Source: Variovorax sp. MHTC-1 (GTDB lineage Bacteria; Pseudomonadota; Gammaproteobacteria; Burkholderiales; Burkholderiaceae_C). Taken from it: 64,000 bases of DNA. Below, in pieces: positions 1 through 64,000 of the stretch. Position 1 is the first letter of the stretch, and each line of letters begins with the position of its first letter. The position numbers and the translations under genes are program-made. The notes beneath the pieces were generated by a model that made no database searches, had not been told where the DNA came from, and worked only from the letters and a program-made list of their open reading frames with translations. The stretch covers positions 62,001 through 126,000 of the forward strand of contig NZ_RWKI01000006.1 in the NCBI RefSeq assembly GCF_003984645.1. The letters are read 5' to 3'.

Positions 1-30
1 GGACACCGGCCGAACGCAGGCTGAAAAAAT

Positions 31-2049
31 CTACTGCTTCTTCGCCTTGGCAGCGCCGGCGGCTGCCTCCCGGGAGACCGGCTTCTTCGCCTGGGCCAGC
101 ACGTCCTGGCAATCGGCATCGACGCCGGGGCCGGTTTCGACGGTAGCGAAGAGGGCGAGCAAGGGGTTGATCACACCGAGCGCCAGCGCGGCGATGCCGC
201 GCGTCGCCAGAGGGGCCGCTTCGACGGCGGCGGTGGGCGAAGCGAAGGTGCCGCCGATGAGCAGCGGCGAGCGCAGCGAAAGAATGCTTCTGTCCTTGGG
301 CTCCGGCCGGACCACGAAATCCAGCGTCTCGTTCGCGAGGCTGGCACCGCCGCTCACATTGAAGACCGTGTCCTCGGTGTCGAACACCAGGCTGCGGCCG
401 TTCATCGTGCCCTTGTCTACATCGAAGGCGACCGCGGCGCAGCGCAAGACGACGTTCCGGTCGCCGCGCAGCAGGAACTTGATGATCTCGCCGCCATCCA
501 GGCCCATGAATTCCAGCAGCAGGTTGCTGAACTGTCCTCGGCCGGTGATGGCCGCCACGTCCCCGGAGGAGGTGCCGAGCCAGCTCGCGACCGAGTTTCC
601 GCGCCCGGACAGGTTGATCCGCCCGTCGAGTCTTCCAAAGCTGGTGCGCAGGGTCTCGGCCTTGGGGATCAGGCGGTTGAGCTGCATCGCGCGCACGTCC
701 AGCTTCGCGCGGATGTCTGCCGGGTTCTTTGTGGCATCGATGCGGATCGCGCCGGCCAGCCTGCCGCTGGCGACACCCAGATCGAGTGGGTCGAGCGTCA
801 GCACGCCATCCTTCAGCTTTACCTGCACGCTGCCCTTGTCGAGCGGCAGCTGGCGCACGTTCTGGATGCGGTCGGCCGCGTACTTGACGTCGGCATCCAT
901 GGCGCGCAAGCGCTCGAAGTCCAGAGTGGCGGTGGGCAGCACCTTGCGCCCGGAATCGCGGCGTGCACGCTTGACTTGGGCGACGGTGGGCGGCGGCGCC
1001 ACGCCTTCGATTGCCTTGGCCGAACGCTCGGTCGGCGGCAGGCCGATCAGCGGGCCGAGGTCGTCCATGTCCATCACGCGCGAGCGCAGGCTGCCCGCCA
1101 GGTAAGGCGGCTTCTGTGCCTGGTCGAACTGCATGTCGCCGCCGATATCGGAAAGGCCCAGCTTGCCCTTGAGGCCTTGCACCTCCCACAGCTTCGCACG
1201 CTTTTTCAAGTCGCCGCTGAGGGCATAAGGAGAGGTCTGGGGCAGCGCGATGCCGAGCAGCCCGTACAGATCGCCAAGATTCTGGCCCTTGAGTTCGAAG
1301 CGGGCGTCGACGCCGTCCAGGCTGGCGAGTTCGGCCACGGTGCCTTGCGCCTTCAGCCGGGTCTGGCCCGCGACCGCGCTGATCTCGAGCGGGAACGGCG
1401 GCTGGCCCGCAGCGTTGAGCTGCAGCACGTTGCCGGTACGGCCTTCGGCCGTGAGCGGCTGGCGCTGGTAGCGGCCCTTGATGCGGTAGCTGAGCGGCAT
1501 GTCGCCACGGCTGGTATCGAAGCTGAAATCGGCATGCAGGTCCACGCCCCAATGCTCCGCAAGGAAGTCGAGCCCGCCGCCATCGATTTGCAGGAGCCCG
1601 ATCGTCGGCACCGTTGCTTCATCCGCGGTGTCCTTGCCCAGCGCCCAGGTGCGCCGCCCGTCCTCTTCCATCTGAAGGCCCAGCGAAGGCGAAACCAGGG
1701 CCAGGCGCGGAATCACGACCTTGCGCGCCAGGAGCGGCCACAGCTTGAGTTCCAATTCGGCGCTCTGCGCCCGCACGAGGTAGGGGTCGCGGGCCCAGGA
1801 AGGATTGGCGAATTCGATGCCGTCGAGCTTGACGGTGGCACCGCGCCAGCCGAGATCCACGTCCAGCCGCCGCGTGATCTCGAACTTGCGGCCGGTCTTG
1901 TCGCTGACGTATCGGTTGACCGGCTCCCGCAGCGCGTCCCAGGGGAAGAAAGCCAGCACCAGCAGGAAGGCCGCGAACAGCCCCAGCAGCACCGCGCCAA
2001 GCTTGATCCAGATCGAGCGGCGCGGCGTGGGGGCGGGGGTCGCGGTCAC
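31..2049 (-). CDS. AsmA family protein
   Basis: This is an AsmA-family protein of about 672 residues. AsmA-like proteins are inner-membrane-anchored periplasmic proteins linked to outer-membrane assembly or to lipid transport between membranes. One N-terminal membrane segment (about residues 13-34) is followed by a long periplasmic part rich in beta strands. The C-terminal third has typical AsmA traits, with alternating hydrophobic strands and a segment around LDFVVRPEPKD. The tail is rich in Ala and Lys. The reading frame is open upstream to 2373, but that extension is Arg-rich and implausible. I chose the GTG at 2047-2049, just before the membrane segment and 14 bases after the stop of the small upstream gene. 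The family is clear from the overall pattern; the exact substrate is unknown. Confidence 0.8.
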   Translation of the reverse strand: MTATPAPTPRRSIWIKLGAVLLGLFAAFLLVLAFFPWDALREPVNRYVSDKTGRKFEITRRLDVDLGWRGATVKLDGIEFANPSWARDPYLVRAQSAELELKLWPLLARKVVIPRLALVSPSLGLQMEEDGRRTWALGKDTADEATVPTIGLLQIDGGGLDFLAEHWGVDLHADFSFDTSRGDMPLSYRIKGRYQRQPLTAEGRTGNVLQLNAAGQPPFPLEISAVAGQTRLKAQGTVAELASLDGVDARFELKGQNLGDLYGLLGIALPQTSPYALSGDLKKRAKLWEVQGLKGKLGLSDIGGDMQFDQAQKPPYLAGSLRSRVMDMDDLGPLIGLPPTERSAKAIEGVAPPPTVAQVKRARRDSGRKVLPTATLDFERLRAMDADVKYAADRIQNVRQLPLDKGSVQVKLKDGVLTLDPLDLGVASGRLAGAIRIDATKNPADIRAKLDVRAMQLNRLIPKAETLRTSFGRLDGRINLSGRGNSVASWLGTSSGDVAAITGRGQFSNLLLEFMGLDGGEIIKFLLRGDRNVVLRCAAVAFDVDKGTMNGRSLVFDTEDTVFNVSGGASLANETLDFVVRPEPKDRSILSLRSPLLIGGTFASPTAAVEAAPLATRGIAALALGVINPLLALFATVETGPGVDADCQDVLAQAKKPVSREAAAGAAKAKKQ

Positions 2050-2063
2050 GGCACAGACATCTT

Positions 2064-2255
2064 CTACTTGTCCGGCGTCGAGGTGATGGATGCGGGGGAC
2101 GCGAGGAAGCAGATGGCGGTGAAGCCGACTGCGGCCGCGCTTTTCGCCGCTTCGGCGAGCTTCAGTTCGGCGTTCGCGGTCTCCCCGATCACCACGACTG
2201 CGGCGGCCGCCAGGGTCAGGAGGCCGACGGCCACGTAGTTCCACACGATGTTCAT
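2064..2255 (-). CDS. Small membrane protein of unknown function
   Basis: This short gene encodes 63 residues starting MNIVWNYVAVG. A GGAAGG ribosome-binding site lies just upstream. The protein is almost entirely hydrophobic or small residues: one membrane helix at about residues 5-22, a short charged stretch (GETANAELKLAEAAKSA), then a second, weaker hydrophobic stretch. It ends 14 bases before the AsmA-family gene on the same strand, so the two are probably cotranscribed. I do not recognise a family. It is reported because it has a good start signal, no competing gene, and a plausible membrane-protein composition. Confidence 0.55.
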   Translation of the reverse strand: MNIVWNYVAVGLLTLAAAAVVVIGETANAELKLAEAAKSAAAVGFTAICFLASPASITSTPDK

Positions 2256-2534
2256 CTCGGCGCCTTCCGTTGGAGAAAGATGCAGAGCCCCGGAGCGATC
2301 CACATCGGGATCGACGGTAGCCGGGCGCTCCCGGCACCGGGGTCGGCGCTAGACCGCAGCCGATGTGCGGCAAAGCCTACGGTCGGAAATCATTCGCGCC
2401 CGTAAGAACAAGCCTACAGCCGCAGGGCGCCGAACGCTGCATGATGCGGGCTGTTGATTTGTAGCATTTTGCGAATCGGCCTGCGCATGGACATGATCCA
2501 CGGAGCTTGATCGCCAGAGAGACGCCGGTTCTCC

Positions 2535-2939
2535 ATGGACCCCAGATTGAAAACCTACATCGTCGAAGACAACGTCACGATCCGCGAGAATCTCGTCGGT
2601 ACTCTGGAGGAACTCACCTGCATCTCAGCCGTTGGTTTCGCCGAGACCGAGACGGAAGCCGTCCGCTGGCTGACCGAGAACAACGACCAATGGGAGCTGG
2701 CCATCGTCGATCTGTTCCTGAAGCAAGGCAGCGGCCTGGGCGTGCTGCAGGCTTGCGTGTCGCGCCGGCCCGACCAGAAAGTGGTGGTGCTCAGCAACTA
2801 CGCCACCCCCGACATACGCAAACGCTGTGCCCAGTTCGGCGTCGACGCCGTGTTCGACAAGTCGAACGAGATCGACGCGCTGATCGACTTCTGCATCGAG
2901 CAGTCCTCCGCGCTTCGCCAGCCGTCCAGCTCGAGTTGA
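2535..2939 (+). CDS. Stand-alone response regulator receiver protein
   Basis: This is a CheY-like single receiver domain of 134 residues with no output domain. The acidic pocket residues E11 and D12, the phosphoacceptor D59 (AIVDLFLK), S87 (VLSNYA) and K109 (VFDKSNE) are all in the expected places. After the receiver there is only a short Ser-rich tail. It would act by binding a partner or by competing for phosphate with other receivers. The gene lies on the plus strand beside a NarL-type regulator (minus strand) and a histidine kinase (plus strand), so these three probably form one signalling unit. The preceding 280 bases hold no other gene and probably contain its promoter. Confidence 0.85.
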   Translation: MDPRLKTYIVEDNVTIRENLVGTLEELTCISAVGFAETETEAVRWLTENNDQWELAIVDLFLKQGSGLGVLQACVSRRPDQKVVVLSNYATPDIRKRCAQFGVDAVFDKSNEIDALIDFCIEQSSALRQPSSSS

Positions 2940-3009
2940 CGCCGCACGTCGAACGATGGCCCTTTCCAGCTTGCGGCAACCCCGCGGGGACGGCGCCGCC
3001 GCCGGAATC

Positions 3010-3642
3010 TCAATCGATCAACTTGTTCTTCAGCGCGTAGTACGTCAGGTCGCTGTTGGAGGAGAGATTCATCTTCTCCATCAGGCGCGTGCGGTAGGTA
3101 CTGACGGTCTTGACGGAAAGCGAGAGCGTCTTGGCAATGTCCCCCGCCGTTTCGCCCTTAGCCAGCTTCAGGAACACCTGGAACTCGCGTTCCGACAGCT
3201 GCTCATGCGGTGCCGCGTCGTCCTTGCGGTCGAGCTGGCGCGCCAGCAGCTCGGCCACGGCCGGCGTGATGTAGCGGCGACCCAGCGAGATGGTGCGGAT
3301 CGCGTTCACGATCTCCATCGGGTCGCACTCCTTGTTGAGGTAGCCGCTCGCGCCCTGACGGATCAGGTTCATCGCGTAGTGCTCCTCGGGATAGCCGCTC
3401 AGGATGAGGATGCCGACGTCCGGCGCCTTGGCGCGGATCATCGCCAGAGCATCGATCCCGCTTTGTCCCGGCATCGAGAGATCCATCACGAGCACATCCA
3501 GCTCCGTGGTGCGCACGAGTTCGATCGCCTCGCGTCCGCTGGCCGCCTCCCCTGCCACGCGCAGGTCGACGTGCTCCGAGAAGAACTGGCGCAAGCCGGA
3601 GCGCACGATGGCGTGGTCGTCCACAATTCCGATCTTGATCAT
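3010..3642 (-). CDS. NarL/FixJ-family response regulator
   Basis: This is a 210-residue two-domain regulator. The receiver domain (1-120) has D8, D9, the phosphoacceptor D54 (VLVMDLSMPG), S82 and K104. The C-terminal LuxR-type helix-turn-helix covers about 147-208, with LSEREFQVFLKLAKGE at its start and the recognition-helix region VKTVSTYRTRLMEKM. It is divergent from the histidine kinase at 3750, with 107 bases between them, which is a common arrangement for a kinase-regulator pair with a shared regulatory region. Likely targets are the neighbouring stress genes, but that is inferred from position only. No autoregulatory site could be recognised by eye. Confidence 0.9.
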   Translation of the reverse strand: MIKIGIVDDHAIVRSGLRQFFSEHVDLRVAGEAASGREAIELVRTTELDVLVMDLSMPGQSGIDALAMIRAKAPDVGILILSGYPEEHYAMNLIRQGASGYLNKECDPMEIVNAIRTISLGRRYITPAVAELLARQLDRKDDAAPHEQLSEREFQVFLKLAKGETAGDIAKTLSLSVKTVSTYRTRLMEKMNLSSNSDLTYYALKNKLID

Positions 3643-3749
3643 CTGGTACCTTCTTTATCGTTTCGCGGCTTCTTGCGTCGCGGCATGCCGCCCCCTGATC
3701 CACGTCGATTATTCCCGAATTTGAACCGTCCGCACCTCGCGGAGACCCC

Positions 3750-5108
3750 ATGCGCTGGTTAGCTTTCCCGAAGATGGCCCTCGGCCTCACGCTAGCGACG
3801 CTCGCAGCGCTCGTGCTCGTGGGCATCAACGAGGCCGGCTACCGCCAGTCCACCCGGGCCCTGACCGACGTCGGCGAGGCACAGCGTGTGCGCCTGGTGC
3901 TCAACCAGCTTCTGCAGAACATCATCGATGCCGAAACGGGCCAGCGCGGCTATCTGTTGACGGGGGAGGCACGCTACCGCGAGCCGTATGACGTCGCCGT
4001 CAAGCAGGTGGATGGTCAACTGGCCGCCCTGCAGGTGCTCTATACCGGGAAGCCCGCCGAGACCGCGCGCCTGGCCCAGCTCTCGAAGCACGTCGCGCGC
4101 AAGCTCGCAGAGATGGACATGAGCGTGCGGCTGCGACGCGAGGGCAACGACGACGCCTGGAAGTTCGTCATCACGACCGACGTCGGCCGCGAGGAGATGG
4201 AAGCTATCCGCCAGCAGGCCGGCGAACTGATCTCGATCAGCAACCAGGCGCTGATGCTGGGGCAGGTTCAGATCGCGAAGTCGCTGCACTTCGCGCGCAT
4301 CGGCATCGGGCTCGTGGCGTTGGCTGGCCTGCTGGCCTTCTACCTGTACTTGCGCCAGACCCATGCGCTGCGCTCGGCCGGCGAGCGGCAGCAGGAGGCG
4401 CTGCAGCGCGAACGCAATGCACTGGAGGACGAGGTGCGCGAACGCACCGCGACGCTGGCCGAACTCGCCACCCACCTGCAGCAGGTGCGGGAAAGCGAGC
4501 GCGGCTTCCTGGCGCGCGAGCTGCACGACGAGCTGGGCTCGCTGCTGACCGCGGCCAAGCTCGACGTGGCGCGCCTGAAGTCCCGACTCGCGGATTCGCC
4601 GGACGCGACCCAGCGGCTGCAGCATCTGAACGAGCTCCTCAACAGCGGCATCGCGCTCAAGCGCAGGATCATCGAAGACCTGAGGCCCTCGTCGTTGGCC
4701 AACCTCGGGCTCATCGCTTCGCTCGAAATCCTCGGCCGCGAATTCGCCGAGCGCTCGGGAATGGAAATCGAGATGGTGCTCGAGCCGGTGACGCTCAACG
4801 AAGCCGATCAGCTCACCATCTATCGCATGGTTCAGGAAAGCCTCACCAACATCAGCAAGTACGCCCAGGCGAGCGAAGCCAGCATCGTCATGAAGAACTA
4901 CGGCAACCACGTGATCGTGGAAGTCGCCGACAACGGCAAGGGCTTCGACATCCGCAGCACCCGGCCTTCGGCCCACGGCTTGGCAGGCATGCGGCATCGC
5001 GTCGAGGCCGCCAAGGGAAGGCTCACCGTTTCGTCGGCGCCCGGCCAGGGAACGCGCCTGAGCGCGATGCTTCCTGCCTCCCCGGCTTCTTCTTCCCAGG
5101 CAGCCTGA
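3750..5108 (+). CDS. CHASE3-domain sensor histidine kinase (HisKA_3/NarX type)
   Basis: This is a 452-residue membrane sensor kinase. A first membrane helix (about 8-26) and a second (about 181-201) enclose a periplasmic CHASE3-like domain, recognisable by the IIDAETGQRGYLLTGE signature at 58-73. A coiled coil (about 205-245) leads to a HisKA_3 dimerisation domain with the phosphoacceptor H259 in ARELHDELGS. The ATPase domain has the N box ESLTNISKYA around N367, a G1 box DNGKGFD at 394-400 and a G2 region around HGLAGMRHRV. This kinase class pairs with NarL-type regulators, matching the divergent gene at 3010-3642. The signal sensed is unknown. Confidence 0.92.
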   Translation: MRWLAFPKMALGLTLATLAALVLVGINEAGYRQSTRALTDVGEAQRVRLVLNQLLQNIIDAETGQRGYLLTGEARYREPYDVAVKQVDGQLAALQVLYTGKPAETARLAQLSKHVARKLAEMDMSVRLRREGNDDAWKFVITTDVGREEMEAIRQQAGELISISNQALMLGQVQIAKSLHFARIGIGLVALAGLLAFYLYLRQTHALRSAGERQQEALQRERNALEDEVRERTATLAELATHLQQVRESERGFLARELHDELGSLLTAAKLDVARLKSRLADSPDATQRLQHLNELLNSGIALKRRIIEDLRPSSLANLGLIASLEILGREFAERSGMEIEMVLEPVTLNEADQLTIYRMVQESLTNISKYAQASEASIVMKNYGNHVIVEVADNGKGFDIRSTRPSAHGLAGMRHRVEAAKGRLTVSSAPGQGTRLSAMLPASPASSSQAA

Positions 5109-5292
5109 ATACGCTGCTGCTCGAGAGCAGCCGGCTGTGATTCGACCCTCTCCTACGCCCCCAGGCCGCTGCTGCTGACAGGGCTGCGGCGCCCCCCCAC
5201 TTAACGTGAATCCCCACACCGTTTCAACCTCTGGACCGGCCGCCATCGGCCGCCATTCACAACGACGAGACCATCCTCCAAAGGAGCTCAGC

Positions 5293-5454
5293 ATGTTGTA
5301 TTACGCAGTCGTATTCCTGGTCATCGCCCTGATCGCCGCGCTGTTCGGCTTTGGCGGCATCGCGGCCAGCGCCGTCGGCATCGCCAAAATACTTTTCGTG
5401 ATCTTCATCGTCCTGGCCCTCGCCAGCTTCATCGCGGGCTTGATGCGACGATGA
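5293..5454 (+). CDS. DUF1328 (UPF0391, YtjA-like) small membrane protein
   Basis: This 53-residue protein is almost wholly hydrophobic, with two membrane helices separated by a Gly/Ala-rich turn ([18 protein letters not shown]) and ending in MRR. That is the typical pattern and length of the DUF1328/YtjA family, which is common in stress-response neighbourhoods and has no established biochemical role. The start is the ATG at 5293, seven bases after a strong AAGGAG site at 5281-5286. The 184 bases before it, back to the kinase gene, hold a GCTGCT/AGCAGC hairpin near 5116-5131 without a U tract, and no gene. Confidence 0.85.
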
Positions 5455-5507
5455 CAGCGTCGTTACGATGAGCAGCTTCTTACAACAATCTCCCGGAAGG
5501 ACAATTC

Positions 5508-5885
5508 ATGAACACGACCACCAAGACCCCTTCGCAGATCGCCGAAGAGGCGCGCCAAACCGCCAATGACGCCATCGATACCACGCGCGCCTACGCGCAG
5601 AACGCAGTGAACGCCGCCGGAGAGAAGGTCCGTGACCTGCGCCGCGACGCAGAGCCCGCCGTAGAGCAGATCGCGGCACGTGTGCAGCAGGCGGTGCAGC
5701 GCGGCCTCGATGCCGCCTCGACGACCAGCGCGCGCGCGCAACGCCGCCTCGAACAGGCTGCCGATGTCACCGGCAAGTACATCGCCGACCAGCCGGTTCG
5801 CTCCGTGCTCGTCGCCGCCGCGGCCGGTGCCGCCATCACGGCGCTGATCGTGCTTGCCAGCCGCCGCAGCCGGGACGACTATTGA
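5508..5885 (+). CDS. DUF883 family (YqjD/ElaB-like) membrane-anchored protein
   Basis: This is a 125-residue protein with a long charged helical N-terminal part (about 1-90, rich in Ala, Glu, Arg, Gln) and one C-terminal membrane helix with small-residue spacing (VAAAAGAAITALIVLASRR). The conserved YIADQPVRS segment just before the helix marks it as the YqjD/ElaB/DUF883 family. Such tail-anchored inner-membrane proteins have been linked to stationary-phase ribosome binding in E. coli. A GGAAGGA site precedes the ATG. It heads a run with the YqjE-like gene and the 148-residue protein that follow, resembling the enterobacterial yqjDEK order. Confidence 0.82.
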   Translation: MNTTTKTPSQIAEEARQTANDAIDTTRAYAQNAVNAAGEKVRDLRRDAEPAVEQIAARVQQAVQRGLDAASTTSARAQRRLEQAADVTGKYIADQPVRSVLVAAAAGAAITALIVLASRRSRDDY

Positions 5886-5923
5886 TCTGAAATTCCGCCG
5901 CCTCCACCGCTGCCTGCAGCACC

Positions 5924-6301
5924 ATGCTTCATCCCATTTTCTCCACGGTGCTCGGGCATCCGGGGTTGATTGCCGAACACCTCGGCAACTATGCGGCGTT
6001 GATCAAGGACGAGGCGGCAGAAGCGAGCCGCGGATTGATCGCGCGGGCTGTCGCGGGCGTGCTCGCGGCGGTGAGCGCGATGCTTGCCTTGGGCCTGATC
6101 GGCATGGCCGTCATGCTCGGCGTACTTCATGGCTTCCATTGGGTGCTGGTCATCGTTCCGGGCGTCGCGGTGCTCGTGGCCATCGTGTCGGCCTATGTCG
6201 CTTCGCGCCCCAGTGAGTTTCACGGTTTCAACGAGCTGAGGGCTCAGCTCGACGCGGACGTGCGGGCGCTCCACGCGGCGGGGGAACGCCATGGCCGTTG
6301 A
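5924..6301 (+). CDS. Phage holin superfamily III / DUF1469 (YqjE-like) membrane protein
   Basis: This protein has 125 residues: an amphipathic N-terminal part with LIKDEAAEASRGLIARAV, followed by two membrane helices (about 42-68 and 70-93), and a charged C-terminal tail. The pattern matches the YqjE/DUF1469 group, whose members are housekeeping membrane proteins despite the holin-related family name. It follows the YqjD-like gene by 38 bases and its last 11 bases overlap the next gene, so the three are very likely cotranscribed. There is no sign of a phage lysis cassette nearby, so a holin function is not suggested. Confidence 0.75.
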   Translation: MLHPIFSTVLGHPGLIAEHLGNYAALIKDEAAEASRGLIARAVAGVLAAVSAMLALGLIGMAVMLGVLHGFHWVLVIVPGVAVLVAIVSAYVASRPSEFHGFNELRAQLDADVRALHAAGERHGR

Positions 6302-6737
6302 ACGGCACGAACTGACGCCGCAGCAGAGGCTCGCGATCTCGCGCCGCGCCCTTGTTCATGAGCTCCAGGGCGGCGAAACCGAGATCGAGGAACCCACGCC
6401 GTCGGCCACCCAGCGGCAACGACGCGCCGGCATCTTCGACCAGGTCCCGTGGATATCGATGGCGCGCAGGGTCACGCAGCGGTGGTGGCGCAGGCATCCG
6501 GCCAATGCAGTCGGCCAGTTGGCACGGCCGCTGCTGGATCGCTATGCGCGCGAACAGCCGGTCAAGCTGATGGCAGCGGCGGCAGCTGCCGGCGGGCTGA
6601 TCGTGCTGGCCAAACCCTGGCGGCTGCTGTCGATCACTGCGGTGCTCGCTGCCGTCCTCAAGACCTCGGACGTGGCAGACATCGTGACGACGTTGATGCA
6701 CAAGAACCCAAGCCCCCCACGAAAGGATTCGGAATGA
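6291..6737 (+). CDS. Uncharacterised protein in YqjD/YqjE-like operon
   Basis: This is a 148-residue protein I do not recognise beyond its position, which corresponds to yqjK in enterobacteria. The first 75 residues are polar and Arg/Gln/Glu-rich. A hydrophobic segment (about 95-125, including MAAAAAAAGGLIVLA and LLSITAVLAAVLK) probably forms one or two membrane helices, and the tail is charged. The start ATG at 6291 has GGGGAAC upstream and overlaps the preceding gene by 11 bases. Its stop codon overlaps the start of the ferritin-like gene (ATGA), so translation of that gene is probably coupled to this one. Confidence 0.65.
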   Translation: MAVERHELTPQQRLAISRRALVHELQGGETEIEEPTPSATQRQRRAGIFDQVPWISMARRVTQRWWRRHPANAVGQLARPLLDRYAREQPVKLMAAAAAAGGLIVLAKPWRLLSITAVLAAVLKTSDVADIVTTLMHKNPSPPRKDSE

Positions 6738-7279
6738 ATACGGCAATCAAGGAGCGCCCGGAGCATCTGACGCTCGACCAAGCCGCGATCGATGCGGCCT
6801 CTCAGCATCTCGACGACGGCGCCGTGACGCCCAGCTACGGGCCGTGGCGCGACGACATCGTCAAGCTGCTCAATGACGCGTTGGCCACAGAGCTGGTCTG
6901 CGTGCTGCGCTACAAGCGCCACTACTTCACCGCCAACGGCGTGGCCTCGCCGGCGATCGCCGAAGAGTTTCTCGTGCATGCGAACGAAGAGTCTGCCCAC
7001 TCCGACAGGATCGCGGAGCGCATCGTGCAGCTCGGCGGCGAGCCTGACTTCAATCCCAGGACATTGCTCGACCGCAGCCACGCGGACTACGACGATGCCC
7101 TGGATCTCCAGGCCATGGTGCGCGCCAACCTGGTGGCTGAACGCATCGCCATCGAAACCTACCGGCAGATGATCTCGCTCGTCGGCGACAAGGATCCGAC
7201 GACGCGCCGCATGCTCGAAGAAATTCTCACCGACGAAGAAGAGCACGCCGACGAACTGAAGGACTGGCTCGGCCATTGA
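6734..7279 (+). CDS. Ferritin-like (bacterioferritin/Dps-type) iron-binding protein
   Basis: This 181-residue four-helix protein of the ferritin superfamily probably stores iron or detoxifies iron and peroxide. Di-iron ligands can be placed at E53 (LATELVC), E86 with H89 (NEESAH), E136 (NLVAERIAIE) and E170 with H171 (DEEEHADE). The length is a little above that of bacterioferritin (about 158), because of an N-terminal extension of about 35 residues. It starts in an ATGA overlap with the previous gene, with AAAGGA upstream. A strong bidirectional terminator follows. Whether it forms a heme-binding 24-mer or a Dps-like 12-mer cannot be judged from sequence. Confidence 0.85.
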   Translation: MNTAIKERPEHLTLDQAAIDAASQHLDDGAVTPSYGPWRDDIVKLLNDALATELVCVLRYKRHYFTANGVASPAIAEEFLVHANEESAHSDRIAERIVQLGGEPDFNPRTLLDRSHADYDDALDLQAMVRANLVAERIAIETYRQMISLVGDKDPTTRRMLEEILTDEEEHADELKDWLGH

Positions 7280-7295
7280 ACGCAGCCCAGGCAAG

Positions 7296-7331
7296 CCAAG
7301 AAAAAGCCCGGTCGCCCGGGCTTTTTCTTGG
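7296..7331. terminator. Bidirectional rho-independent terminator
   Basis: The two 16-base arms (7296-7311 and 7316-7331) are perfectly complementary, with loop TCGC. The arms carry CCGGGC next to a run of five T on each strand, so the element can stop transcription from the ferritin-like gene (plus) and from the BON gene (minus), which converge here. Confidence 0.92.
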
Positions 7332-7357
7332 GTTGCGAGTGAGACGAGGCGAGCCGT

Positions 7358-7813
7358 CTACGACTTCACTTCCAGCTGGTTGTCGACCGAGTTGACGCCC
7401 TTCACGTTCTTGGCGATCTCTTCGGCACGCGACTTGGCCGCTGCGTTCGGCGCAGGTCCCTTGAGCATGACGATCCCGCCCTTGGTGTCAACGTCGATCT
7501 TGATCGCGCTCAGGTCGGGATCCTTCGCGAGGCCGGCCGAGACAGCAGCCGTGATCGAAGCATCGTCGACGCTCGTCGCCACAGCGGCTCCCGCGTCCGT
7601 CGCAGCTTCCTTCGCCCCCGCAGCGGAAGACTCGGTCTTGGCCTTGGCGTCTGCGCCGGCCCGCTCGGTCTTCGCGACGGCGGAATCCAGTTTTTCGCCC
7701 GCCGTCTCGTTGCTGCCCTTGTTGCACCCCCCGAGCGCGAGAGCGCCGCCCGCGAGCATCAGCGCCGCCACCCAAGTAGGAGCGCGTTTGAAAGTCGGAT
7801 TGAGTTGGATCAT
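7358..7813 (-). CDS. BON-domain lipoprotein
   Basis: This is a 151-residue secreted lipoprotein. The N-terminal signal has a lipobox LALGGC with the acylated Cys at residue 30. A low-complexity Ala/Lys/Glu/Thr linker (about 33-82) follows, and then a single BON domain (about 83-150; DDASITAAVSAGLAKDPDLS, with later GIVMLKGPAPN and VDNQLEV). BON domains bind phospholipid or envelope components; relatives include OsmY and parts of BamE-neighbouring proteins. The gene is followed on the same strand by no other gene before the terminator at 7296. It lies 33 bases downstream of csbD, so the two probably form a stress-induced operon. Confidence 0.85.
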   Translation of the reverse strand: MIQLNPTFKRAPTWVAALMLAGGALALGGCNKGSNETAGEKLDSAVAKTERAGADAKAKTESSAAGAKEAATDAGAAVATSVDDASITAAVSAGLAKDPDLSAIKIDVDTKGGIVMLKGPAPNAAAKSRAEEIAKNVKGVNSVDNQLEVKS

Positions 7814-7846
7814 CTGGAAAACTCCTGTCGATCGAATGAATAAGCG

Positions 7847-8044
7847 TCAGAGCTTGTCCGCGCCGCGCTTGATGGCGTCCTTGGCCTTCTCCTTGGCATC
7901 GCCGTAGGTGCTTTGCACCTTGCCGCCGGCCTGCTCGACCACGCCTTCGCTCTGCAGCTTCTCGCTGCCGCCGACCTTGCCGGCCGCTTCCTTGAGCTTG
8001 CCCTTGGCTTGATCGACGCGGCCTGCCACTTGGTCCTTGTTCAT
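7847..8044 (-). CDS. CsbD family general stress protein
   Basis: This 65-residue hydrophilic protein has the CsbD pattern: MNKDQVAGRVDQAKGKLKEA at the start, then a repeated A-G-K-V rhythm and AKEKAKDAIKRGADKL at the end. CsbD/YjbJ proteins are among the most abundant stress-induced small proteins in bacteria and are poorly understood biochemically. The start at 8044 has an AAGGAAG site upstream. An inverted repeat (8080-8097) lies 35 bases upstream of the start and could be an operator. The BON lipoprotein gene follows on the same strand. Confidence 0.88.
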   Translation of the reverse strand: MNKDQVAGRVDQAKGKLKEAAGKVGGSEKLQSEGVVEQAGGKVQSTYGDAKEKAKDAIKRGADKL

Positions 8045-8079
8045 GTCGCTTCCTTCGCAAGATGGGATGGGATGAACCG

Positions 8080-8097
8080 GTGGTTCGACCGAACCAC
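8080..8097. promoter_or_regulatory. Inverted repeat upstream of csbD, possible operator
   Basis: GTGGTTC and GAACCAC form a perfect seven-base inverted repeat around the spacer GACC. It lies 35 bases before the csbD start, in the gap between two minus-strand genes. No U tract follows, so it is less likely a terminator of the DUF429 gene side. The factor binding it, if any, is unknown. Confidence 0.4.
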
Positions 8098-8164
8098 TGA
8101 AAACCAATCTAGCGAGCCCGAGCAGCGGTCGTGCGCCGAAGCCGGCTCGATCTGCTGTAGGACT

Positions 8165-8992
8165 TCAGGCGGTGAGAATCCAGCCTTCCAGCGGATCCAT
8201 CGCCGCCGGCAGACCGTAGCCCGGACCGGCACTCGACTTGCGGGCTGCGCCCCAGGCGGCTTGCAGCAGGCAGAGCACCGCGTCGATGCAATCGCCCTTG
8301 GCATCGGCCAGCAGCCGATCGCGCTCGGCGTCGCCGAGGAAGAGGCGCAGGCCGAGGCGCGCGGAACCTCTTTCGAGCGCGGCAAGCAGATCGATCCTCG
8401 CCATGCGCCGCTGTGCGCTCTGGGCAGCGGCATCGTCGCTCTTGTAGCTGCGCCGCCCGATCAGCTCGCGCGCGAGAAGCCCCGGATAGCCCTCCAGCGC
8501 AATGCGTGCCATGCCACCGCAGGCCGGCGCGTGCAGTCCCGGCAAGGCAGCACCTGCCGCGAGCAGCCGCGGCACGCCGGCATGCAGCATGAAGGCGACC
8601 GGCGGGTTGATCCATTTCATCGAGGGACTGGAGCCCGCCGGGCCGTCTGTTGCGCGGTGCGCGAACTTCCCGCCGACGGGGCGCGCCGCGCAGAACGCAG
8701 CGAAGGTTTCGCGAATCCCGGTGCGGCTCAGGCCGGCGTAGTGCGCGATCATCGCCGGCCATTGCGGCGGCCATCCGAGCTGCACGACCAGTTCGCGCGG
8801 CAGGCCGAAGGGAAAGTCGAAGGCGCCGACCCATTCGGGCGTGTCCGACAGCCATTGGCGCCAGGCGTCGAGCGACGCGAAGCGTTCGAGCCGCAAGAGC
8901 CGGACGCCCCCCTCCTGCGCGGCCCCGAGAGCGAGCACGACGGGCTTGCGCCAAGTCGGTGCGCTCGAAAAATCGCAGCCCAGCAGCAGCAT
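8165..8992 (-). CDS. DUF429 family protein (predicted RNase H-like fold)
   Basis: This is a 275-residue protein of the DUF429 family, predicted to have an RNase H-like nuclease fold but not characterised. Visible family features are the N-terminal strand with LLGCDFSSAPTWRKP, the FDFPFGLPREL segment, the RIALEGYPGLLARELIG stretch, the acidic DCIDAVLCLLQAAW helix, and the terminal EGWILT. The Asp residues in CDFSS and in KGDCIDAV could form a metal site. It sits 30 bases downstream of the BLUF gene on the same strand. No functional partner is obvious. Confidence 0.75.
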   Translation of the reverse strand: MLLLGCDFSSAPTWRKPVVLALGAAQEGGVRLLRLERFASLDAWRQWLSDTPEWVGAFDFPFGLPRELVVQLGWPPQWPAMIAHYAGLSRTGIRETFAAFCAARPVGGKFAHRATDGPAGSSPSMKWINPPVAFMLHAGVPRLLAAGAALPGLHAPACGGMARIALEGYPGLLARELIGRRSYKSDDAAAQSAQRRMARIDLLAALERGSARLGLRLFLGDAERDRLLADAKGDCIDAVLCLLQAAWGAARKSSAGPGYGLPAAMDPLEGWILTA

Positions 8993-9022
8993 GGCCGATG
9001 CAGCCTCGGCCGCGCGCGCGAC

Positions 9023-9445
9023 TCAGTGCCGGCCGACGATGGCGGCGGTAGCCATCAGTTCTTCGAGCAGCGCGAGCGATACCTTGCCCGAGACCGAATA
9101 GGGATCGAGCTCCGCCTTTTCCGAGTACTTGAGCAAGGTCGAGACATTGAGCTTCGACAGATTGACCTGCCCCATCGTCCAGCCGCCGAAGCGGCGTTCG
9201 GAGATCTCTTCGTAGTGCAGCAGCACCACGTCCTTGTGGCGGGGATCCCGCTGAATGTGGCCGTACAGCTCGCTGATCGCCATGCGGCCGCCTTCGATGG
9301 CCTGCAGGAACACGCCTGCGCCATAGCAAAGGATGCCGGTGATGCCGCACGCAGTGTTGTGCGAGCGCGATTGCGAGAGGATCGCTTCGATGGCGCCGGG
9401 GCTGGTATCGACGGCGCGGCTCGCATAGAGAAGTCGTACGAGCAT
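9023..9445 (-). CDS. BLUF domain blue-light sensor protein
   Basis: This is a 140-residue, single-domain BLUF (FAD-binding blue-light sensor) protein. The residues needed for the photocycle are present: Y7 (LLYASRA), N30 (SHNTACGITG), Q48 (VFLQAIEG) and W89 (GGWTMG). The core takes up about 1-95; the rest forms the usual capping helices. There is no output domain, so it would signal by protein contact, like short BLUF proteins such as PixD or BlrB. The start ATG at 9445 follows the folE stop by five bases, and its GGAG ribosome-binding site lies within the folE stop region. Expression is therefore probably coupled to folE. Confidence 0.92.
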   Translation of the reverse strand: MLVRLLYASRAVDTSPGAIEAILSQSRSHNTACGITGILCYGAGVFLQAIEGGRMAISELYGHIQRDPRHKDVVLLHYEEISERRFGGWTMGQVNLSKLNVSTLLKYSEKAELDPYSVSGKVSLALLEELMATAAIVGRH

Positions 9446-9450
9446 GGCGT

Positions 9451-10182
9451 TCAACTCCGGCGGGGAAGAAGGGAAAGGAATTCGCGCCGCAGGTTGGAGT
9501 CTTTCAGGAACGCGCCGCGCATCACCGAATTGATCATCTTGCTGTCCATCTCCTTGACGCCGCGCCACTGCATGCAGAAGTGCTCGGCCTCGACCACCAG
9601 CGCCAGGCCATCGGGCTGCGTGCGCTCCTGGATCAGGTCGGCCAGCTGAACCACGGCTTCTTCCTGGATCTGGGGCCGGCTCATCACCCATTCGGCCAGC
9701 CGCGCGTACTTCGACAGGCCGATCACGTTGGTCTGCTCGTTGGGCATGACGCCGATCCAGAGCTTGCCGATGATCGGGCAGAAATGGTGCGAGCAGGCGC
9801 TGCGCACCGTGATCGGGCCGACGATCATGAGCTCGTTGAGGTGCTCGGCATTCGGAAATTCGGTGAGCGAGGGCTGGGCCACGTAACGGCCCTTGAACAC
9901 CTCGTTGAGGTACATCTTCGCGACGCGACGAGCCGTGTTGTCGGTGTTGTGGTCGTTGTCCAGGTCGATCACCAGGCTTTCGAGCACATGCTTCATCTTG
10001 ACTTCGACCTCGTCGAGCAGGCGCTCGAGTTCGCCGGGCTCGATGAACTCGGCGATGTTGTCGTTGGCATGGAAGCGCTTGCGGGCGGCCAAAAGGCGCT
10101 CGCGTATCTTCACGGATACGGGCGTGCCTTCATCATCGGCCCCCTCGTCGGGCCGCTCTACGGCGTCGGTTTTCCTTAGCAT
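9451..10182 (-). CDS. folE: GTP cyclohydrolase I (type IA)
   Basis: This enzyme converts GTP to 7,8-dihydroneopterin triphosphate, the first step of folate and pterin synthesis. The 243-residue protein has the zinc ligands C130 and H133 in SACSHHFCPIIGK, and C203 in EAEHFCMQWRG. The substrate-site segment VIGLSKYARL follows at about 154. It has an N-terminal extension of some 25 residues relative to E. coli FolE. The BLUF gene follows after five bases, and the next folate-pathway enzyme, NudB, is encoded about 0.8 kb upstream. Start chosen as the first ATG of the frame; a later start would shorten only the polar extension. Confidence 0.95.
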   Translation of the reverse strand: MLRKTDAVERPDEGADDEGTPVSVKIRERLLAARKRFHANDNIAEFIEPGELERLLDEVEVKMKHVLESLVIDLDNDHNTDNTARRVAKMYLNEVFKGRYVAQPSLTEFPNAEHLNELMIVGPITVRSACSHHFCPIIGKLWIGVMPNEQTNVIGLSKYARLAEWVMSRPQIQEEAVVQLADLIQERTQPDGLALVVEAEHFCMQWRGVKEMDSKMINSVMRGAFLKDSNLRREFLSLLPRRS

Positions 10183-10252
10183 GGAAGCATCCTAACAGTG
10201 AATGTATTGAGGGCGAATGACCCTGCAGCGCGCTTCCCGCCTGCGCACAGAG

Positions 10253-11011
10253 CTATTGTTTTGATAGCAAGAAATCCGTCACCAGCGGCAGGTGATCGGA
10301 CATGCGCGCCCAGATCGGCCCGCGCGGCACCGTGGTGGCGACCACCTCGACCTGGCGGCCGTAGATGAAGTCGAGTTGGGTCACCGGCAGGCGCGAGGGA
10401 TAGGTCAGCGTGCGCGCTCCGCGCAGGTCGCCGGTGTCGCGCAGGCCCATGGCGTTCATCGCGTAGCGCATGCGCGCACCCCAGTCGTTGAAATCGCCGG
10501 CCACGACCAACGGCTCGCCGGGAGGAATCTCACGCTCGATGAATTCCCGCAGCAGCGCTACCTGGCGCACGCGGCTGCCCTTGATGAGGCCCAGGTGCAC
10601 CACGATGGCATGCACCGGCCGGCCTTCGACATCGATCGCCACGTGCAGCAGCCCCCTCTGTTCGAAGCGATGGTCGGAGATGTCCTGGTGGGTCTTGCGC
10701 AGTACCGGCCAGCGCGTGAGCAGCGCGTTGCCGTGCTCGCCGTGCCGCGTGATGGCGTTGGTTTCGTAGACAGCCGTGTAGCCCTCGGGCGCGAGAAAGT
10801 CGGCTTGCGGCAACTCGGGCCAGTGCCTGAAGCGGGCGGCGGCCTGCCGGTTCATCTTGCGCACTTCCTGCAGGCAGACGATGTCGGCATCGAGCTGCTC
10901 GATGGCATGGCCCAGGTTATGGATTTCGAGGCGCCGCGCGGGGCCGATGCCTTGCACGCCCTTGTGGATGTTGTAGGTCGCCACCCGGATGCTGTTGGTC
11001 GGCGCGTTCAT
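10253..11011 (-). CDS. Endonuclease/exonuclease/phosphatase family protein
   Basis: This is a 252-residue metal-dependent phosphodiesterase of the EEP fold. The catalytic set is complete: N14 (TYNIHKG), E49 (CLQEVRK), H139 (VVHLG), D173 and N175 (AGDFNDWG), and D239-H240 (MSDHLPL). Such single-domain EEP proteins in betaproteobacteria are often encoded near cardiolipin synthase genes; none is seen here. The start ATG at 11011 overlaps the nudB stop (ATGA), so it is translationally coupled to nudB and belongs to the fmdB-DUF502-aspS-nudB series. Its substrate (nucleic acid, phosphoinositide-like or other) cannot be predicted. Confidence 0.85.
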   Translation of the reverse strand: MNAPTNSIRVATYNIHKGVQGIGPARRLEIHNLGHAIEQLDADIVCLQEVRKMNRQAAARFRHWPELPQADFLAPEGYTAVYETNAITRHGEHGNALLTRWPVLRKTHQDISDHRFEQRGLLHVAIDVEGRPVHAIVVHLGLIKGSRVRQVALLREFIEREIPPGEPLVVAGDFNDWGARMRYAMNAMGLRDTGDLRGARTLTYPSRLPVTQLDFIYGRQVEVVATTVPRGPIWARMSDHLPLVTDFLLSKQ

Positions 11012-11475
11012 TGCGCAAATTGTGGCAGCAGCAGGATCGCTTCGGCGTTCGAAGGGGAAAAGCAGGCATCGGCCGCCTCGCGGTAGGGCAGCCAGCGCCA
11101 GGCCGTGTGTTCGCGCGGGTCCAGGCGCGGCGTCAGGCGCTCGGGCACGCAGAGGCCGAACAGATGCTCGGTGTTGTGGGTGACTTCCGGCGCGTAGCGG
11201 GCGCGCCAGCGGGGGTAGATCTCGTAGATGTTCTGCAGTCGCCAGTCGCGAAGCTGCGAGGCGAGCGCGCTGCCTTCGCCGCAATCTATGCCGGTCTCCT
11301 CGGCCACCTCGCGCGCCGCGGTCAGCGCGAGCGGCTCTTCGGCCAGGTCCTTGCTGCCCGTGACCGACTGCCAGAAGTCATCCACGTCGGCACGCTGGAT
11401 CAGCAGCACGTCGAGCGCCGGCGTGTGGATCACGACCAGCACCGACTCGGGAATCTTCCAGGGCCGCCCGCTCAC
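11008..11475 (-). CDS. nudB: Dihydroneopterin triphosphate diphosphatase (Nudix)
   Basis: This 155-residue Nudix hydrolase matches NudB, which removes pyrophosphate from dihydroneopterin triphosphate in folate synthesis. The N-terminus is typical (WKIPESVLVVIHT), and the VDDFWQSVTGS segment leads into the Nudix box at 40-62, which has REVAEETG. The box has one residue more than the textbook spacing between the first Gly and Glu; I believe this is usual in related betaproteobacterial NudB proteins. It lies between aspS and the EEP gene. FolE, the preceding enzyme of the pathway, is encoded nearby at 9451-10182. Confidence 0.9.
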   Translation of the reverse strand: MSGRPWKIPESVLVVIHTPALDVLLIQRADVDDFWQSVTGSKDLAEEPLALTAAREVAEETGIDCGEGSALASQLRDWRLQNIYEIYPRWRARYAPEVTHNTEHLFGLCVPERLTPRLDPREHTAWRWLPYREAADACFSPSNAEAILLLPQFAQ

Positions 11476-11554
11476 TCGCCAACCTTCGCGCCGCGCGCTT
11501 CGGTATTCGCGTTGGGAGCGGCCCGGCGGCTCATGCCTTTGCGCTCCGGCTCTC

Positions 11555-13360
11555 TCAGAGAACGTTGTGCACGTTGCGCAACCGGATGTGCAGCTCGCGC
11601 AACTGCTTCTCGTCGACCGGGCTCGGCGCCTGCGTCAACAGGTCCTGCGCGCGCTGGGTCTTGGGGAAGGCGATCACGTCGCGAATCGACTCCGCGCCGC
11701 TCAGGAGCATCACCAGCCGGTCCAGGCCGATCGCGATGCCACCGTGCGGCGGTGCGCCGTACTGCAGCGCATCGAGCAGGAAGCCGAACTTGTTCTGGGC
11801 GTCCTCTGCGCCGATCTTGAGCGCGCGGAACACCTTGCTCTGCACCTCCTCGCGGTGGATACGCACCGAGCCGCCGCCCATCTCGATGCCGTTGAGCACC
11901 ATGTCGTAGGCCTTGGCGATGCACTTGTCGGGCGCGGTGTCCATCAGGTCTTCATGACCGTCCTTGGGCGCGGTGAAGGGATGGTGCACGGCCGACCAGC
12001 GCTGACCTTCCTCGTCGAACTCGAACATCGGGAAGTCGACCACCCACAGCGGCGCCCAGCGGTCCTCGAACAGGCCGTTCTTGCGGCCGAAGGCGCTGTG
12101 GCCGATCTTCACGCGCAGCGCGCCGATAGCGTCGTTGACGATCTTTTCCTTGTCGGCGCCGAAGAACAGGATGTCGCCGTCGCGCGCGCCGGTGCGCGCG
12201 ATGATTTCCGCCAGCGAAGCATCGTTGAGGTTCTTGACGATCGGGCTCTGCAGGCCCTCGCGCCCCTGCGACGCGTCGTTGACCTTGATGTAGGCCAGGC
12301 CCTTGGCGCCGTAGATCTTGACGAACTCGGTGTAGGCATCGATGTCGCCGCGCGACAAGCCGCCCTCGGCGCCGCCGCCGGGCACGCGCAGCGCCACCAC
12401 GCGGCCGCCTGGGGTGCCGGCGGCCTGCGCGAAGACCTTGAATTCGACGTTGCGCATCACGTCGGTCAGCTCGGTGAACTCGAGCTTGACCCGCAGGTCG
12501 GGCTTGTCGGAGCCGTACTTGAACATCGCGTCCGCATAGCTCATGACCGGGAACGGCGGCAGTTCAACCTCGGCCGCCGCGCGGAACACCTTGCGGATCA
12601 TGCCTTCGAACATCTCGCGGATCTCTTCCTCGGCCATGAACGAGGTTTCGATGTCGATCTGCGTGAACTCGGGCTGACGGTCGGCGCGCAGGTCTTCGTC
12701 GCGGAAGCACTTGACGATCTGGTAGTAGCGATCGTAGCCGGCCACCATCAGCAGCTGCTTGAAGAGCTGGGGCGACTGCGGCAGCGCGAAGAAGCAGCCG
12801 TCGTGCACGCGGCTCGGCACCAGGTAGTCGCGCGCGCCTTCGGGCGTGGACTTGCCGAGCATCGGCGTCTCGATGTCGATGAAGCCGTTGGCGTCGAGGA
12901 ACTTGCGCACCTCCATCGTGACCTTGTAGCGCAGCATCATGTTGCGCTGCATCGCTGGGCGGCGCAGATCCAGCACGCGATGCGTGAGGCGGGTGGTTTC
13001 CGAGAGGTTGTCGTCGTCCAGCAGGAAGGGGGGCGTGACGGAAGGATTGAGCACCTTCATCTCCTGGCACAGCACTTCGACCTTGCCGCTCTTCAGGCTC
13101 TCGTTGACCGTGCCCTCGGGCCGCGCGCGAACCAGGCCTGTGACCTGTACGCAGAACTCGTTGCGCAGGCCTTCGGCCGTGGCGAAGGTGGCGGCGCGAT
13201 CGGGATCGCACACTACCTGCACGTAGCCTTCGCGGTCGCGCAGGTCGATGAAGATCACGCCGCCATGGTCGCGGCGGCGGTTGACCCACCCGCACAGGGT
13301 GACGGTTTGGCCCAGCAGGGCTTCGGTCACGAGACCGCTGTAGTGAGAACGCATGGCCAT
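11555..13360 (-). CDS. aspS: Aspartyl-tRNA synthetase
   Basis: This is a bacterial-type class IIb aminoacyl-tRNA synthetase of 601 residues that charges tRNA-Asp in the cytoplasm. It has an N-terminal OB fold for the anticodon ([20 protein letters not shown]), class II motif 2 ([19 protein letters not shown]), a GAD insertion domain in the middle, and motif 3 ([13 protein letters not shown]) near the end. The length is that of full bacterial AspRS. Whether it is discriminating or also charges tRNA-Asn cannot be decided here; gatCAB is not in the window. A second in-frame ATG two codons later (13354) is an equally plausible start. Confidence 0.97.
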
Positions 13361-13391
13361 AGGTGGATTCCGGCGCCGACAGTGGCGCGTT

Positions 13392-14027
13392 TTATTTGAT
13401 CGCGATGGTTGCGGGGCCGCCGGGAACGACCACGCCCATCGACACGATGTACTTGAGCGCGTCGTCCACGCTCATCTTGAGTTCGATGCAGTCGCTGCGC
13501 TTGAGCATCACGAAATAGCCGCCCGTCGGGTTGGGCGTGGTCGGCACGTAGACGCTGAGGTAGTCGCCGCCGCCGAGGTGCTCCACCACGTCGCTGCCGG
13601 GCGCACCGGTCACGAACGCGATGGTCCACACGCCTTCGCGCGGCCATTGCACCATCACCGCGGTGCGGAAGGCATTGCCGTTCTCAGAGAACAGCGTGTC
13701 CGATACCTGCTTGACGCTGGAGTAGATCGAGCGGACCACCGGAATGCGGCGCACCACGGCGTCGCCCCATCCCAGGAGGCGCTTGCCCACGAAATTGCTG
13801 GCGATCGCGCCGACCGCCAGCAGGATCGCCAGCGTCAAGAGCACGCCCAGGCCGCGCACCTTATGGTCGTACAGCCACTTCTGCCACGCTTCCGGCAGCA
13901 GCCACAGCGTCTGGTCGAGTGTGCCGATGATCCAGTTCAGCACGCCGAGCGTGATGACCAGCGGCACGATGACCAGCAAGCCGGAAAGCAGCCATTTGCG
14001 CAGCGCGAGCATGGTCGATCGGCTCAA
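13392..14027 (-). CDS. DUF502 family membrane protein
   Basis: This 211-residue inner-membrane protein has two N-terminal membrane helices (about 8-35 and 59-82). The rest is soluble, with the family-typical segments [19 protein letters not shown] and [20 protein letters not shown]502 proteins are widespread and their role is unknown. The gene lies between fmdB (one base upstream) and aspS (31 bases downstream), a very common order in Burkholderiales. M1 and M6 are both possible starts; the spacing of one base after the fmdB stop favours M1. Confidence 0.88.
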
Positions 14028-14028
14028 G

Positions 14029-14379
14029 TCAGTCGCTCTTGGCGGCGGGCGCCGGGGCCGGTGCGGGAGATGCGGCAGATGCGGCAGGGGTAGCGGCCGC
14101 CGGCGCGCCCGAGGTTTCGGCCGGCTTGGCGGCAGCCCCGTCGGCCGGCGCGCCTGCGTCGCCGGCGCCCTTGTCAGCGCCCTTCTTGTTGCCTGCGCCG
14201 TCGCGGAAATCGGTCACATACCAGCCCGATCCCTTGAGCTGGAAGCCGGCAGCGGTGAGCTGCTTGCCGAACGCGCTGGCGTGGCAATTCGGGCACTCCG
14301 TCAAGGGCGCATCGGACAGTTTCTGCAGCACGTCCTTGGCAAAGCCGCAGGCGCTGCACTTGTAGGCGTAGATAGGCAT
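14029..14379 (-). CDS. FmdB family zinc ribbon protein
   Basis: This 116-residue protein begins MPIYAYKC and has a zinc ribbon with C8, C11, C29 and C32, followed by GFQLKGSGWYVTDFR. These are hallmarks of the FmdB regulatory-protein family. The second half (about 62-116) is a low-complexity tail of Ala, Pro, Gly and Lys. It is the first gene of the fmdB-DUF502-aspS-nudB-EEP series. A candidate -10 box (TATAAT) lies at 14427-14432 on the minus strand. The function of these small proteins is not settled. Confidence 0.88.
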   Translation of the reverse strand: MPIYAYKCSACGFAKDVLQKLSDAPLTECPNCHASAFGKQLTAAGFQLKGSGWYVTDFRDGAGNKKGADKGAGDAGAPADGAAAKPAETSGAPAAATPAASAASPAPAPAPAAKSD

Positions 14380-14426
14380 GGGTTGGGGGACGCATCAGCG
14401 GCCGGCGGCCGCTCGCAAAGCTCTCG

Positions 14427-14432
14427 ATTATA
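14427..14432 (-). promoter_or_regulatory. Candidate -10 box for fmdB-aspS operon
   Basis: On the minus strand this reads TATAAT, a consensus -10 hexamer, 47 bases before the fmdB start. No convincing -35 hexamer is seen at the right distance, so this is a candidate only. AT-rich hexamers are rare in this GC-rich window, which adds some weight. Confidence 0.45.
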
Positions 14433-14450
14433 AGCGCCGCCCCTCCCCGC

Positions 14451-15899
14451 TCAGGCCGGGTCGACAGCCAGCGGCCGGTGCGGCGTGCGTGTGTCGGAGA
14501 CCCACTGCGGCGCCAGCGAGCCCGCGAACATGCCGGCGAAAGCAGCCAGCACACCGGCGAGCTGCGCCGGGAACTGCTCGCCCCAGGGCATGGCCAGGAA
14601 CAGCAGCCAGACCCCGATGCCCAGCACGACCGCCGCGATGGCGCCCTGCGTCGTCGCGCGCTGCCAGTACAGGCCGCAGACCAGCGGCACGAAGGCGCCC
14701 ACCAGCGGCACCTGGTAGGCGCCGGAGACCAGCTCGTAGATCGGCGTACCCTGCATGCGGATCGCATAGGCGAGCACCGCGGCGCTGAAGAGCAGCACCG
14801 TGATGCGCATCGTCATCAGGTTGGAGTTGTCGCTGCCCGCCGGACGGAACTGGCGCCAGATGTTCTCGGTGAACGTCACGCTCGGCGCCAGCAGGGTGGC
14901 GGAGGCCGTCGACTTGATGGCCGAGAGCAGCGCGCCGAAGAAGAACACCTGCATCACGAAGGGCATCTTCTCGAGCACCAGCGTGGGCAGCACCTTTTGC
15001 GCGTCTTCCTGCAGCAGCGTGGCGGTCTGCTCCGGCATGATCAGGAGCGCGCTTGCGACCAGGAACATCGGCACGGCGGCGAACAGGATGTACGCGATAC
15101 CGCCGATCACGGGCCCGCGCGTCGAGGCCTTCACGCTGTTGGCCGACATGACGCGCTGGAACACGTCCTGCTGCGGGATCGAGCCCAGCATCATGGTGAT
15201 CGCGGCCGCGAAGAAGAAGATGATGTCCTTGAAGGTCGGCTCCGGCCAGAACCGGAACAGGTCTTTGCTGGAAGCGAAGGCGATGACCTTGTCGGCGCCG
15301 CCGGCCATGTTGCCGGCGAACATGGCGATCACCGCCAGGCCCAGGACCAGGATGATCATCTGGATGAAGTCGGTCACCGCCACCGACCACATGCCGCCGA
15401 AGAGCGTGTAGGCCAGGATCGAAACCACGCCGATCACCATGCCGATCGGGATGCTGATGACGCCGCCCGACAGCAGGTTGAACACCAACCCCAGCGCCGT
15501 GACCTGCGCCGAAACCCAGCCGAGGTAGCTCAGCATGATGATCAGCGAACAGGCGATCTCGATCGTGCGGCCAAAGCGCTCGCGGTAGTAGTCGCTGATG
15601 GTGAGCAGCGTCATGCGGTAGAGCTTGCCGGCGAAGAAGAGCCCGACCAGGATCAGGCAGGTGCCGGCGCCGAACGGATCCTCGATCACGCCGTTCAGGC
15701 CGCCTTCGATGAATTTGGCCGGGATGCCGAGCACCGTTTCGGAGCCGAACCAAGTGGCGAAGGTCGTGGTGACGATCATGTAGAGCGGCAGATTGCGCCC
15801 GGCGATCGCGAAGTCGGTGGTGTTCTTCACGCGCTTGGCCGCATACAGGCCGATGGCGATCGTGAACAGCAGGTAGATGATGACCAGGGTCAGCAGCAC
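14451..15899 (-). CDS. Sodium:solute symporter (SSS family)
   Basis: This is a 482-residue integral membrane protein with about 13 helices, typical of the SSS/SLC5 family, which couples sodium influx to uptake of organic solutes. Recognisable segments are the N-terminal AAKRVKNTTDFAIAGRNLP, TFATWFGSETVLGIPAKF, and the loop GSIPQQDVFQRVMSA. It starts with GTG at 15897-15899, eight bases after a good AAAGGAG site. It lies 14 bases downstream of ubiB, so it may be read from the ubi transcript. The substrate cannot be inferred; the family includes transporters of proline, pantothenate, acetate and sugars. Confidence 0.85.
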   Translation of the reverse strand: MLLTLVIIYLLFTIAIGLYAAKRVKNTTDFAIAGRNLPLYMIVTTTFATWFGSETVLGIPAKFIEGGLNGVIEDPFGAGTCLILVGLFFAGKLYRMTLLTISDYYRERFGRTIEIACSLIIMLSYLGWVSAQVTALGLVFNLLSGGVISIPIGMVIGVVSILAYTLFGGMWSVAVTDFIQMIILVLGLAVIAMFAGNMAGGADKVIAFASSKDLFRFWPEPTFKDIIFFFAAAITMMLGSIPQQDVFQRVMSANSVKASTRGPVIGGIAYILFAAVPMFLVASALLIMPEQTATLLQEDAQKVLPTLVLEKMPFVMQVFFFGALLSAIKSTASATLLAPSVTFTENIWRQFRPAGSDNSNLMTMRITVLLFSAAVLAYAIRMQGTPIYELVSGAYQVPLVGAFVPLVCGLYWQRATTQGAIAAVVLGIGVWLLFLAMPWGEQFPAQLAGVLAAFAGMFAGSLAPQWVSDTRTPHRPLAVDPA

Positions 15900-15913
15900 G
15901 ACGGAATCTCCTT

Positions 15914-17479
15914 TCAGAAAAGACGCACGCGCACCAGCACCTGCATCGCGATCAACCCCAATACAAAACCTATGCCACCGTAGATGATGGCCTGCAGAAG
16001 CCGGTTAGTCCGCCTTTGAGCGGCCAGCAATTCGAGCAGTTCGCGCCGGTGGTCGGCCGGCCGATTTTCCAGGAAATCGTGCAGAAGCCGAGGGAGCTGG
16101 GGCAGCAGCTTGGCATAGCGGGGCGCCTCGGCGCGCAACTGTTCCAGCAGCTTGCGCGGACCGATCTGGTCGCTCATCCACCTCTCGAGGAAGGGCCTGG
16201 CCGTGTGCCAGAGGTCGAGATCGGGATCGAGCTGGCGGCCCAGGCCCTCGATGTTGAGCAGGGTCTTCTGCAGCAGCACCAGCTGCGGCTGGATCTCGAC
16301 ATGGAAGCGGCGCGAGGTCTGAAACAAGCGCATCAGGACCATGCCGAGCGAGATTTCCTTCAGCGGCCGATCGAAGTAAGGCTCGCACACGGTGCGGATC
16401 GCCGCTTCGAGCTCATCGATGCGCGTGCCCTCCGGCACCCAGCCGCTCTCGAGGTGCAGCTCGGCCACGCGCTTGTAGTCGCGCCTGAAAAAAGCGGCGA
16501 AGTTCTGCGCCAGGTACTCCTTGTCGGACTCGGTCAGCGTGCCGATGATGCCGAAGTCCAGCGAGATGTAGCGCCCGAAAGTGGCCGGATCCAGGCTGAC
16601 CTGGATGTTGCCCGGATGCATGTCGGCATGGAAGAAGCCGTCGCGGAACACCTGCGTGAAGAAGATGGTGACGCCGTCGCGCGCCAGCTTCGGGATGTCG
16701 ACCCCGGCCGCCCGCAGGCGGTCGAGCTGAGCAATGGGCACGCCCTTCATGCGCTCCATCACGATCACTTCGGGATGGCAGAAGTCCCAGAGCATCTCGG
16801 GAATCATCACCAGTTCGAGCTTGCTCATGTTGCGCCGCAACTGGGCGGCGTTGGCCGCCTCCCGCACCAGGTCGAGCTCGTCGTGCAGGTACTTGTCGAA
16901 CTCTGCGACCACCTCCCGCGGCTTGAGCCGCTTGGCATCGGTCGACAATCCCTCCACCCAGGCGGCCATCATGGCCATGAGCTCCAGGTCCTTCTCGATC
17001 ACGCCGCGCATGCCGGGCCGCAGCACCTTCACCGCGACCTCGCGCACTACACCGCCGGAATCGCGGATGGTTGCGAAATGCACCTGCGCGATCGAGGCGC
17101 TGGCCACCGGCGTCTCGTCGAACTGCACGAAGATTTCGCCGACCGGCCGGCGAAAGGCGCGCTCGATGGTCGCGATCGCGACCTTCGAATCGAAGGGCGG
17201 CACGCGGTCCTGCAGCCAGGCCAGCTCGTCCGCGATGTCGGACGGCAGCAGGTCGCGCCGCGTCGACAGCACCTGCCCGAACTTCACGAAGATCGGCCCC
17301 AGGCTCTCCAGCGCCTCGCGCAGGCGCTGGCCGCGCGGCGCCTCGAGGTTGCGGCCGGTCGAGACGATACGCGCCACAACGCGCAGCCAGGGTTTCTGGA
17401 AGCTCGTGAGCACGAGCTCGTCGAGGCCGTAGCGCAGCGCGACCAGGACGATGACGATGCCGCGGTAGAAACGCCTCAT
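15914..17479 (-). CDS. ubiB: Ubiquinone biosynthesis protein UbiB (ABC1/ADCK atypical kinase)
   Basis: This 521-residue protein is a UbiB-type atypical kinase/ATPase needed for ubiquinone synthesis, acting at the inner membrane. The family KxGQ motif is K66-F-G-Q69 ([16 protein letters not shown]), with the Ala-rich loop SASIAQVH, the catalytic-loop equivalent FHADMHPGN, and the metal-binding DFG in SLDFGII. Two predicted membrane helices occur near the C-terminus ([10 protein letters not shown] region to MQVLVRV). Its start overlaps the ubiJ stop (ATGA), so the two are translationally coupled. Together with ubiE upstream this forms the ubiE-ubiJ-ubiB order known from E. coli, interrupted by a Tim44-like gene. 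Confidence 0.95.
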
Positions 17480-18030
17480 TCGGGGCCTGCGGGCCCGGCG
17501 GCCTTGCCGCCGCGCTCACCGACGAACTGCCGCAGCGCCGCCACCACGCGCCGGGCGCCGGTGGCGATGGTGTGCGCGGGAACGTCGCCGATCAGGCGCG
17601 CTAGGTCGTCCTCCACGTCCCAGCGCACGTGGTCGACCAGCCAGTTGACCTCGGCCGCCAGTTGCACGTCGCCCTCGATGCGTACGGGAGGCTTGTCGCC
17701 GCGGAACGCGGCCCGCGCGAGGCCGAAAGGGGACTGCTCGGTTACAGCGAGCGTGAGCTCGGAGACGGCATCCGGCGGCGCCAGGTCGAGCAGGCCGGCC
17801 GGCGTGGCCACGAACTTCATCGTGACGAAGCGCCATTCGAACTGGACCACCCGCCCCTGCTGGCGCATCAGCCGCTGCTGGGCCTCGGGTTCCTGCTGCA
17901 GCACATGGTTGAGAAAGAGCACGGCGCGGTGCTGAACCTCATGGACGACCCAATCCGGCGGCTGCAGGCGGCTGCTTGCGCGGTTGACGAAGTCGTCGAG
18001 AAAAGAAAATGGGGACGATGGTGTGACCAT
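17476..18030 (-). CDS. ubiJ: Ubiquinone biosynthesis accessory factor UbiJ (SCP2 domain)
   Basis: This 184-residue protein has an SCP2-like lipid-binding domain and lies between ubiE and ubiB as UbiJ does. UbiJ works with UbiK in the soluble complex that hydroxylates and methylates ubiquinone intermediates. Typical segments are [21 protein letters not shown] and the strand region [17 protein letters not shown]; a C-terminal amphipathic helix follows. Its ATG (18028-18030) lies within a strong hairpin (18008-18039), which could limit translation. The stop overlaps the ubiB start. A GC-rich repeat lies upstream, between this gene and the Tim44-like gene. Confidence 0.88.
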
Positions 18031-18039
18031 GTCCCCATT
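18008..18039 (-). promoter_or_regulatory. Hairpin covering the ubiJ start codon
   Basis: The arms 18008-18016 and 18031-18039 (AATGGGGAC and GTCCCCATT) are perfectly complementary. An inner stem of five pairs (18018-18022 with 18026-18030) continues after one bulged base at 18017 and closes on a three-base loop. In the minus-strand RNA the AUG start is fully paired in the inner stem and the GGGGA upstream of it pairs with codons 5-7. The element is well placed to restrict initiation. Confidence 0.7.
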
Positions 18040-18058
18040 ATTCCCGATGAACTATTTG

Positions 18059-18147
18059 CCCCCCGGCTTTTCACTGCGCTCGCTTCGTGTAACTCCACCC
18101 CCGAGGGGGAGGCGCGGCTCGCCTTGGGGCCGCCCGGCGGCGGCCGC
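18059..18147. repeat. Dispersed GC-rich intergenic repeat, copy 1
   Basis: This 89-base element begins CCCCCCGGCTT and contains CTTCGTGT, CCCCCGAGGGGGAGGCGCGG, CGCCTTGGGGC and CGGCGGCGGCCGC in that order. It closely matches the copy at 30606-30689 in the same orientation. The CCCCGAGGGG core is self-complementary. It fills most of the gap between the Tim44-like gene and ubiJ. It looks like a family-specific REP-type element; no transposase is present. Confidence 0.8.
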
Positions 18148-18161
18148 CGGGTAGGTCTCTC

Positions 18162-19211
18162 TTACTGAAGGGCTTGCACGCCCGCTACCAGCCAGCCGCT
18201 CGTGCCGCTGGTCGGCTTGGTCATGTTCCAGACTTCGCGGAAGGGGCTCGGTCCGGAGGACACGTCCTCCCGGATCATGCCGGAGAACTCCACGCTGGCC
18301 AGGTAGGCATCCGGCAGTTCCTCGATGCCCAGCAGCTTGGCATCCAGCATCACGACCTCGGTCTTGTTCGGCTGGCCGCCGGTGTGGTTCTCGCGCTCGG
18401 CCAGCTGCTGGCGGATTTCGCCGACCATGCCGTCGGTCATCATCGAACGCAGGGTGCCGATGTCCGTCCGGTCCCAGGCGTCCTGCAGGGTCACGAAGTT
18501 GCGCTTGGCGGCAGCGAGGAAGCCGTCGACATCGAAGCCGGCCGGAATGCCCCAGGACTGAGAGCCGCCCAAGGCGGAACCGATCAGGCTGCCGCCGGCC
18601 GCCGCTGCGCCTGCCATCGACGAACCGCCGGTGCTGCGCTCGGCCGGGTGATCGGGCTGCTGCGCCGGGCTGGCATCGAAGGCCGTCGCGTTGTGCTCCC
18701 AAGGACGGGCGGAAGCGTCGTTGCCGACGTTGTTCGGGCTGTACTGCGAAGGCGCGCTCGCATTGGCGGGATGGCCCGCGCCCTGGAAGGCGAAGCCGCC
18801 GCTGCGCGATGCGCCGTTGGCACGCGAACGCGCCGCGAAGATGCGCCACACGACCACCGCAGCGACCACGAGCAGGAGGATCAGCAGGATGTTGCCGAAG
18901 GCTGCGCCCAGGCCGAGCGAGTGCGCAAGCCACGCCAGGCCGAGGCCCGCAGCCAGACCGCCGAGCATGCCGGCCCACGGACGCTTGGGTGCCGCCGCAG
19001 CGGGCGCGGCCGCCGCCGGCTTGGCAGCGGCGCTGTTCACGTTCTGTGCAGGGGCGCCGGGCGTGGCAGGCGCGGTGGGCGCGGCTTCACGCTGCGTCAC
19101 GTTGCCCGACTGCTTGCCGATCGACTTTCCGCCGCCAAGGCGGCGTGCGTCGGCATCGATGCTTACGGCCGCCAGCGCACACACCAGCAGAACGGACCAA
19201 AAACTTTTCAT
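18162..19211 (-). CDS. Tim44-like domain membrane protein
   Basis: This is a 349-residue protein with an N-terminal signal or anchor (about 1-22, ending SIDADA), a low-complexity Ala/Pro linker, two adjacent membrane helices (about 77-120, including GNILLILLLVVAAVVVWRIF), a Ser/Gly/Pro-rich linker, and a C-terminal Tim44-like domain (about 212-349; GFDVDGFLAAAKRNFVTLQDAWD). Bacterial Tim44-like proteins are common and uncharacterised; the mitochondrial relative tethers the import motor to the membrane. The start ATG at 19211 has GAGGAG upstream. It lies 32 bases downstream of ubiE, so it may be cotranscribed with the ubi genes. Confidence 0.85.
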   Translation of the reverse strand: MKSFWSVLLVCALAAVSIDADARRLGGGKSIGKQSGNVTQREAAPTAPATPGAPAQNVNSAAAKPAAAAPAAAAPKRPWAGMLGGLAAGLGLAWLAHSLGLGAAFGNILLILLLVVAAVVVWRIFAARSRANGASRSGGFAFQGAGHPANASAPSQYSPNNVGNDASARPWEHNATAFDASPAQQPDHPAERSTGGSSMAGAAAAGGSLIGSALGGSQSWGIPAGFDVDGFLAAAKRNFVTLQDAWDRTDIGTLRSMMTDGMVGEIRQQLAERENHTGGQPNKTEVVMLDAKLLGIEELPDAYLASVEFSGMIREDVSSGPSPFREVWNMTKPTSGTSGWLVAGVQALQ

Positions 19212-19243
19212 GACGTCTCCTCTTTCGGCAAAAAATTTCTTCA

Positions 19244-19975
19244 TCAGCACTTGATTCCAACATGCAGGGCAACGACGCCACCGGTCATGTTGTGATAGTC
19301 CACATGTCCGAAACCGCCCTCTTTCATGAGGGTCTTGAGCTCCTCCTGCGAGGGATGCATCCGGATCGACTCGGCCAGGTAGCGGTAGCTTGCATCGTCG
19401 CCCGCCACCACCTTGCCGAGGAGCGGCAGCACCTTGAACGAATACCAGTCGTAAACCTTGGAAAGCGGCTTGGCGACCTTGGAGAATTCGAGCACCAGCA
19501 GCTTGCCGCGCGGCTTGAGCACGCGGTTCATTTCCTTCAGCGCAAGATCCTTGTGCGTCATGTTGCGCAGACCGAAGGCGACACTCACGACATCGAAGTG
19601 ATCGTCCGGAAAGGGCAACTTCTCGGCATCGCATACCAGCGTGGGCAGCGCGACGCCGGCATCGAGGAGCCGGTCGCGGCCCGTGCGCAGCATGGCTTCG
19701 TTGATGTCGGTGTGCACCACCTCGCCGCTGGCGCCCACCTTCTTCGCGAAGGCCAGCGCGAGGTCGCCGGTGCCGCCCGCGATGTCGAGCACCTTCGAGC
19801 CCTCGCCCACGTTCGCGACCATGACCGTGTAGGACTTCCACGCGCGATGCAGGCCCGCCGACATCAGGTCGTTCATGAGGTCGTAGCGAGTCGCGACCGA
19901 GTCGAACACGCCGCGCACGCGCTGTGCCTTGTCGCTTTCCTCGACCGTCTCGAAACCGAAGTGGGTACTGCTCAT
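19244..19975 (-). CDS. ubiE: Ubiquinone/menaquinone biosynthesis C-methyltransferase UbiE
   Basis: This 243-residue SAM-dependent methyltransferase adds the C-methyl group to the benzoquinol (or demethylmenaquinol) ring. The family signature [17 protein letters not shown] is at 31-47 and SAM motif I is [12 protein letters not shown] at 62-73. The [16 protein letters not shown] segment and the C-terminal [11 protein letters not shown] are also typical. It is the first of the ubi genes in this minus-strand series. Cytoplasmic, working on a membrane substrate. About 100 bases separate it from the DUF971 gene upstream, enough for a promoter. Confidence 0.96.
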
Positions 19976-20075
19976 GCACCCGATGTTAGGCCGGAAGCGT
20001 TCATATCAACCCGACGACCCCGCGAAGACGGCGGTCATTCGTTGCTTTAGGCCGAAGAACGGCGCGCTCGATCGC

Positions 20076-20489
20076 TCAGTGGCTGCCGCAGGCGTGGCCG
20101 GCCTTGTCGGCCATCGGCGCGTCGCGGTCGACGCCCGCCGCAGCCAGGCGTCGCTCGTACTCGGCCCAGAGCTCGTCCTGCTTGGCGCCCAGCTCGTACA
20201 GCAGGTCCCAAGAGAAAATGCCGGTGTCGTGGCCATCCGAGAAGCTCGGCTGCACCGCATAGTTGCCGACCGGCTGCAGGTCCAGCAGGCCGACGGTGCG
20301 CTTGCCGGTCTGCAGCACTTCCTGGCCCGGCCCGTGCCCCTGCACTTCCGCCGAAGGCGAATAGATGCGCATCAGCTCGAAGGGGATGCGGAAAGTGGCG
20401 CCGTCCGAAAAGCCGACCTCCAGCACGCGCGACTGGTTGTGCACGGTGATCGATTGCGGCGTCGGTGCGCCGGCTTGCAAACCTGCCAT
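20076..20489 (-). CDS. DUF971 family protein
   Basis: This 137-residue protein carries a DUF971 domain (about 12-105) with the signature VLEVGFSDGATFRIPFELMRIYSPSAE (read in two parts around residue 30) and NYAVQPSFSDGHDTGIFSWD. The domain also occurs fused to Fe-S scaffold proteins and to gamma-butyrobetaine hydroxylase; its own function is not established. The C-terminus is polar and ends HACGSH, a possible metal-binding tail. The start codon shares one base with the stop of the HIT gene (TGATG), so it is coupled to it. Confidence 0.85.
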   Translation of the reverse strand: MAGLQAGAPTPQSITVHNQSRVLEVGFSDGATFRIPFELMRIYSPSAEVQGHGPGQEVLQTGKRTVGLLDLQPVGNYAVQPSFSDGHDTGIFSWDLLYELGAKQDELWAEYERRLAAAGVDRDAPMADKAGHACGSH

Positions 20490-20929
20490 CAGAAACTCCT
20501 TGTCGCCAGGCGCTGGACCATCTCGCGTTCCAGTGCCGGTAGTTTGACCTCTATTCCGGCCTCGCGTTCCGGATTGCTCTTGCGCTGCACTTCGGCCCAG
20601 ACCGAGCCCGGGAATCGCGGGTCCCAGTCGAAGCGCGCGACAACGTGCCAGTGCAGATGCGGCACCATGTTGCCCAGGGCCGCGAGATTGATCTTGGCCG
20701 GCGCCAGCGCATTGCGCAGGCTTTGCTCGACCACTGTCACGGCTTCCATGCACAGCGCGCGGTCCTCGGGACTCAAGTCGGACCACTCGGCCACGTGGTC
20801 TTTCCAGACGACGCGATAGAACGCGGGAAAGCCCGCTTCCGCCGCATGGATGACGCGAAACTTCGCCGCCTCGAAGACCATGCGGCCGCCGGCGTCATCG
20901 CACAAAGGACAACCCGCGGCGGAGCTCAT
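20489..20929 (-). CDS. HIT family hydrolase
   Basis: This 146-residue protein of the histidine-triad superfamily has the nucleotide-binding triad H91-L-H93-W-H95 preceded by LGNMVPHLH. An N-terminal CPLC pair (C7, C10) suggests a zinc site. HIT proteins hydrolyse nucleotide phosphoramidates or dinucleoside polyphosphates. The start overlaps the stop of the large FAD oxidase gene (ATGA) and the stop overlaps the DUF971 start. It is thus the middle member of a tightly coupled trio. No evidence links its activity to the oxidase apart from gene order. Confidence 0.88.
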
Positions 20930-23900
20930 ACCAGCACGCGTTCGATGCCGCCCTGATTGGCAGCGGCCACGTACTCGGGCATCCAGTCGTCGCCGAGGAT
21001 CCGGTTGGCCATCTCGACCACGATGTAGTCGGCTTCGAGCAGGCCGTTGTTCAGGTCGTTGCCGTAGCGGCTCAGGCCCTGCAGGCAGCTCGGGCAGCTG
21101 GTGAGGATCTTGACGTTGGACTTGGGCGCGACCAGGCCGCCTTCGCGCAGCGCAGCCTCGCCCTTCTTCAGCTCTTCTTCCTTGCGGAATCGGACCTGCG
21201 TCGAGATGTCCGGGCGCGTCACGCCCAGCGTGCCGGATTCGCCGCAGCAGCGGTCGTTCTTGAGGACCTTGTCGCCCACCAGCGCCCTGACGGTCTTCAT
21301 CGGGTCCTGGAGCTTCATCGGGCTGTGGCAGGGGTCGTGGTAGAGATAGCCGCCGCCGGCCGCATCGCCGAGCGTGATGCCCTTCTCGAGCAGGTACTCG
21401 TGGATGTCGATGATCCGGCAGCCCGGGAAGATCTTGTCGAACTGATAGCCCTGCAGCTGGTCGTAGCAGGTGCCGCAGCTCACCACCACGGTCTTGATGT
21501 CGAGGTAGTTCAGCGTGTTGGCCACGCGGTGGAAGAGCACGCGGTTGTCGGTAATCATCTTCTCCGCCTTGTCGTACTGGCCGCTGCCGCGCTGCGGGTA
21601 GCCGCAGCACAGATAGCCGGGCGGCAGCACAGTCTGCACGCCGGCATGCCAGAGCATCGCCTGCGTGGCCAGGCCCACCTGCGAAAAGAGCCGCTCCGAG
21701 CCGCACCCCGGGAAATAGAACACGGCCTCGGTCTCGGAGGTGGTCGCCTTCGGGTTGCGGATGATCGGCACGTAGTCCGCGTCCTCGATGTCGAGCAGCG
21801 CGCGCGCGGTCTGTTTGGGAAGCCCGCCCGGCATCTTCTTGTTGATGAAGTGAATCACCTGCTCCTTGACCGGCGCCGGACCCAGCGTGGCCGGCGGGGC
21901 CGCGGTCTGTTTCTTCGCCAGGCCGCGCAGCAGGTCGTTGGCCAGACGCTGTGCCTTGAAGCCGATGTCGACCATGCCGGTGCGCATCAGCTTGATGGTC
22001 TGCGGACTGGTGGCGTTGAGGAAGAGCATCGCCGCCGCATTGCCGGGCCGGAAGGACTTCTGGCCCATCTTGCGCAGCAGGTTGCGCATGTTCATCGACA
22101 CGTCGCCGAAATCGATGTCGACCGGGCACGGCGTCGCGCACTTGTGGCACACGGTGCAGTGGTCGGCCACGTCCTCGAACTCCTCCCAGTGCTTGATGCT
22201 GACGCCGCGCCGGGTCTGTTCCTCGTACAGGAAAGCCTCGACCAGCAGCGAGGTCGCGAGGATCTTGTTGCGCGGCGAGTAGAGCAGGTTGGCGCGCGGC
22301 ACGTGCGTCGCGCACACCGGCTTGCACTTGCCGCAGCGCAGGCAGTCCTTCACGCTGTCGGCGATGGCGCCGATGTCGCTCTGCTGCATGATCAGCGACT
22401 CGTGGCCCATGAGGCCGAAGCTCGGCGTGTAGGCATTGGTCAGGTCGGCATGCAGCGGGCCGCCATCGCCGAGCACGGGACGCAGCAGCTTGCCCTTGTT
22501 GAAGCGCCCTTCCGGGTCGACCCGCTTCTTGTAGTCGGTGAAGGGCTGCAGCTCTTCGTCGGAAAGGAATTCGAGCTTGGTGATGCCGATGCCGTGCTCG
22601 CCCGAGATCACGCCGTCGAGGCTGCGCGCCAACACCATGATGCGCGCCACCGCGGCGTGCGCGGTCTGCAGCATCTCGTAGTTGTCGCTGTTGACCGGGA
22701 TGTTGGTGTGCACGTTGCCGTCGCCCGCATGCATGTGCAGCGCGACCCAGACCCGGCCCTTCAGCACGCGCTGGTGAATGGCATTGCACTCGGCCAGGAT
22801 CGGCGCGAACTCGGCGCCGCTGAAGATGGCCGCAAGCGGCGCGCGGATCTGCGTCTTCCAGCTCGCGCGCAGCGAATGGTCCTGCAGCTGCGGGAACAGC
22901 GTGTCCACCTTGTCCAGCCAGCCCCGCCAGAGCGCCCGCACCTCGCGCACCAGCGCCGCGGCTTGGGAGGCGCGGTCTTCGAGTAGCTCGGCCGACGCGA
23001 TCTCGCTGGCATCGTCGCTCTTGCCCAGCGGCAGGTTGCCCTGCGTGAAGAAGGCTTCGAGCTCGTCGGCGAGCGCGAGCTTGTTCTGAAGCGAGAGCTC
23101 GATGTTGATGCGCTCGATGCCATCGGTGTACTCGGCCATGCGCGGCAGCGGGATCACCACGTCCTCGTTGATCTTGAAGGCGTTGGTGTGCTTGCTGATG
23201 GCGGCAGTGCGCTTGCGGTCGAGCCAGAACTTCTTGCGCGCCTCGGGGCTGATCGCGATGAAGCCTTCGCCGCTGCGCGAGTTGGCGATGCGCACCACTT
23301 CGGAGGTCACACGCGCGACCGCATCGGCATCGTCGCCGGCGATGTCGCCGAACAGCACCATCTTCGGCAGGCCGCCGTGCTTCTTGGACTTGGTCGCGTA
23401 GCCGACCGCCTTGAGGTAGCGGTCGTCCAGGTGCTCCAGGCCCGCCAACAGGACCCCTGAACGCTTCTGCTCGGCGAACATGAAATCCTTGATCTCGACG
23501 ATGCTCGGGACGGCGTCCTTGGCGTTGCCGAAGAACTCCAGGCACACGGTGCGCGTGTGCGCCGGCATGCGGTGCACCACCCAGCGCGCGCTGGTGATGA
23601 GGCCGTCGCAGCCTTCCTTCTGGATGCCGGGCAGGCCCGAGAGGAACTTGTCGGTCACGTCCTTGCCGAGGCCTTCCTTGCGGAAGGTCTTGCCGGGGAT
23701 CTCGAGCCGCTCGCTGCGCAGCCGGGTCTTGCCGTCGGCCGCGAAATACTGCAGGTCGAAGACGGCACTGTCGGCGTCGTGGATCTTGCCGAGGTTGTGG
23801 CCGATGCGCGTGACTTCGAGCCACTCGGCCTCGGGGGTCACCATGCGCCAGGAGGCCAGGTTGTCAAGCGCGGTGCCCCAGAGCACCGCTTTCTTGCCGC

Positions 23901-24804
23901 CCGCGTTCATCGCGACGTTGCCGCCGACGCAGGAGGCCTCGGCCGAGGTCGGGTCGACCGCGAACACGAAGCCCGCGCGCTCGGCCGCATCGGCCACGCG
24001 CTGAGTGACCACGCCGGCTTCGGTCCAGACGGTGGGCACCGGGGCCTCGAGCCCGGGCAGCGAGACCATCTCGACCTCGGTCATGGCCTCGAGTTTTTCG
24101 GTGTTGATGACGGCGCTGTTCCAGGTCAGCGGGATCGCGCCGCCGGTGTAGCCGGTGCCGCCGCCGCGCGGAATGATCGTGAGCCCCAGCTCGGTGCAGC
24201 CCTTGACCAGCCCGGCCATCTCGGCCTCGGTGTCTGGCGTGAGCACGACGAAGGGATATTCGACCCGCCAGTCGGTTGCATCGGTCACGTGCGACACGCG
24301 CGAGAGGCCGTCGAACTTGATGTTGTCCTTGGCCGTGAGCCGGCCCAGCGTGCGCGTGGCCTTGCGCCGAAGCGCCGCGACGTCGCGAAACATCGTGTCG
24401 AAGGCCTGCACCGCCTGCGCCACCAGCGCGGTGAGCTCGCCGACCAGCGCGTCGCGCTGCGCGGCCGCATCGGGCGTGCGGCGCTTCTGCACCTCGGACA
24501 GGCGGTGGTTGAGCGCATCGACCAGCTGGCCGCGCCGGCGCGGGTTGTCCAGCAGGTCGTCGACCAGGTAGGGATTGCGCTGCACCACCCAGATGTCGCC
24601 CAGCACCTCGTAGAGCATGCGCGCCGAACGGCCAGTGCGGCGCTCGGCCCGCAGCGTCTGCAGCAGTTCCCAGCCGCGCTCGCCCAGGAGGCGGATCACG
24701 ATCTCGCGATCGGAAAAACTCGTGTAGTTGTATGGGATCTCACGCAATCGCGCGGGCTCTTCGGCCTGCGACAACAACGCCGTCAACGCGGTCGGAGCAT
24801 TCAT
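20926..24804 (-). CDS. Large FAD-linked oxidase with Fe-S and CCG domains (DUF3683 type)
   Basis: This 1292-residue fusion protein oxidises a 2-hydroxyacid, judged by its domains. Residues 1-160 form a DUF3683-like region. The FAD-binding (PCMH) domain follows, with [16 protein letters not shown] at 211-226 and [14 protein letters not shown] at 292-305, and then the FAD-oxidase C-terminal domain ending at GEHGIGITK (about 730). A ferredoxin-like part has [11 protein letters not shown] (about 820) and [12 protein letters not shown] (about 880), giving two 4Fe-4S sites. Two CCG cysteine-rich domains end the protein (CCGYPQ, about 1068; CCGESG, about 1186). It resembles a GlcD-GlcF or YdiJ fusion. 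It follows serA by 84 bases. Confidence 0.85.
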
Positions 24805-24888
24805 CGGGGATTGGCCTCGGTCGGGCGCTGCGCGCCCATGAACCAGGGGCGTGAATTTTAAGTCAGCCCTGAGCGCCCTGCCGGCAGC

Positions 24889-26118
24889 TTAGAACAGGAC
24901 CCGGCTGCGTATGGTGCCGGACACCTTCGCAAGCTTTTCGAGCGCCAGGTCGGAATACGCGGCATCGATGTCGGTCACGACGTAGCCCACCTTCTCGTTG
25001 GTCTGCAGGAACTGCGAGGCGATGTTGATCTTGTTCTCGGCGAACACGCGGTTGATATCGGACAGCACGCCCGGCACGTTGCGGTGGATGTGCAGCAGCC
25101 GATGCTTGCCCGGGTGCGCCGGCAGCGCCACTTCGGGGAAGTTGACCGAGGAGGTCGAGGTGCCGTTGTCGCTGTACTTCACCAGCTTCTCGGCCACCTC
25201 GAGGCCGATGTTGGCCTGCGCCTCCATCGTCGAGCCGCCGATGTGCGGCGTGAGGATCACGTTGTCCAGCCCGCGCAGCGGTGACTGGAACTCGTCCTTG
25301 TTGCTGCGCGGCTCGACCGGGAACACGTCGATCGCGGCGCCCAGCAGCTTCCTTTGCTTCAGTGCATCGGCCAGCGCCTCGATCTCGACCACGGTGCCGC
25401 GCGAGGCATTGATCAGGATCGCGCCGGGCTTCATGGCCGCGAGTTCGGCTGCGCCGATCATCCATTGCGTGGCCTGGGTCTCGGGGACGTGCAGCGACAC
25501 GATGTCGCTTTGCGCCAGCAGGTCGTGCAGTTCGCGCACCTGGCGCGCGTTGCCCAGCGGCAGCTTGGTGACCACGTCATAGAAGGCGACTTGCATGCCG
25601 AGCGCCTCGGCCAGCACCGACAGCTGCGCGCCGATCGAGCCATAGCCTACGATGCCCAGCGTCTTGCCGCGGATCTCGAAGGCGTTCTCGGCCGACTTGA
25701 GCCAGCCGCCGCGGTGTGCCACCGCACTCTTCTCGGGCACGCCGCGCAAGAGCAGGATGGCCTCGGCCAGCACCAGCTCAGCGACCGACCGGGTATTGGA
25801 ATAGGGGGCGTTGAACACCGCCACGCCGTGCTCGCGCGCCGCGTCCAGATCGATCTGGTTGGTGCCGATGCAGAAGGCGCCGACCGCGACCAGCTTCTGC
25901 GCGGCGGCAAACACTTCGGCCGTCAGCTGCGTGCGCGAGCGGATGCCCAGGAAGTGCACGTCGGCGATGCTGGCCTTGAGTTCGGCTTCCGGCAGCGCGC
26001 CCGCGAGCGTCTCGATACTCTTATAGCCCGCGCCCCGCAGCACCTCGACGGCCGAGGAGTGGATACCTTCGAGCAGAAGGAACTTGATCTTGCTTTTGTC
26101 GAGGGAGGTCTTGCTCAT
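24889..26118 (-). CDS. serA: D-3-phosphoglycerate dehydrogenase
   Basis: This 409-residue enzyme catalyses the first step of serine synthesis, oxidising 3-phosphoglycerate to 3-phosphohydroxypyruvate with NAD. The length equals that of E. coli SerA. The NAD-binding motif is GIVGYGSIG (155-163). The active-site residues R240 (NASRGTVVE), E269 (VFPVEPRS) and H292 (TPHIGGST) are present, and a C-terminal ACT domain (about 338-409) would bind serine for feedback control. The frame is open upstream to 26463; the start at 26118 matches the family N-terminus, although its ribosome-binding site is weak. SerA enzymes are known to reduce 2-oxoglutarate to D-2-hydroxyglutarate as a side activity. Confidence 0.95.
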   Translation of the reverse strand: MSKTSLDKSKIKFLLLEGIHSSAVEVLRGAGYKSIETLAGALPEAELKASIADVHFLGIRSRTQLTAEVFAAAQKLVAVGAFCIGTNQIDLDAAREHGVAVFNAPYSNTRSVAELVLAEAILLLRGVPEKSAVAHRGGWLKSAENAFEIRGKTLGIVGYGSIGAQLSVLAEALGMQVAFYDVVTKLPLGNARQVRELHDLLAQSDIVSLHVPETQATQWMIGAAELAAMKPGAILINASRGTVVEIEALADALKQRKLLGAAIDVFPVEPRSNKDEFQSPLRGLDNVILTPHIGGSTMEAQANIGLEVAEKLVKYSDNGTSTSSVNFPEVALPAHPGKHRLLHIHRNVPGVLSDINRVFAENKINIASQFLQTNEKVGYVVTDIDAAYSDLALEKLAKVSGTIRSRVLF

Positions 26119-26320
26119 ACGGAAGTCCCGGCCGAGCCAAGGCAGAGCCAAAAAATTGGAGGGCGATGCTAGCATGGTGCGGCGCAGCAAGCGGGGTGTG
26201 CGGACATGCTCCAAAAGGGTTTCCCCGGTTGGACGAGCCCCCTCGCCGTGCGACAAATGTGACGCAGCCGTGTCATACGCGCCGCCTAGCATCCGCGCTT
26301 TCTTTTTCTCAGGAGTCTTC

Positions 26321-27631
26321 ATGCGATTCAAAACGCTCGCCGTGGCATCGGCGCTTGCGGCAACCCTCTGCGCACCGGCAATGGCGCAGACCGAGATCCA
26401 GTGGTGGCATTCGATGAGCGGTCCGCTCGGCGAATGGGTCAACGACTTGACCAAGCAATACAACGAGAGCCAGAAGGACTACAAGGTAGTTGCCACTTAC
26501 AAGGGCCAGTACGATGAATCGATGACGGCCGCCATCGCCGCCTACCGCTCCGGCAATGCGCCTGACATCCTGCAGGTGTTCGAGGTGGGTACCGCGACCA
26601 TGATGGCTTCCAAGGGCGCCATCAAGCCGGTGGGCGAAGTGATGAGCGCGGGCGGGGCCAAGTTCGACCCCAGCGTGTACGTGCCCGCGGTGGCCGGCTA
26701 CTACACGGCGCCGAACGGCCAGATGCTGAGCCTCCCGTTCAACAGCTCGACCACGATCTTCTACTACAACAAGGATGCCTTCAAGGCCGCCGGCCTGGAT
26801 CCGGAAAAAGCGCCCACCACCTGGCCCGAAGTCATCGCGGCCGCCGACAAGCTCAAGGCCAGCGGCCACAAGTGCCCCTTCACGACGAGTTGGATGAGTT
26901 GGACCCAGCTGGAAAGCTTCTCGGCCTGGCACAACACCCTGTACGCGACGCAGAACAACGGCTTCGGCGGCACCAGTGCGCGTCTGGCCTTCGACTCGCC
27001 GCTGCACGTGCGCCATTTCGAGAATCTGGCCAAGATGGCCAAGGACGGCACCTTCGTCTACAAGGGACGCAACAACACGGCCGACGCCGCCTTCCCCTCC
27101 GGCGAATGCGCCATGATGACCGGCTCCTCTGGTCTGTACGCCCGCGTGGCCAAGGACGCCAAGTTCAAGTACGGCATCTCGACCCTGCCCTACTACCCCG
27201 ACGTGAAGGGCGCACCGCAGAACACGGTGATCGGCGGCGCCAGCCTGTGGGTGATGTCCGGCAAGCCGGCCGACCACTACAAGGGCGTGGCCAGCTTCTT
27301 CAACTTCCTGTCCGACACCAAGGTGCAGGCCGAGAGCCACAAGCGCACCGGCTACCTGCCCATCACCACGGCCGCCTACAAGCTGACCGACGCCTCGGGT
27401 TTCTACAAGGAGAAGCCGGGCACCGACGTGGCGGTGACGCAGATGATCCGCAAGACCACCGACAAGTCGCGCGGCGTCCGCCTGGGCAGTTTCGTGCAGA
27501 TCCGCACCATCATCGACGAGGAAACCGAGCAGATCTGGAGCGGCAAGAGGACCGCCAAGGAGGCACTCGACGCCGCCGTCAAGCGCGGCAACGAGCAACT
27601 CGAGCGCTTCCAGAAAGCAAACAAGGGCTGA
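26321..27631 (+). CDS. ugpB: sn-Glycerol-3-phosphate ABC transporter, periplasmic binding protein
   Basis: This 436-residue solute-binding protein delivers sn-glycerol-3-phosphate (and its diesters) to the UgpAE permease. It has a signal peptide cleaved near residue 22 (APAMAQ) and then [20 protein letters not shown], typical of mature UgpB. The substrate-pocket residues occur in the SMSG segment and in later stretches such as [14 protein letters not shown] and RTGYLPI. The start ATG at 26321 has AGGAG six bases upstream. It is the first gene of ugpBAECQ and is divergent from serA, with 202 bases between them that must hold both promoters. No PHO box was recognised with confidence. Confidence 0.94.
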
Positions 27632-27681
27632 CGCAGGCGCACGCCTGCGCAGCCCTTTGGGCGTCCACGGCACCCACCCTG

Positions 27682-27704
27682 CCCTCCCCGCCAAGCGGGG
27701 AGGG
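27682..27704 (+). repeat. GC-rich hairpin between ugpB and ugpA
   Basis: CCCTCCCCGC and GCGGGGAGGG form a perfect ten-base stem with loop CAA. It lies 50 bases after the ugpB stop. There is no U tract, so its likely effect is protection of the ugpB 3' end or weak attenuation rather than termination. It resembles dispersed intergenic hairpins of related genomes. Confidence 0.7.
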
Positions 27705-27742
27705 TGCCTGCCGGTGGAGCGGCTGCCGCTGTAGACTCGCAC

Positions 27743-27785
27743 GCCCGCCCTCATTGGAAATACCGAGGGCGGGCTTTTCGTTTTT
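27743..27785 (+). terminator. Intra-operon terminator or attenuator between ugpB and ugpA
   Basis: Arms GCCCGCCCTC (27743-27752) and GAGGGCGGGC (27765-27774) form a perfect ten-base stem with a 12-base loop, followed by TTTTCGTTTTT. This is a standard rho-independent terminator, placed just before the ugpA ribosome-binding site. It would lower permease expression relative to the binding protein. Confidence 0.85.
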
Positions 27786-27801
27786 GAGGGTTTGGAGGGG
27801 T

Positions 27802-28683
27802 ATGGAGAAACGCGTTCTTTTCCGGTCGGCCTGGCTGCCCTGGCTGCTGGTCGCGCCGCAGATGACGGTGATCCTGGTGTTCTTCTTCTGGCCGGCAAGC
27901 CAGGCCATCTGGCAATCGATGCAGTCGGAGGACGCCTTCGGCATCTCCACCGCCTTCGTCGGCCTGGAAAACTTCCAGACCCTATTCGACGATCCGGCCT
28001 ACATCGAGTCCTTCAAGGTCACGGCGCTCTTTTCGGTTCTGGTGGCCGGCAGCGGCATCGCACTGTCGTTGATGCTCGCCATCTTCGCCGACCGCATCCT
28101 GCGAGGCGGCCTGGTCTACAAGACCTTCCTGATCATTCCCTACGCCGTGGCGCCGGCCATTGCGGGCGTGCTGTGGGTGTTCATGTTCTCGCCCAGCATC
28201 GGCGTGGTGTCGTACTTTCTGCGCTACATGGGCATGGACTGGAACCACCTGCTCAACTCCAACCACGCCCTCGCGCTGATCGTGGTGGCCGCAGTTTGGA
28301 AGCAGATCTCCTACAACTTCCTGTTCTTCCTGGCCGGCCTGCAGTCCATTCCCAAGGCGTTGATCGAGGCCGCCGCCATCGACGGCGCCGGGCCGCTGCG
28401 GCGCTTCATCACGATCCAGTTTCCGCTGCTGTCGCCCACCACCTTCTTCCTGCTGGTGATCAACATCGTCTACGCCTTCTTCGACACCTTCGCGATCGTG
28501 CATGCGACGACCGAAGGCGGGCCGGGGCGCGATACCGCAATCCTGGTCTACAAGGTCTGGCACGACGGCTTCAAGGCGCTGGACCTGGGCGGCTCGGCCG
28601 CGCAGTCGGTGGTGCTGATGGTGATCGTCGTCGCGCTGACGGTGATCCAGTTCCGCTACGTCGAAAAGAAGGTCCAGTACTGA
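27802..28683 (+). CDS. ugpA: sn-Glycerol-3-phosphate ABC transporter permease UgpA
   Basis: This 293-residue inner-membrane permease has six predicted helices and the coupling (EAA) loop [20 protein letters not shown] that contacts the ATPase. It forms a heterodimer with UgpE. The N-terminus ([23 protein letters not shown]) is typical of UgpA/MalF-class proteins of the short type. The ATG at 27802 has GGAGGGG just upstream. It follows the terminator-like hairpin at 27743-27785, so expression probably depends on readthrough or on a separate promoter. ugpE begins 39 bases after its stop. Confidence 0.94.
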
Positions 28684-28722
28684 TGCTCGCCCGATCCATC
28701 GCCCTTTCCCGGAGGCAACACC

Positions 28723-29571
28723 ATGGTTGAACGCCGCCCGGGCCTCACCGTCCTGTCGCATGTGGTGCTGATCCTGGGCATCGCCATCGTGGCCTTCCCC
28801 ATCTACCTGGCCTTCGTCGCGTCCACCCACACGCGCGACGAGATCCTGCGGGTGCCCATGCCGCTCCTGCCGGGCGGCCACATGTTCGAGAACTACAGCT
28901 CCGCCCTGCTGGGCGCCGACACCCAGGGCGCGCGCGTGGTGGTGGGCCGCATGATGTGGATCAGCCTGGTCACGGCGCTGGTCATCAGCATCGGCAAGAT
29001 CGCGATCTCGCTGCTGTCGGCCTTCGCCATCGTGTACTTCCGCTTTCCGTTCAAGAAGATCGTCTTCTGGATGATCTTCGTGACCTTGATGCTGCCGGTG
29101 GAGGTGCGCATCCTGCCGACCTACAAGGTGCTGGCAGACCTCAACATGCTCAACACCTATGCGGGGCTGACCATACCGCTGATCGCCTCGGCCACTGCCA
29201 CCTTCCTGTTTCGGCAGTTCTTCCTGAGCGTGCCCGACGAGCTGGTGGAGGCAGCCCGCATGGACGGCGCCGGGCCGATGCGCTTCTTCAAGGACATCCT
29301 GGTGCCGCTGTCGCAGACATCGATCGCCGCACTGTTCGTGATCCAGTTCATCTACGGCTGGAATCAATACCTGTGGCCGCTGCTGGCAACGACCAGCGAG
29401 GACATGTATCCGGTGGTGATCGGCATCAAGCGAATGATCGCCTCGGGCGACGCCGCGGTGGACTGGAACCTGGTGATGGCCACTGCCATCCTGGCGCTGG
29501 TGCCTCCGGCGATCGTGGTGGTGCTGATGCAGCGCTGGTTCGTCAAGGGCCTCGTGGATACCGAGAAATAA
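28723..29571 (+). CDS. ugpE: sn-Glycerol-3-phosphate ABC transporter permease UgpE
   Basis: This 282-residue permease is the second membrane subunit. Six helices are predicted, with the EAA loop [20 protein letters not shown] at about 175-194 and the C-terminal [14 protein letters not shown], which is typical of this subunit class. ATP-driven uptake of sn-glycerol-3-phosphate requires it together with UgpA, UgpC and UgpB. A GGAGG site precedes the ATG. The ugpC start lies 23 bases downstream. Confidence 0.94.
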
Positions 29572-29594
29572 CCGACAAAGAAGCAAACGACGCA

Positions 29595-30598
<1,004 letters not shown>

Positions 30599-30602
<4 letters not shown>

Positions 30603-31432
30603 AGGCCCCCCGGCTTGCCACTTCGTGTGCTTCGCCACCCCCCGAGGGGGAGGCGCGGCCCGCCTTGGGGCGGCCCGGCGGCGGCCGCATATCCTCCGAC
30701 TGGCCCTATCCCCGCTGGATCGCCCACCGCGGTGCCGGCAAGCTGGCCCCCGAGAACACCCTGGCCGCCTTTCGCCTCGGTGCCGAGCACGGCTACCGCA
30801 TGTTCGAGTGCGACGCCAAGCTCAGCGCCGACGGCGTGCCCTTCCTGCTGCACGACAGCACGCTGGAGCGCACCAGCAACGGCCATGGCCTCGCCGGCGA
30901 CCAGCCGTGGTCGGAGCTGGCGCAGCTCGACGCCGGCGCCTGGCATTCGCGCCGCTATGCCGGCGAGCCGCTGCCCAGCCTCGAAGCCCTGATCCGTTTC
31001 TGCCTCGCCAACGGCTACGCACTCAACATCGAGATCAAGCCGACGGCGGGCGTCGAGCTGAACACCGGCGGGCGTGTCGCGCAGCTCGCCGCGCGGCTGT
31101 GGGCAGGCTCGGCCGTCGCGCCGCCCCTCCTGACCTCCTTCGCGCCCGAATCCCTGGAAGGTGCACGGTCGGCCCAGCCCGAATTGCCGCGCGGCCTGCT
31201 GCTCGACAAGCTGTGGGACGGCTGGCTCGACACCGCGCGCCGGCTCGATTGCGCGGCGATCGTCTGCAACTATGCGCTGTGGGATGCCGCAACCGTGGCA
31301 CAGGTGCATGCCGCCGGCCTGCGCGCGCTGAGCTACACCGTCAACGACGAGTGGTTGGCGAAGCAGCTGATCGCCCTCGGCACCGACGGCATCATCACCG
31401 ACCGCGTCGACCGCTTCAGTCCTGCGGCCTGA
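30599..31432 (+). CDS. ugpQ: Glycerophosphodiester phosphodiesterase
   Basis: This enzyme hydrolyses glycerophosphodiesters to sn-glycerol-3-phosphate and an alcohol, in the cytoplasm. From the ATG at 30599 (overlapping the ugpC stop) it has 277 residues. The GDPD catalytic residues are H43-R44 (IAHRGAG), E70 and D72 (FECDAK) and H85 (LLHD), with IEIKP further on. Residues 3-31 are encoded by the dispersed repeat at 30606-30689 and look nothing like an enzyme N-terminus; the family domain starts around [11 protein letters not shown] (33-43). The native start may be lost or may be an in-frame TTG within the repeat. Function is secure; the start is not. Confidence 0.88.
30606..30689. repeat. 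Dispersed GC-rich repeat, copy 2, inside the ugpQ 5' end
   Basis: This 84-base element matches the copy at 18059-18147 in order and orientation: CCCCCCGGCTT, CTTCGTGT, CCCCCCGAGGGGGAGGCGCG, CGCCTTGGGGCGG and CGGCGGCGGCCGC. It lies exactly between the ugpC stop and the conserved part of ugpQ and is open in the ugpQ reading frame. Confidence 0.85.
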
Positions 31433-31475
31433 GCCCGCGCGCAGGGCAGGTGCGAAGCCCTTCTATGATGAAGCC

Positions 31476-33872
31476 ATGAGTTGGATGCAACGCCTCGCGG
31501 CCCTGCTGCTGGCCGCCGTCCTCTGCGGCGGCGCCTTTGCGCAGAGCACCGCCGCCCCGCCGGAAGCCACTGTCGCCGATCTGCGGGCCCAGCTCGACCG
31601 CATTCCCGACGCCGTCGAAAGCAGCGCCGAGGTGCGCGAGCTCATCGCCCGCATCAACGCCATCGGCGCCCAGGCCGACAAGTTCGTCTCCTCGCGCACC
31701 GGGCAGCTCAGCGACCTCAACGCGCGCCTCGGCGAGTTGGGCAACCCGCCGGCCGAAGGCGCCGCCGCCGAAGATCCCGACATCACGCGCCAGCGCGCGG
31801 CGCTGCTGAAGGAGCGCAACGCACTCGACGCCGACATCCGACTGGCGCGGCTGATCACGGTCGATGCGCAGCAGCGCGGCAGCGAGCTGCTGGCCAAGCG
31901 GCGCGCGCTGTTCGAGGCTCAGCTGACCGAGCGCGCGCCCTCGCCGCTCGGCCGCCAATTCTGGTTCGACATCAACGACGCCTGGCCTGCCGACGTGGAA
32001 CGCTTGGCCACGCTCGGCGACGAGCTCCGGGCCAGCTTCGACACCGCGCTGGAGCCGGCGCACCGATCGGCCGCGCTGGCGAGCCTGACCGTGGCGCTGC
32101 TGCTCGTGCTGCTGGGCAACTGGGCCGCCGAGCGCGGGCTGGCGCAGTTGGCGGCGCGCATGCTGCCGGCCGGACGGCTGCGCCGCTCGCTGCTGGTGCT
32201 CGCGATCGTGGCCGTCAACGTGCTGCTGGTAGCGCTGGCAGCGCAGGGCGTGTTCGCCACGCTCGAGCGCCACGGCGTCTGGGGGCCGCAGGTTCGCAAG
32301 CTGGCGCAGGCGGTGGTGCAGTCGATCATCTTCATCGCCTTCGTGGTCGGGCTGGGCCGGGCGCTGCTGTCCAACAGCCGGCCCTCGTGGCGGCTGCCGC
32401 CGATCCCCGACGCGATGGCACGGCGCCTGGCGCCTTTCCCCTGGCTCACCGCGCTGATCGCCGTGCTGGTCTGGGCGCCGACCCAGATCAATGCGGTGGT
32501 GGAAGCCAGCTTCGCGGCGGTGGTCGCGACGCACGTGGTCACTGCGCTGGCGCTGACCGCGCTGATCGGCACGATGCTCTTGCGCCTGCACGAGCCGTAC
32601 GGTGGACCCGCAGATGCCGCGGCCGGGGCGGCCGAGCCGCCCGCGGAGCCGGACCGCCCCTTGTGGATCAGCTTCCTGTTGAGTGCGGTGGCACTCGCCG
32701 TGATCGTGATCTGGATCCTGGTGGCGGTCGGCTACGTCGCGATGGCGAGTTTCCTCGCCAACCAGCTCACCTGGACCGGCATCGTCGCATCGGCCTTCTA
32801 CGTGCTGTTCAAGTTCGCCGACGACCTGTTCATGGCGCTGGTGTCCTCGCGCAGCGACTTCGGCCAGAAGCTGCAGAAGACTTTCGGCTTCGCGCCGCGC
32901 ACGCTGGACCAGGCGGCCGTGGTGCTCTCGGGCCTCAGCCGCGTCGCATTGTTCTTCTACATGGTCATTGCGCTGGCCACGCCGCTGGGCACCAGCCCGG
33001 GAGAGGTTTTCCAGCGCAGCGGCCAGTTCGGCACCGGCGTGAAGATCGGCGAGTTCGAGCTGGTGCCGGGCGCGATCTTCACTGCCGTCGCGGTGCTGGC
33101 CGTCGGCTTCGTCGCGCTGCGCGTAATCAAGAAGTGGCTGGAGGCGCACTACCTGCCGGAGACCGCGCTCGAGCCCGGCATGCAAAGCTCGATCACGACG
33201 CTGCTGGGCTACGTGGGCGGCATTCTCGTGGTCGCGGTCGCGCTGTCGGCGCTGGGCATTGGCATCGAGCGCATCGCCTGGGTGGCGAGCGCGCTGTCGG
33301 TCGGCATAGGCTTCGGGCTGCAGGCGATCGTCCAGAACTTCATCTCCGGGCTGATCCTGCTGGCGGAACGCCCGGTCAAGGTCGGCGACTGGGTGGTGCT
33401 CGGCAATGCCGAAGGAGATGTACGGCGCATCAACGTGCGCGCCACCGAAATCCAGCTGGGCGACCGCTCCACGCTGATCGTGCCGAACTCGGAGTTCATC
33501 ACTAAGACCGTGCGCAACATGACGCTGGCGAACGCCGAGGGACGCGTGCTTATTCGGCTGCCGATGCCGCTCAACACCGACGCCCAGCGCACGCGCGAGC
33601 TGATGCTGGCGGCCTGTGCCGATCATGCCGGCGTGCTGCCCTCGCCAGCGCCCACGGTCACGCTCGAAGGCATCGAGAACGGCATGCTGATCTTCCAGGC
33701 GATCGCCTACGTGCAGAGCCCGCGCGTGGCCGGCGGGGTGCGCAGCGACCTGCTCTTCGCCATCCTCGACCTGCTCAAGGCGGCCGGGCTGCCGCTGGCG
33801 GTGCCCACCATGGTGATGTCACCGACGGAGCCGCCGGCGCCGCCGGCGCCGACGCCACCGTTGCCGGTTTGA
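31476..33872 (+). CDS. MscS-family mechanosensitive channel with DUF3772 domain
   Basis: This 798-residue protein is a large MscS-type channel that would release solutes on osmotic downshock. It has a signal peptide (about 1-22, GGAFAQ), a periplasmic coiled part with a DUF3772-like segment (about 120-190), about ten membrane helices, and the MscS pore helix and beta domain near 605-640 ([19 protein letters not shown], then [10 protein letters not shown]). The C-terminal cytoplasmic domain ends in a Pro-rich tail. It is much longer than E. coli MscS (286), and closer in size to MscM/YbdG-like relatives. The start ATG at 31476 follows ugpQ by 43 bases. Confidence 0.9.
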
Positions 33873-33885
33873 GCCGAGGGCCGGT

Positions 33886-34164
33886 TCAGCCGCGCCAGCC
33901 GCGCAGGAGCCACCACTGGACGGTGCCGCAGACCGCCACCAGCGCGGCATAGGTGGCGATCTGCCCATCGCGGCCGAAGAAGACCAGGCCGGCGATCGAC
34001 ACCGCCAGGCCGGCAGCGAAGTTGACGGCGAGCTGCGTCCACAACCCGGTCGCGGCGCTGCGCTTGTGCATGGCAAGCCGAAACAGCAGCGCGAGCAGGA
34101 GCGCGACGAAGAAGGCCGGCGCCGCGAAGTTGAGCAAATGGAACAGCAGGTCGAGCGCGGACAT
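33886..34164 (-). CDS. Small membrane protein of unknown function
   Basis: This 92-residue protein has three hydrophobic helices (about 5-30, 42-63 and 68-86) separated by short charged turns, one containing [15 protein letters not shown] do not recognise a named family. It converges with the MscS-type gene, leaving 13 bases between the stops, and is divergent from hemA. An upstream in-frame ATG (34197) would add 11 residues; neither start has a clear ribosome-binding site. Confidence 0.6.
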
Positions 34165-34232
34165 GGAAGGCAAAAGGGACCGCAGGTTTCGGGTCATCCG
34201 CGGATGCGGCGGCCTATGGCGGCGGCGGATTT

Positions 34233-34238
34233 TATAAT
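34233..34238 (+). promoter_or_regulatory. Consensus -10 box of hemA promoter
   Basis: TATAAT lies nine bases before the hemA ATG (34247). A transcript from it would start at about 34244-34246, at or one or two bases before the start codon, so the mRNA would be nearly leaderless. This agrees with the absence of a ribosome-binding site before hemA. No good -35 box is visible. Confidence 0.55.
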
Positions 34239-34246
34239 CACCGGTT

Positions 34247-35518
34247 ATGTCAGTCTGGGCTCTCGGCTTGAACCACACGACCGCGCCGCTCGACCTGCGC
34301 GGTCGGTTCGCGTTCGCGATCGACCAGATAGCCCCCACGCTGCAGAGCCTGCGCCGTTCCTTCGGCTCCCACCGGCATCCCGACGTGGAGGCCGCCATCA
34401 TCTCGACCTGCAACCGCACCGAGATCTACTGCGCCGCCGAGCACCTGGCGCTCGACCACACGGTCGAGTGGCTGGCCGAGAGCGGCGGCGTCGCCCCGGC
34501 CCTGCTGCGCTCGCATGCCTACGCGCTGCACGACGACCAGGCTGCGCGCCACGCCTTCCGCGTCGCTGCCGGCCTCGATTCGATGGTGCTGGGCGAAGCC
34601 CAGATCCTCGGCCAGATGAAGGACGCCGTGCGCGCCGCCGAAACCGCCGGCGCGCTGGGCAGCACGCTGAACCAGTTGTTCCAGCGCTCCTTCGCGGTTG
34701 CCAAGGAAGTGCGCACCGCCACCGAGATCGGCGCCCATTCGATCAGCATGGCCGCAGCGGCCGTCCGGCTGGCCGCGCAGCTGTTCGAGGACTTGAAGCA
34801 GACCCGCGTGCTGTTCGTGGGCGCCGGCGAAATGATCGACCTGGCAGTGACGCATTTCGCGGCCAAGGAGCCGACTTCCATCGTCATCGCCAACCGCACG
34901 CTCGAGCGCGGCGAGAAACTGGCCTCGCGCTTCGGCGGCGAAGCCATGCGGCTGGCCGACCTGCCTCAGCGCCTGGCCGAATTCGACATCGTCGTGAGCT
35001 GCACGGCGAGCACCCTGCCGCTGATCGGGCTCGGCGCCGTCGAACGCGCGCTGAAGCTGCGCAAGCACCGGCCGATGTTCATGGTCGACCTGGCCGTGCC
35101 GCGCGACATCGAGCCCGAGGTCAAGGCACTCGAAGACATCTACCTCTACACGGTCGACGACCTGGCACAGGTGGTGCAGCAGGGCCATGCCAGCCGGCTG
35201 GCCGCAGTGGCGGAGGCCGAAGTCATCATCGACGCCGGCGTGCGCAGCTTCATGCACTGGCTCGACCAGCGCGGCACCGTCCCGCTGATCCAGCAGCTCA
35301 ATGCCCAGACCGACGAATGGCGCGCCATGGAACTGGCCCGCGCGCGCAAGCTGCTGGCCAAGGGCGAGCCGGTCGAGGCCGTGCTGGAGGCGCTGTCGCG
35401 CGGCCTCACCCAGAAGATGCTGCACGGCGCGATGGCCGAGCTGCATGCCGGCGACGCCAACGCGCGCGAGCACACGGCCCAGGCCATCTCGCGGCTGTTC
35501 CTGCGCAAAGAGCGTTAG
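34247..35518 (+). CDS. hemA: Glutamyl-tRNA reductase
   Basis: This 423-residue NADPH-dependent enzyme reduces glutamyl-tRNA to glutamate-1-semialdehyde, the committed step of tetrapyrrole synthesis in the C5 pathway. The catalytic Cys is C55 in STCNRTEIY, and the substrate-binding segment [16 protein letters not shown] follows at about 108-123. The NADPH site is VLFVGAGEM. The C-terminal dimerisation helix bundle is complete. Regulation is likely by proteolysis and heme in this family, inferred only. It heads hemA-prfA-prmC-grxD, a widely conserved order. Confidence 0.97.
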
Positions 35519-35610
35519 CGACGCCGGCCGCGCCCGGTTGCGCGCGCCGCAGCCCATGCCCGCCGCCGCGCGCATCGCGCGGCCTGTTTTTCCCGCTTCT
35601 GTTCGCCCCC

Positions 35611-36699
35611 GTGAAACCCTTTCTCCGCCATCAACTCGAGCGCTACGCGCAACGCCTCGGCGAACTCGACTTCCTTCTTTCGCGCGAGGACATCATGTCC
35701 GACATGGCGCAGTACCGGACCATCTCGCGCGAGCATGCCGAGGTGACGCAGATCGCGGGCCGCTACGCGCGCTACCTGCAGCGCGAATCGGACCTTGCCG
35801 GTGCGCGCGAGATGCTCGGCGACCCGGACATGGCCGAGATGGCGCAGGAAGAGATCGCGAGCGCTGAAGCCGAGTTGCTGCAACTCGAGGACGAGCTGCA
35901 GCGCCTGCTGCTGCCCAAGGACCCGGACGACGCACGCAACGCCTTCCTCGAGATCCGCGCCGGCACCGGCGGCGACGAGTCGGCGCTGTTCGCCGGCGAC
36001 CTGCTGCGCATGTACACGCGCTATGCCGAGCGCACCGGCTGGCGCTGCGAAATCGTGAGCGAAAGCGAGAGCGAGCTCGGCGGCTACAAGGAAGTAGTGG
36101 TGCGCATCGCGGGCGACGAGGTCTTCGGCAAACTGCGCTTCGAGTCCGGCGGCCATCGCGTGCAGCGCGTGCCCGCGACCGAGACCCAGGGCCGCATCCA
36201 CACCAGCGCCTGCACCGTGGCCGTGCTGGCCGAGCCGGACGAGACGCAGGCTGTGCAGATCAACCCGGCCGACCTGCGCATCGACACCTACCGCGCGAGC
36301 GGCGCCGGCGGCCAGCACATCAACAAGACCGATTCGGCGGTGCGCATCACGCACATCCCCACCGGCATCGTCGCCGAGTGCCAGGACGACCGCAGCCAGC
36401 ACCGCAACAAGGCCAAGGCGCTGCAGGTGCTGTCGGCGCGCATCCAGGAAAAAGACCGCAGCGAGCGCGCGGCCAAGGACGCCGCGCTGCGCAAGGGCCT
36501 GATCGGCAGCGGTGACCGCTCCGACCGCATCCGCACCTACAACTTCCCGCAGGGCCGGCTCACCGACCATCGCATCAATCTCACGCTCTACAAGCTGCAG
36601 GCGATCATGGAAGGCGACCTGGGCGACGTGCTGGCGGCGCTGCAGTCAGCGCGCGAGGCCGAACAGCTGGCGGAGCTGGAAGCGAGCCTGCCCGCGTGA
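35611..36699 (+). CDS. prfA: Peptide chain release factor 1
   Basis: RF1 ends translation at UAA and UAG codons. The 362-residue protein starts with GTG at 35611 ([14 protein letters not shown]), aligning with the usual RF1 N-terminus; no ATG fits. The codon-reading motif P-A-T is at 188-190 ([12 protein letters not shown]) and the catalytic GGQ at 233-235 ([15 protein letters not shown]). The Gln of GGQ is the methylation target of PrmC, encoded by the next gene, which overlaps the prfA stop by one base. The 92 bases after hemA hold no gene. Confidence 0.96.
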
Positions 36700-37550
36700 T
36701 GCCGGCGGTTCCGAATTCGCCCTCCACCGCGGCAGAGATGCTCGCCGCGGCCGCGGCGCTGGGCGTGGAACGGCTCGATGCCCAATTGCTGCTGCTGCGG
36801 GTGCTGGGCCGCCCATCGAAGGACCGCGCGTGGCTGCTGGCACATGACACGGATGCGCTAGCGGAATGCGCCTGGCTGCGCTTCGCCGAACTCTGTGCCC
36901 GCCGCGTGGCCGGCGAACCGGTCGCCTATCTGGTCGGCGAGAAGGAGTTCCATGGGCTCGGCCTGCAGGTCGACGCCCGGGTCCTGGTGCCGCGGCCCGA
37001 CACCGAAACCCTGGTCGACTGGGTGCTGCAATGCCTGGAAGGCCGCGCAGCGCCGTCGGTGATCGACCTCGGCACGGGCAGCGGCGCGATCGCGCTGGCC
37101 ATCCGGCACGCCCGCCCCGATGCGCAGGTCACGGCGGTGGACGCCAGCGCGGATGCTTTGGCCGTTGCCCGTGCCAACGCGCAGCGGCTCGGCTTGGCCG
37201 TCCGCTTCGTCGAAGCCGACTGGCTGGATGGCGCCGGCATCGGCTACGACCTGGTGGTTTCGAACCCGCCCTACGTTGCGGCCGGCGATACCCATCTGGC
37301 CGCCCTGCGCCACGAACCGGCACGCGCCCTGGTTTCGGGGCCGGACGGTCTCGACGACATCCGGCGCATCGTCCAGGCCGCGCCGCAGCACCTGCGCGAC
37401 GGCGGCTGGCTGCTGCTCGAGCACGGCTACGACCAGGCAGCCTCGGTGCGGCAACTGCTGGCAGCCCGCGGCTTCGCCGAAGTCCAAAGCCGCGACGACC
37501 TTGCCGGCATCGCACGCTGCTCCGGCGGGATCTGGCGCACGGTGAAATAA
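36699..37550 (+). CDS. prmC: Peptide chain release factor N5-glutamine methyltransferase
   Basis: PrmC methylates the Gln of the GGQ motif in release factors. The 283-residue protein has an N-terminal helical domain and a SAM-binding Rossmann domain with DLGTGSGAIALAI (motif I) and the substrate-amide-binding NPPY in VVSNPPYVAAGD. The ATG at 36699 overlaps the prfA stop (TGATG); a GTG one codon earlier is also possible. Enzyme and substrate genes are thus translationally coupled. Confidence 0.95.
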   Translation: MPAVPNSPSTAAEMLAAAAALGVERLDAQLLLLRVLGRPSKDRAWLLAHDTDALAECAWLRFAELCARRVAGEPVAYLVGEKEFHGLGLQVDARVLVPRPDTETLVDWVLQCLEGRAAPSVIDLGTGSGAIALAIRHARPDAQVTAVDASADALAVARANAQRLGLAVRFVEADWLDGAGIGYDLVVSNPPYVAAGDTHLAALRHEPARALVSGPDGLDDIRRIVQAAPQHLRDGGWLLLEHGYDQAASVRQLLAARGFAEVQSRDDLAGIARCSGGIWRTVK

Positions 37551-37579
37551 TCCGCCCAGCTTACTTTTTGGAGTCCCCC

Positions 37580-37906
37580 ATGACCGACGCCCAGCAACGT
37601 ATCGACGATCTCGTCAAGACCAACGATCTTGTGCTCTTCATGAAGGGCAATGCCAGCTTTCCGATGTGCGGCTTCTCGGGCCGCGCGATCCAGATCCTCA
37701 AGGCAGTGGGCGTCGACACGCGCACGCTCAAGACCGTCAATGTGCTCGAGGACGACGCCATCCGCCAGGGCATCAAGGAATACAGCAACTGGCCGACGAT
37801 CCCGCAGCTCTACGTGAAGGGCGAATTCGTCGGCGGCTCTGACATCCTGATGGAGATGTACGAGTCCGGCGAACTGCAGCAGATGCTCAACGGCAGTCCC
37901 GCCTGA
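37580..37906 (+). CDS. grxD: Monothiol glutaredoxin (CGFS type)
   Basis: This 108-residue monothiol glutaredoxin carries and transfers Fe-S clusters. The active-site motif is C30-G-F-S (FPMCGFSGRA), followed by the glutathione-binding WPTIPQLYVKGEFVGGSDI. The length is that of E. coli GrxD (115). A TTTTGGAG region gives the ribosome-binding site for the ATG at 37580. It lies 29 bases after prmC. The following gap of 141 bases contains a partial copy of the dispersed repeat. Confidence 0.95.
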   Translation: MTDAQQRIDDLVKTNDLVLFMKGNASFPMCGFSGRAIQILKAVGVDTRTLKTVNVLEDDAIRQGIKEYSNWPTIPQLYVKGEFVGGSDILMEMYESGELQQMLNGSPA

Positions 37907-37917
37907 AATGTTGCTCG

Positions 37918-37990
37918 CCCCCAGGCTTCGCGCACTTCGTGTCGCTTCGCCACCCCCCCTGCCGGGGGCGACACCAGCGGCCCGGCAAGG
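37918..37990. repeat. Partial or diverged copy of the dispersed repeat
   Basis: The first part (CCCCCAGGCTTCGCGCACTT, then CGTGTCGCTTCGCCACCCCC) matches the 5' half of the copies at 18059 and 30606. The second part differs and forms its own GC-rich pairing (CTGCCGGGGGCG; CCGGCAAGGCCGG). It lies between grxD and the cupin gene, on the same orientation as the other two copies. Confidence 0.6.
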
Positions 37991-38047
37991 CCGGTTCCGC
38001 GGTGTCTCACCAACAGGCCTGACTTCGTCGGCCGCAAGGCGCTCACC

Positions 38048-38548
38048 ATGAGCCACGAACACTCCGATCATGACCAGGAGCTTGGCGGCCCAGCCTGGAA
38101 GCACGATGGCGTGCGCGTGATTCCGGGCAACCAGCTCGATACCAACACCGCACAGACGCCCGGCATGAACCGGGCCGCAGCGATCAACTTCGCGCGCGTC
38201 GGCGCCCAGAAGCTCTGGGCCGGCACGGTGACCATCCATGCCAATGCGAAGACCGGCGCCCACCACCACGGGCATCTCGAATCGGTGATCTACGTCGTGC
38301 GCGGGCGCGCACGCATGCGCTGGGGCGAGCACCTCGAGTTCACCGCCGAGGCGGGGCCGGGCGATTTCATCTACGTGCCGCCGTACGTGCCGCACCAGGA
38401 GATCAATGCCAGCACGACCGAGGCGCTCGAATGCGTGCTCTGCCGCAGCGATGGCGAGGCGGTGGCGGTCAATCTCGACATCGAACCGGTCGAGAAGCCC
38501 GAGTCGGTGCTGTGGGTCGACCCGACGCACCCGCACGGCGGCGTCTGA
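38048..38548 (+). CDS. Cupin domain protein
   Basis: This 166-residue single-domain cupin has the metal-binding set H74, H76, E78 (AHHHGHLESVIYVVRG) and H116 (YVPHQEI), the latter in the second cupin motif PGDFIYVPPYVPH. The family is large, with enzymes, isomerases and regulators, so no reaction can be assigned. It lies between grxD and an AAA+ ATPase gene on the same strand, with a gap of 114 bases after it. The N-terminus (MSHEHSDHDQE) is His-rich. Confidence 0.85.
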   Translation: MSHEHSDHDQELGGPAWKHDGVRVIPGNQLDTNTAQTPGMNRAAAINFARVGAQKLWAGTVTIHANAKTGAHHHGHLESVIYVVRGRARMRWGEHLEFTAEAGPGDFIYVPPYVPHQEINASTTEALECVLCRSDGEAVAVNLDIEPVEKPESVLWVDPTHPHGGV

Positions 38549-38662
38549 TCGAAGCCCGGCGACGGCCGCACGACAAAAGCCGCAAAGCGAGAAAACATAG
38601 ACACGCACGGACATCGGGCACGGCTTATGCTGTATCCGAGTGTTCGAAGTCGGAGGTGTCCC

Positions 38663-39667
38663 ATGGATTCCCGCATGTCCCGCGATCTGGTTCCCGCGTG
38701 CTCGTCCTTCCAGCTGCCGGTGGCCCAGCTACGCAGCGTGTTCCGCACGCACGACGTCGAGCGCAAGCTCGCCAAGCTTCCTGAACGCGACCACGAGCAT
38801 CTTCGAACCACTTACGAGCGCATGCTCGAACGCGGCCCCGAACGCTTCCAGGTCAAGCCCAGCGGCATCCCCGAGATGGCCGCGCTCTACGCCCAGTTGC
38901 CCAATTTCACCGAGGTGCTCGACGACGTGCGCCGCCATGTCGCGCTCGCCCAGGACAGCCGCGACGGGCTCGAAGTCACGCCGATGCTGCTGCTCGGGCC
39001 GCCCGGCATCGGCAAGACCCACTTCGCGAAGAAGCTGGCCGAACTGCTGGGCACCGGCATGTCGCTGGTGCCGATGAGCTCCATGACCGCCGGCTGGCTG
39101 CTCTCCGGCGCATCCTCCCAGTGGAAGGGCTCCAAGCCCGGCAAGGTGTTCGAGGCGCTGGTCGACGGGCAGTACGCCAACCCGGTGATGGTGATCGACG
39201 AGATCGACAAGGCCGGCGCCGACGCCCAGTACGACCCGCTGGGCGCGCTCTACAACCTGCTCGAGCACGACACGGCCCACGCCTTCGTCGATGAGTTCGC
39301 AGAAGTGCCGATCGACGCCAGCCAGGTAATCTGGATCACGACGGCGAACGACGTGCGCGGCATCCCCGAGCCCATCCTCAACCGCATGAACGTGTTCGAG
39401 GTCGATGCGCCCTCCCCCGAGGCGGCGCGGCAGATCGCGCGCCAGCTCTATGCCTCGATCCGCAAGGAGCACGACTGGGGCCGGCTCGTGGCCGACGAGC
39501 CTTCGGGCGACGTGCTCGACCACCTGGCCGCGCTCGCACCGCGCGAGATGCGCCGCGCGCTCATGACCGGCTTCGGCAATGCCCGCCTGGCCGGCCGCGA
39601 CGAGGTGCATATCGACGACTTGCCGCGCGCCAGCACGGGCCGCAGCCGGATCGGCTTCGTCCAGTAG
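38663..39667 (+). CDS. AAA+ ATPase, Lon-like, without protease domain
   Basis: This 334-residue protein has one AAA+ module. Walker A is GPPGIGKT (112-119), Walker B is VMVIDEID (residues D179 and E180), a sensor-1 region is VIWITTANDV, and an arginine-finger region is PILNRMNVFEVDAP. The ATPase core is most like that of Lon (GSKPGKVFEALVDGQYANPV around it), but there is no proteolytic domain and the N-terminal 100 residues are not the Lon substrate domain. The start ATG at 38663 has CGGAGGTG seven bases upstream. Its neighbours give no functional hint. Confidence 0.8.
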   Translation: MDSRMSRDLVPACSSFQLPVAQLRSVFRTHDVERKLAKLPERDHEHLRTTYERMLERGPERFQVKPSGIPEMAALYAQLPNFTEVLDDVRRHVALAQDSRDGLEVTPMLLLGPPGIGKTHFAKKLAELLGTGMSLVPMSSMTAGWLLSGASSQWKGSKPGKVFEALVDGQYANPVMVIDEIDKAGADAQYDPLGALYNLLEHDTAHAFVDEFAEVPIDASQVIWITTANDVRGIPEPILNRMNVFEVDAPSPEAARQIARQLYASIRKEHDWGRLVADEPSGDVLDHLAALAPREMRRALMTGFGNARLAGRDEVHIDDLPRASTGRSRIGFVQ

Positions 39668-39718
39668 GGCCTCAGGTCATGGCACCATGGCGGTCCTTGT
39701 CGATCGAACCATGATCCT

Positions 39719-41035
39719 GTGACACTGACCCAAAGCCTGCTCGTCATCGCCGCACTGATTGCGATAAGCGCTTTCTTTTCCCTGGCCGAGATCTCGCTGG
39801 CCGCCTCGCGCCGCCTGCGGCTGCGCCAGATGGCCGACGATGGCGACGTGCGCGCCGAGCGGGTAATGCGCATCCAGGAGCAGCCCGGCCACTACTTCAC
39901 CGTGGTCCAGATCGGGCTCAACGCGGTCGCGATCCTCGGCGGCGTGGTCGGCGAAGGCTCGCTGAGCCCGTACTTCGCACAGCTGTTCGAGCTGTGGCTC
40001 GGCGCCGAGGCTGCGCAGACCGCGGCCTTCCTGGCCTCCTTCGTCACGATCATCGCGGTGTTCCTGGTGTTCGCCGACCTGTTTCCCAAGCGGCTGGGCA
40101 TGAGCGATCCGGAACGGCTCGCGGTGCGCATGGTCGGGCCGATGCAGGTGCTCATCACCACCTTCAAGCCGCTGGTCTGGCTGTTCACGAACTGCACCGA
40201 CCTGCTCTTCAAGCTTCTGCGCATGCCGATGCAGCGCGACGACAAGATCACTTCGGCCGACATCCTCGCCATGACCGAAGCCGGCGCGCGTGCCGGCGTG
40301 CTCGCGGTGCGCGAGCAGCAAGTGATCGCCAACGTGTTCGAGCTCGATACGCGGCTGGTCAGCAGCGTGATGACTTCGCGCGACCGCATCGCCTGGTTCC
40401 AGAAAGACGATTCCGAGGCGGTGCTGCGCGCGCGCATCGTTGCCGAGCCCTTCTCGGCCTATCCGGTGTGCGAACGCGACATCGACCACGTGCTGGGCTA
40501 CGTGGACGCGAAGGACATGTTCCAGCGCGTGCTGAGCGGCCAGCCGCTCTCCTTCGACCAAGGTCTGCCGCTGCACAAGGCGCTGGTCGTCCCGGACCGG
40601 CTGTCGCTGACCGAGGTGCTCGAGCAGTTCCAGCAGGCCCACGAGGACTTCGCGATCATCGTCAACGAATACAGCCTGGTGGTCGGCGTGATCACGCTCA
40701 ACGATGTGATGAGCACGGTGATGGGCGACCTGGTCGGGCCGCAGGATGAAGAGCAGCAGATCGTCAAGCGCGACGAGAACTCGTGGCTGATCGACGGCGT
40801 GACGCCGATCCAGGACGTGCAGCGCGCGCTCGACATCGACGCGCTGCCGCACGCCGACGAGTACGAGACGCTGGCAGGTTTTCTGATGGTGATGCTGCGC
40901 CGCGTGCCCAAGCGCACCGACAGCGTGAGCTGGAGCGGCTACACCTTCGAAGTGATGGACGTCGACAGCCACCGCATCGACCAGGTGATGGTCACCCGCG
41001 CCGGTGCCGGCGCCGGCGCGGCGAGTTCAGGCTGA
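39719..41035 (+). CDS. CNNM/CorC-family transporter-associated protein (hemolysin family)
   Basis: This 438-residue membrane protein has a DUF21/CNNM membrane domain (about 1-195; FFSLAEISLAASRRLRLRQ), two CBS domains (about 210-330; VMTSRDRIAWF and the IVNEYSLVVGVITLNDVM segment) and a C-terminal CorC/HlyC domain (about 345-430). Such proteins are linked to magnesium or sodium export and to polyamine resistance; hemolysin is a historical name. It starts with GTG at 39719. Its last nine bases overlap the 3' end of the convergent lytic transglycosylase gene. Confidence 0.9.
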   Translation: MTLTQSLLVIAALIAISAFFSLAEISLAASRRLRLRQMADDGDVRAERVMRIQEQPGHYFTVVQIGLNAVAILGGVVGEGSLSPYFAQLFELWLGAEAAQTAAFLASFVTIIAVFLVFADLFPKRLGMSDPERLAVRMVGPMQVLITTFKPLVWLFTNCTDLLFKLLRMPMQRDDKITSADILAMTEAGARAGVLAVREQQVIANVFELDTRLVSSVMTSRDRIAWFQKDDSEAVLRARIVAEPFSAYPVCERDIDHVLGYVDAKDMFQRVLSGQPLSFDQGLPLHKALVVPDRLSLTEVLEQFQQAHEDFAIIVNEYSLVVGVITLNDVMSTVMGDLVGPQDEEQQIVKRDENSWLIDGVTPIQDVQRALDIDALPHADEYETLAGFLMVMLRRVPKRTDSVSWSGYTFEVMDVDSHRIDQVMVTRAGAGAGAASSG

Positions 41036-41667
41036 GGCCGAGTCCGAACGCCGGTCGTCGAAGGCCCAGAGCCGCTGGTTGGCGAACACCGCATTCGGGT
41101 ACGGCGCCCTGCCCCGGCTGCCGTTGTAGCGGCCGAGCGTCATGAACAGGTCGCCGGCTTCGCGGTCGAGGTAGTGGCGCAGGATCACGCAGCCGAAGCG
41201 CAGGTTGGTCTGCATGTGGAACAGCTTGGCCGGGTCGCTGTCGCCGATCACGCGGGTCCAGAAGGGCATCACCTGCATGTAGCCGCGCGCGCCGGCGCTG
41301 GAAACCGCGTACTTGCGGAAATTGCTCTCGACCTGGATCAGGCCCAGCACCAGGCTGACGTCGAGGCCGGCGCGGCGCGATTCGTACCAGACGGTCTGCA
41401 GAAATTCCTTGCGCGTCGGCCAGTCGACCAGCTTCTTCTTGAGGCGCTCGCTCATGGCGCCGAGCCAGCGCAGGTAGGCGAGCCGCGCCTCGGTGTTGCT
41501 GAACTCGGGGATCGGCGGCGCCTTGTTGTGGATGGCCGAGCTCAGGGCGGTGCGCACCGAATCGATCAGGGGTTCCTCGATCTGCGCGCCGGCCAGCGCC
41601 GGGCGCGGCAGCACCAGCGAAAGGGTTCCGGCGGCAGCGCCGCCCATGTACGCGCGGCGCGACAAGC

Positions 41668-41671
<4 letters not shown>
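41027..41671 (-). CDS. Lytic transglycosylase (SLT domain) with Tat-type signal
   Basis: This 214-residue protein would cleave peptidoglycan glycan strands. The SLT domain has the catalytic E115 ([13 protein letters not shown]), followed by [10 protein letters not shown] and the C-terminal LGRYNGSRG. The N-terminus reads [16 protein letters not shown], with an RR motif, a hydrophobic segment and PALAGA, which looks like a twin-arginine signal peptide. The start overlaps the proS stop (ATGA), so it is coupled to proS. It lacks the additional domains of larger transglycosylases. Confidence 0.87.
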
Positions 41672-43413
<1,742 letters not shown>

Positions 43414-43479
43414 CGGTCGCGAGAGAGAGTTCCAGGTACAGGGTAAAGGCGAGCCACGAGAGGGCCCGGAACCGGTCGC

Positions 43480-43507
43480 TTGCCGAGTGCAACCCGGCAG
43501 GCATAAT
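43480..43507 (+). promoter_or_regulatory. Candidate sigma-70 promoter of rppH
   Basis: TTGCCG (43480-43485) and CATAAT (43502-43507) are separated by 16 bases. The -10 box ends 30 bases before the rppH ATG, and a GGGG stretch before the start may be the ribosome-binding site. It lies in the divergent gap between proS and rppH. Confidence 0.5.
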
Positions 43508-43537
43508 CGACTCAGTTCAAAAAATTGGGGTTTGATT

Positions 43538-44188
43538 ATGCTCGACCGGGACGGCTTCAGGCCCAACGTCGGCATCATCTTGCTCAACCAGAGAAACCAG
43601 GTTTTCTGGGGCAAACGCATCCGCACCCATTCCTGGCAGTTCCCGCAAGGCGGCATCGATCGCGGCGAGAGCCCCGAACAGGCCATGTTCCGGGAACTGC
43701 ACGAGGAGGTGGGTCTCCAGCCGGAGCATGTGCGCATCGTGGCCCGTACCCGCGACTGGTTGCGCTACGAGGTGCCGGATCGGTTCATCCGCCGTGACGC
43801 ACGGGGCCACTACAAGGGCCAGAAGCAGATCTGGTATTTGCTGCAGCTGATCGGTCACGACTGGGATCTCAATCTTCGCGCCACCGACCATCCGGAGTTC
43901 GACGCCTGGCGCTGGCATGACTACTGGGTCCCGCTGGACGTGGTGGTCGAATTCAAGCGCGGCGTCTATGAAATGGCGCTGACCGAACTCGCACGTTACC
44001 TGCCTCGTCAGGATTTCCGCAACCGCTTCCTGCGCAGCAATGTGCGCGCTCGTGAATTCGAGCGCCACCCGCCCGCTGCAGGCCATGAACCCAACTTCGA
44101 ACTGCCTCCCGGGGCGAGTTTCGACCCGAATCCCAATGCCCCTCATCCAGCGCCCGACCCAACCGATCCTCTTCACGTGCCGCGCTAG
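43538..44188 (+). CDS. rppH: RNA pyrophosphohydrolase
   Basis: RppH removes pyrophosphate from 5'-triphosphate RNA and starts mRNA decay. The first part follows the family exactly: [34 protein letters not shown], and the Nudix box at 38-59 (with RELHEEVG). The 216-residue protein is about 40 residues longer than E. coli RppH, with a C-terminal tail rich in Pro, Asn and His (from about 178). The last 53 bases overlap the proposed start of the CNP1-like gene. The function is well supported by conserved residues. Confidence 0.94.
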
Positions 44189-44729
44189 GCACGTTCTTGC
44201 CTTCGCCGTCGCATGCATGCTCGCCGCATGCGGCTCCGGTCCAAGGGATACGGACAATCCGGACTGGGCGCAAGCCGGCATGCCGCCGCCGCCGAAAGTG
44301 ACGGCTCAAGCGGACGAATGGAAGGAAGGCGAAGTGCCGCCGCCTCCGGCTTTCGACGAGAGGCGGCTGCTCCCGATCGAAATGCCGCCGTACCTGAGCC
44401 TCAAGTACGGCGTCGATCCCGGCACCATCACGCTGGGGAGCGACGGCACGGTGCGTTATGTGATCGTGGCCAGCAACAAAGCCGGCGGCGCCACCAATGC
44501 CTTCTACGAAGGGGTGCGCTGCGCGACCGAGGAAGTGAAGCAATACGCCCGCTTCAACCAGGGCGCCTGGCATCACGTGACCAATCCGGAGTGGAAGCGC
44601 ATCGACGAACGCAACTCGCGCTATGCCAAGGAACTGTCTGCGCAGGGCCTGTGCCGCGGCCACGCGCCGCGCGCATCCGTGGGCGAGATGGTGCAGCAGA
44701 TGAAGAATCCGCTGCGCGAGCTCCAGTGA
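44136..44729 (+). CDS. CNP1-like family lipoprotein
   Basis: This is a 197-residue protein of the CNP1-like family, a betaproteobacterial envelope family of unknown role. A signal segment (about 12-31) ends in the lipobox MLAAC, with the acylated Cys at 32. The mature part starts with a Pro-rich linker and contains [40 protein letters not shown] and [19 protein letters not shown]. The start ATG at 44136 lies in the end of rppH (53 bases overlap in another frame); upstream in-frame ATGs exist, but they would put a long stretch before the signal. It converges with proB. Confidence 0.75.
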
Positions 44730-44733
44730 AGCC

Positions 44734-45885
44734 TCAGCGGCCGCCGGGCATCAGGACCATGTTGTCCCGGTGCACCATTTCCGGCTCCGCGACATAGCCC
44801 AGCAGTCGCTCGAATTCGGCGGAAGGCTTGCGGCACAGCAGCCTGGCCTCGGCACTCGAGTAGTTCGCCAGCCCGCGAGCGAGTTCGACGCCTTGCGCGT
44901 CCCGCACGGCGATCACGTCGCCGCGTGAGAACTCGCCCTCGACGTTGGTCATGCCGATCGGCAGCAGGCTCTTGCCTTCGCCCCGCACCTTGGCGGCGGC
45001 ACCGGCATCCACCGTGACCGCGCCGCGCAACTGCAGGTGATCGGCCATCCAGCGCTTGCGCGCCTGGTGCTTGGCGGTCTGCGCCAGCAGCAGCGTGCCG
45101 ATCGGTTCGCCGCGCGCAAGGCGCAGCAATGCATCCGGCTCGCGGCCCCAAGCGATCACCGTCGAGGCGCCGGAGCCGGCGGCGCGCTTGGCTGCCAGGA
45201 TCTTCGTGATCATGCCGCCGCGGCCGATGCTGCTGCCTGCGCCGCCGGCCATGGCTTCGAGCGCGGGATCGCCGGCCGCCGCCTCGTGCACGAAGCGGGC
45301 GTCGGGATCCTTGCGCGGATCGGCAGTGTAGAGGCCCTTCTGATCGGTCAGGATCACAAGCGCGTCGGCTTCCACCAGGTTGGCGACCAGCGCCCCCAGC
45401 GTGTCGTTGTCGCCGAACTTGATCTCGTCGTTGACTACCGTGTCGTTCTCGTTGATGACCGGCACCACGCCGAGCGCGAGCAGGGTCACCAGCGTCGAGC
45501 GCGCATTCAGGTAGCGTTCGCGGTCGGCCAGGTCGGCGTGCGTCAGCAGCACCTGGGCACTGCCCATGCCGTTCTCGCGCAGCTTGGTCTCGTACATCTG
45601 CGCCAAGCCCATCTGCCCGACCGCCGCGGCAGCTTGCAATTCGTGAATCTCGTGCGGGCGCGTGCGCCAGCCGAGCCGCTTCATGCCTTCGGCGATGGCA
45701 CCGCTCGACACCATCACGACCTCGCGGCCGTCGCGCACCAGCGTCGCGAGCTGCCGGCACCATTCGCCGATGGCGTTTTCATCCAGGCCCCGGCCCTCGT
45801 TGGTGACGAGGCTGGAGCCCACCTTGACGACGATGCGGCGCGCGTCGCGCAGGGCGGTGGAACCGGGGGTCGAGCTTGAAGTCAT
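44734..45885 (-). CDS. proB: Glutamate 5-kinase
   Basis: This 383-residue enzyme phosphorylates glutamate in the first step of proline synthesis. The amino-acid kinase domain (about 12-265) has [11 protein letters not shown] at 18-28, [15 protein letters not shown], and PVINENDTV around residue 143-151. A C-terminal PUA domain (about 290-370) follows, as in E. coli ProB. Proline feedback inhibition is expected from the family. The gene starts one base after the obgE stop, so it is probably coupled to it. The start at 45885 (MTSSSTPGS) agrees with the family; the frame is open further upstream within obgE. Confidence 0.95.
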
Positions 45886-45886
45886 G

Positions 45887-46951
<1,065 letters not shown>

Positions 46952-46962
46952 TTACAAATGAA

Positions 46963-46985
46963 GAAGCCCCGGCAAGCGGGGCTTC
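46963..46985 (-). terminator. Hairpin between rpmA and obgE, possible partial terminator
   Basis: GAAGCCCCG (46963-46971) and CGGGGCTTC (46977-46985) form a perfect nine-base stem with a five-base loop. On the minus strand it is followed by TTCATTTG, a weak U-rich tail. It probably reduces readthrough from the ribosomal protein genes into obgE-proB. Confidence 0.7.
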
Positions 46986-47006
46986 GAGCAGATCGAAGTG
47001 ACTGGC

Positions 47007-47264
47007 TTACGCCGGGGTCACGTTGACCGTGTGCTTGTTGAGCGCGCCCTTGGTGCCGAAGGACACATGGCCGTCGACCAGGGCGAACAGCGTGTGGTCC
47101 TTGCCCACGCCGACGTTGACGCCGGGATGGAACTGGGTGCCGCGCTGGCGCACGATGATCGAACCGGCGCTGATCAGCTCGCCGCCAAAGGCCTTCACGC
47201 CGAGCATCTTGGGCTTGGAATCGCGCCCGTTTCGCGTTGAGCCGCCGCCTTTTTTCTGTGCCAT
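47007..47264 (-). CDS. rpmA: 50S ribosomal protein L27
   Basis: This 85-residue ribosomal protein has the L27 N-terminus [18 protein letters not shown], which reaches the peptidyl-transferase centre, and the conserved core [20 protein letters not shown]. There is no Firmicutes-type N-terminal pre-sequence. It follows rplU by 12 bases. Confidence 0.98.
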
Positions 47265-47276
47265 GGTGTTCGCTCC

Positions 47277-47588
47277 TTAGCCGGCGATCGCACCGATTTG
47301 CAGCTCGGTGAACTGCTGGCGATGGCCTTGACGTTTCTGATAGTGCTTGCGACGGCGCATCTTGAAGATGCGAACCTTGTCGTGCTTGCCGTGCGACAGC
47401 ACAGTGGCTGTCACAGATGCGCCGGACACCAGGGGTGTACCGACCTTGATTGCGCTGCCGTCGCCGACTGCGAGCACTTGGTCGATCACGATTTCCTGGC
47501 CTACGTCCGCAGCAATCTGTTCTACTTTAATTTTCTCGCCGGAAGCAACGCGATATTGCTTGCCACCGGTTTTTATGACCGCGTACAT
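47277..47588 (-). CDS. rplU: 50S ribosomal protein L21
   Basis: This 103-residue protein is L21, which binds 23S rRNA. It begins [20 protein letters not shown] and ends with [20 protein letters not shown]. It is the first gene of the rplU-rpmA-obgE-proB series and is divergent from ispB. The 186-base gap to ispB must hold promoters for both; on the minus strand TGCTAGAAT near 47637-47645 could be an extended -10 box for rplU. Confidence 0.98.
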
Positions 47589-47708
47589 GTGGACCTCTTG
47601 GAATAAGATGGTTCTACGGCGAATTCCGCAGAGCCCAAGATTCTAGCACGCAGGGCGCCTGCCGGCATAGCGCGACGCCCCGCCGCGTCGTCCGGGTACC
47701 CGGCTCCC

Positions 47709-47714
47709 TATAAT
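47709..47714 (+). promoter_or_regulatory. Candidate -10 box of ispB promoter
   Basis: TATAAT lies 60 bases before the proposed ispB start in a GC-rich divergent gap. No clear -35 hexamer is present. It is the only consensus -10 hexamer on this strand of the gap. Confidence 0.5.
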
Positions 47715-47774
47715 CTGCGCCTTCCGGCCCTGCGCCATCGTCGTCCCTCACGCAGCGCACAAAGCGCCCCTGCC

Positions 47775-48767
47775 TTGCCAGTTCCCCCTGCCGACTCCTC
47801 CCCCGCTGCCGCCGTACTCAGCCTGATTGCAGAGGACATGGCTGGGGTCGATCTCGTGATCGCCCGCCGCCTCGATACCGGCGTCCCGCTGGTGCGTCAA
47901 GTCTCCAAGTACATCATCTCGGCCGGCGGCAAGAGGCTGCGCCCGGCGCTGCTGCTGCTCATGGCCGGCGCTTTGGGCTATCGCGGAGAACAGCGCTTCA
48001 ACCTGGCCGCCGTGGTGGAATTCATCCACACCGCGACCTTGCTGCACGACGACGTCGTCGACGAATCGACGCTTCGGCGGGGCCGCCCGACAGCCAACGA
48101 GTCCTTCGGCAATCCCGCCAGCGTGCTGGTCGGCGACTTCCTCTACTCTCGCGCGTTCCAGATGATGTTGGATGCCAACAACGTCCGGGTCATGGAAATC
48201 CTGGCCGAGGCGACCAACGTGATCGCCGAGGGGGAGGTGCTGCAGCTCATGAACATGCACGACGCCTCGCTCGACGAGGAGGCCTACCTTCGGGTGATCC
48301 GCTCGAAGACCGCCAAGCTGTTCGAAGCCAGCACCCGGCTCGCCGCAGTATTGGCGGGCGCGAAGCCGGAGGTGGAAGAAGCATGTGCGGCCTACGGGCA
48401 GGCGCTGGGCACCGCCTTCCAGGTGATCGACGACGTGCTCGACTACGCAGGCGATGCGAACGAGACCGGCAAGAACGTCGGCGACGATTTGCGCGAAGGC
48501 AAGACGACGCTGCCGCTGATTCTGGCCATGCAGCGCGGCACGCCGGCGCAGCGCGAGCTCATTCGAACTGCCATCGAGGCGGGCGATACGGCGCAGCTGC
48601 CGCAGATCGTCGCCATCGTGCGAGAGACGGGTGCGCTGGACGCTACGCGGGCAGCAGCAGCGGCCGAAGCGCAACGCGCGATGGATGCGCTTGCCGGCTT
48701 TCCCGCGAATTTGCACTCTGCCGGTTTGCTACAATTGGCGGCTCAGTTGCTTGAGCGACGCGCCTAG
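47775..48767 (+). CDS. ispB: Octaprenyl diphosphate synthase (polyprenyl synthetase)
   Basis: This long-chain polyprenyl diphosphate synthase makes the ubiquinone side chain. It has both Asp-rich motifs, D92-D93-x-x-D96 (LLHDDVVDE, with RRGRPTAN after it) and the second in QVIDDVLDYAG. GGKRLRPALLLL at 51-62 binds isopentenyl diphosphate. From the TTG at 47775 it has 330 residues; the next start in frame is ATG at 47838 (MAGVDLVIARR), which would remove 21 residues that look family-like (LSLIAEDMAGVDL). No ribosome-binding site is evident before the TTG. Chain length cannot be read from sequence by eye. Confidence 0.93.
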   Translation: MPVPPADSSPAAAVLSLIAEDMAGVDLVIARRLDTGVPLVRQVSKYIISAGGKRLRPALLLLMAGALGYRGEQRFNLAAVVEFIHTATLLHDDVVDESTLRRGRPTANESFGNPASVLVGDFLYSRAFQMMLDANNVRVMEILAEATNVIAEGEVLQLMNMHDASLDEEAYLRVIRSKTAKLFEASTRLAAVLAGAKPEVEEACAAYGQALGTAFQVIDDVLDYAGDANETGKNVGDDLREGKTTLPLILAMQRGTPAQRELIRTAIEAGDTAQLPQIVAIVRETGALDATRAAAAAEAQRAMDALAGFPANLHSAGLLQLAAQLLERRA

Positions 48768-48816
48768 ACACCTCACGACAGTGGGCACCCGGGACGATTC
48801 TTTTTCTTGCAACCAT

Positions 48817-48893
48817 CGGGGTGTAGCTTAGCCTGGTAGAGCGCTACGTTCGGGACGTAGAGGCCGGAGGTTCGAATCCTCTCACCCCGACCA
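48817..48893 (+). tRNA. tRNA-Pro (anticodon CGG)
   Basis: This 77-base gene folds as a full cloverleaf. The acceptor stem is CGGGGTG with CACCCCG. The anticodon stem CTACG/CGTAG encloses the loop TTCGGGA, giving anticodon CGG (proline, codon CCG). The T arm has GGTTCGAATCC and the CCA end is encoded. It lies between ispB and pilB. No integrase gene or direct-repeat attachment site is seen next to it. Confidence 0.97.
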
Positions 48894-49011
48894 GCCTTTT
48901 CGGCTGTATATGCAAAATGCTGCGCGGTCTGTTGCTGCGAAGCGATTTACAGCCCTTGGGGGATCAGCGATGATCGTGAAGCAATTTTTCACGTCTTGTT
49001 ACATTCGTTGA

Positions 49012-50748
<1,737 letters not shown>

Positions 50749-50768
50749 CATTGAGAAGCGGAGCTCGA

Positions 50769-51995
50769 ATGGCAACGGCAGCAGCAGCATCAACCCGAAC
50801 CCTCAAGGAATTCGTCTTCGAGTGGGAAGGCAAGGATCGCAATGGCAAGGTGGTACGCGGGGAAGTCCGTGCTGCCGGCGAAAACCAGGTCCAGGCGGCA
50901 CTGCGGCGCCAGGGCGTGCTAGCGACGAAGATCAAGAAGCGGCGCATGCGTTCCGGCAAGGCCATCAAGCCGAAGGACATCGCCATCTTCACACGCCAGC
51001 TCGCGACGATGATGAAGGCCGGCGTTCCTTTGCTGCAGGCCTTCGACATCGTGGGCCGCGGCAACGCGAATCCGAGCGTGGCCAAGCTGCTCAACGACGT
51101 TCGCAGCGACGTGGAAACGGGCACCTCGCTGTCCGCCGCCTTCCGCAAGTTTCCCAAGTACTTCGACAACCTCTATTGCAACCTGGTTGAAGCCGGCGAG
51201 GCCGCAGGTATCCTTGAAGAACTGCTCGATCGCCTGGCCACCTACATGGAAAAGACCGAGGCGATCAAGTCGAAGATCAAGTCGGCGCTGATGTACCCGA
51301 CCTCCGTGGTCGTCGTCGCGTTCGTCGTGGTGGCGATCATCATGATCTTCGTGATCCCGGCCTTCAAGCAGGTGTTCAGCTCCTTCGGCGCCGACCTCCC
51401 GGCCCCGACGCTGATCGTCATGGCCATCAGCGAATTCTTCGTCGCGTACTGGTGGCTGATCTTCGGGGTGATCGGCGGCGGCCTCTACTTCTTCATGCAG
51501 GCCTGGAAGCGCAACGAGCGCGTTCAGCGGGTCATGGACCGGCTGCTGCTGCGCCTGCCGATCTTCGGCAGCCTGATCGACAAATCCTGCGTCGCGCGCT
51601 GGACCCGCACCTTGGCCACCATGTTCGCCGCCGGCGTGCCGTTGGTAGAGGCGCTCGACTCGGTCGGCGGCGCCTCCGGCAATACGGTGTACGCCGACGC
51701 CACGGCCAAGATCCAGCAGGAAGTCTCGACCGGCACCAGCCTGACGGCGGCGATGACCAACGCCAACCTGTTCCCTTCCATGGTCCTGCAGATGACCGCG
51801 ATCGGCGAGGAGTCCGGGTCGATCGACCACATGCTGGGCAAGGCCGCCGATTTCTACGAATCGGAAGTCGACGACATGGTGGCCGGCCTCTCGAGCCTGA
51901 TGGAGCCCATCATCATCGTGTTCCTGGGCGTGATCATCGGCGGCATCGTGGTCTCGATGTATCTGCCCATCTTCAAGCTCGGCCAGGTCGTCTGA
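50769..51995 (+). CDS. pilC: Type IV pilus inner-membrane platform protein PilC
   Basis: This 408-residue protein is the inner-membrane core of the pilus machine. Two T2SF domains (about 75-200 and 280-400) each start with a typical segment: IAIFTRQLATMMKAGVPLLQA and CVARWTRTLATMFAAGVPLV (read in parts). Three or four membrane helices are present, at about 175-210, 225-250 and 380-400. The ATG at 50769 has GGAG upstream; a TTG further upstream is less likely. The stop overlaps the pilD start by one base. Confidence 0.96.
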   Translation: MATAAAASTRTLKEFVFEWEGKDRNGKVVRGEVRAAGENQVQAALRRQGVLATKIKKRRMRSGKAIKPKDIAIFTRQLATMMKAGVPLLQAFDIVGRGNANPSVAKLLNDVRSDVETGTSLSAAFRKFPKYFDNLYCNLVEAGEAAGILEELLDRLATYMEKTEAIKSKIKSALMYPTSVVVVAFVVVAIIMIFVIPAFKQVFSSFGADLPAPTLIVMAISEFFVAYWWLIFGVIGGGLYFFMQAWKRNERVQRVMDRLLLRLPIFGSLIDKSCVARWTRTLATMFAAGVPLVEALDSVGGASGNTVYADATAKIQQEVSTGTSLTAAMTNANLFPSMVLQMTAIGEESGSIDHMLGKAADFYESEVDDMVAGLSSLMEPIIIVFLGVIIGGIVVSMYLPIFKLGQVV

Positions 51996-52837
51996 TGCTG
52001 GTTTCGCAGGGGGTGGACGCCGCATTGGCCGGCGTGCTGGGGTTGTTGATCGGTAGCTTCCTCAACGTCGTGATCTATCGCCTGCCGAAAATGCTGGAAC
52101 GCCAATGGGCCGCCGAATGTGCGAGCCTCGACGGCGCGGAACCCGCTGCTGCAGAGCCCTTCAATCTGATGGTGCCGCATTCGCGCTGCCAGCAGTGCGG
52201 CCATGCGATCCGCTGGTACGAGAATGTGCCCGTGCTGAGCTACCTGTTTCTTCGCGGCAAATGCTCGGCGTGCAAGGCACCCATCAGCCTGCGCTATCCG
52301 CTGGTCGAGTTGGCGACCGGCGCCCTGTTCGCCTGGTGCGTGTGGCGCATGCCCGGCCAGTTCGGCGGCCTAGCCTGGTGCGGCTTCGCCGCTGCGCTGA
52401 TCGCGCTCGCGCTGATCGACTGGGACACCACCCTCTTGCCCGACGACATCACGCTGCCCTTGCTCTGGGCCGGCCTGCTCGCAGCCCTCGCAGGCTTCAC
52501 GGGCGTGAGCCTCGCCAATGCCGTCTGGGGCGCCGTGGCGGGCTATGTCTCGCTGTGGGCGGTCTACTGGCTGTTCAAGCTGAGCACCGGCAAGGAGGGC
52601 ATGGGTTACGGCGATTTCAAGCTGTTCGCCGCCTTCGGCGCCTGGTTCGGATGGCAGGCGCTGGTGCCCATCATCCTGATGGCATCGGTGATCGGTGTGA
52701 TCGTCGGCGTTGCGCTCAAGCTCAACAGCGGGCTGCGCGAAGGCGGCTATGTGCCCTTCGGCCCTTTCCTCGCAGGTGCCGGCTTCACAGCCATGCTCTT
52801 CGGTCCGGACGCGATCCTTCGCGTGGCCGGCCTCTGA
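51995..52837 (+). CDS. pilD: Prepilin peptidase / N-methyltransferase PilD
   Basis: This 280-residue aspartic protease cleaves leader peptides of type IV prepilins and pseudopilins and methylates the new N-terminus. The Cys4 zinc motif is C65-x-x-C68 and C90-x-x-C93. The catalytic aspartates lie in ALIDWDTTLLPDD (142-151) and the GYGDFK motif (D207). About eight membrane helices are present. The start codon shares a base with the pilC stop, so the two are coupled. No prepilin gene is encoded in the window. Confidence 0.96.
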   Translation: MLVSQGVDAALAGVLGLLIGSFLNVVIYRLPKMLERQWAAECASLDGAEPAAAEPFNLMVPHSRCQQCGHAIRWYENVPVLSYLFLRGKCSACKAPISLRYPLVELATGALFAWCVWRMPGQFGGLAWCGFAAALIALALIDWDTTLLPDDITLPLLWAGLLAALAGFTGVSLANAVWGAVAGYVSLWAVYWLFKLSTGKEGMGYGDFKLFAAFGAWFGWQALVPIILMASVIGVIVGVALKLNSGLREGGYVPFGPFLAGAGFTAMLFGPDAILRVAGL

Positions 52838-52858
52838 CCGAGCAAAGGCGCGCGTGCC

Positions 52859-53458
52859 ATGCGCATCGGACTGACCGGCGGCATCGGCAGCGGAAAGAGC
52901 ACCGTCGCGTCCATGCTGGTCATCGCCGGCGCCACGCTGATCGACACCGACGCCATTGCACGCGCGATTGCCCAGCCGCAAGGAGCCGCCATGCCTGCGA
53001 TCGAAGCCGAATTCGGCCGTGGGGTCATCGCTGCGGATGGCGGCCTGGACCGGGCGCGCATGCGGGATCTGGTGTTTGCCGACGCGCATGCCAGAAAGCG
53101 GCTCGAAGCGATCCTGCATCCCCTGATCGGCGAGGAATGCGAGCGTCAGGCGGCCGCCGCGGGCGGGCAATTGATCGTCTTCGATGTGCCGCTGCTGGTC
53201 GAATCGAAGCGTTGGCGCGCTCTCGTCGATCGCGTGCTGGTCGTCGACGCGACCGAAGAAACCCAGGTGCAGCGCGTGGTGGCGCGTTCGGGTTGGACGC
53301 CCGAAGCCGTCCGCGCCGTGATCGCTCAGCAGGCCGACCGCGCGCAGCGCTGCGCCGCGGCGGACGCGGTGATCTTCAACGAGAAAATGTCGCTGGCGGA
53401 ACTCTCCGCCGACGTCCGAAACCTGTGGGAACGGTGGACCGGCGCAAGCACGCGATAA
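52859..53458 (+). CDS. coaE: Dephospho-CoA kinase
   Basis: This 199-residue P-loop kinase performs the last step of coenzyme A synthesis. Walker A is GGIGSGKST (7-15), followed by the DTDAIARA segment and the substrate-lid region FDVPLLVESKRW with VVDATEETQVQRV. Its position after pilD is conserved in many proteobacteria. The start is the ATG at 52859, 21 bases after the pilD stop. In relatives zapD follows directly; here two acyltransferase-type genes intervene. Confidence 0.95.
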   Translation: MRIGLTGGIGSGKSTVASMLVIAGATLIDTDAIARAIAQPQGAAMPAIEAEFGRGVIAADGGLDRARMRDLVFADAHARKRLEAILHPLIGEECERQAAAAGGQLIVFDVPLLVESKRWRALVDRVLVVDATEETQVQRVVARSGWTPEAVRAVIAQQADRAQRCAAADAVIFNEKMSLAELSADVRNLWERWTGASTR

Positions 53459-53541
53459 TCCCGCGCTGACTGCCGCCACACGCGCGAGACAACAACAAGG
53501 CGGCGCGCTCGAATGAGCCATGCGACGCTGCCCTCCCCAAG

Positions 53542-55032
53542 ATGCTCTTCAATTCGTACGCATTCATCTTTCTCTATTTCCCGATAGTTCTTGTCGGGTT
53601 CTTCCTGATCGGAAAGCGCAACGCGCGTGCAGCTGCCGGCTTTCTCGCGCTCGCATCGCTGTTCTTCTACGGCTGGTGGAGCGTCATGGCCTTGCCGCTG
53701 CTGGTGGGCTCGATCTGCGTCAACTACTGGTTCGGGCTGCGCCTCACGCCGAGCCCCGAACGCGACGACCGTCAGCGCAAGCGCATGCTGATCGCTGCGC
53801 TCGTCGTCAACCTCGGGGTGCTGGCGGTCTTCAAGTACGCCAACTTCTTCGTCTCAAACGTGAACGAGGGGCTGGCTGCCGCAGGACTGGCGCCGATTCA
53901 GCTGCTCCATATCGCACTGCCGATCGGGATTTCGTTCTATACCTTCACGCAAATCGCCTTCCTGGTCGACTGCTGGCAGGGCAAGGTTCACGAGCGCAGC
54001 TTCATTCACTATGTGCTGTTCGTCACCTACTTCCCGCATTTGATCGCGGGTCCGGTGCTGCATCACGCGCAGATGATGCCGCAGTTCGCCAACCCGGCCA
54101 TTTACCGGGTCGATGCGAACAAGCTCGCACTCGGCATTGCGATCTTCAGCTTCGGTCTCGCGAAGAAGCTGCTGATCGGCGACAAGATGGGGCAGTACGC
54201 CGACCTGATGTTCAACGGCGTCCACAACGGCATCGCGCCCTCGCTCTACACGGCATGGTTCGGTGTGCTGGCCTACACGCTGCAGATCTACTTCGACTTC
54301 TCGGGCTATTCGGATATGGCGGTCGGGCTGTCCTTGTGCCTGGGCGTGCAATTGCCGCTCAATTTCCGATCGCCGTACAAGTCGACCAACATCATCGAGT
54401 TCTGGCGGCGTTGGCACATTTCGCTATCGACTTTCCTGCGCGATTATCTGTATGTGCCGCTGGGTGGCAACCGCAAGGGCGAGGCGCGCCGTTACCTCAA
54501 TCTGTTTATCACCATGCTGCTCGGCGGCCTCTGGCATGGCGCGGCGTGGACCTTCGTGATCTGGGGCGCGTTGCACGGCGCATTCCTGATGATCAACCAC
54601 CTGTGGAACGCCAAGGTGCGGCGCAGCGCCACGCCGAGCCGCGTGGGGCGCGTGGCCGGCTGGCTGCTGACCTTCCTGTGCGTGATGATCGCCTGGGTCG
54701 TGTTCCGCGCCGAGAGCGTCACCACGGCGCTCGAAATCTACAAGGGCATGCTCGGCATGCACGGGGCGCCGCCGAGCGCATTCGGCGAGTTCGCGGTTCC
54801 ATACCGTAAGCCCGAATTCTTCCAGACCTTGCTGCTCGGCCTGTTCATCTGCCTGGCATTGCCTCCCACAATCGCGTTGGAGCGCTGGGTGCCTGGTCCG
54901 ATCGCACTGGCGGGGCGTCCGCGCTCGATGCGGATGGGGACGGCACTGATCGCCGCTTTCGTGGTCGTGCTGTTCGGCATGTGCGTGTCTCAACTGGGCG
55001 TCTACAGCCCCTTCCTCTATTTTCAGTTCTGA
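53542..55032 (+). CDS. MBOAT family O-acyltransferase (AlgI-like)
   Basis: This 496-residue integral membrane protein with about 11 helices belongs to the MBOAT family and resembles AlgI, which moves acetyl groups to exported polysaccharides. The catalytic His is H332 in GGLWHGAAWTF. Other family segments are FNSYAFIFLYFPIVLVGFF, PIGISFYTFTQIAFLVD, PHLIAGPVLHH, FDFSGYSDMAVGLSLCLG and FWRRWHISLSTFLRDYLYVP (read in part). The next gene encodes an SGNH protein one base after its stop. The polysaccharide acceptor is not identifiable from the window. Confidence 0.93.
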   Translation: MLFNSYAFIFLYFPIVLVGFFLIGKRNARAAAGFLALASLFFYGWWSVMALPLLVGSICVNYWFGLRLTPSPERDDRQRKRMLIAALVVNLGVLAVFKYANFFVSNVNEGLAAAGLAPIQLLHIALPIGISFYTFTQIAFLVDCWQGKVHERSFIHYVLFVTYFPHLIAGPVLHHAQMMPQFANPAIYRVDANKLALGIAIFSFGLAKKLLIGDKMGQYADLMFNGVHNGIAPSLYTAWFGVLAYTLQIYFDFSGYSDMAVGLSLCLGVQLPLNFRSPYKSTNIIEFWRRWHISLSTFLRDYLYVPLGGNRKGEARRYLNLFITMLLGGLWHGAAWTFVIWGALHGAFLMINHLWNAKVRRSATPSRVGRVAGWLLTFLCVMIAWVVFRAESVTTALEIYKGMLGMHGAPPSAFGEFAVPYRKPEFFQTLLLGLFICLALPPTIALERWVPGPIALAGRPRSMRMGTALIAAFVVVLFGMCVSQLGVYSPFLYFQF

Positions 55033-55033
55033 C

Positions 55034-56044
55034 ATGACCCCAGCGAAACTCTGGCTGCGGATCTTTTTCGCTGGCTTTGCGGTGATCGTGGCCCTGCTGC
55101 TGGTCACGCTGTTCACGCCGATTCCCTACGGCGACCTGTCGCGCATCGGGCGCGTATCCGAGCACGAGTTCGGGTGGCGCAAACCGCCGCCTCCTCTCCC
55201 GTTCGAGTCCATGCGCGCCGTCCCGATGGACCAAGCCGACATCCTCGTCATCGGCGACAGTTTCTCGATGACCTTCACATGGCAGAGCGTACTGGTGAAG
55301 GCCGGCTACCGCGTCACGACTATCTACTGGGGGCAACTTCCCTTCATCTGCAAGAACTTCAGCCAATGGGTCGAGGACAACGGTTTCCGCGGCAAGCTGA
55401 TCGTGATCGAGAGCATCGAGCGCCTGCTTGCCGAGCGCCTCGACGACAGCGAGAAGTGCGGCGCGATGTCGAAGAAGCCCCTGTCGGTCAAGAAGGAGCC
55501 CTTCGTGCAGCCCCTCACCGAGGTCCCGGGCTTCGAACTCAATACCAGCGCCAAGCTGACCACCGGCCTGAACACCTATCGCAACACGAAACGCGCCATC
55601 GCATCGCCCGACGTCCAGTTCGGAGAGCGCGCGCGGGTGCGCACCGTGCCCGACGGCTGCGCCTATTTCAGCAGCAGGCTGTGCGACAAGGCGCTGTTCT
55701 TTCCCGATGACACCACCGCAGCGGAGCTTTCCGAACGCACGGTCAGGCAAATGGAAGCGATCAGCCAGGCGCATCCGTCGCCGCCGATCCTGTGGATGGT
55801 GATTCCGGACAAGACCACGACTTACGTGGAACCGCAGCACTCCGCCGCTTTCGTCGCCGCCCTCAACAAGACCAAACTCGGTCCCGACTTGTTCACCGCG
55901 GCGAGGGAGGCCCGTACGACCGTGCGCGACCTGTACTTCCCCAACGACACGCACCTGTCCATGCACGGTCAGCTGTGGGTCGGCGAGCTGATGCTCAAGG
56001 AGGTGCGCGCGCTCCTCTCTCCCGTCCGGCACAACGCGCCGTAG
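55034..56044 (+). CDS. SGNH-type protein paired with the MBOAT acyltransferase
   Basis: This 336-residue protein has an N-terminal membrane helix (about 7-28) and a periplasmic SGNH-like domain. The nucleophile is probably S76 in VIGDSFSMTFTW, and a C-terminal motif NDTHLS supplies D305 and H307. This matches the AlgJ/AlgX/PatB type of partner that transfers acetyl groups received through an MBOAT protein to a polymer outside the membrane. The alternative is a deacetylase. It starts one base after the MBOAT stop. Four Cys residues in the mature part could form disulfides. Confidence 0.8.
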   Translation: MTPAKLWLRIFFAGFAVIVALLLVTLFTPIPYGDLSRIGRVSEHEFGWRKPPPPLPFESMRAVPMDQADILVIGDSFSMTFTWQSVLVKAGYRVTTIYWGQLPFICKNFSQWVEDNGFRGKLIVIESIERLLAERLDDSEKCGAMSKKPLSVKKEPFVQPLTEVPGFELNTSAKLTTGLNTYRNTKRAIASPDVQFGERARVRTVPDGCAYFSSRLCDKALFFPDDTTAAELSERTVRQMEAISQAHPSPPILWMVIPDKTTTYVEPQHSAAFVAALNKTKLGPDLFTAAREARTTVRDLYFPNDTHLSMHGQLWVGELMLKEVRALLSPVRHNAP

Positions 56045-56120
56045 GACGAATGCCAGTTCCCCTTCGCTGCGGTGCGGCAGCGAGTCTTCGGGCTATCATC
56101 GTGCGACTGGAAGCCGACGC

Positions 56121-56876
56121 GTGATTCTGTACGAGTACCCCTTCAACGAGCGCATCCGGACCTACCTGCGGCTGGAGCACCTGTTTCGCCGCCTCGGCGA
56201 ATTGGTGCCTGCCGATTCGGCGCTCTCCCATCACTACGCCCTCGTCACGATCTTCGAGATCATGGACGTGGCGGCGCGCGCCGATCTCAAGGCCGACGTG
56301 CTGCGCGACCTCGACAAGCACAAGAACGTCTTCAACAGCTATCGCGGCAACCCGGCCATCTCCGAAGCCGTGCTTGACCAGGTCGTCGGCAAGCTCGAAA
56401 GCAACTTCACCACGCTCAACACGGTTCCCGGCAAGGCCGGACAGGCATTGACCGAGAACGAGTGGCTGATGAGCATCCGCAGCCGCGCGAGCATTCCCGG
56501 CGGCACCTGCGAGTTCGATCTGCCGGCCTACTACGCCTGGCAGAACGGCAGCGCCCCCGACCGGCGCGCCGACCTGGAACGCTGGTCCTCCACGCTCGCG
56601 CCGCTGGCCGAATCGATCTACCTGCTGCTGAAGCTCTTGCGCGACGCCGACGTGCCCTACAAGGTCATGGCCGCTGGCGGCCAGTTCCAGCAGAACCTGC
56701 CTCAGGGCCGGAGCTTCCAGCTGTTGCGCCTGCGGATCGACCCGAAACTCGGACTCATTCCCGAGATCAGCGGCAATCGGCTCATGGTGTCGGTGCGCTT
56801 GATGCGACACGAAGCCGACGATCGCCTGCACCAGAGCACGGACGACACTCCCTTCGAGCTGACTCTCTGCGCATGA
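56121..56876 (+). CDS. zapD: Cell division protein ZapD
   Basis: This 251-residue cytoplasmic protein crosslinks FtsZ filaments at the division septum. Family features are the N-terminus [20 protein letters not shown], the [18 protein letters not shown] segment and [12 protein letters not shown]. The start is a GTG at 56121, with TGGAAG upstream. It begins 76 bases after the SGNH gene; TATCAT near 56094 is a possible -10 box. Its stop overlaps the yacG start (ATGA), as often in this order. Confidence 0.95.
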
Positions 56877-57088
56877 TGGCCAAGGTCAATTCATCTGGCG
56901 AGCGCATCGTCCGGTGCCCGGCATGCGGGAAAGACAGCGTCTACGCGCCCAGTAATCCGTACCGGCCCTTCTGCAGCGCACGCTGCAAGGGCATCGACCT
57001 CGGCGCGTGGGCCAGCGAGGAATTCAGAATGCCGGCCGAGGCGCCGCCGGACGACGAGGCTTTCGGCGACCCCAAGATTCAGCAGTGA
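56873..57088 (+). CDS. yacG: DNA gyrase inhibitor YacG
   Basis: This 71-residue zinc protein binds the GyrB subunit and inhibits gyrase. The zinc ligands are C15 and C18 (VRCPACGK), C34 and C38 (FCSARCKG), followed by [14 protein letters not shown] and an acidic tail. The first ATG (56873) overlaps the zapD stop; the next codon is also ATG. Its last ten bases overlap the end of the convergent mutT gene. Confidence 0.94.
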
Positions 57089-57501
57089 TCGTTGGCGAGG
57101 CCGCGCTCCCGCGCGAGCCAGCCAAGCACCGGCAGCGCACCCGGCAGCACCGGCGCCACATCGAGCGGCAACTGCTGCCAGCGCATCGCCTGGCCTTCGC
57201 GCATCTCGAACTCGCCACGCCACGCCCGGACCTTGCACCAGTGCAGGCGGACCAGCGCGTGCGGATAGTCGTGTTCGGTGGTCTTCCAGACCTCGGCGCC
57301 GGCGATCGTGATGCCGAGTTCCTCGTGCAGTTCGCGCCGTAGCGCCTCTTCCACCGTCTCGCCCGGCTCGATCTTGCCGCCCGGAAACTCCCAGTAGCCC
57401 GCGTAAGGCTTGCCGTCGGGCCGGGTCGAAAGAAGCAGCGCGTCGTCCTCGCGGATGAGGATGCCTACCGCCACCTCTGTGTGCTTGCGCTTGTCCGTCA
57501 T
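57079..57501 (-). CDS. mutT: 8-oxo-dGTP diphosphatase (MutT)
   Basis: This 140-residue Nudix hydrolase removes oxidised dGTP from the nucleotide pool. The N-terminus is [14 protein letters not shown], then [14 protein letters not shown], and the Nudix box is at 41-63 with RRELHEELG. The order argJ-ATPase-mutT with yacG facing it is common in betaproteobacteria. It starts six bases after the stop of the ATPase gene. Substrate assignment rests on family and position. Confidence 0.92.
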
Positions 57502-57507
57502 GGCGCG

Positions 57508-58377
57508 TCAGCTGCGGCCAGCGTAGTCACGCGCGAACTGGTAGGCCACCCGGCCGCTGCGTGAACCGCGCTCGAGCGCCCAGACCAGCGCCTCGGCCCG
57601 TGCTGCCTCGATCGCCTTTTGATCGACGCCGAAGGACGACAGCCACTGCGCGACGATGGTCAGGTATTCGTTCTGGCTGAAGGGATAGAAGCTGACCCAC
57701 AGGCCGAAGCGCTCCGACAGCGAGATCTTTTCCTCGATCACCTCGCCGGGATGCACCTCGCCGTCTTCGGTGTGGGTGTAGCTCAGGTTGTCCTTCATGT
57801 ATTCGGGCAGCAGGTGGCGCCGGTTGCTGGTCGCATAGATCAGCACATTGGGCGTGGCCGCGGCGATCGAGCCGTCGAGGATCGACTTGAGCGCCTTGTA
57901 GCCGGGTTCGCCCTCGTCGAAACTCAGGTCGTCGCTGAATACGATGAACTTCTCGGGCCGCTGCGAAACCACCTCGACGATGTCCGGCAGGTCCGTCAGC
58001 TCGGCCTTGTCGACTTCGATCAAGCGCAATCCCTGCGGCGCATAGGCCTGCAGGCAGGCGCGGATCAGCGAAGACTTGCCGGTGCCGCGGGCTCCGGTCA
58101 ACAGCACATTGTTGGCCGGCTTGCCCTCGACGAACTGACGCGTGTTGCGTTCGATCTTTTCCTTCTGGGCGTCGATTTCCTTCAACGCATCCAAGGGCAT
58201 CGAAGCCAGGTGGCGCACCGGTTCCAGCGTGCCGTGTCCCGAGCTGCGGCGGCGGTAGCGCCAGGCGATCGAGGCGTTCCAGTCGGAGGGCGCCGCCAGC
58301 GGCTGCGGAAGGATCGACTCGATGCGGCCGATCAGCTGTTCGGCGCGCTCGATCAGGCGTTCGAACTTCTCATTCAT
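57508..58377 (-). CDS. DUF815 family ATPase
   Basis: This 289-residue protein is a P-loop ATPase of the DUF815/AAA+ group. Walker A is GARGTGKS (95-102) and Walker B is [13 protein letters not shown] (about 145-157). An N-terminal coiled region (1-90) precedes it, and the [11 protein letters not shown] segment and a C-terminal lid follow. Its biochemical role is unknown. The start ATG at 58377 overlaps the argJ stop (ATGA), and mutT follows after six bases. The frame is open upstream inside argJ, but the overlap start agrees with the family. Confidence 0.85.
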
Positions 58378-59603
58378 GACCTGTAGTCGGCATTGATGGA
58401 AACGTAGTCGTGGCTCAGGTCGCAGGTCCACACGGTATCGGCGGCGTCGCCGCGGCCGAGGCCGATGCGCACCGTGATCTCGCTCTGCTTCATCACGCGC
58501 TGGCCGTCTTCTTCGCGGTAGCTCGGATTGCGTCCGCCCTTGACGGCAACATGCACGTCGTCGAGGTGGAGATCGATTCCAGTCTGATCGAGGTCGGTGA
58601 TGCCCGCATAGCCGACCGCCGCGAGGATGCGCCCGAGGTTGGGGTCGCTCGCGTAGAACGCGGTCTTGACCAGCGGCGAATGCGCCACCGCATACGCCAC
58701 CTGCCTGCATTCGGCGGCATCGCGCCCGCCTTCCACGCGGATGGTGATGAACTTGGACGCGCCCTCGCCGTCGCGCACGATGGCCTGGGCCAGCTGGCGC
58801 GCGACGGTCTGCATCGCTTCCACCAACGCACGGCCTTCCACGGAATCGAGTGAGGAGATGGTGCCGTGCGCAGCCTTCTGCGTGGCGATCACCACGAAGG
58901 AATCGTTGGTCGAGGTGTCGCCGTCGATGGTCACGCGATTGAACGAAGCGTCGGCCAACGCCTTGGCCAGCGGCTGGATCAGCGACGGAGCGATCTTCGC
59001 GTCTGTCGCCATGAACCCGAGCATGGTCGCCATGTTCGGCCGGATCATGCCGGCGCCCTTGCTGATGCCGGTGACGGTGACCGTCGCGCCGCCGATCTGC
59101 ACCTGGAGGCTGAAGGCCTTGGGCACGGTGTCGGTGGTCATGATGCCTTCGGCCGCGCGTGCCCAGTGGTCGGGCGCCGCGTCGGCAAGCGCAGCGGGCA
59201 GGCCGGCCTCGATGCGGTCGATCGGCAGCGGCTCCATGATCACGCCGGTGGAGAACGGGAGGATCTGCTCGGGTGCCAGGTTCAGCTTGCGGGCTAACGC
59301 GATGCAGGTCGCGCGCGTGCGCGCCAGGCCGTCCTCACCGGTGCCGGCATTCGCATTGCCGGTGTTGATCAGCATCGCGCGAATGCCGAAGTCCCGGGCC
59401 AGGTGTTCGCGGCACACCTGCACGGGCGCTGCGCAGAAGCGGTTCTGCGTGAACACGCCGCCGACGGCAGCGCCTTCGTCTATCAGCACCACCGTCAGGT
59501 CCTTGCGGTTGGCTTTGCGCACGCCCGCTTCGGCCACGCCGATGCGAATGCCGGGCACCGCATGCAGGGCGGCGGGGTCGGGAGCGGAGAGATTCACGGG
59601 CAT
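58374..59603 (-). CDS. argJ: Bifunctional ornithine acetyltransferase / N-acetylglutamate synthase
   Basis: ArgJ moves the acetyl group from N-acetylornithine to glutamate in the cyclic arginine pathway. The 409-residue precursor cuts itself before T193, in [15 protein letters not shown], to give alpha and beta chains. Other conserved parts are [24 protein letters not shown] and [11 protein letters not shown]. Whether it also uses acetyl-CoA (bifunctional) cannot be read from sequence. The DUF815 ATPase gene overlaps its end. secA lies 19 bases upstream on the same strand. Confidence 0.95.
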
Positions 59604-59622
59604 GGCGGCGTCCTGGTCGCTA

Positions 59623-62406
59623 TCAGCTGAGTTTGCCGTGGCAATGCTTGAATTTCTTGCCGCTGCCGCAGGGGCAGGGATCGTTGCGGCCGACGCGGGC
59701 GAAGGCGGCGGCGCCGACGGGAAGGCCAGTGGCGATCGCGGCCAGGCGGCGCTGGCTTTCCTCGTCGACGCGGATCTCGACGTCGCCCGTCTCGGTCGGC
59801 GCGGTGTAGGTGATGTTGGCCAAGTTCTCGCCGCGGCTTTCCATCGCGTCGGCGGCCTGCTCCAACTGCTCGCTCGACTGCACGCGCACCGTCATGAGCT
59901 GGCGCGTGACCTCGTTCTTCACCGAATCGAGCAACTGGCCGAAGAGCTCGAAAGCCTCGCGCTTGTATTCCTGCTTGGGCTGCTTCTGAGCGTAGCCGCG
60001 CAGGTGGATGCCCTGGCGCAGGTAGTCCAGCGAAGCCAGGTGCTCGCGCCAGTGGGTGTCGATGCTTTGCAGCAGCACCATGCGCTCGAACTGGGTGAAG
60101 TTCTCCTGGCCGATCAGCGTCACCTTGGCGTTGAACGCTTCGTTGGCCGCGGCCACCACCTTTTCGACGATGTCCTCGTCGCCCATGGCGCTCGCGGCCT
60201 CCACGTCCTTCTGAAGCGGGATGTCGATGCCCCACTCGTCGCTCAACGCCTTCTCGAGGCCGGCCAGGTCCCACTGCTCCTCGACCGATTCGGGCGGCAC
60301 GTACTGGCGGACCAGGTCGGTGAAGCAGCCTTCGCGCAAGGCCTCGATCTGCGCCGTGAGATCGCCGGCGTCGAGGATGTCGTTGCGCTGCTGGTAGATC
60401 ACCTTGCGCTGGTCGTTGGAGACGTCGTCGTACTCCAGCAGCTGCTTGCGGATGTCGAAATTGCGGGCCTCGACCTTGCGCTGCGCGCTCTCGATGCTGC
60501 GCGTGACGATGCCGGCTTCGATGGCCTCGCCATCCGGCATCTTGAGGCGGTCCATGATCGCCTTGACGCGGTCGCCCGCGAAGATGCGCATCAGCGGATC
60601 GTCAAGGCTCAGGTAGAAGCGCGAAGAGCCCGGGTCGCCCTGCCGGCCCGAGCGGCCGCGCAGCTGATTGTCGATGCGCCGCGATTCGTGGCGCTCGGTC
60701 GCGATGATGCGCAGGCCGCCGAGCGACTTCACGAACTCATGGTCCTTGTCCCACTCGCTGCGCAGGCGTGCGATCTCGGCCGCCTTGGCCGAAGGATCGA
60801 GCGCTTCGTCAGCCTCTACCGCTTCGATTGCCTTTTCGACGTTGCCCCCGAGCACGATGTCGGTACCGCGGCCCGCCATGTTGGTCGCAATCGTGATCAT
60901 CTTGGTCCGGCCTGCCTGCGCGACGATCTCGGCCTCGCGCGCATGCTGCTTAGCGTTGAGCACCTGGTGCGGCAGGCCTGCCTTGGCGAGCAGTCCGTCG
61001 ATGATCTCGGAGTTCTCGATCGAGGAGGTGCCCACCAGCACCGGCTGGCCGCGCTCGTAGCACTCGCGGATGTCTTCAATGGCCGCGTCGTACTTCTCGC
61101 GCGTGGTCTTGTAGACGCGGTCCAGCTGGTCTTCGCGCCGACTCGGACGGTTGGGCGGAATGATCGTGGTCTCCAGGCCGTAGATCTCCTGGAATTCGTA
61201 GGCTTCCGTGTCGGCCGTGCCCGTCATGCCCGCCAGCTTGCCGTACAGGCGGAAATAGTTCTGGAAGGTGATCGAGGCGAGCGTCTGGTTCTCGGCCTGG
61301 ATCTCGACGCCTTCCTTGGCTTCGACGGCCTGGTGCAGGCCGTCGCTCCAGCGCCGGCCGGTCATCAGGCGGCCAGTGAACTCGTCGACGATCACCACCT
61401 CGCCCTGCTGCACCACGTAGTGCTGGTCGCGGTGGTACAGATGCCGCGCACGCAGCGCCGCATTGAGGTGATGCATCAGCGTGATGTTGGCCGGATCGTA
61501 GAGCGAGGCGCCCTCGGGCAGCAGCTTGAATTCGGAGAGGATCTGCTCCGCTTTCTCGTGACCGTCTTCGGTCAGGAACACCTGGTGCGTCTTCTCGTCG
61601 ACCGTGAAGTCGCCCGGCTTCGTGACGCCCTCGCCGGTGCGCGGATCGGCCTCGCCCTCCTGCTTGGTCAAGAGCGGCACGACCTTGTTGATCGCGAGGT
61701 ACAGCTCTGTGTGGTCCTCGGCCTGGCCGCTGATGATGAGCGGCGTGCGCGCCTCGTCGATCAGGATCGAGTCCACCTCGTCGACGATCGCGTAGTTCAG
61801 CCCGCGCTGCACCCGGTCCTGCGTCTCGTAGACCATGTTGTCGCGCAGGTAGTCGAAGCCGTACTCGTTGTTGGTGCCGTAGGTAATGTCGCTGCCGTAG
61901 GCCTGCTGCTTCTCCTCGCGCGGCATCTGCGGCAAATTGATGCCGACCGTGAGTCCGAGGAAGTTGTAGAGGCGGCCCATCCAGCGGGCGTCGCGATTGG
62001 CGAGGTAGTCGTTCACTGTCACCACGTGCACGCCCTTGCCGGTCAGCGCGTTCAGGTACACCGGCAGCGTGGCGGTGAGCGTCTTGCCCTCGCCGGTGCG
62101 CATTTCGGAGATCTTGCCGTTGTGAAGCGCCATGCCGCCGAGCAGCTGCACGTCGAAGTGGCGCATCTTCATGACGCGCTTGGAGCCTTCGCGCACCGTC
62201 GCAAAAGCCTCGGGCAGCAGGTCGTCCAGCGTCTCGCCGCGCTCCAGCCGGTCCTTGAACTCCTGGGTTTTCGCGCGCAGCGCATCGTCGCTGAGTTTCT
62301 CGAATGCGGGTTCGAGCGCATTGATGCGCTCGACCGTCTTGCGATACTGCTTGAGGAGCCGGTCGTTGCGACTGCCGAAAATCTGGGTCAGGAAGTTGGT
62401 GGCCAT
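59623..62406 (-). CDS. secA: Preprotein translocase ATPase SecA
   Basis: SecA powers export of unfolded preproteins through SecYEG. The 927-residue protein has Walker A GEGKT (105-109, within [13 protein letters not shown]), the DEAD-type DEVD in [16 protein letters not shown], the preprotein crosslinking domain, NBD2 ([27 protein letters not shown]), a helical scaffold, and the C-terminal zinc motif [13 protein letters not shown]. All key regions are present. It begins at the ATG 62406 and is divergent from dciA, with 190 bases between them holding both promoters. Confidence 0.98.
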
Positions 62407-62596
62407 GCGAGCAGGTCGACAGGGACCCCAACGCATGCGGGCACCGCGACCGAAATTCCTAAGATAGGTGAAAGCAGGTGGGCGCGCCTGGCGCAAAATC
62501 TTTCACGCCAAGGCAAACGGACCCCGCCGGCGCGAACGCCGGCAAACCGGGCATTTTAGCCGCGTTGCCACCCTAGGCTCTTCACAGTCTTTCCCC

Positions 62597-62902
62597 ATGA
62601 ACCGCCGTTTCAATCCCGTCACTTTGGAGCAAGCCGCGCAGGATTCGCCGACCCTGGCCAGCCTCTTCGCTCGCGCGCGCGACGCGAGCGAGCGGTTGCA
62701 GGCGGTGCAGGAACTAATTCCGCCCGACTTGCGCCCTGCCGTGCAGGCCGGTCCGGTCGAAGGCGGCACCTGGTGCCTGCTGGTGCGGGGCAACGCCGCC
62801 GCCGCGAAGCTGCGCCAGCTGCTGCCGCTGCTTCAGACGCGGCTGAAATCCATGGGATGGGGCGAGGTGACGCTGCGCATCAAGGTACAGGCGCGGCGCT
62901 GA
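62597..62902 (+). CDS. dciA: DciA-like (DUF721) protein
   Basis: This 101-residue protein belongs to DUF721/DciA. DciA is the ancestral loader or operator of the replicative helicase DnaB in bacteria without DnaC. The family pattern is seen in LAQASPTLASLFARA-like helices, LRPAVQAGPVEGGTWCLLVRGNAAAA-like strands and the final helix LRQLLPLLQTRLKSMG. Its position divergent from secA is shared with pseudomonads. The ATG at 62597 lacks a strong ribosome-binding site. The assignment rests on family and context. Confidence 0.75.
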   Translation: MNRRFNPVTLEQAAQDSPTLASLFARARDASERLQAVQELIPPDLRPAVQAGPVEGGTWCLLVRGNAAAAKLRQLLPLLQTRLKSMGWGEVTLRIKVQARR

Positions 62903-62908
62903 AACCGA

Positions 62909-62984
62909 TGGTGCCGCTTGTCGGAATCGAACTGACGACCTACCGCTTACAAGGCGGTTGCTCTACCAACTGAGCTAAAGCGGC
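62909..62984 (-). tRNA. tRNA-Thr (anticodon TGT)
   Basis: On the minus strand these 76 bases form a cloverleaf. The acceptor stem is GCCGCTT with AAGCGGC, the D arm has AGCTCAGTTGGTAGAGC, the anticodon stem ACCGC/GCGGT encloses loop CTTGTAA, giving anticodon TGT (threonine, codon ACA), and the T arm has CAGTTCGATTCCG. CCA is encoded. It lies six bases beyond the dciA stop on the other strand. Confidence 0.97.
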
Positions 62985-63033
62985 GTGGGGGAATGGGTGA
63001 ATTTTAGCGGCGCGGCGCCCGGCGGGCGGTTGA

Positions 63034-63600
63034 CTACTTGATGCGCTTGAGCGAGGGACGGGCGCCGCCGTTGGTCGGCGGCCTCGGCGGGTCTTCGGGG
63101 TCCGACGGCGTGGCACCCGCTGTCGTTGTTGCCGCCGCGTCATCCGCGGAAGCCTCGCCGCTGACCAGATGGACCACCCTGCTCCCATCGCCTTCGGTGC
63201 CGCGGGAGGTATCCCGCAAGGACGTGCGCGACGCCGTGACCGGGCTGTGGTCCTCGATGGCCGGCACTGCCGCGGGTGCGGGCGCCGGAAAAGCCATGCC
63301 CTGCCCGTTCTCGCGCGCATAGATCGCGATCACGCGGCCTACCGGCACGCTGATCTCGCGCGCGGTGCCGGCGAAGCGGGCCTTGAACTCGATGAAATCG
63401 TTGCCCAGCTTGAGCGAGCTGGTCGCATCGAAGCTGATGTTCAGCACGATCTCGCCGTTCTTCACGTACTCGCGCGGCACCTGCACCGTGTCGTCGACCT
63501 GCACCGCCACGTAGGGGGTGAAGCCGTTGTCCGTGCACCACTCGTACAGCGCCCGGATCAGGTAGGGGCGGGTGGAAGAAGACTCGAGCGCGTTGATCAT
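63034..63600 (-). CDS. sspB: ClpXP protease specificity-enhancing factor SspB
   Basis: SspB delivers ssrA-tagged proteins to ClpXP. The N-terminal domain (1-110) is typical: RPYLIRALYEWCTDNGFTPY, then VNGEIVLNIS-like strands (KNGEIVLNISFDATSSLKLG) and VGRVIAIYARENGQGM. A long, low-complexity linker rich in Ala, Thr, Ser and Pro (about 111-175) leads to the C-terminal ClpX-binding tail RPSLKRIK. It lies 19 bases downstream of sspA, the usual operon partner. Confidence 0.94.
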   Translation of the reverse strand: MINALESSSTRPYLIRALYEWCTDNGFTPYVAVQVDDTVQVPREYVKNGEIVLNISFDATSSLKLGNDFIEFKARFAGTAREISVPVGRVIAIYARENGQGMAFPAPAPAAVPAIEDHSPVTASRTSLRDTSRGTEGDGSRVVHLVSGEASADDAAATTTAGATPSDPEDPPRPPTNGGARPSLKRIK

Positions 63601-63619
63601 GAGAACGAAACTGCAGGTA

Positions 63620-64000
63620 CTACTTGCGCATCACCTTTTCGGACGGCGTCAGCGCTTCGATGTAGGCCGGCCGCGAGAAGATGCGTTCAGCGTACTTCAG
63701 AAGCGGCGCGGCGTTCTTGCTGAGGTCGATGCCATAGTAGTCCAGGCGCCAGAGCAGCGGCGCGATCGCGACGTCGAGCATCGAGAAATTGTCGCCAAGC
63801 ATGTATTTGTTCTTGAGAAACACGGGCGCGAGCTGCGTGAGCCGGTCGCGGATATGCGAGCGCGCCTTCTCGAGCGCCTTCTCGTTGCCCTTGGCGGTGC
63901 GGTTTTCCAGCGTGGAGACGTGCACGAACAGTTCCTTCTCGAAATTAAGCAGGAACAGGCGCACGCGAGCGCGGTCGACTGGGTCGCCGGGCATCAGCTG
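63620..64000 (-). CDS. sspA: Stringent starvation protein A, partial
   Basis: Only the last 126 or so codons are in the window; the frame continues past the right edge (in-frame codons for Q and L precede the first visible Met). The visible part is the alpha-helical glutathione-transferase-like C-terminal domain, with DRLTQLAPVFLKNKYMLGDNFSMLDVAIAPLLWRLDYYGI (read in parts). SspA associates with RNA polymerase during starvation and acid stress. sspB follows after 19 bases. Confidence 0.92.
   Translation of the reverse strand, partial: QLMPGDPVDRARVRLFLLNFEKELFVHVSTLENRTAKGNEKALEKARSHIRDRLTQLAPVFLKNKYMLGDNFSMLDVAIAPLLWRLDYYGIDLSKNAAPLLKYAERIFSRPAYIEALTPSEKVMRK

Follow-up and report, generated by a model that had tools for sequence, protein, structure and literature searches.

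A DUF3683-type FAD/Fe-S oxidase beside serA in Variovorax, a likely respiratory entry enzyme of serine synthesis

The large oxidase encoded next to serA in Variovorax sp. MHTC-1 is probably an NAD-independent D-3-phosphoglycerate dehydrogenase linked to the respiratory chain, and as such a second entry to serine synthesis. A respiratory-chain-linked enzyme of this kind was already predicted in 2018. For the protein studied here, this role is more likely than that of a cleaner of D-2-hydroxyglutarate (D2HG), the by-product of SerA. The gene lies in a stretch of 64,000 nucleotides of contig NZ_RWKI01000006.1, called the window below, and its features and neighbours are collected in Table 1.

Table 1. 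Features of the oxidase gene, its leader and its surroundings (window coordinates)
Feature	Position	Strand	Basis
ABC1/UbiB-type kinase gene	15914-17479	minus	Pfam
UbiE gene	19244-19975	minus	Pfam
HIT-domain gene directly 3' of the oxidase gene	20489..20905	minus	PF01230
DUF3683-type FAD/Fe-S oxidase, 1292 aa	20926..24804	minus	Pfam domains, fold, genome profile
CCG (residues 1028-1117), second cysteine-rich stretch and DUF3400 (1245-1292)	20929..21723	minus	PF02754, PF11880
Two 4Fe-4S cluster motifs, residues 818-897 (C821-C831, C883-C893)	22114..22353	minus	PF13183, 34 bits
FAD-oxidase_C, metal and substrate part, residues 673-773, with H692, H699, E736, H737	22486..22788	minus	PF02913
FAD_binding_4 domain, residues 186-331	23812..24249	minus	PF01565, 81.5 bits
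DUF3683 domain, residues 19-136	24397..24750	minus	PF12447, 165 bits
Inverted repeat/hairpin leader, 5' of the oxidase ATG	24818..24845	minus	alignment, inner stem pairing
TAAAAT, -10-like box of the oxidase gene	24855..24860	minus	20 aligned leaders
serA, predicted type II 3-phosphoglycerate dehydrogenase, 409 aa	24889..26118	minus	NCBIfam PRK11790
Divergent solute-binding-protein gene	26381..27631	plus	PF13416

An earlier note on this DNA had placed the oxidase among FAD-dependent 2-hydroxyacid dehydrogenases that carry fused Fe-S modules. The Pfam domains agree: DUF3683, FAD_binding_4, FAD-oxidase_C, Fer4_8, one CCG and DUF3400 all score over their cut-offs. A fold search likewise places the protein in the 2-hydroxyacid dehydrogenase class. 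Oxidases of 81-94% identity are encoded at the related loci (the best 80 of 578 from the scan), so that the open frames reach beyond chance. In all 53 aligned proteins the cysteines of the 4Fe-4S motifs are kept, as are R530, H692, H699, E736 and H737, the counterparts of R386, H434, H441, E475 and H476 of human D2HG dehydrogenase (D2HGDH), whose roles at the C1/C2 end of the substrate and in metal binding are described in the available part of the human study (PMC7801405). These C1/C2 residues are not specific to D2HG because D-lactate and glycolate dehydrogenases have them too. The polar far pocket of N701, H690 and K544 is equally invariant (53/53), and the pocket comparison does not discriminate phosphate from carboxylate.

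The architecture of DUF3683, FAD-binding, FAD oxidase, 4Fe-4S, two CCG and DUF3400 domains is that given by Price 2018 for BPHYT_RS03150 of Burkholderia phytofirmans and HSERO_RS19500 of Herbaspirillum seropedicae. The likeness is one of domain lists, and the second CCG repeat of the Variovorax protein is visible as invariant cysteines only, Pfam having scored just one. According to the accessible text of that study (PMC5764234), loss of this oxidase in B. phytofirmans impairs growth on the majority of defined media, and added serine restores it in part, as with serC mutants; the H. seropedicae gene seems essential. No standard serA is reported there for either species, and the authors propose 3-phosphoglycerate dehydrogenase activity for the oxidase; both DUF3683 genes that they tried failed to complement an E. 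coli serA mutant, which counts against this activity. As reported, the fitness data show that the oxidase is needed for serine synthesis in B. phytofirmans and suggest the same in H. seropedicae, which bears out the connection to serine drawn in the earlier note. We found no activity assay of a DUF3683 oxidase in the literature. In contrast to these two species, Variovorax carries a type II serA 84 bp upstream of the oxidase gene. Its product scores 682 bits against NCBIfam PRK11790 (NF008759; cut-off 404), with 2-Hacid_dh, 2-Hacid_dh_C and an ACT-type domain, ACT_AHAS_ss (55.5 bits), over their cut-offs. SerA and the oxidase would perform the same step, from 3-phosphoglycerate to 3-phosphohydroxypyruvate, the former with NAD-binding 2-hydroxyacid dehydrogenase domains and the latter with FAD and Fe-S modules.

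The distribution of these enzymes was surveyed with searches for DUF3683, two SerA types and serC in 150 Burkholderiales genomes. DUF3683 has a single match in each of 113 genomes. Type II SerA, the type found in the window, occurs in 25 and the second type in 60, with no overlap between the two sets. Among the DUF3683 genomes, 57 have one of the SerA types and 56 have neither. Nearly every serC genome (139/143) has a SerA or DUF3683, and DUF3683 covers 54 of the 58 serC-positive genomes that lack both SerA types. In 11 of the 13 families in which SerA is patchy, all SerA-less serC genomes carry DUF3683. This profile is consistent with DUF3683 covering the SerA step, although it is not proof of activity. 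Four genomes (G007, G052, G056 and G122) have serC with neither SerA type nor DUF3683 and count against the 3-phosphoglycerate reading. Nor is there a simple swap, since 57 of the 85 SerA genomes retain DUF3683 (Fisher p 0.008, uncorrected for kinship). A type I/III SerA hidden in the SerA-less genomes was considered and set aside: TIGR01327 scored over its cut-off in 0 of the 150 genomes, partial matches of about 300 aa (273-297 bits) appeared in 12, and a looser look gave weaker matches in 22 of 28 genomes. Judging from such matches, the SerA step of SerA-less genomes could fall to a different, short NAD dehydrogenase.

The earlier note had assigned the oxidase to D2HG: it would oxidise the D2HG made by the neighbouring SerA back to 2-oxoglutarate and feed the electrons to quinone, the two genes possibly forming a single recycling operon. 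Several facts speak for this idea. The genes lie 84 bp apart on one strand; the available text of PMC9504171 describes D2HG as a product of SerA enzymes and as the substrate of YdiJ, an FAD/Fe-S protein of smaller size; in other families serA adjoins a D2HG-dehydrogenase homologue or has ydiJ close by; and N701 aligns with human N443, reported to bind the far carboxylate (PMC7801405). However, a recycling partner should occur with SerA, and the 56 DUF3683 genomes without either SerA type have no recognised SerA to make D2HG. Moreover, all 25 type II SerA genomes, with or without DUF3683, carry a separate putative D2HG dehydrogenase, either a stand-alone homologue or YdiJ. The homologues were called by sequence at an E value of 1e-90, so that their counts are lower bounds: they were found in at least 14 of the 16 type II SerA genomes with DUF3683 and in 9 of the 9 without, and the two exceptions, G024 and G071, proved on inspection to have a more distant homologue beside serA. 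The presence of the stand-alone enzyme in type II SerA genomes is therefore independent of DUF3683, and the notion that DUF3683 replaces it was rejected. The window's own genome has such a stand-alone homologue, which supplies the sequence half of what the earlier note had named as evidence against itself, namely a separate D2HG dehydrogenase with the expected phenotype. D2HG as the substrate is probably wrong, and we regard the recycling operon as unlikely. A further point against it is that SerA-made D2HG was not seen in LB-grown Achromobacter denitrificans, as far as the available text of PMC8651671 goes. On the other side of the balance, at least 40 of the 56 SerA-less DUF3683 genomes have a stand-alone homologue, which counts against the 3-phosphoglycerate reading.

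The oxidase resembles YdiJ of E. coli and Pantoea ananatis in that an FAD module is fused to an Fe-S/GlpC-like module, and the two are kin as 2-hydroxyacid oxidases. The earlier description 'YdiJ-like' stands as broad kinship but fails on the equivalog model NF049975, against which the protein scores 43.3 bits (cut-off 1350), and its identity with YdiJ was rejected. YdiJ has 1018 aa against 1292, and DUF3683 and DUF3400, present in the oxidase, are not described for YdiJ in the published accounts available to us. On expression, most of the YdiJ protein is reported to have ended up in inclusion bodies. YdiJ itself exceeded the cut-off in 9 of the 150 genomes, always as a separate gene; three diverged copies below the cut-off stand beside serC (G040, G084 and G121). 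Stand-alone D2HG dehydrogenases (human D2HGDH, 6lpn; P. aeruginosa PA0317; A. denitrificans D2HGDH) were compared as well. The oxidase shares the fold (TM 0.73-0.74 by target with 6lpn) and the catalytic residues, whereas the stand-alone homologues scanned lack the Fe-S modules. Human K401, whose loss is reported to abolish activity (PMC7801405), corresponds in the alignment to N546, with K544 two residues earlier. In D2HGDH-family sequences this position is K in 14 of 16, with one R and one S, which argues against D2HG as the substrate, although YdiJ-type proteins also lack a lysine there.

3-Phosphoglycerate and D2HG are each a D-2-hydroxyacid with a far negative group. On this ground a broad oxidase can be envisaged that would accept both, substituting for SerA where it is absent and clearing its by-product where it is present. 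The retention of DUF3683 in the 57 genomes that also have SerA, and the invariance of both the C1/C2 residues and the polar far pocket, would suit such an enzyme. Still, both YdiJ enzymes tested are described as strict for D2HG (PMC9504171, in its available part), and the separate homologues or YdiJ already present in every type II SerA genome leave us thinking a double substrate improbable. Finally, the protein could be an ordinary dehydrogenase of D-lactate, glycolate or a similar D-2-hydroxyacid, standing beside serA by chance and affecting serine indirectly. In the fold search D-lactate dehydrogenases stand level with human D2HG dehydrogenase, serA is the sole serine gene recognised among the neighbour clusters viewed, many of which lack annotation, and the gonococcus retains DUF3683 with little label passing from glucose to serine. 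The serine-related fitness phenotype reported for B. phytofirmans (PMC5764234) and the profile of DUF3683 against SerA and serC make this very unlikely, as do the separate GlcD-like and D-lactate-dehydrogenase-like genes of the window's genome, classed by eye from their sequences.

For the respiratory 3-phosphoglycerate dehydrogenase we infer the substrate, the acceptor and the electron path, and how the enzyme shares the work with SerA, as follows. Hydride would leave C2 of 3-phosphoglycerate for the FAD, and the respiratory chain would receive the electrons by way of the Fe-S and CCG modules; this transfer would draw the unfavourable 3-phosphoglycerate step forward within one enzyme. SerC and then SerB would complete serine. 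In the lineage of the window, SerA and the oxidase would be two doors into one pathway, the D2HG from SerA being handled by the separate stand-alone homologue. A large bacterial group would then start serine synthesis with an enzyme unrelated to SerA and directly coupled to respiration, a second answer to the energy problem that Pseudomonas meets with a D2HG shuttle. An annotation gap would close for 54 of the 113 DUF3683 genomes, those with serC and neither SerA type.

Such a respiratory enzyme could account for three published puzzles, and a wider proposal is put forward tentatively. The DUF3683 oxidase might be the widespread respiratory-driven serine entry enzyme of the Burkholderiales (in the wide GTDB sense), putatively older there than the scattered NAD-linked SerA types, with Variovorax and its kin running the electron-transport-driven and NAD-driven versions together. 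It might also be the 'unidentified pathway' to which the serine-free growth of an A. denitrificans serA deletion mutant is ascribed (PMC8651671, available text) and, in pathogenic Neisseria, the 3-phosphoglycerate dehydrogenase that seems to be 'missing'. If so, the lack of a phenotype in the Achromobacter mutant would be explained, and the stated inability of pathogenic Neisseria to convert 3-phosphoglycerate into serine would be open to question again. One sampled genome, G130, combines DUF3683 and SerA with the published DhdR box and the gntR-d2hgdh gene order; it is Achromobacter-like by this one 13-bp box and the gene order. In Neisseria gonorrhoeae an open DUF3683 frame is present and type II SerA is absent according to published papers; serine from labelled glucose showed only 1.4% 13C excess, which counts against the 3-phosphoglycerate reading, though the medium contained serine and the cells took it up.

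The gene order around the pair is variable. As the earlier note had it, serA is followed on the same strand by the oxidase, with an 84-base gap before the ATG (24805-24888). Neighbourhood across relatives, which the note had proposed as a check, was found at few loci: among the 80 nearest (the best 80 of 578), serA lies within 300 bp of the oxidase gene at 15 and 1.6-6.9 kb away at 4, at least 1.5 kb of visible upstream DNA is free of serA at 56, and the contig is too short to judge at 5. Adjacency is lineage-specific. The solute-binding-protein gene marks by synteny the site where relatives have or miss serA, and the neighbour cluster to which the HIT gene belongs is present at 24 of 54 loci. 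The ubiE-ubiJ-ubiB genes said to lie downstream on the same strand are upheld by Pfam for UbiE and the UbiB-type kinase, while the supposed ubiJ frame (17476-18030) had no Pfam match; HIT, GBBH-like_N and Tim44-like genes intersperse the stretch from the oxidase to ubiB.

A conserved serA-oxidase operon was rejected on this adjacency and on the leader of the oxidase gene, and even in the window a single operon is probably wrong. A similar box and leader are retained at L016, L188 and L189, loci without serA next door, and the oxidase gene may have its own promoter; a sigma-70 consensus scan returned no promoter. The leader alignment holds 20 of 34 box-bearing stretches, 14 having been dropped as near-duplicates or dissimilar, among them L029 and L079, both with serA next door; TAAAAT is invariant in the 20 because they were chosen for that box. 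A structured RNA leader was set aside: an Rfam search of the leader gave no match, and the covariation score of the hairpin, reached by 52 of 500 shuffles, is little beyond chance. The hairpin is nonetheless conserved, with 94% of inner-stem cells paired in the aligned leaders, and may be an operator.

The two genes lie exactly as the earlier note had placed them, serA being followed 84 bases on by the gene of a 1292-residue oxidase. SerA is a 409-residue type II phosphoglycerate dehydrogenase (profile score 682 bits against a cut-off of 404) and the oxidase combines the domains DUF3683, FAD_binding_4, FAD-oxidase_C, Fer4_8, CCG and DUF3400; its closest named relatives, among the best 80 of 578 loci, are from Variovorax. 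In this genome of 5.9 Mb, a divergent set of ABC transporter genes, the last of which encodes a solute-binding protein, lies upstream of serA, and HIT, GBBH-like_N, UbiE, Tim44-like and ABC1/UbiB-type kinase genes lie downstream of the oxidase. A short ORF with the FAD-oxidase_C end alone, near a contig start (locus L007, genome G000, C50:659-796), may be a remnant, a deletion or an assembly break.

The oxidase is most likely, and we hold this with moderate confidence, a 3-phosphoglycerate dehydrogenase linked to the respiratory chain, as was predicted in 2018. NAD-linked oxidation of 3-phosphoglycerate is uphill, hence the D-2-hydroxyglutarate (D2HG) shuttle of Pseudomonas. This energetic argument agrees with the wording of excerpts of PMC8651671. 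According to excerpts of Price et al. (2018; PMC5764234), mutants of the Burkholderia phytofirmans DUF3683 oxidase (BPHYT_RS03150) show weak growth in the majority of defined media, a defect that serine corrects in part; the Herbaspirillum seropedicae gene (HSERO_RS19500) appears essential, and a standard serA was not found in either species. The same excerpts give the prediction that the oxidase is a phosphoglycerate dehydrogenase, report that neither DUF3683 gene tried complemented an E. coli serA mutant and allow for 'some other unexpected role'. In excerpts of a complementation study from 2024 (PMC11535334), a Rhodoferax DUF3683 protein is counted as an expected SerA on the strength of the 2018 prediction. 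Added here are an order-wide profile, a separation from D2HG dehydrogenases, a lineage-specific serA neighbourhood and a link to two unexplained results.

Each family was searched in all of one set of 150 Burkholderiales genomes (in the GTDB sense) of at least 90% completeness. DUF3683 was found in 113, with a single match in each, and type II SerA in 25; TIGR01327 was above cut-off in none of the 150, 12 of which gave partial matches of 273-297 bits. A second SerA type of about 395 residues came to light in genomes lacking DUF3683 and occurs in 60 of the 150, never together with type II SerA. It scores below the NCBIfam phosphoglycerate dehydrogenase cut-offs, has relatives annotated as such in Actinomyces (58%) and Listeria (50%) and lies less than 700 bp from serC in 58 of the 60 genomes, serC being on a different contig in G094 and G134.

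SerA of either type is present in 85 genomes (57 with DUF3683, 28 without) and neither type in 65 (56 with, 9 without). The serC gene, found in 143 genomes, is missing from five of the nine with neither SerA nor DUF3683 and from two of the 56 with DUF3683 only; thus 139 of the 143 serC genomes have SerA or DUF3683. Among serC genomes devoid of both SerA types, 54 of 58 encode DUF3683, and 23 of 50 families include at least one genome with serC and DUF3683 and no SerA. SerA varies within 13 families, in 11 of which every SerA-less serC genome carries DUF3683 (the exceptions being families f4 and f42). The DUF3683-SerA association is modest (Fisher p 0.008, 150 genomes, kinship ignored). Closer to the window, type II SerA, the only type counted, occurs in 31 of 50 genomes searched, which belong to 50 of the 80 nearest named loci (best 80 of 578; completeness unstated); the 19 others include Hydrogenophaga flava, H. 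palleronii, H. pseudoflava, Ramlibacter monticola and several Limnohabitans. Taken together, the evidence moves the oxidase from an enzyme that cleans up after SerA to one that can stand in for it.

The clean-up role, in which the oxidase would recycle the D2HG made by SerA, was the proposal of the earlier note. A homologue of the window genome's stand-alone D2HG dehydrogenase was found in 92 of the 150 genomes at E 1e-90 and YdiJ above cut-off in nine. One or the other occurs in 23 of the 25 type II SerA genomes (14/16 with DUF3683, 9/9 without), a count that takes in three diverged YdiJ; in the other two, G024 and G071, a more distant D2HG-dehydrogenase homologue adjoins serA divergently, so that all 25 have a separate candidate. 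Such a homologue is also divergent from an adjoining serA in G026, G147, G117 and G091. In G121 (locus L159, contig C107) the order is serC-ydiJ(diverged)-serA, an arrangement that supports pairing YdiJ, as D2HG dehydrogenase, with type II SerA; locus L160 (G040, C8) has all three genes on one contig. The window genome itself carries a putative stand-alone dehydrogenase at C50:263268-264800 (292 bits to the human enzyme, 431 to 3pm9), and a second homologue on C58. With 56 of the 113 DUF3683 genomes lacking both SerA types and separate candidates in 25/25 type II genomes, D2HG is probably not the oxidase's substrate. The corresponding figures are 26 of 60 for second-type SerA genomes and 40 of 56 for SerA-less DUF3683 genomes, which is at odds with D2HG dehydrogenase simply tracking SerA.

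Nor is the gene pair a general neighbourhood across Burkholderiales. Among the 80 nearest loci (best 80 of 578), DUF3683 has serA no more than 300 bp away in 15 and at a greater distance within the locus in four; no serA was seen in another 56, each offering 1.5 kb or more of upstream sequence, and five contigs were too short. Order-wide, DUF3683 and type II SerA share 16 of the 150 genomes and are adjacent by coordinates in the window's genome only (1/16). In relatives whose locus is likewise bordered by the solute-binding-protein gene at one end and DUF3683 at the other, serA is missing from the space between. The neighbourhood is lineage-specific.

Features of the gene pair's leader and loci informative on gene order (L, collected loci)
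Feature	Position or loci	Strand	Remark
TAAAAT box	24855-24860	minus	between serA and oxidase
GC-rich inverted repeat	24818-24845	minus	directly before oxidase ATG
Box and repeat upstream of DUF3683	window 24818-24860; L009-L024, L031, L039, L073, L188, L189		
Type II serA divergent from stand-alone homologue	L161-L164, L186, L187		DUF3683 elsewhere in genome
Second SerA type	L095, L097-L101, L105		
IlvA-like neighbour of DUF3683	L119, L127, L131, L132, L135, L137, L140-L143, L146, L147		cluster 9

A similar box and repeat precede the oxidase in L016, L188 and L189, where serA does not adjoin. The box stands at the right distance in 34 of 129 upstream stretches; 20 of these 34 were aligned, so its invariance there is a product of the selection of sequences. 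The inverted repeat is well conserved, with covariation little above shuffles, and may represent a hairpin leader or an operator. A consensus scan gave no sigma-70 promoter before the oxidase and the leader had no Rfam match. We read box and leader, short of proof, as the oxidase's own putative transcription start.

Foldseek ranked D-lactate dehydrogenases, 3pm9 and human D2HG dehydrogenase much alike as matches to an AlphaFold2 model of oxidase residues 15-830 (53 sequences; pLDDT 80.6, pTM 0.78). Residue roles in the human enzyme, taken from excerpts of PMC7801405, were mapped through the window genome's own D2HG-dehydrogenase homologue. The oxidase conserves the residues for C1/C2 and the metal (R530, H692, H699, E736 and H737, invariant in 53/53). 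At the far end, human K401, Y432 and N443 correspond to N546, H690 and N701; K544, two residues from N546, is invariant. The K401 place holds K in 14, R in one and S in one of 16 D2HG-dehydrogenase-family sequences, and in one alignment its lysine is also absent from six YdiJ-type proteins and the window genome's C33 paralogue. The conserved C1/C2 and altered far end thus suggest a D-2-hydroxyacid oxidase-like enzyme, not of the usual D2HG type, with a far pocket that is polar, unlike that of the genome's GlcD- and D-lactate-dehydrogenase-like proteins. The pocket residues do not separate 3-phosphoglycerate from D2HG.

Two published puzzles may bear on this enzyme; the literature searched held no link of either to DUF3683. 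In excerpts of PMC8651671, a serA deletion of Achromobacter denitrificans NBRC 15125 grows without serine though purified SerA is active on 2-oxoglutarate, SerA-made D2HG was not found in LB-grown cells and serine is suspected to come from a pathway yet to be identified. Among nine genomes searched, the DhdR box occurs in G130 only, once, before a gntR gene overlapping d2hgdh, the arrangement described for A. denitrificans in those excerpts; G130 also carries DUF3683 (70% identity) and type II SerA.

Pathogenic Neisseria are reported, in excerpts of PMC9973317 and PMC13104608, to be without 3-phosphoglycerate dehydrogenase. Two N. gonorrhoeae records encode a DUF3683 protein, 60.6% identical, its frame open across 1297 residues in the one of the two examined; the second SerA type had no match in these records at E 1e-60. 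In the same excerpts, the 13C excess that labelled glucose gave gonococcal serine was only 1.4%, which counts against the 3-phosphoglycerate dehydrogenase reading; the cells were given serine and took it up, and synthesis flux may therefore have been low. Both records (NZ_CP119140.1, NZ_CP119142.1), labelled plasmids, are chromosome-sized at 2.17 Mb and probably mislabelled chromosomes.

An IlvA-like threonine dehydratase gene, judged by eye, lies near DUF3683 in 12 of 54 loci, and HSERO_RS19510, a locus tag close in number to that of the H. seropedicae oxidase, HSERO_RS19500, is referred to as related to threonine dehydratase.
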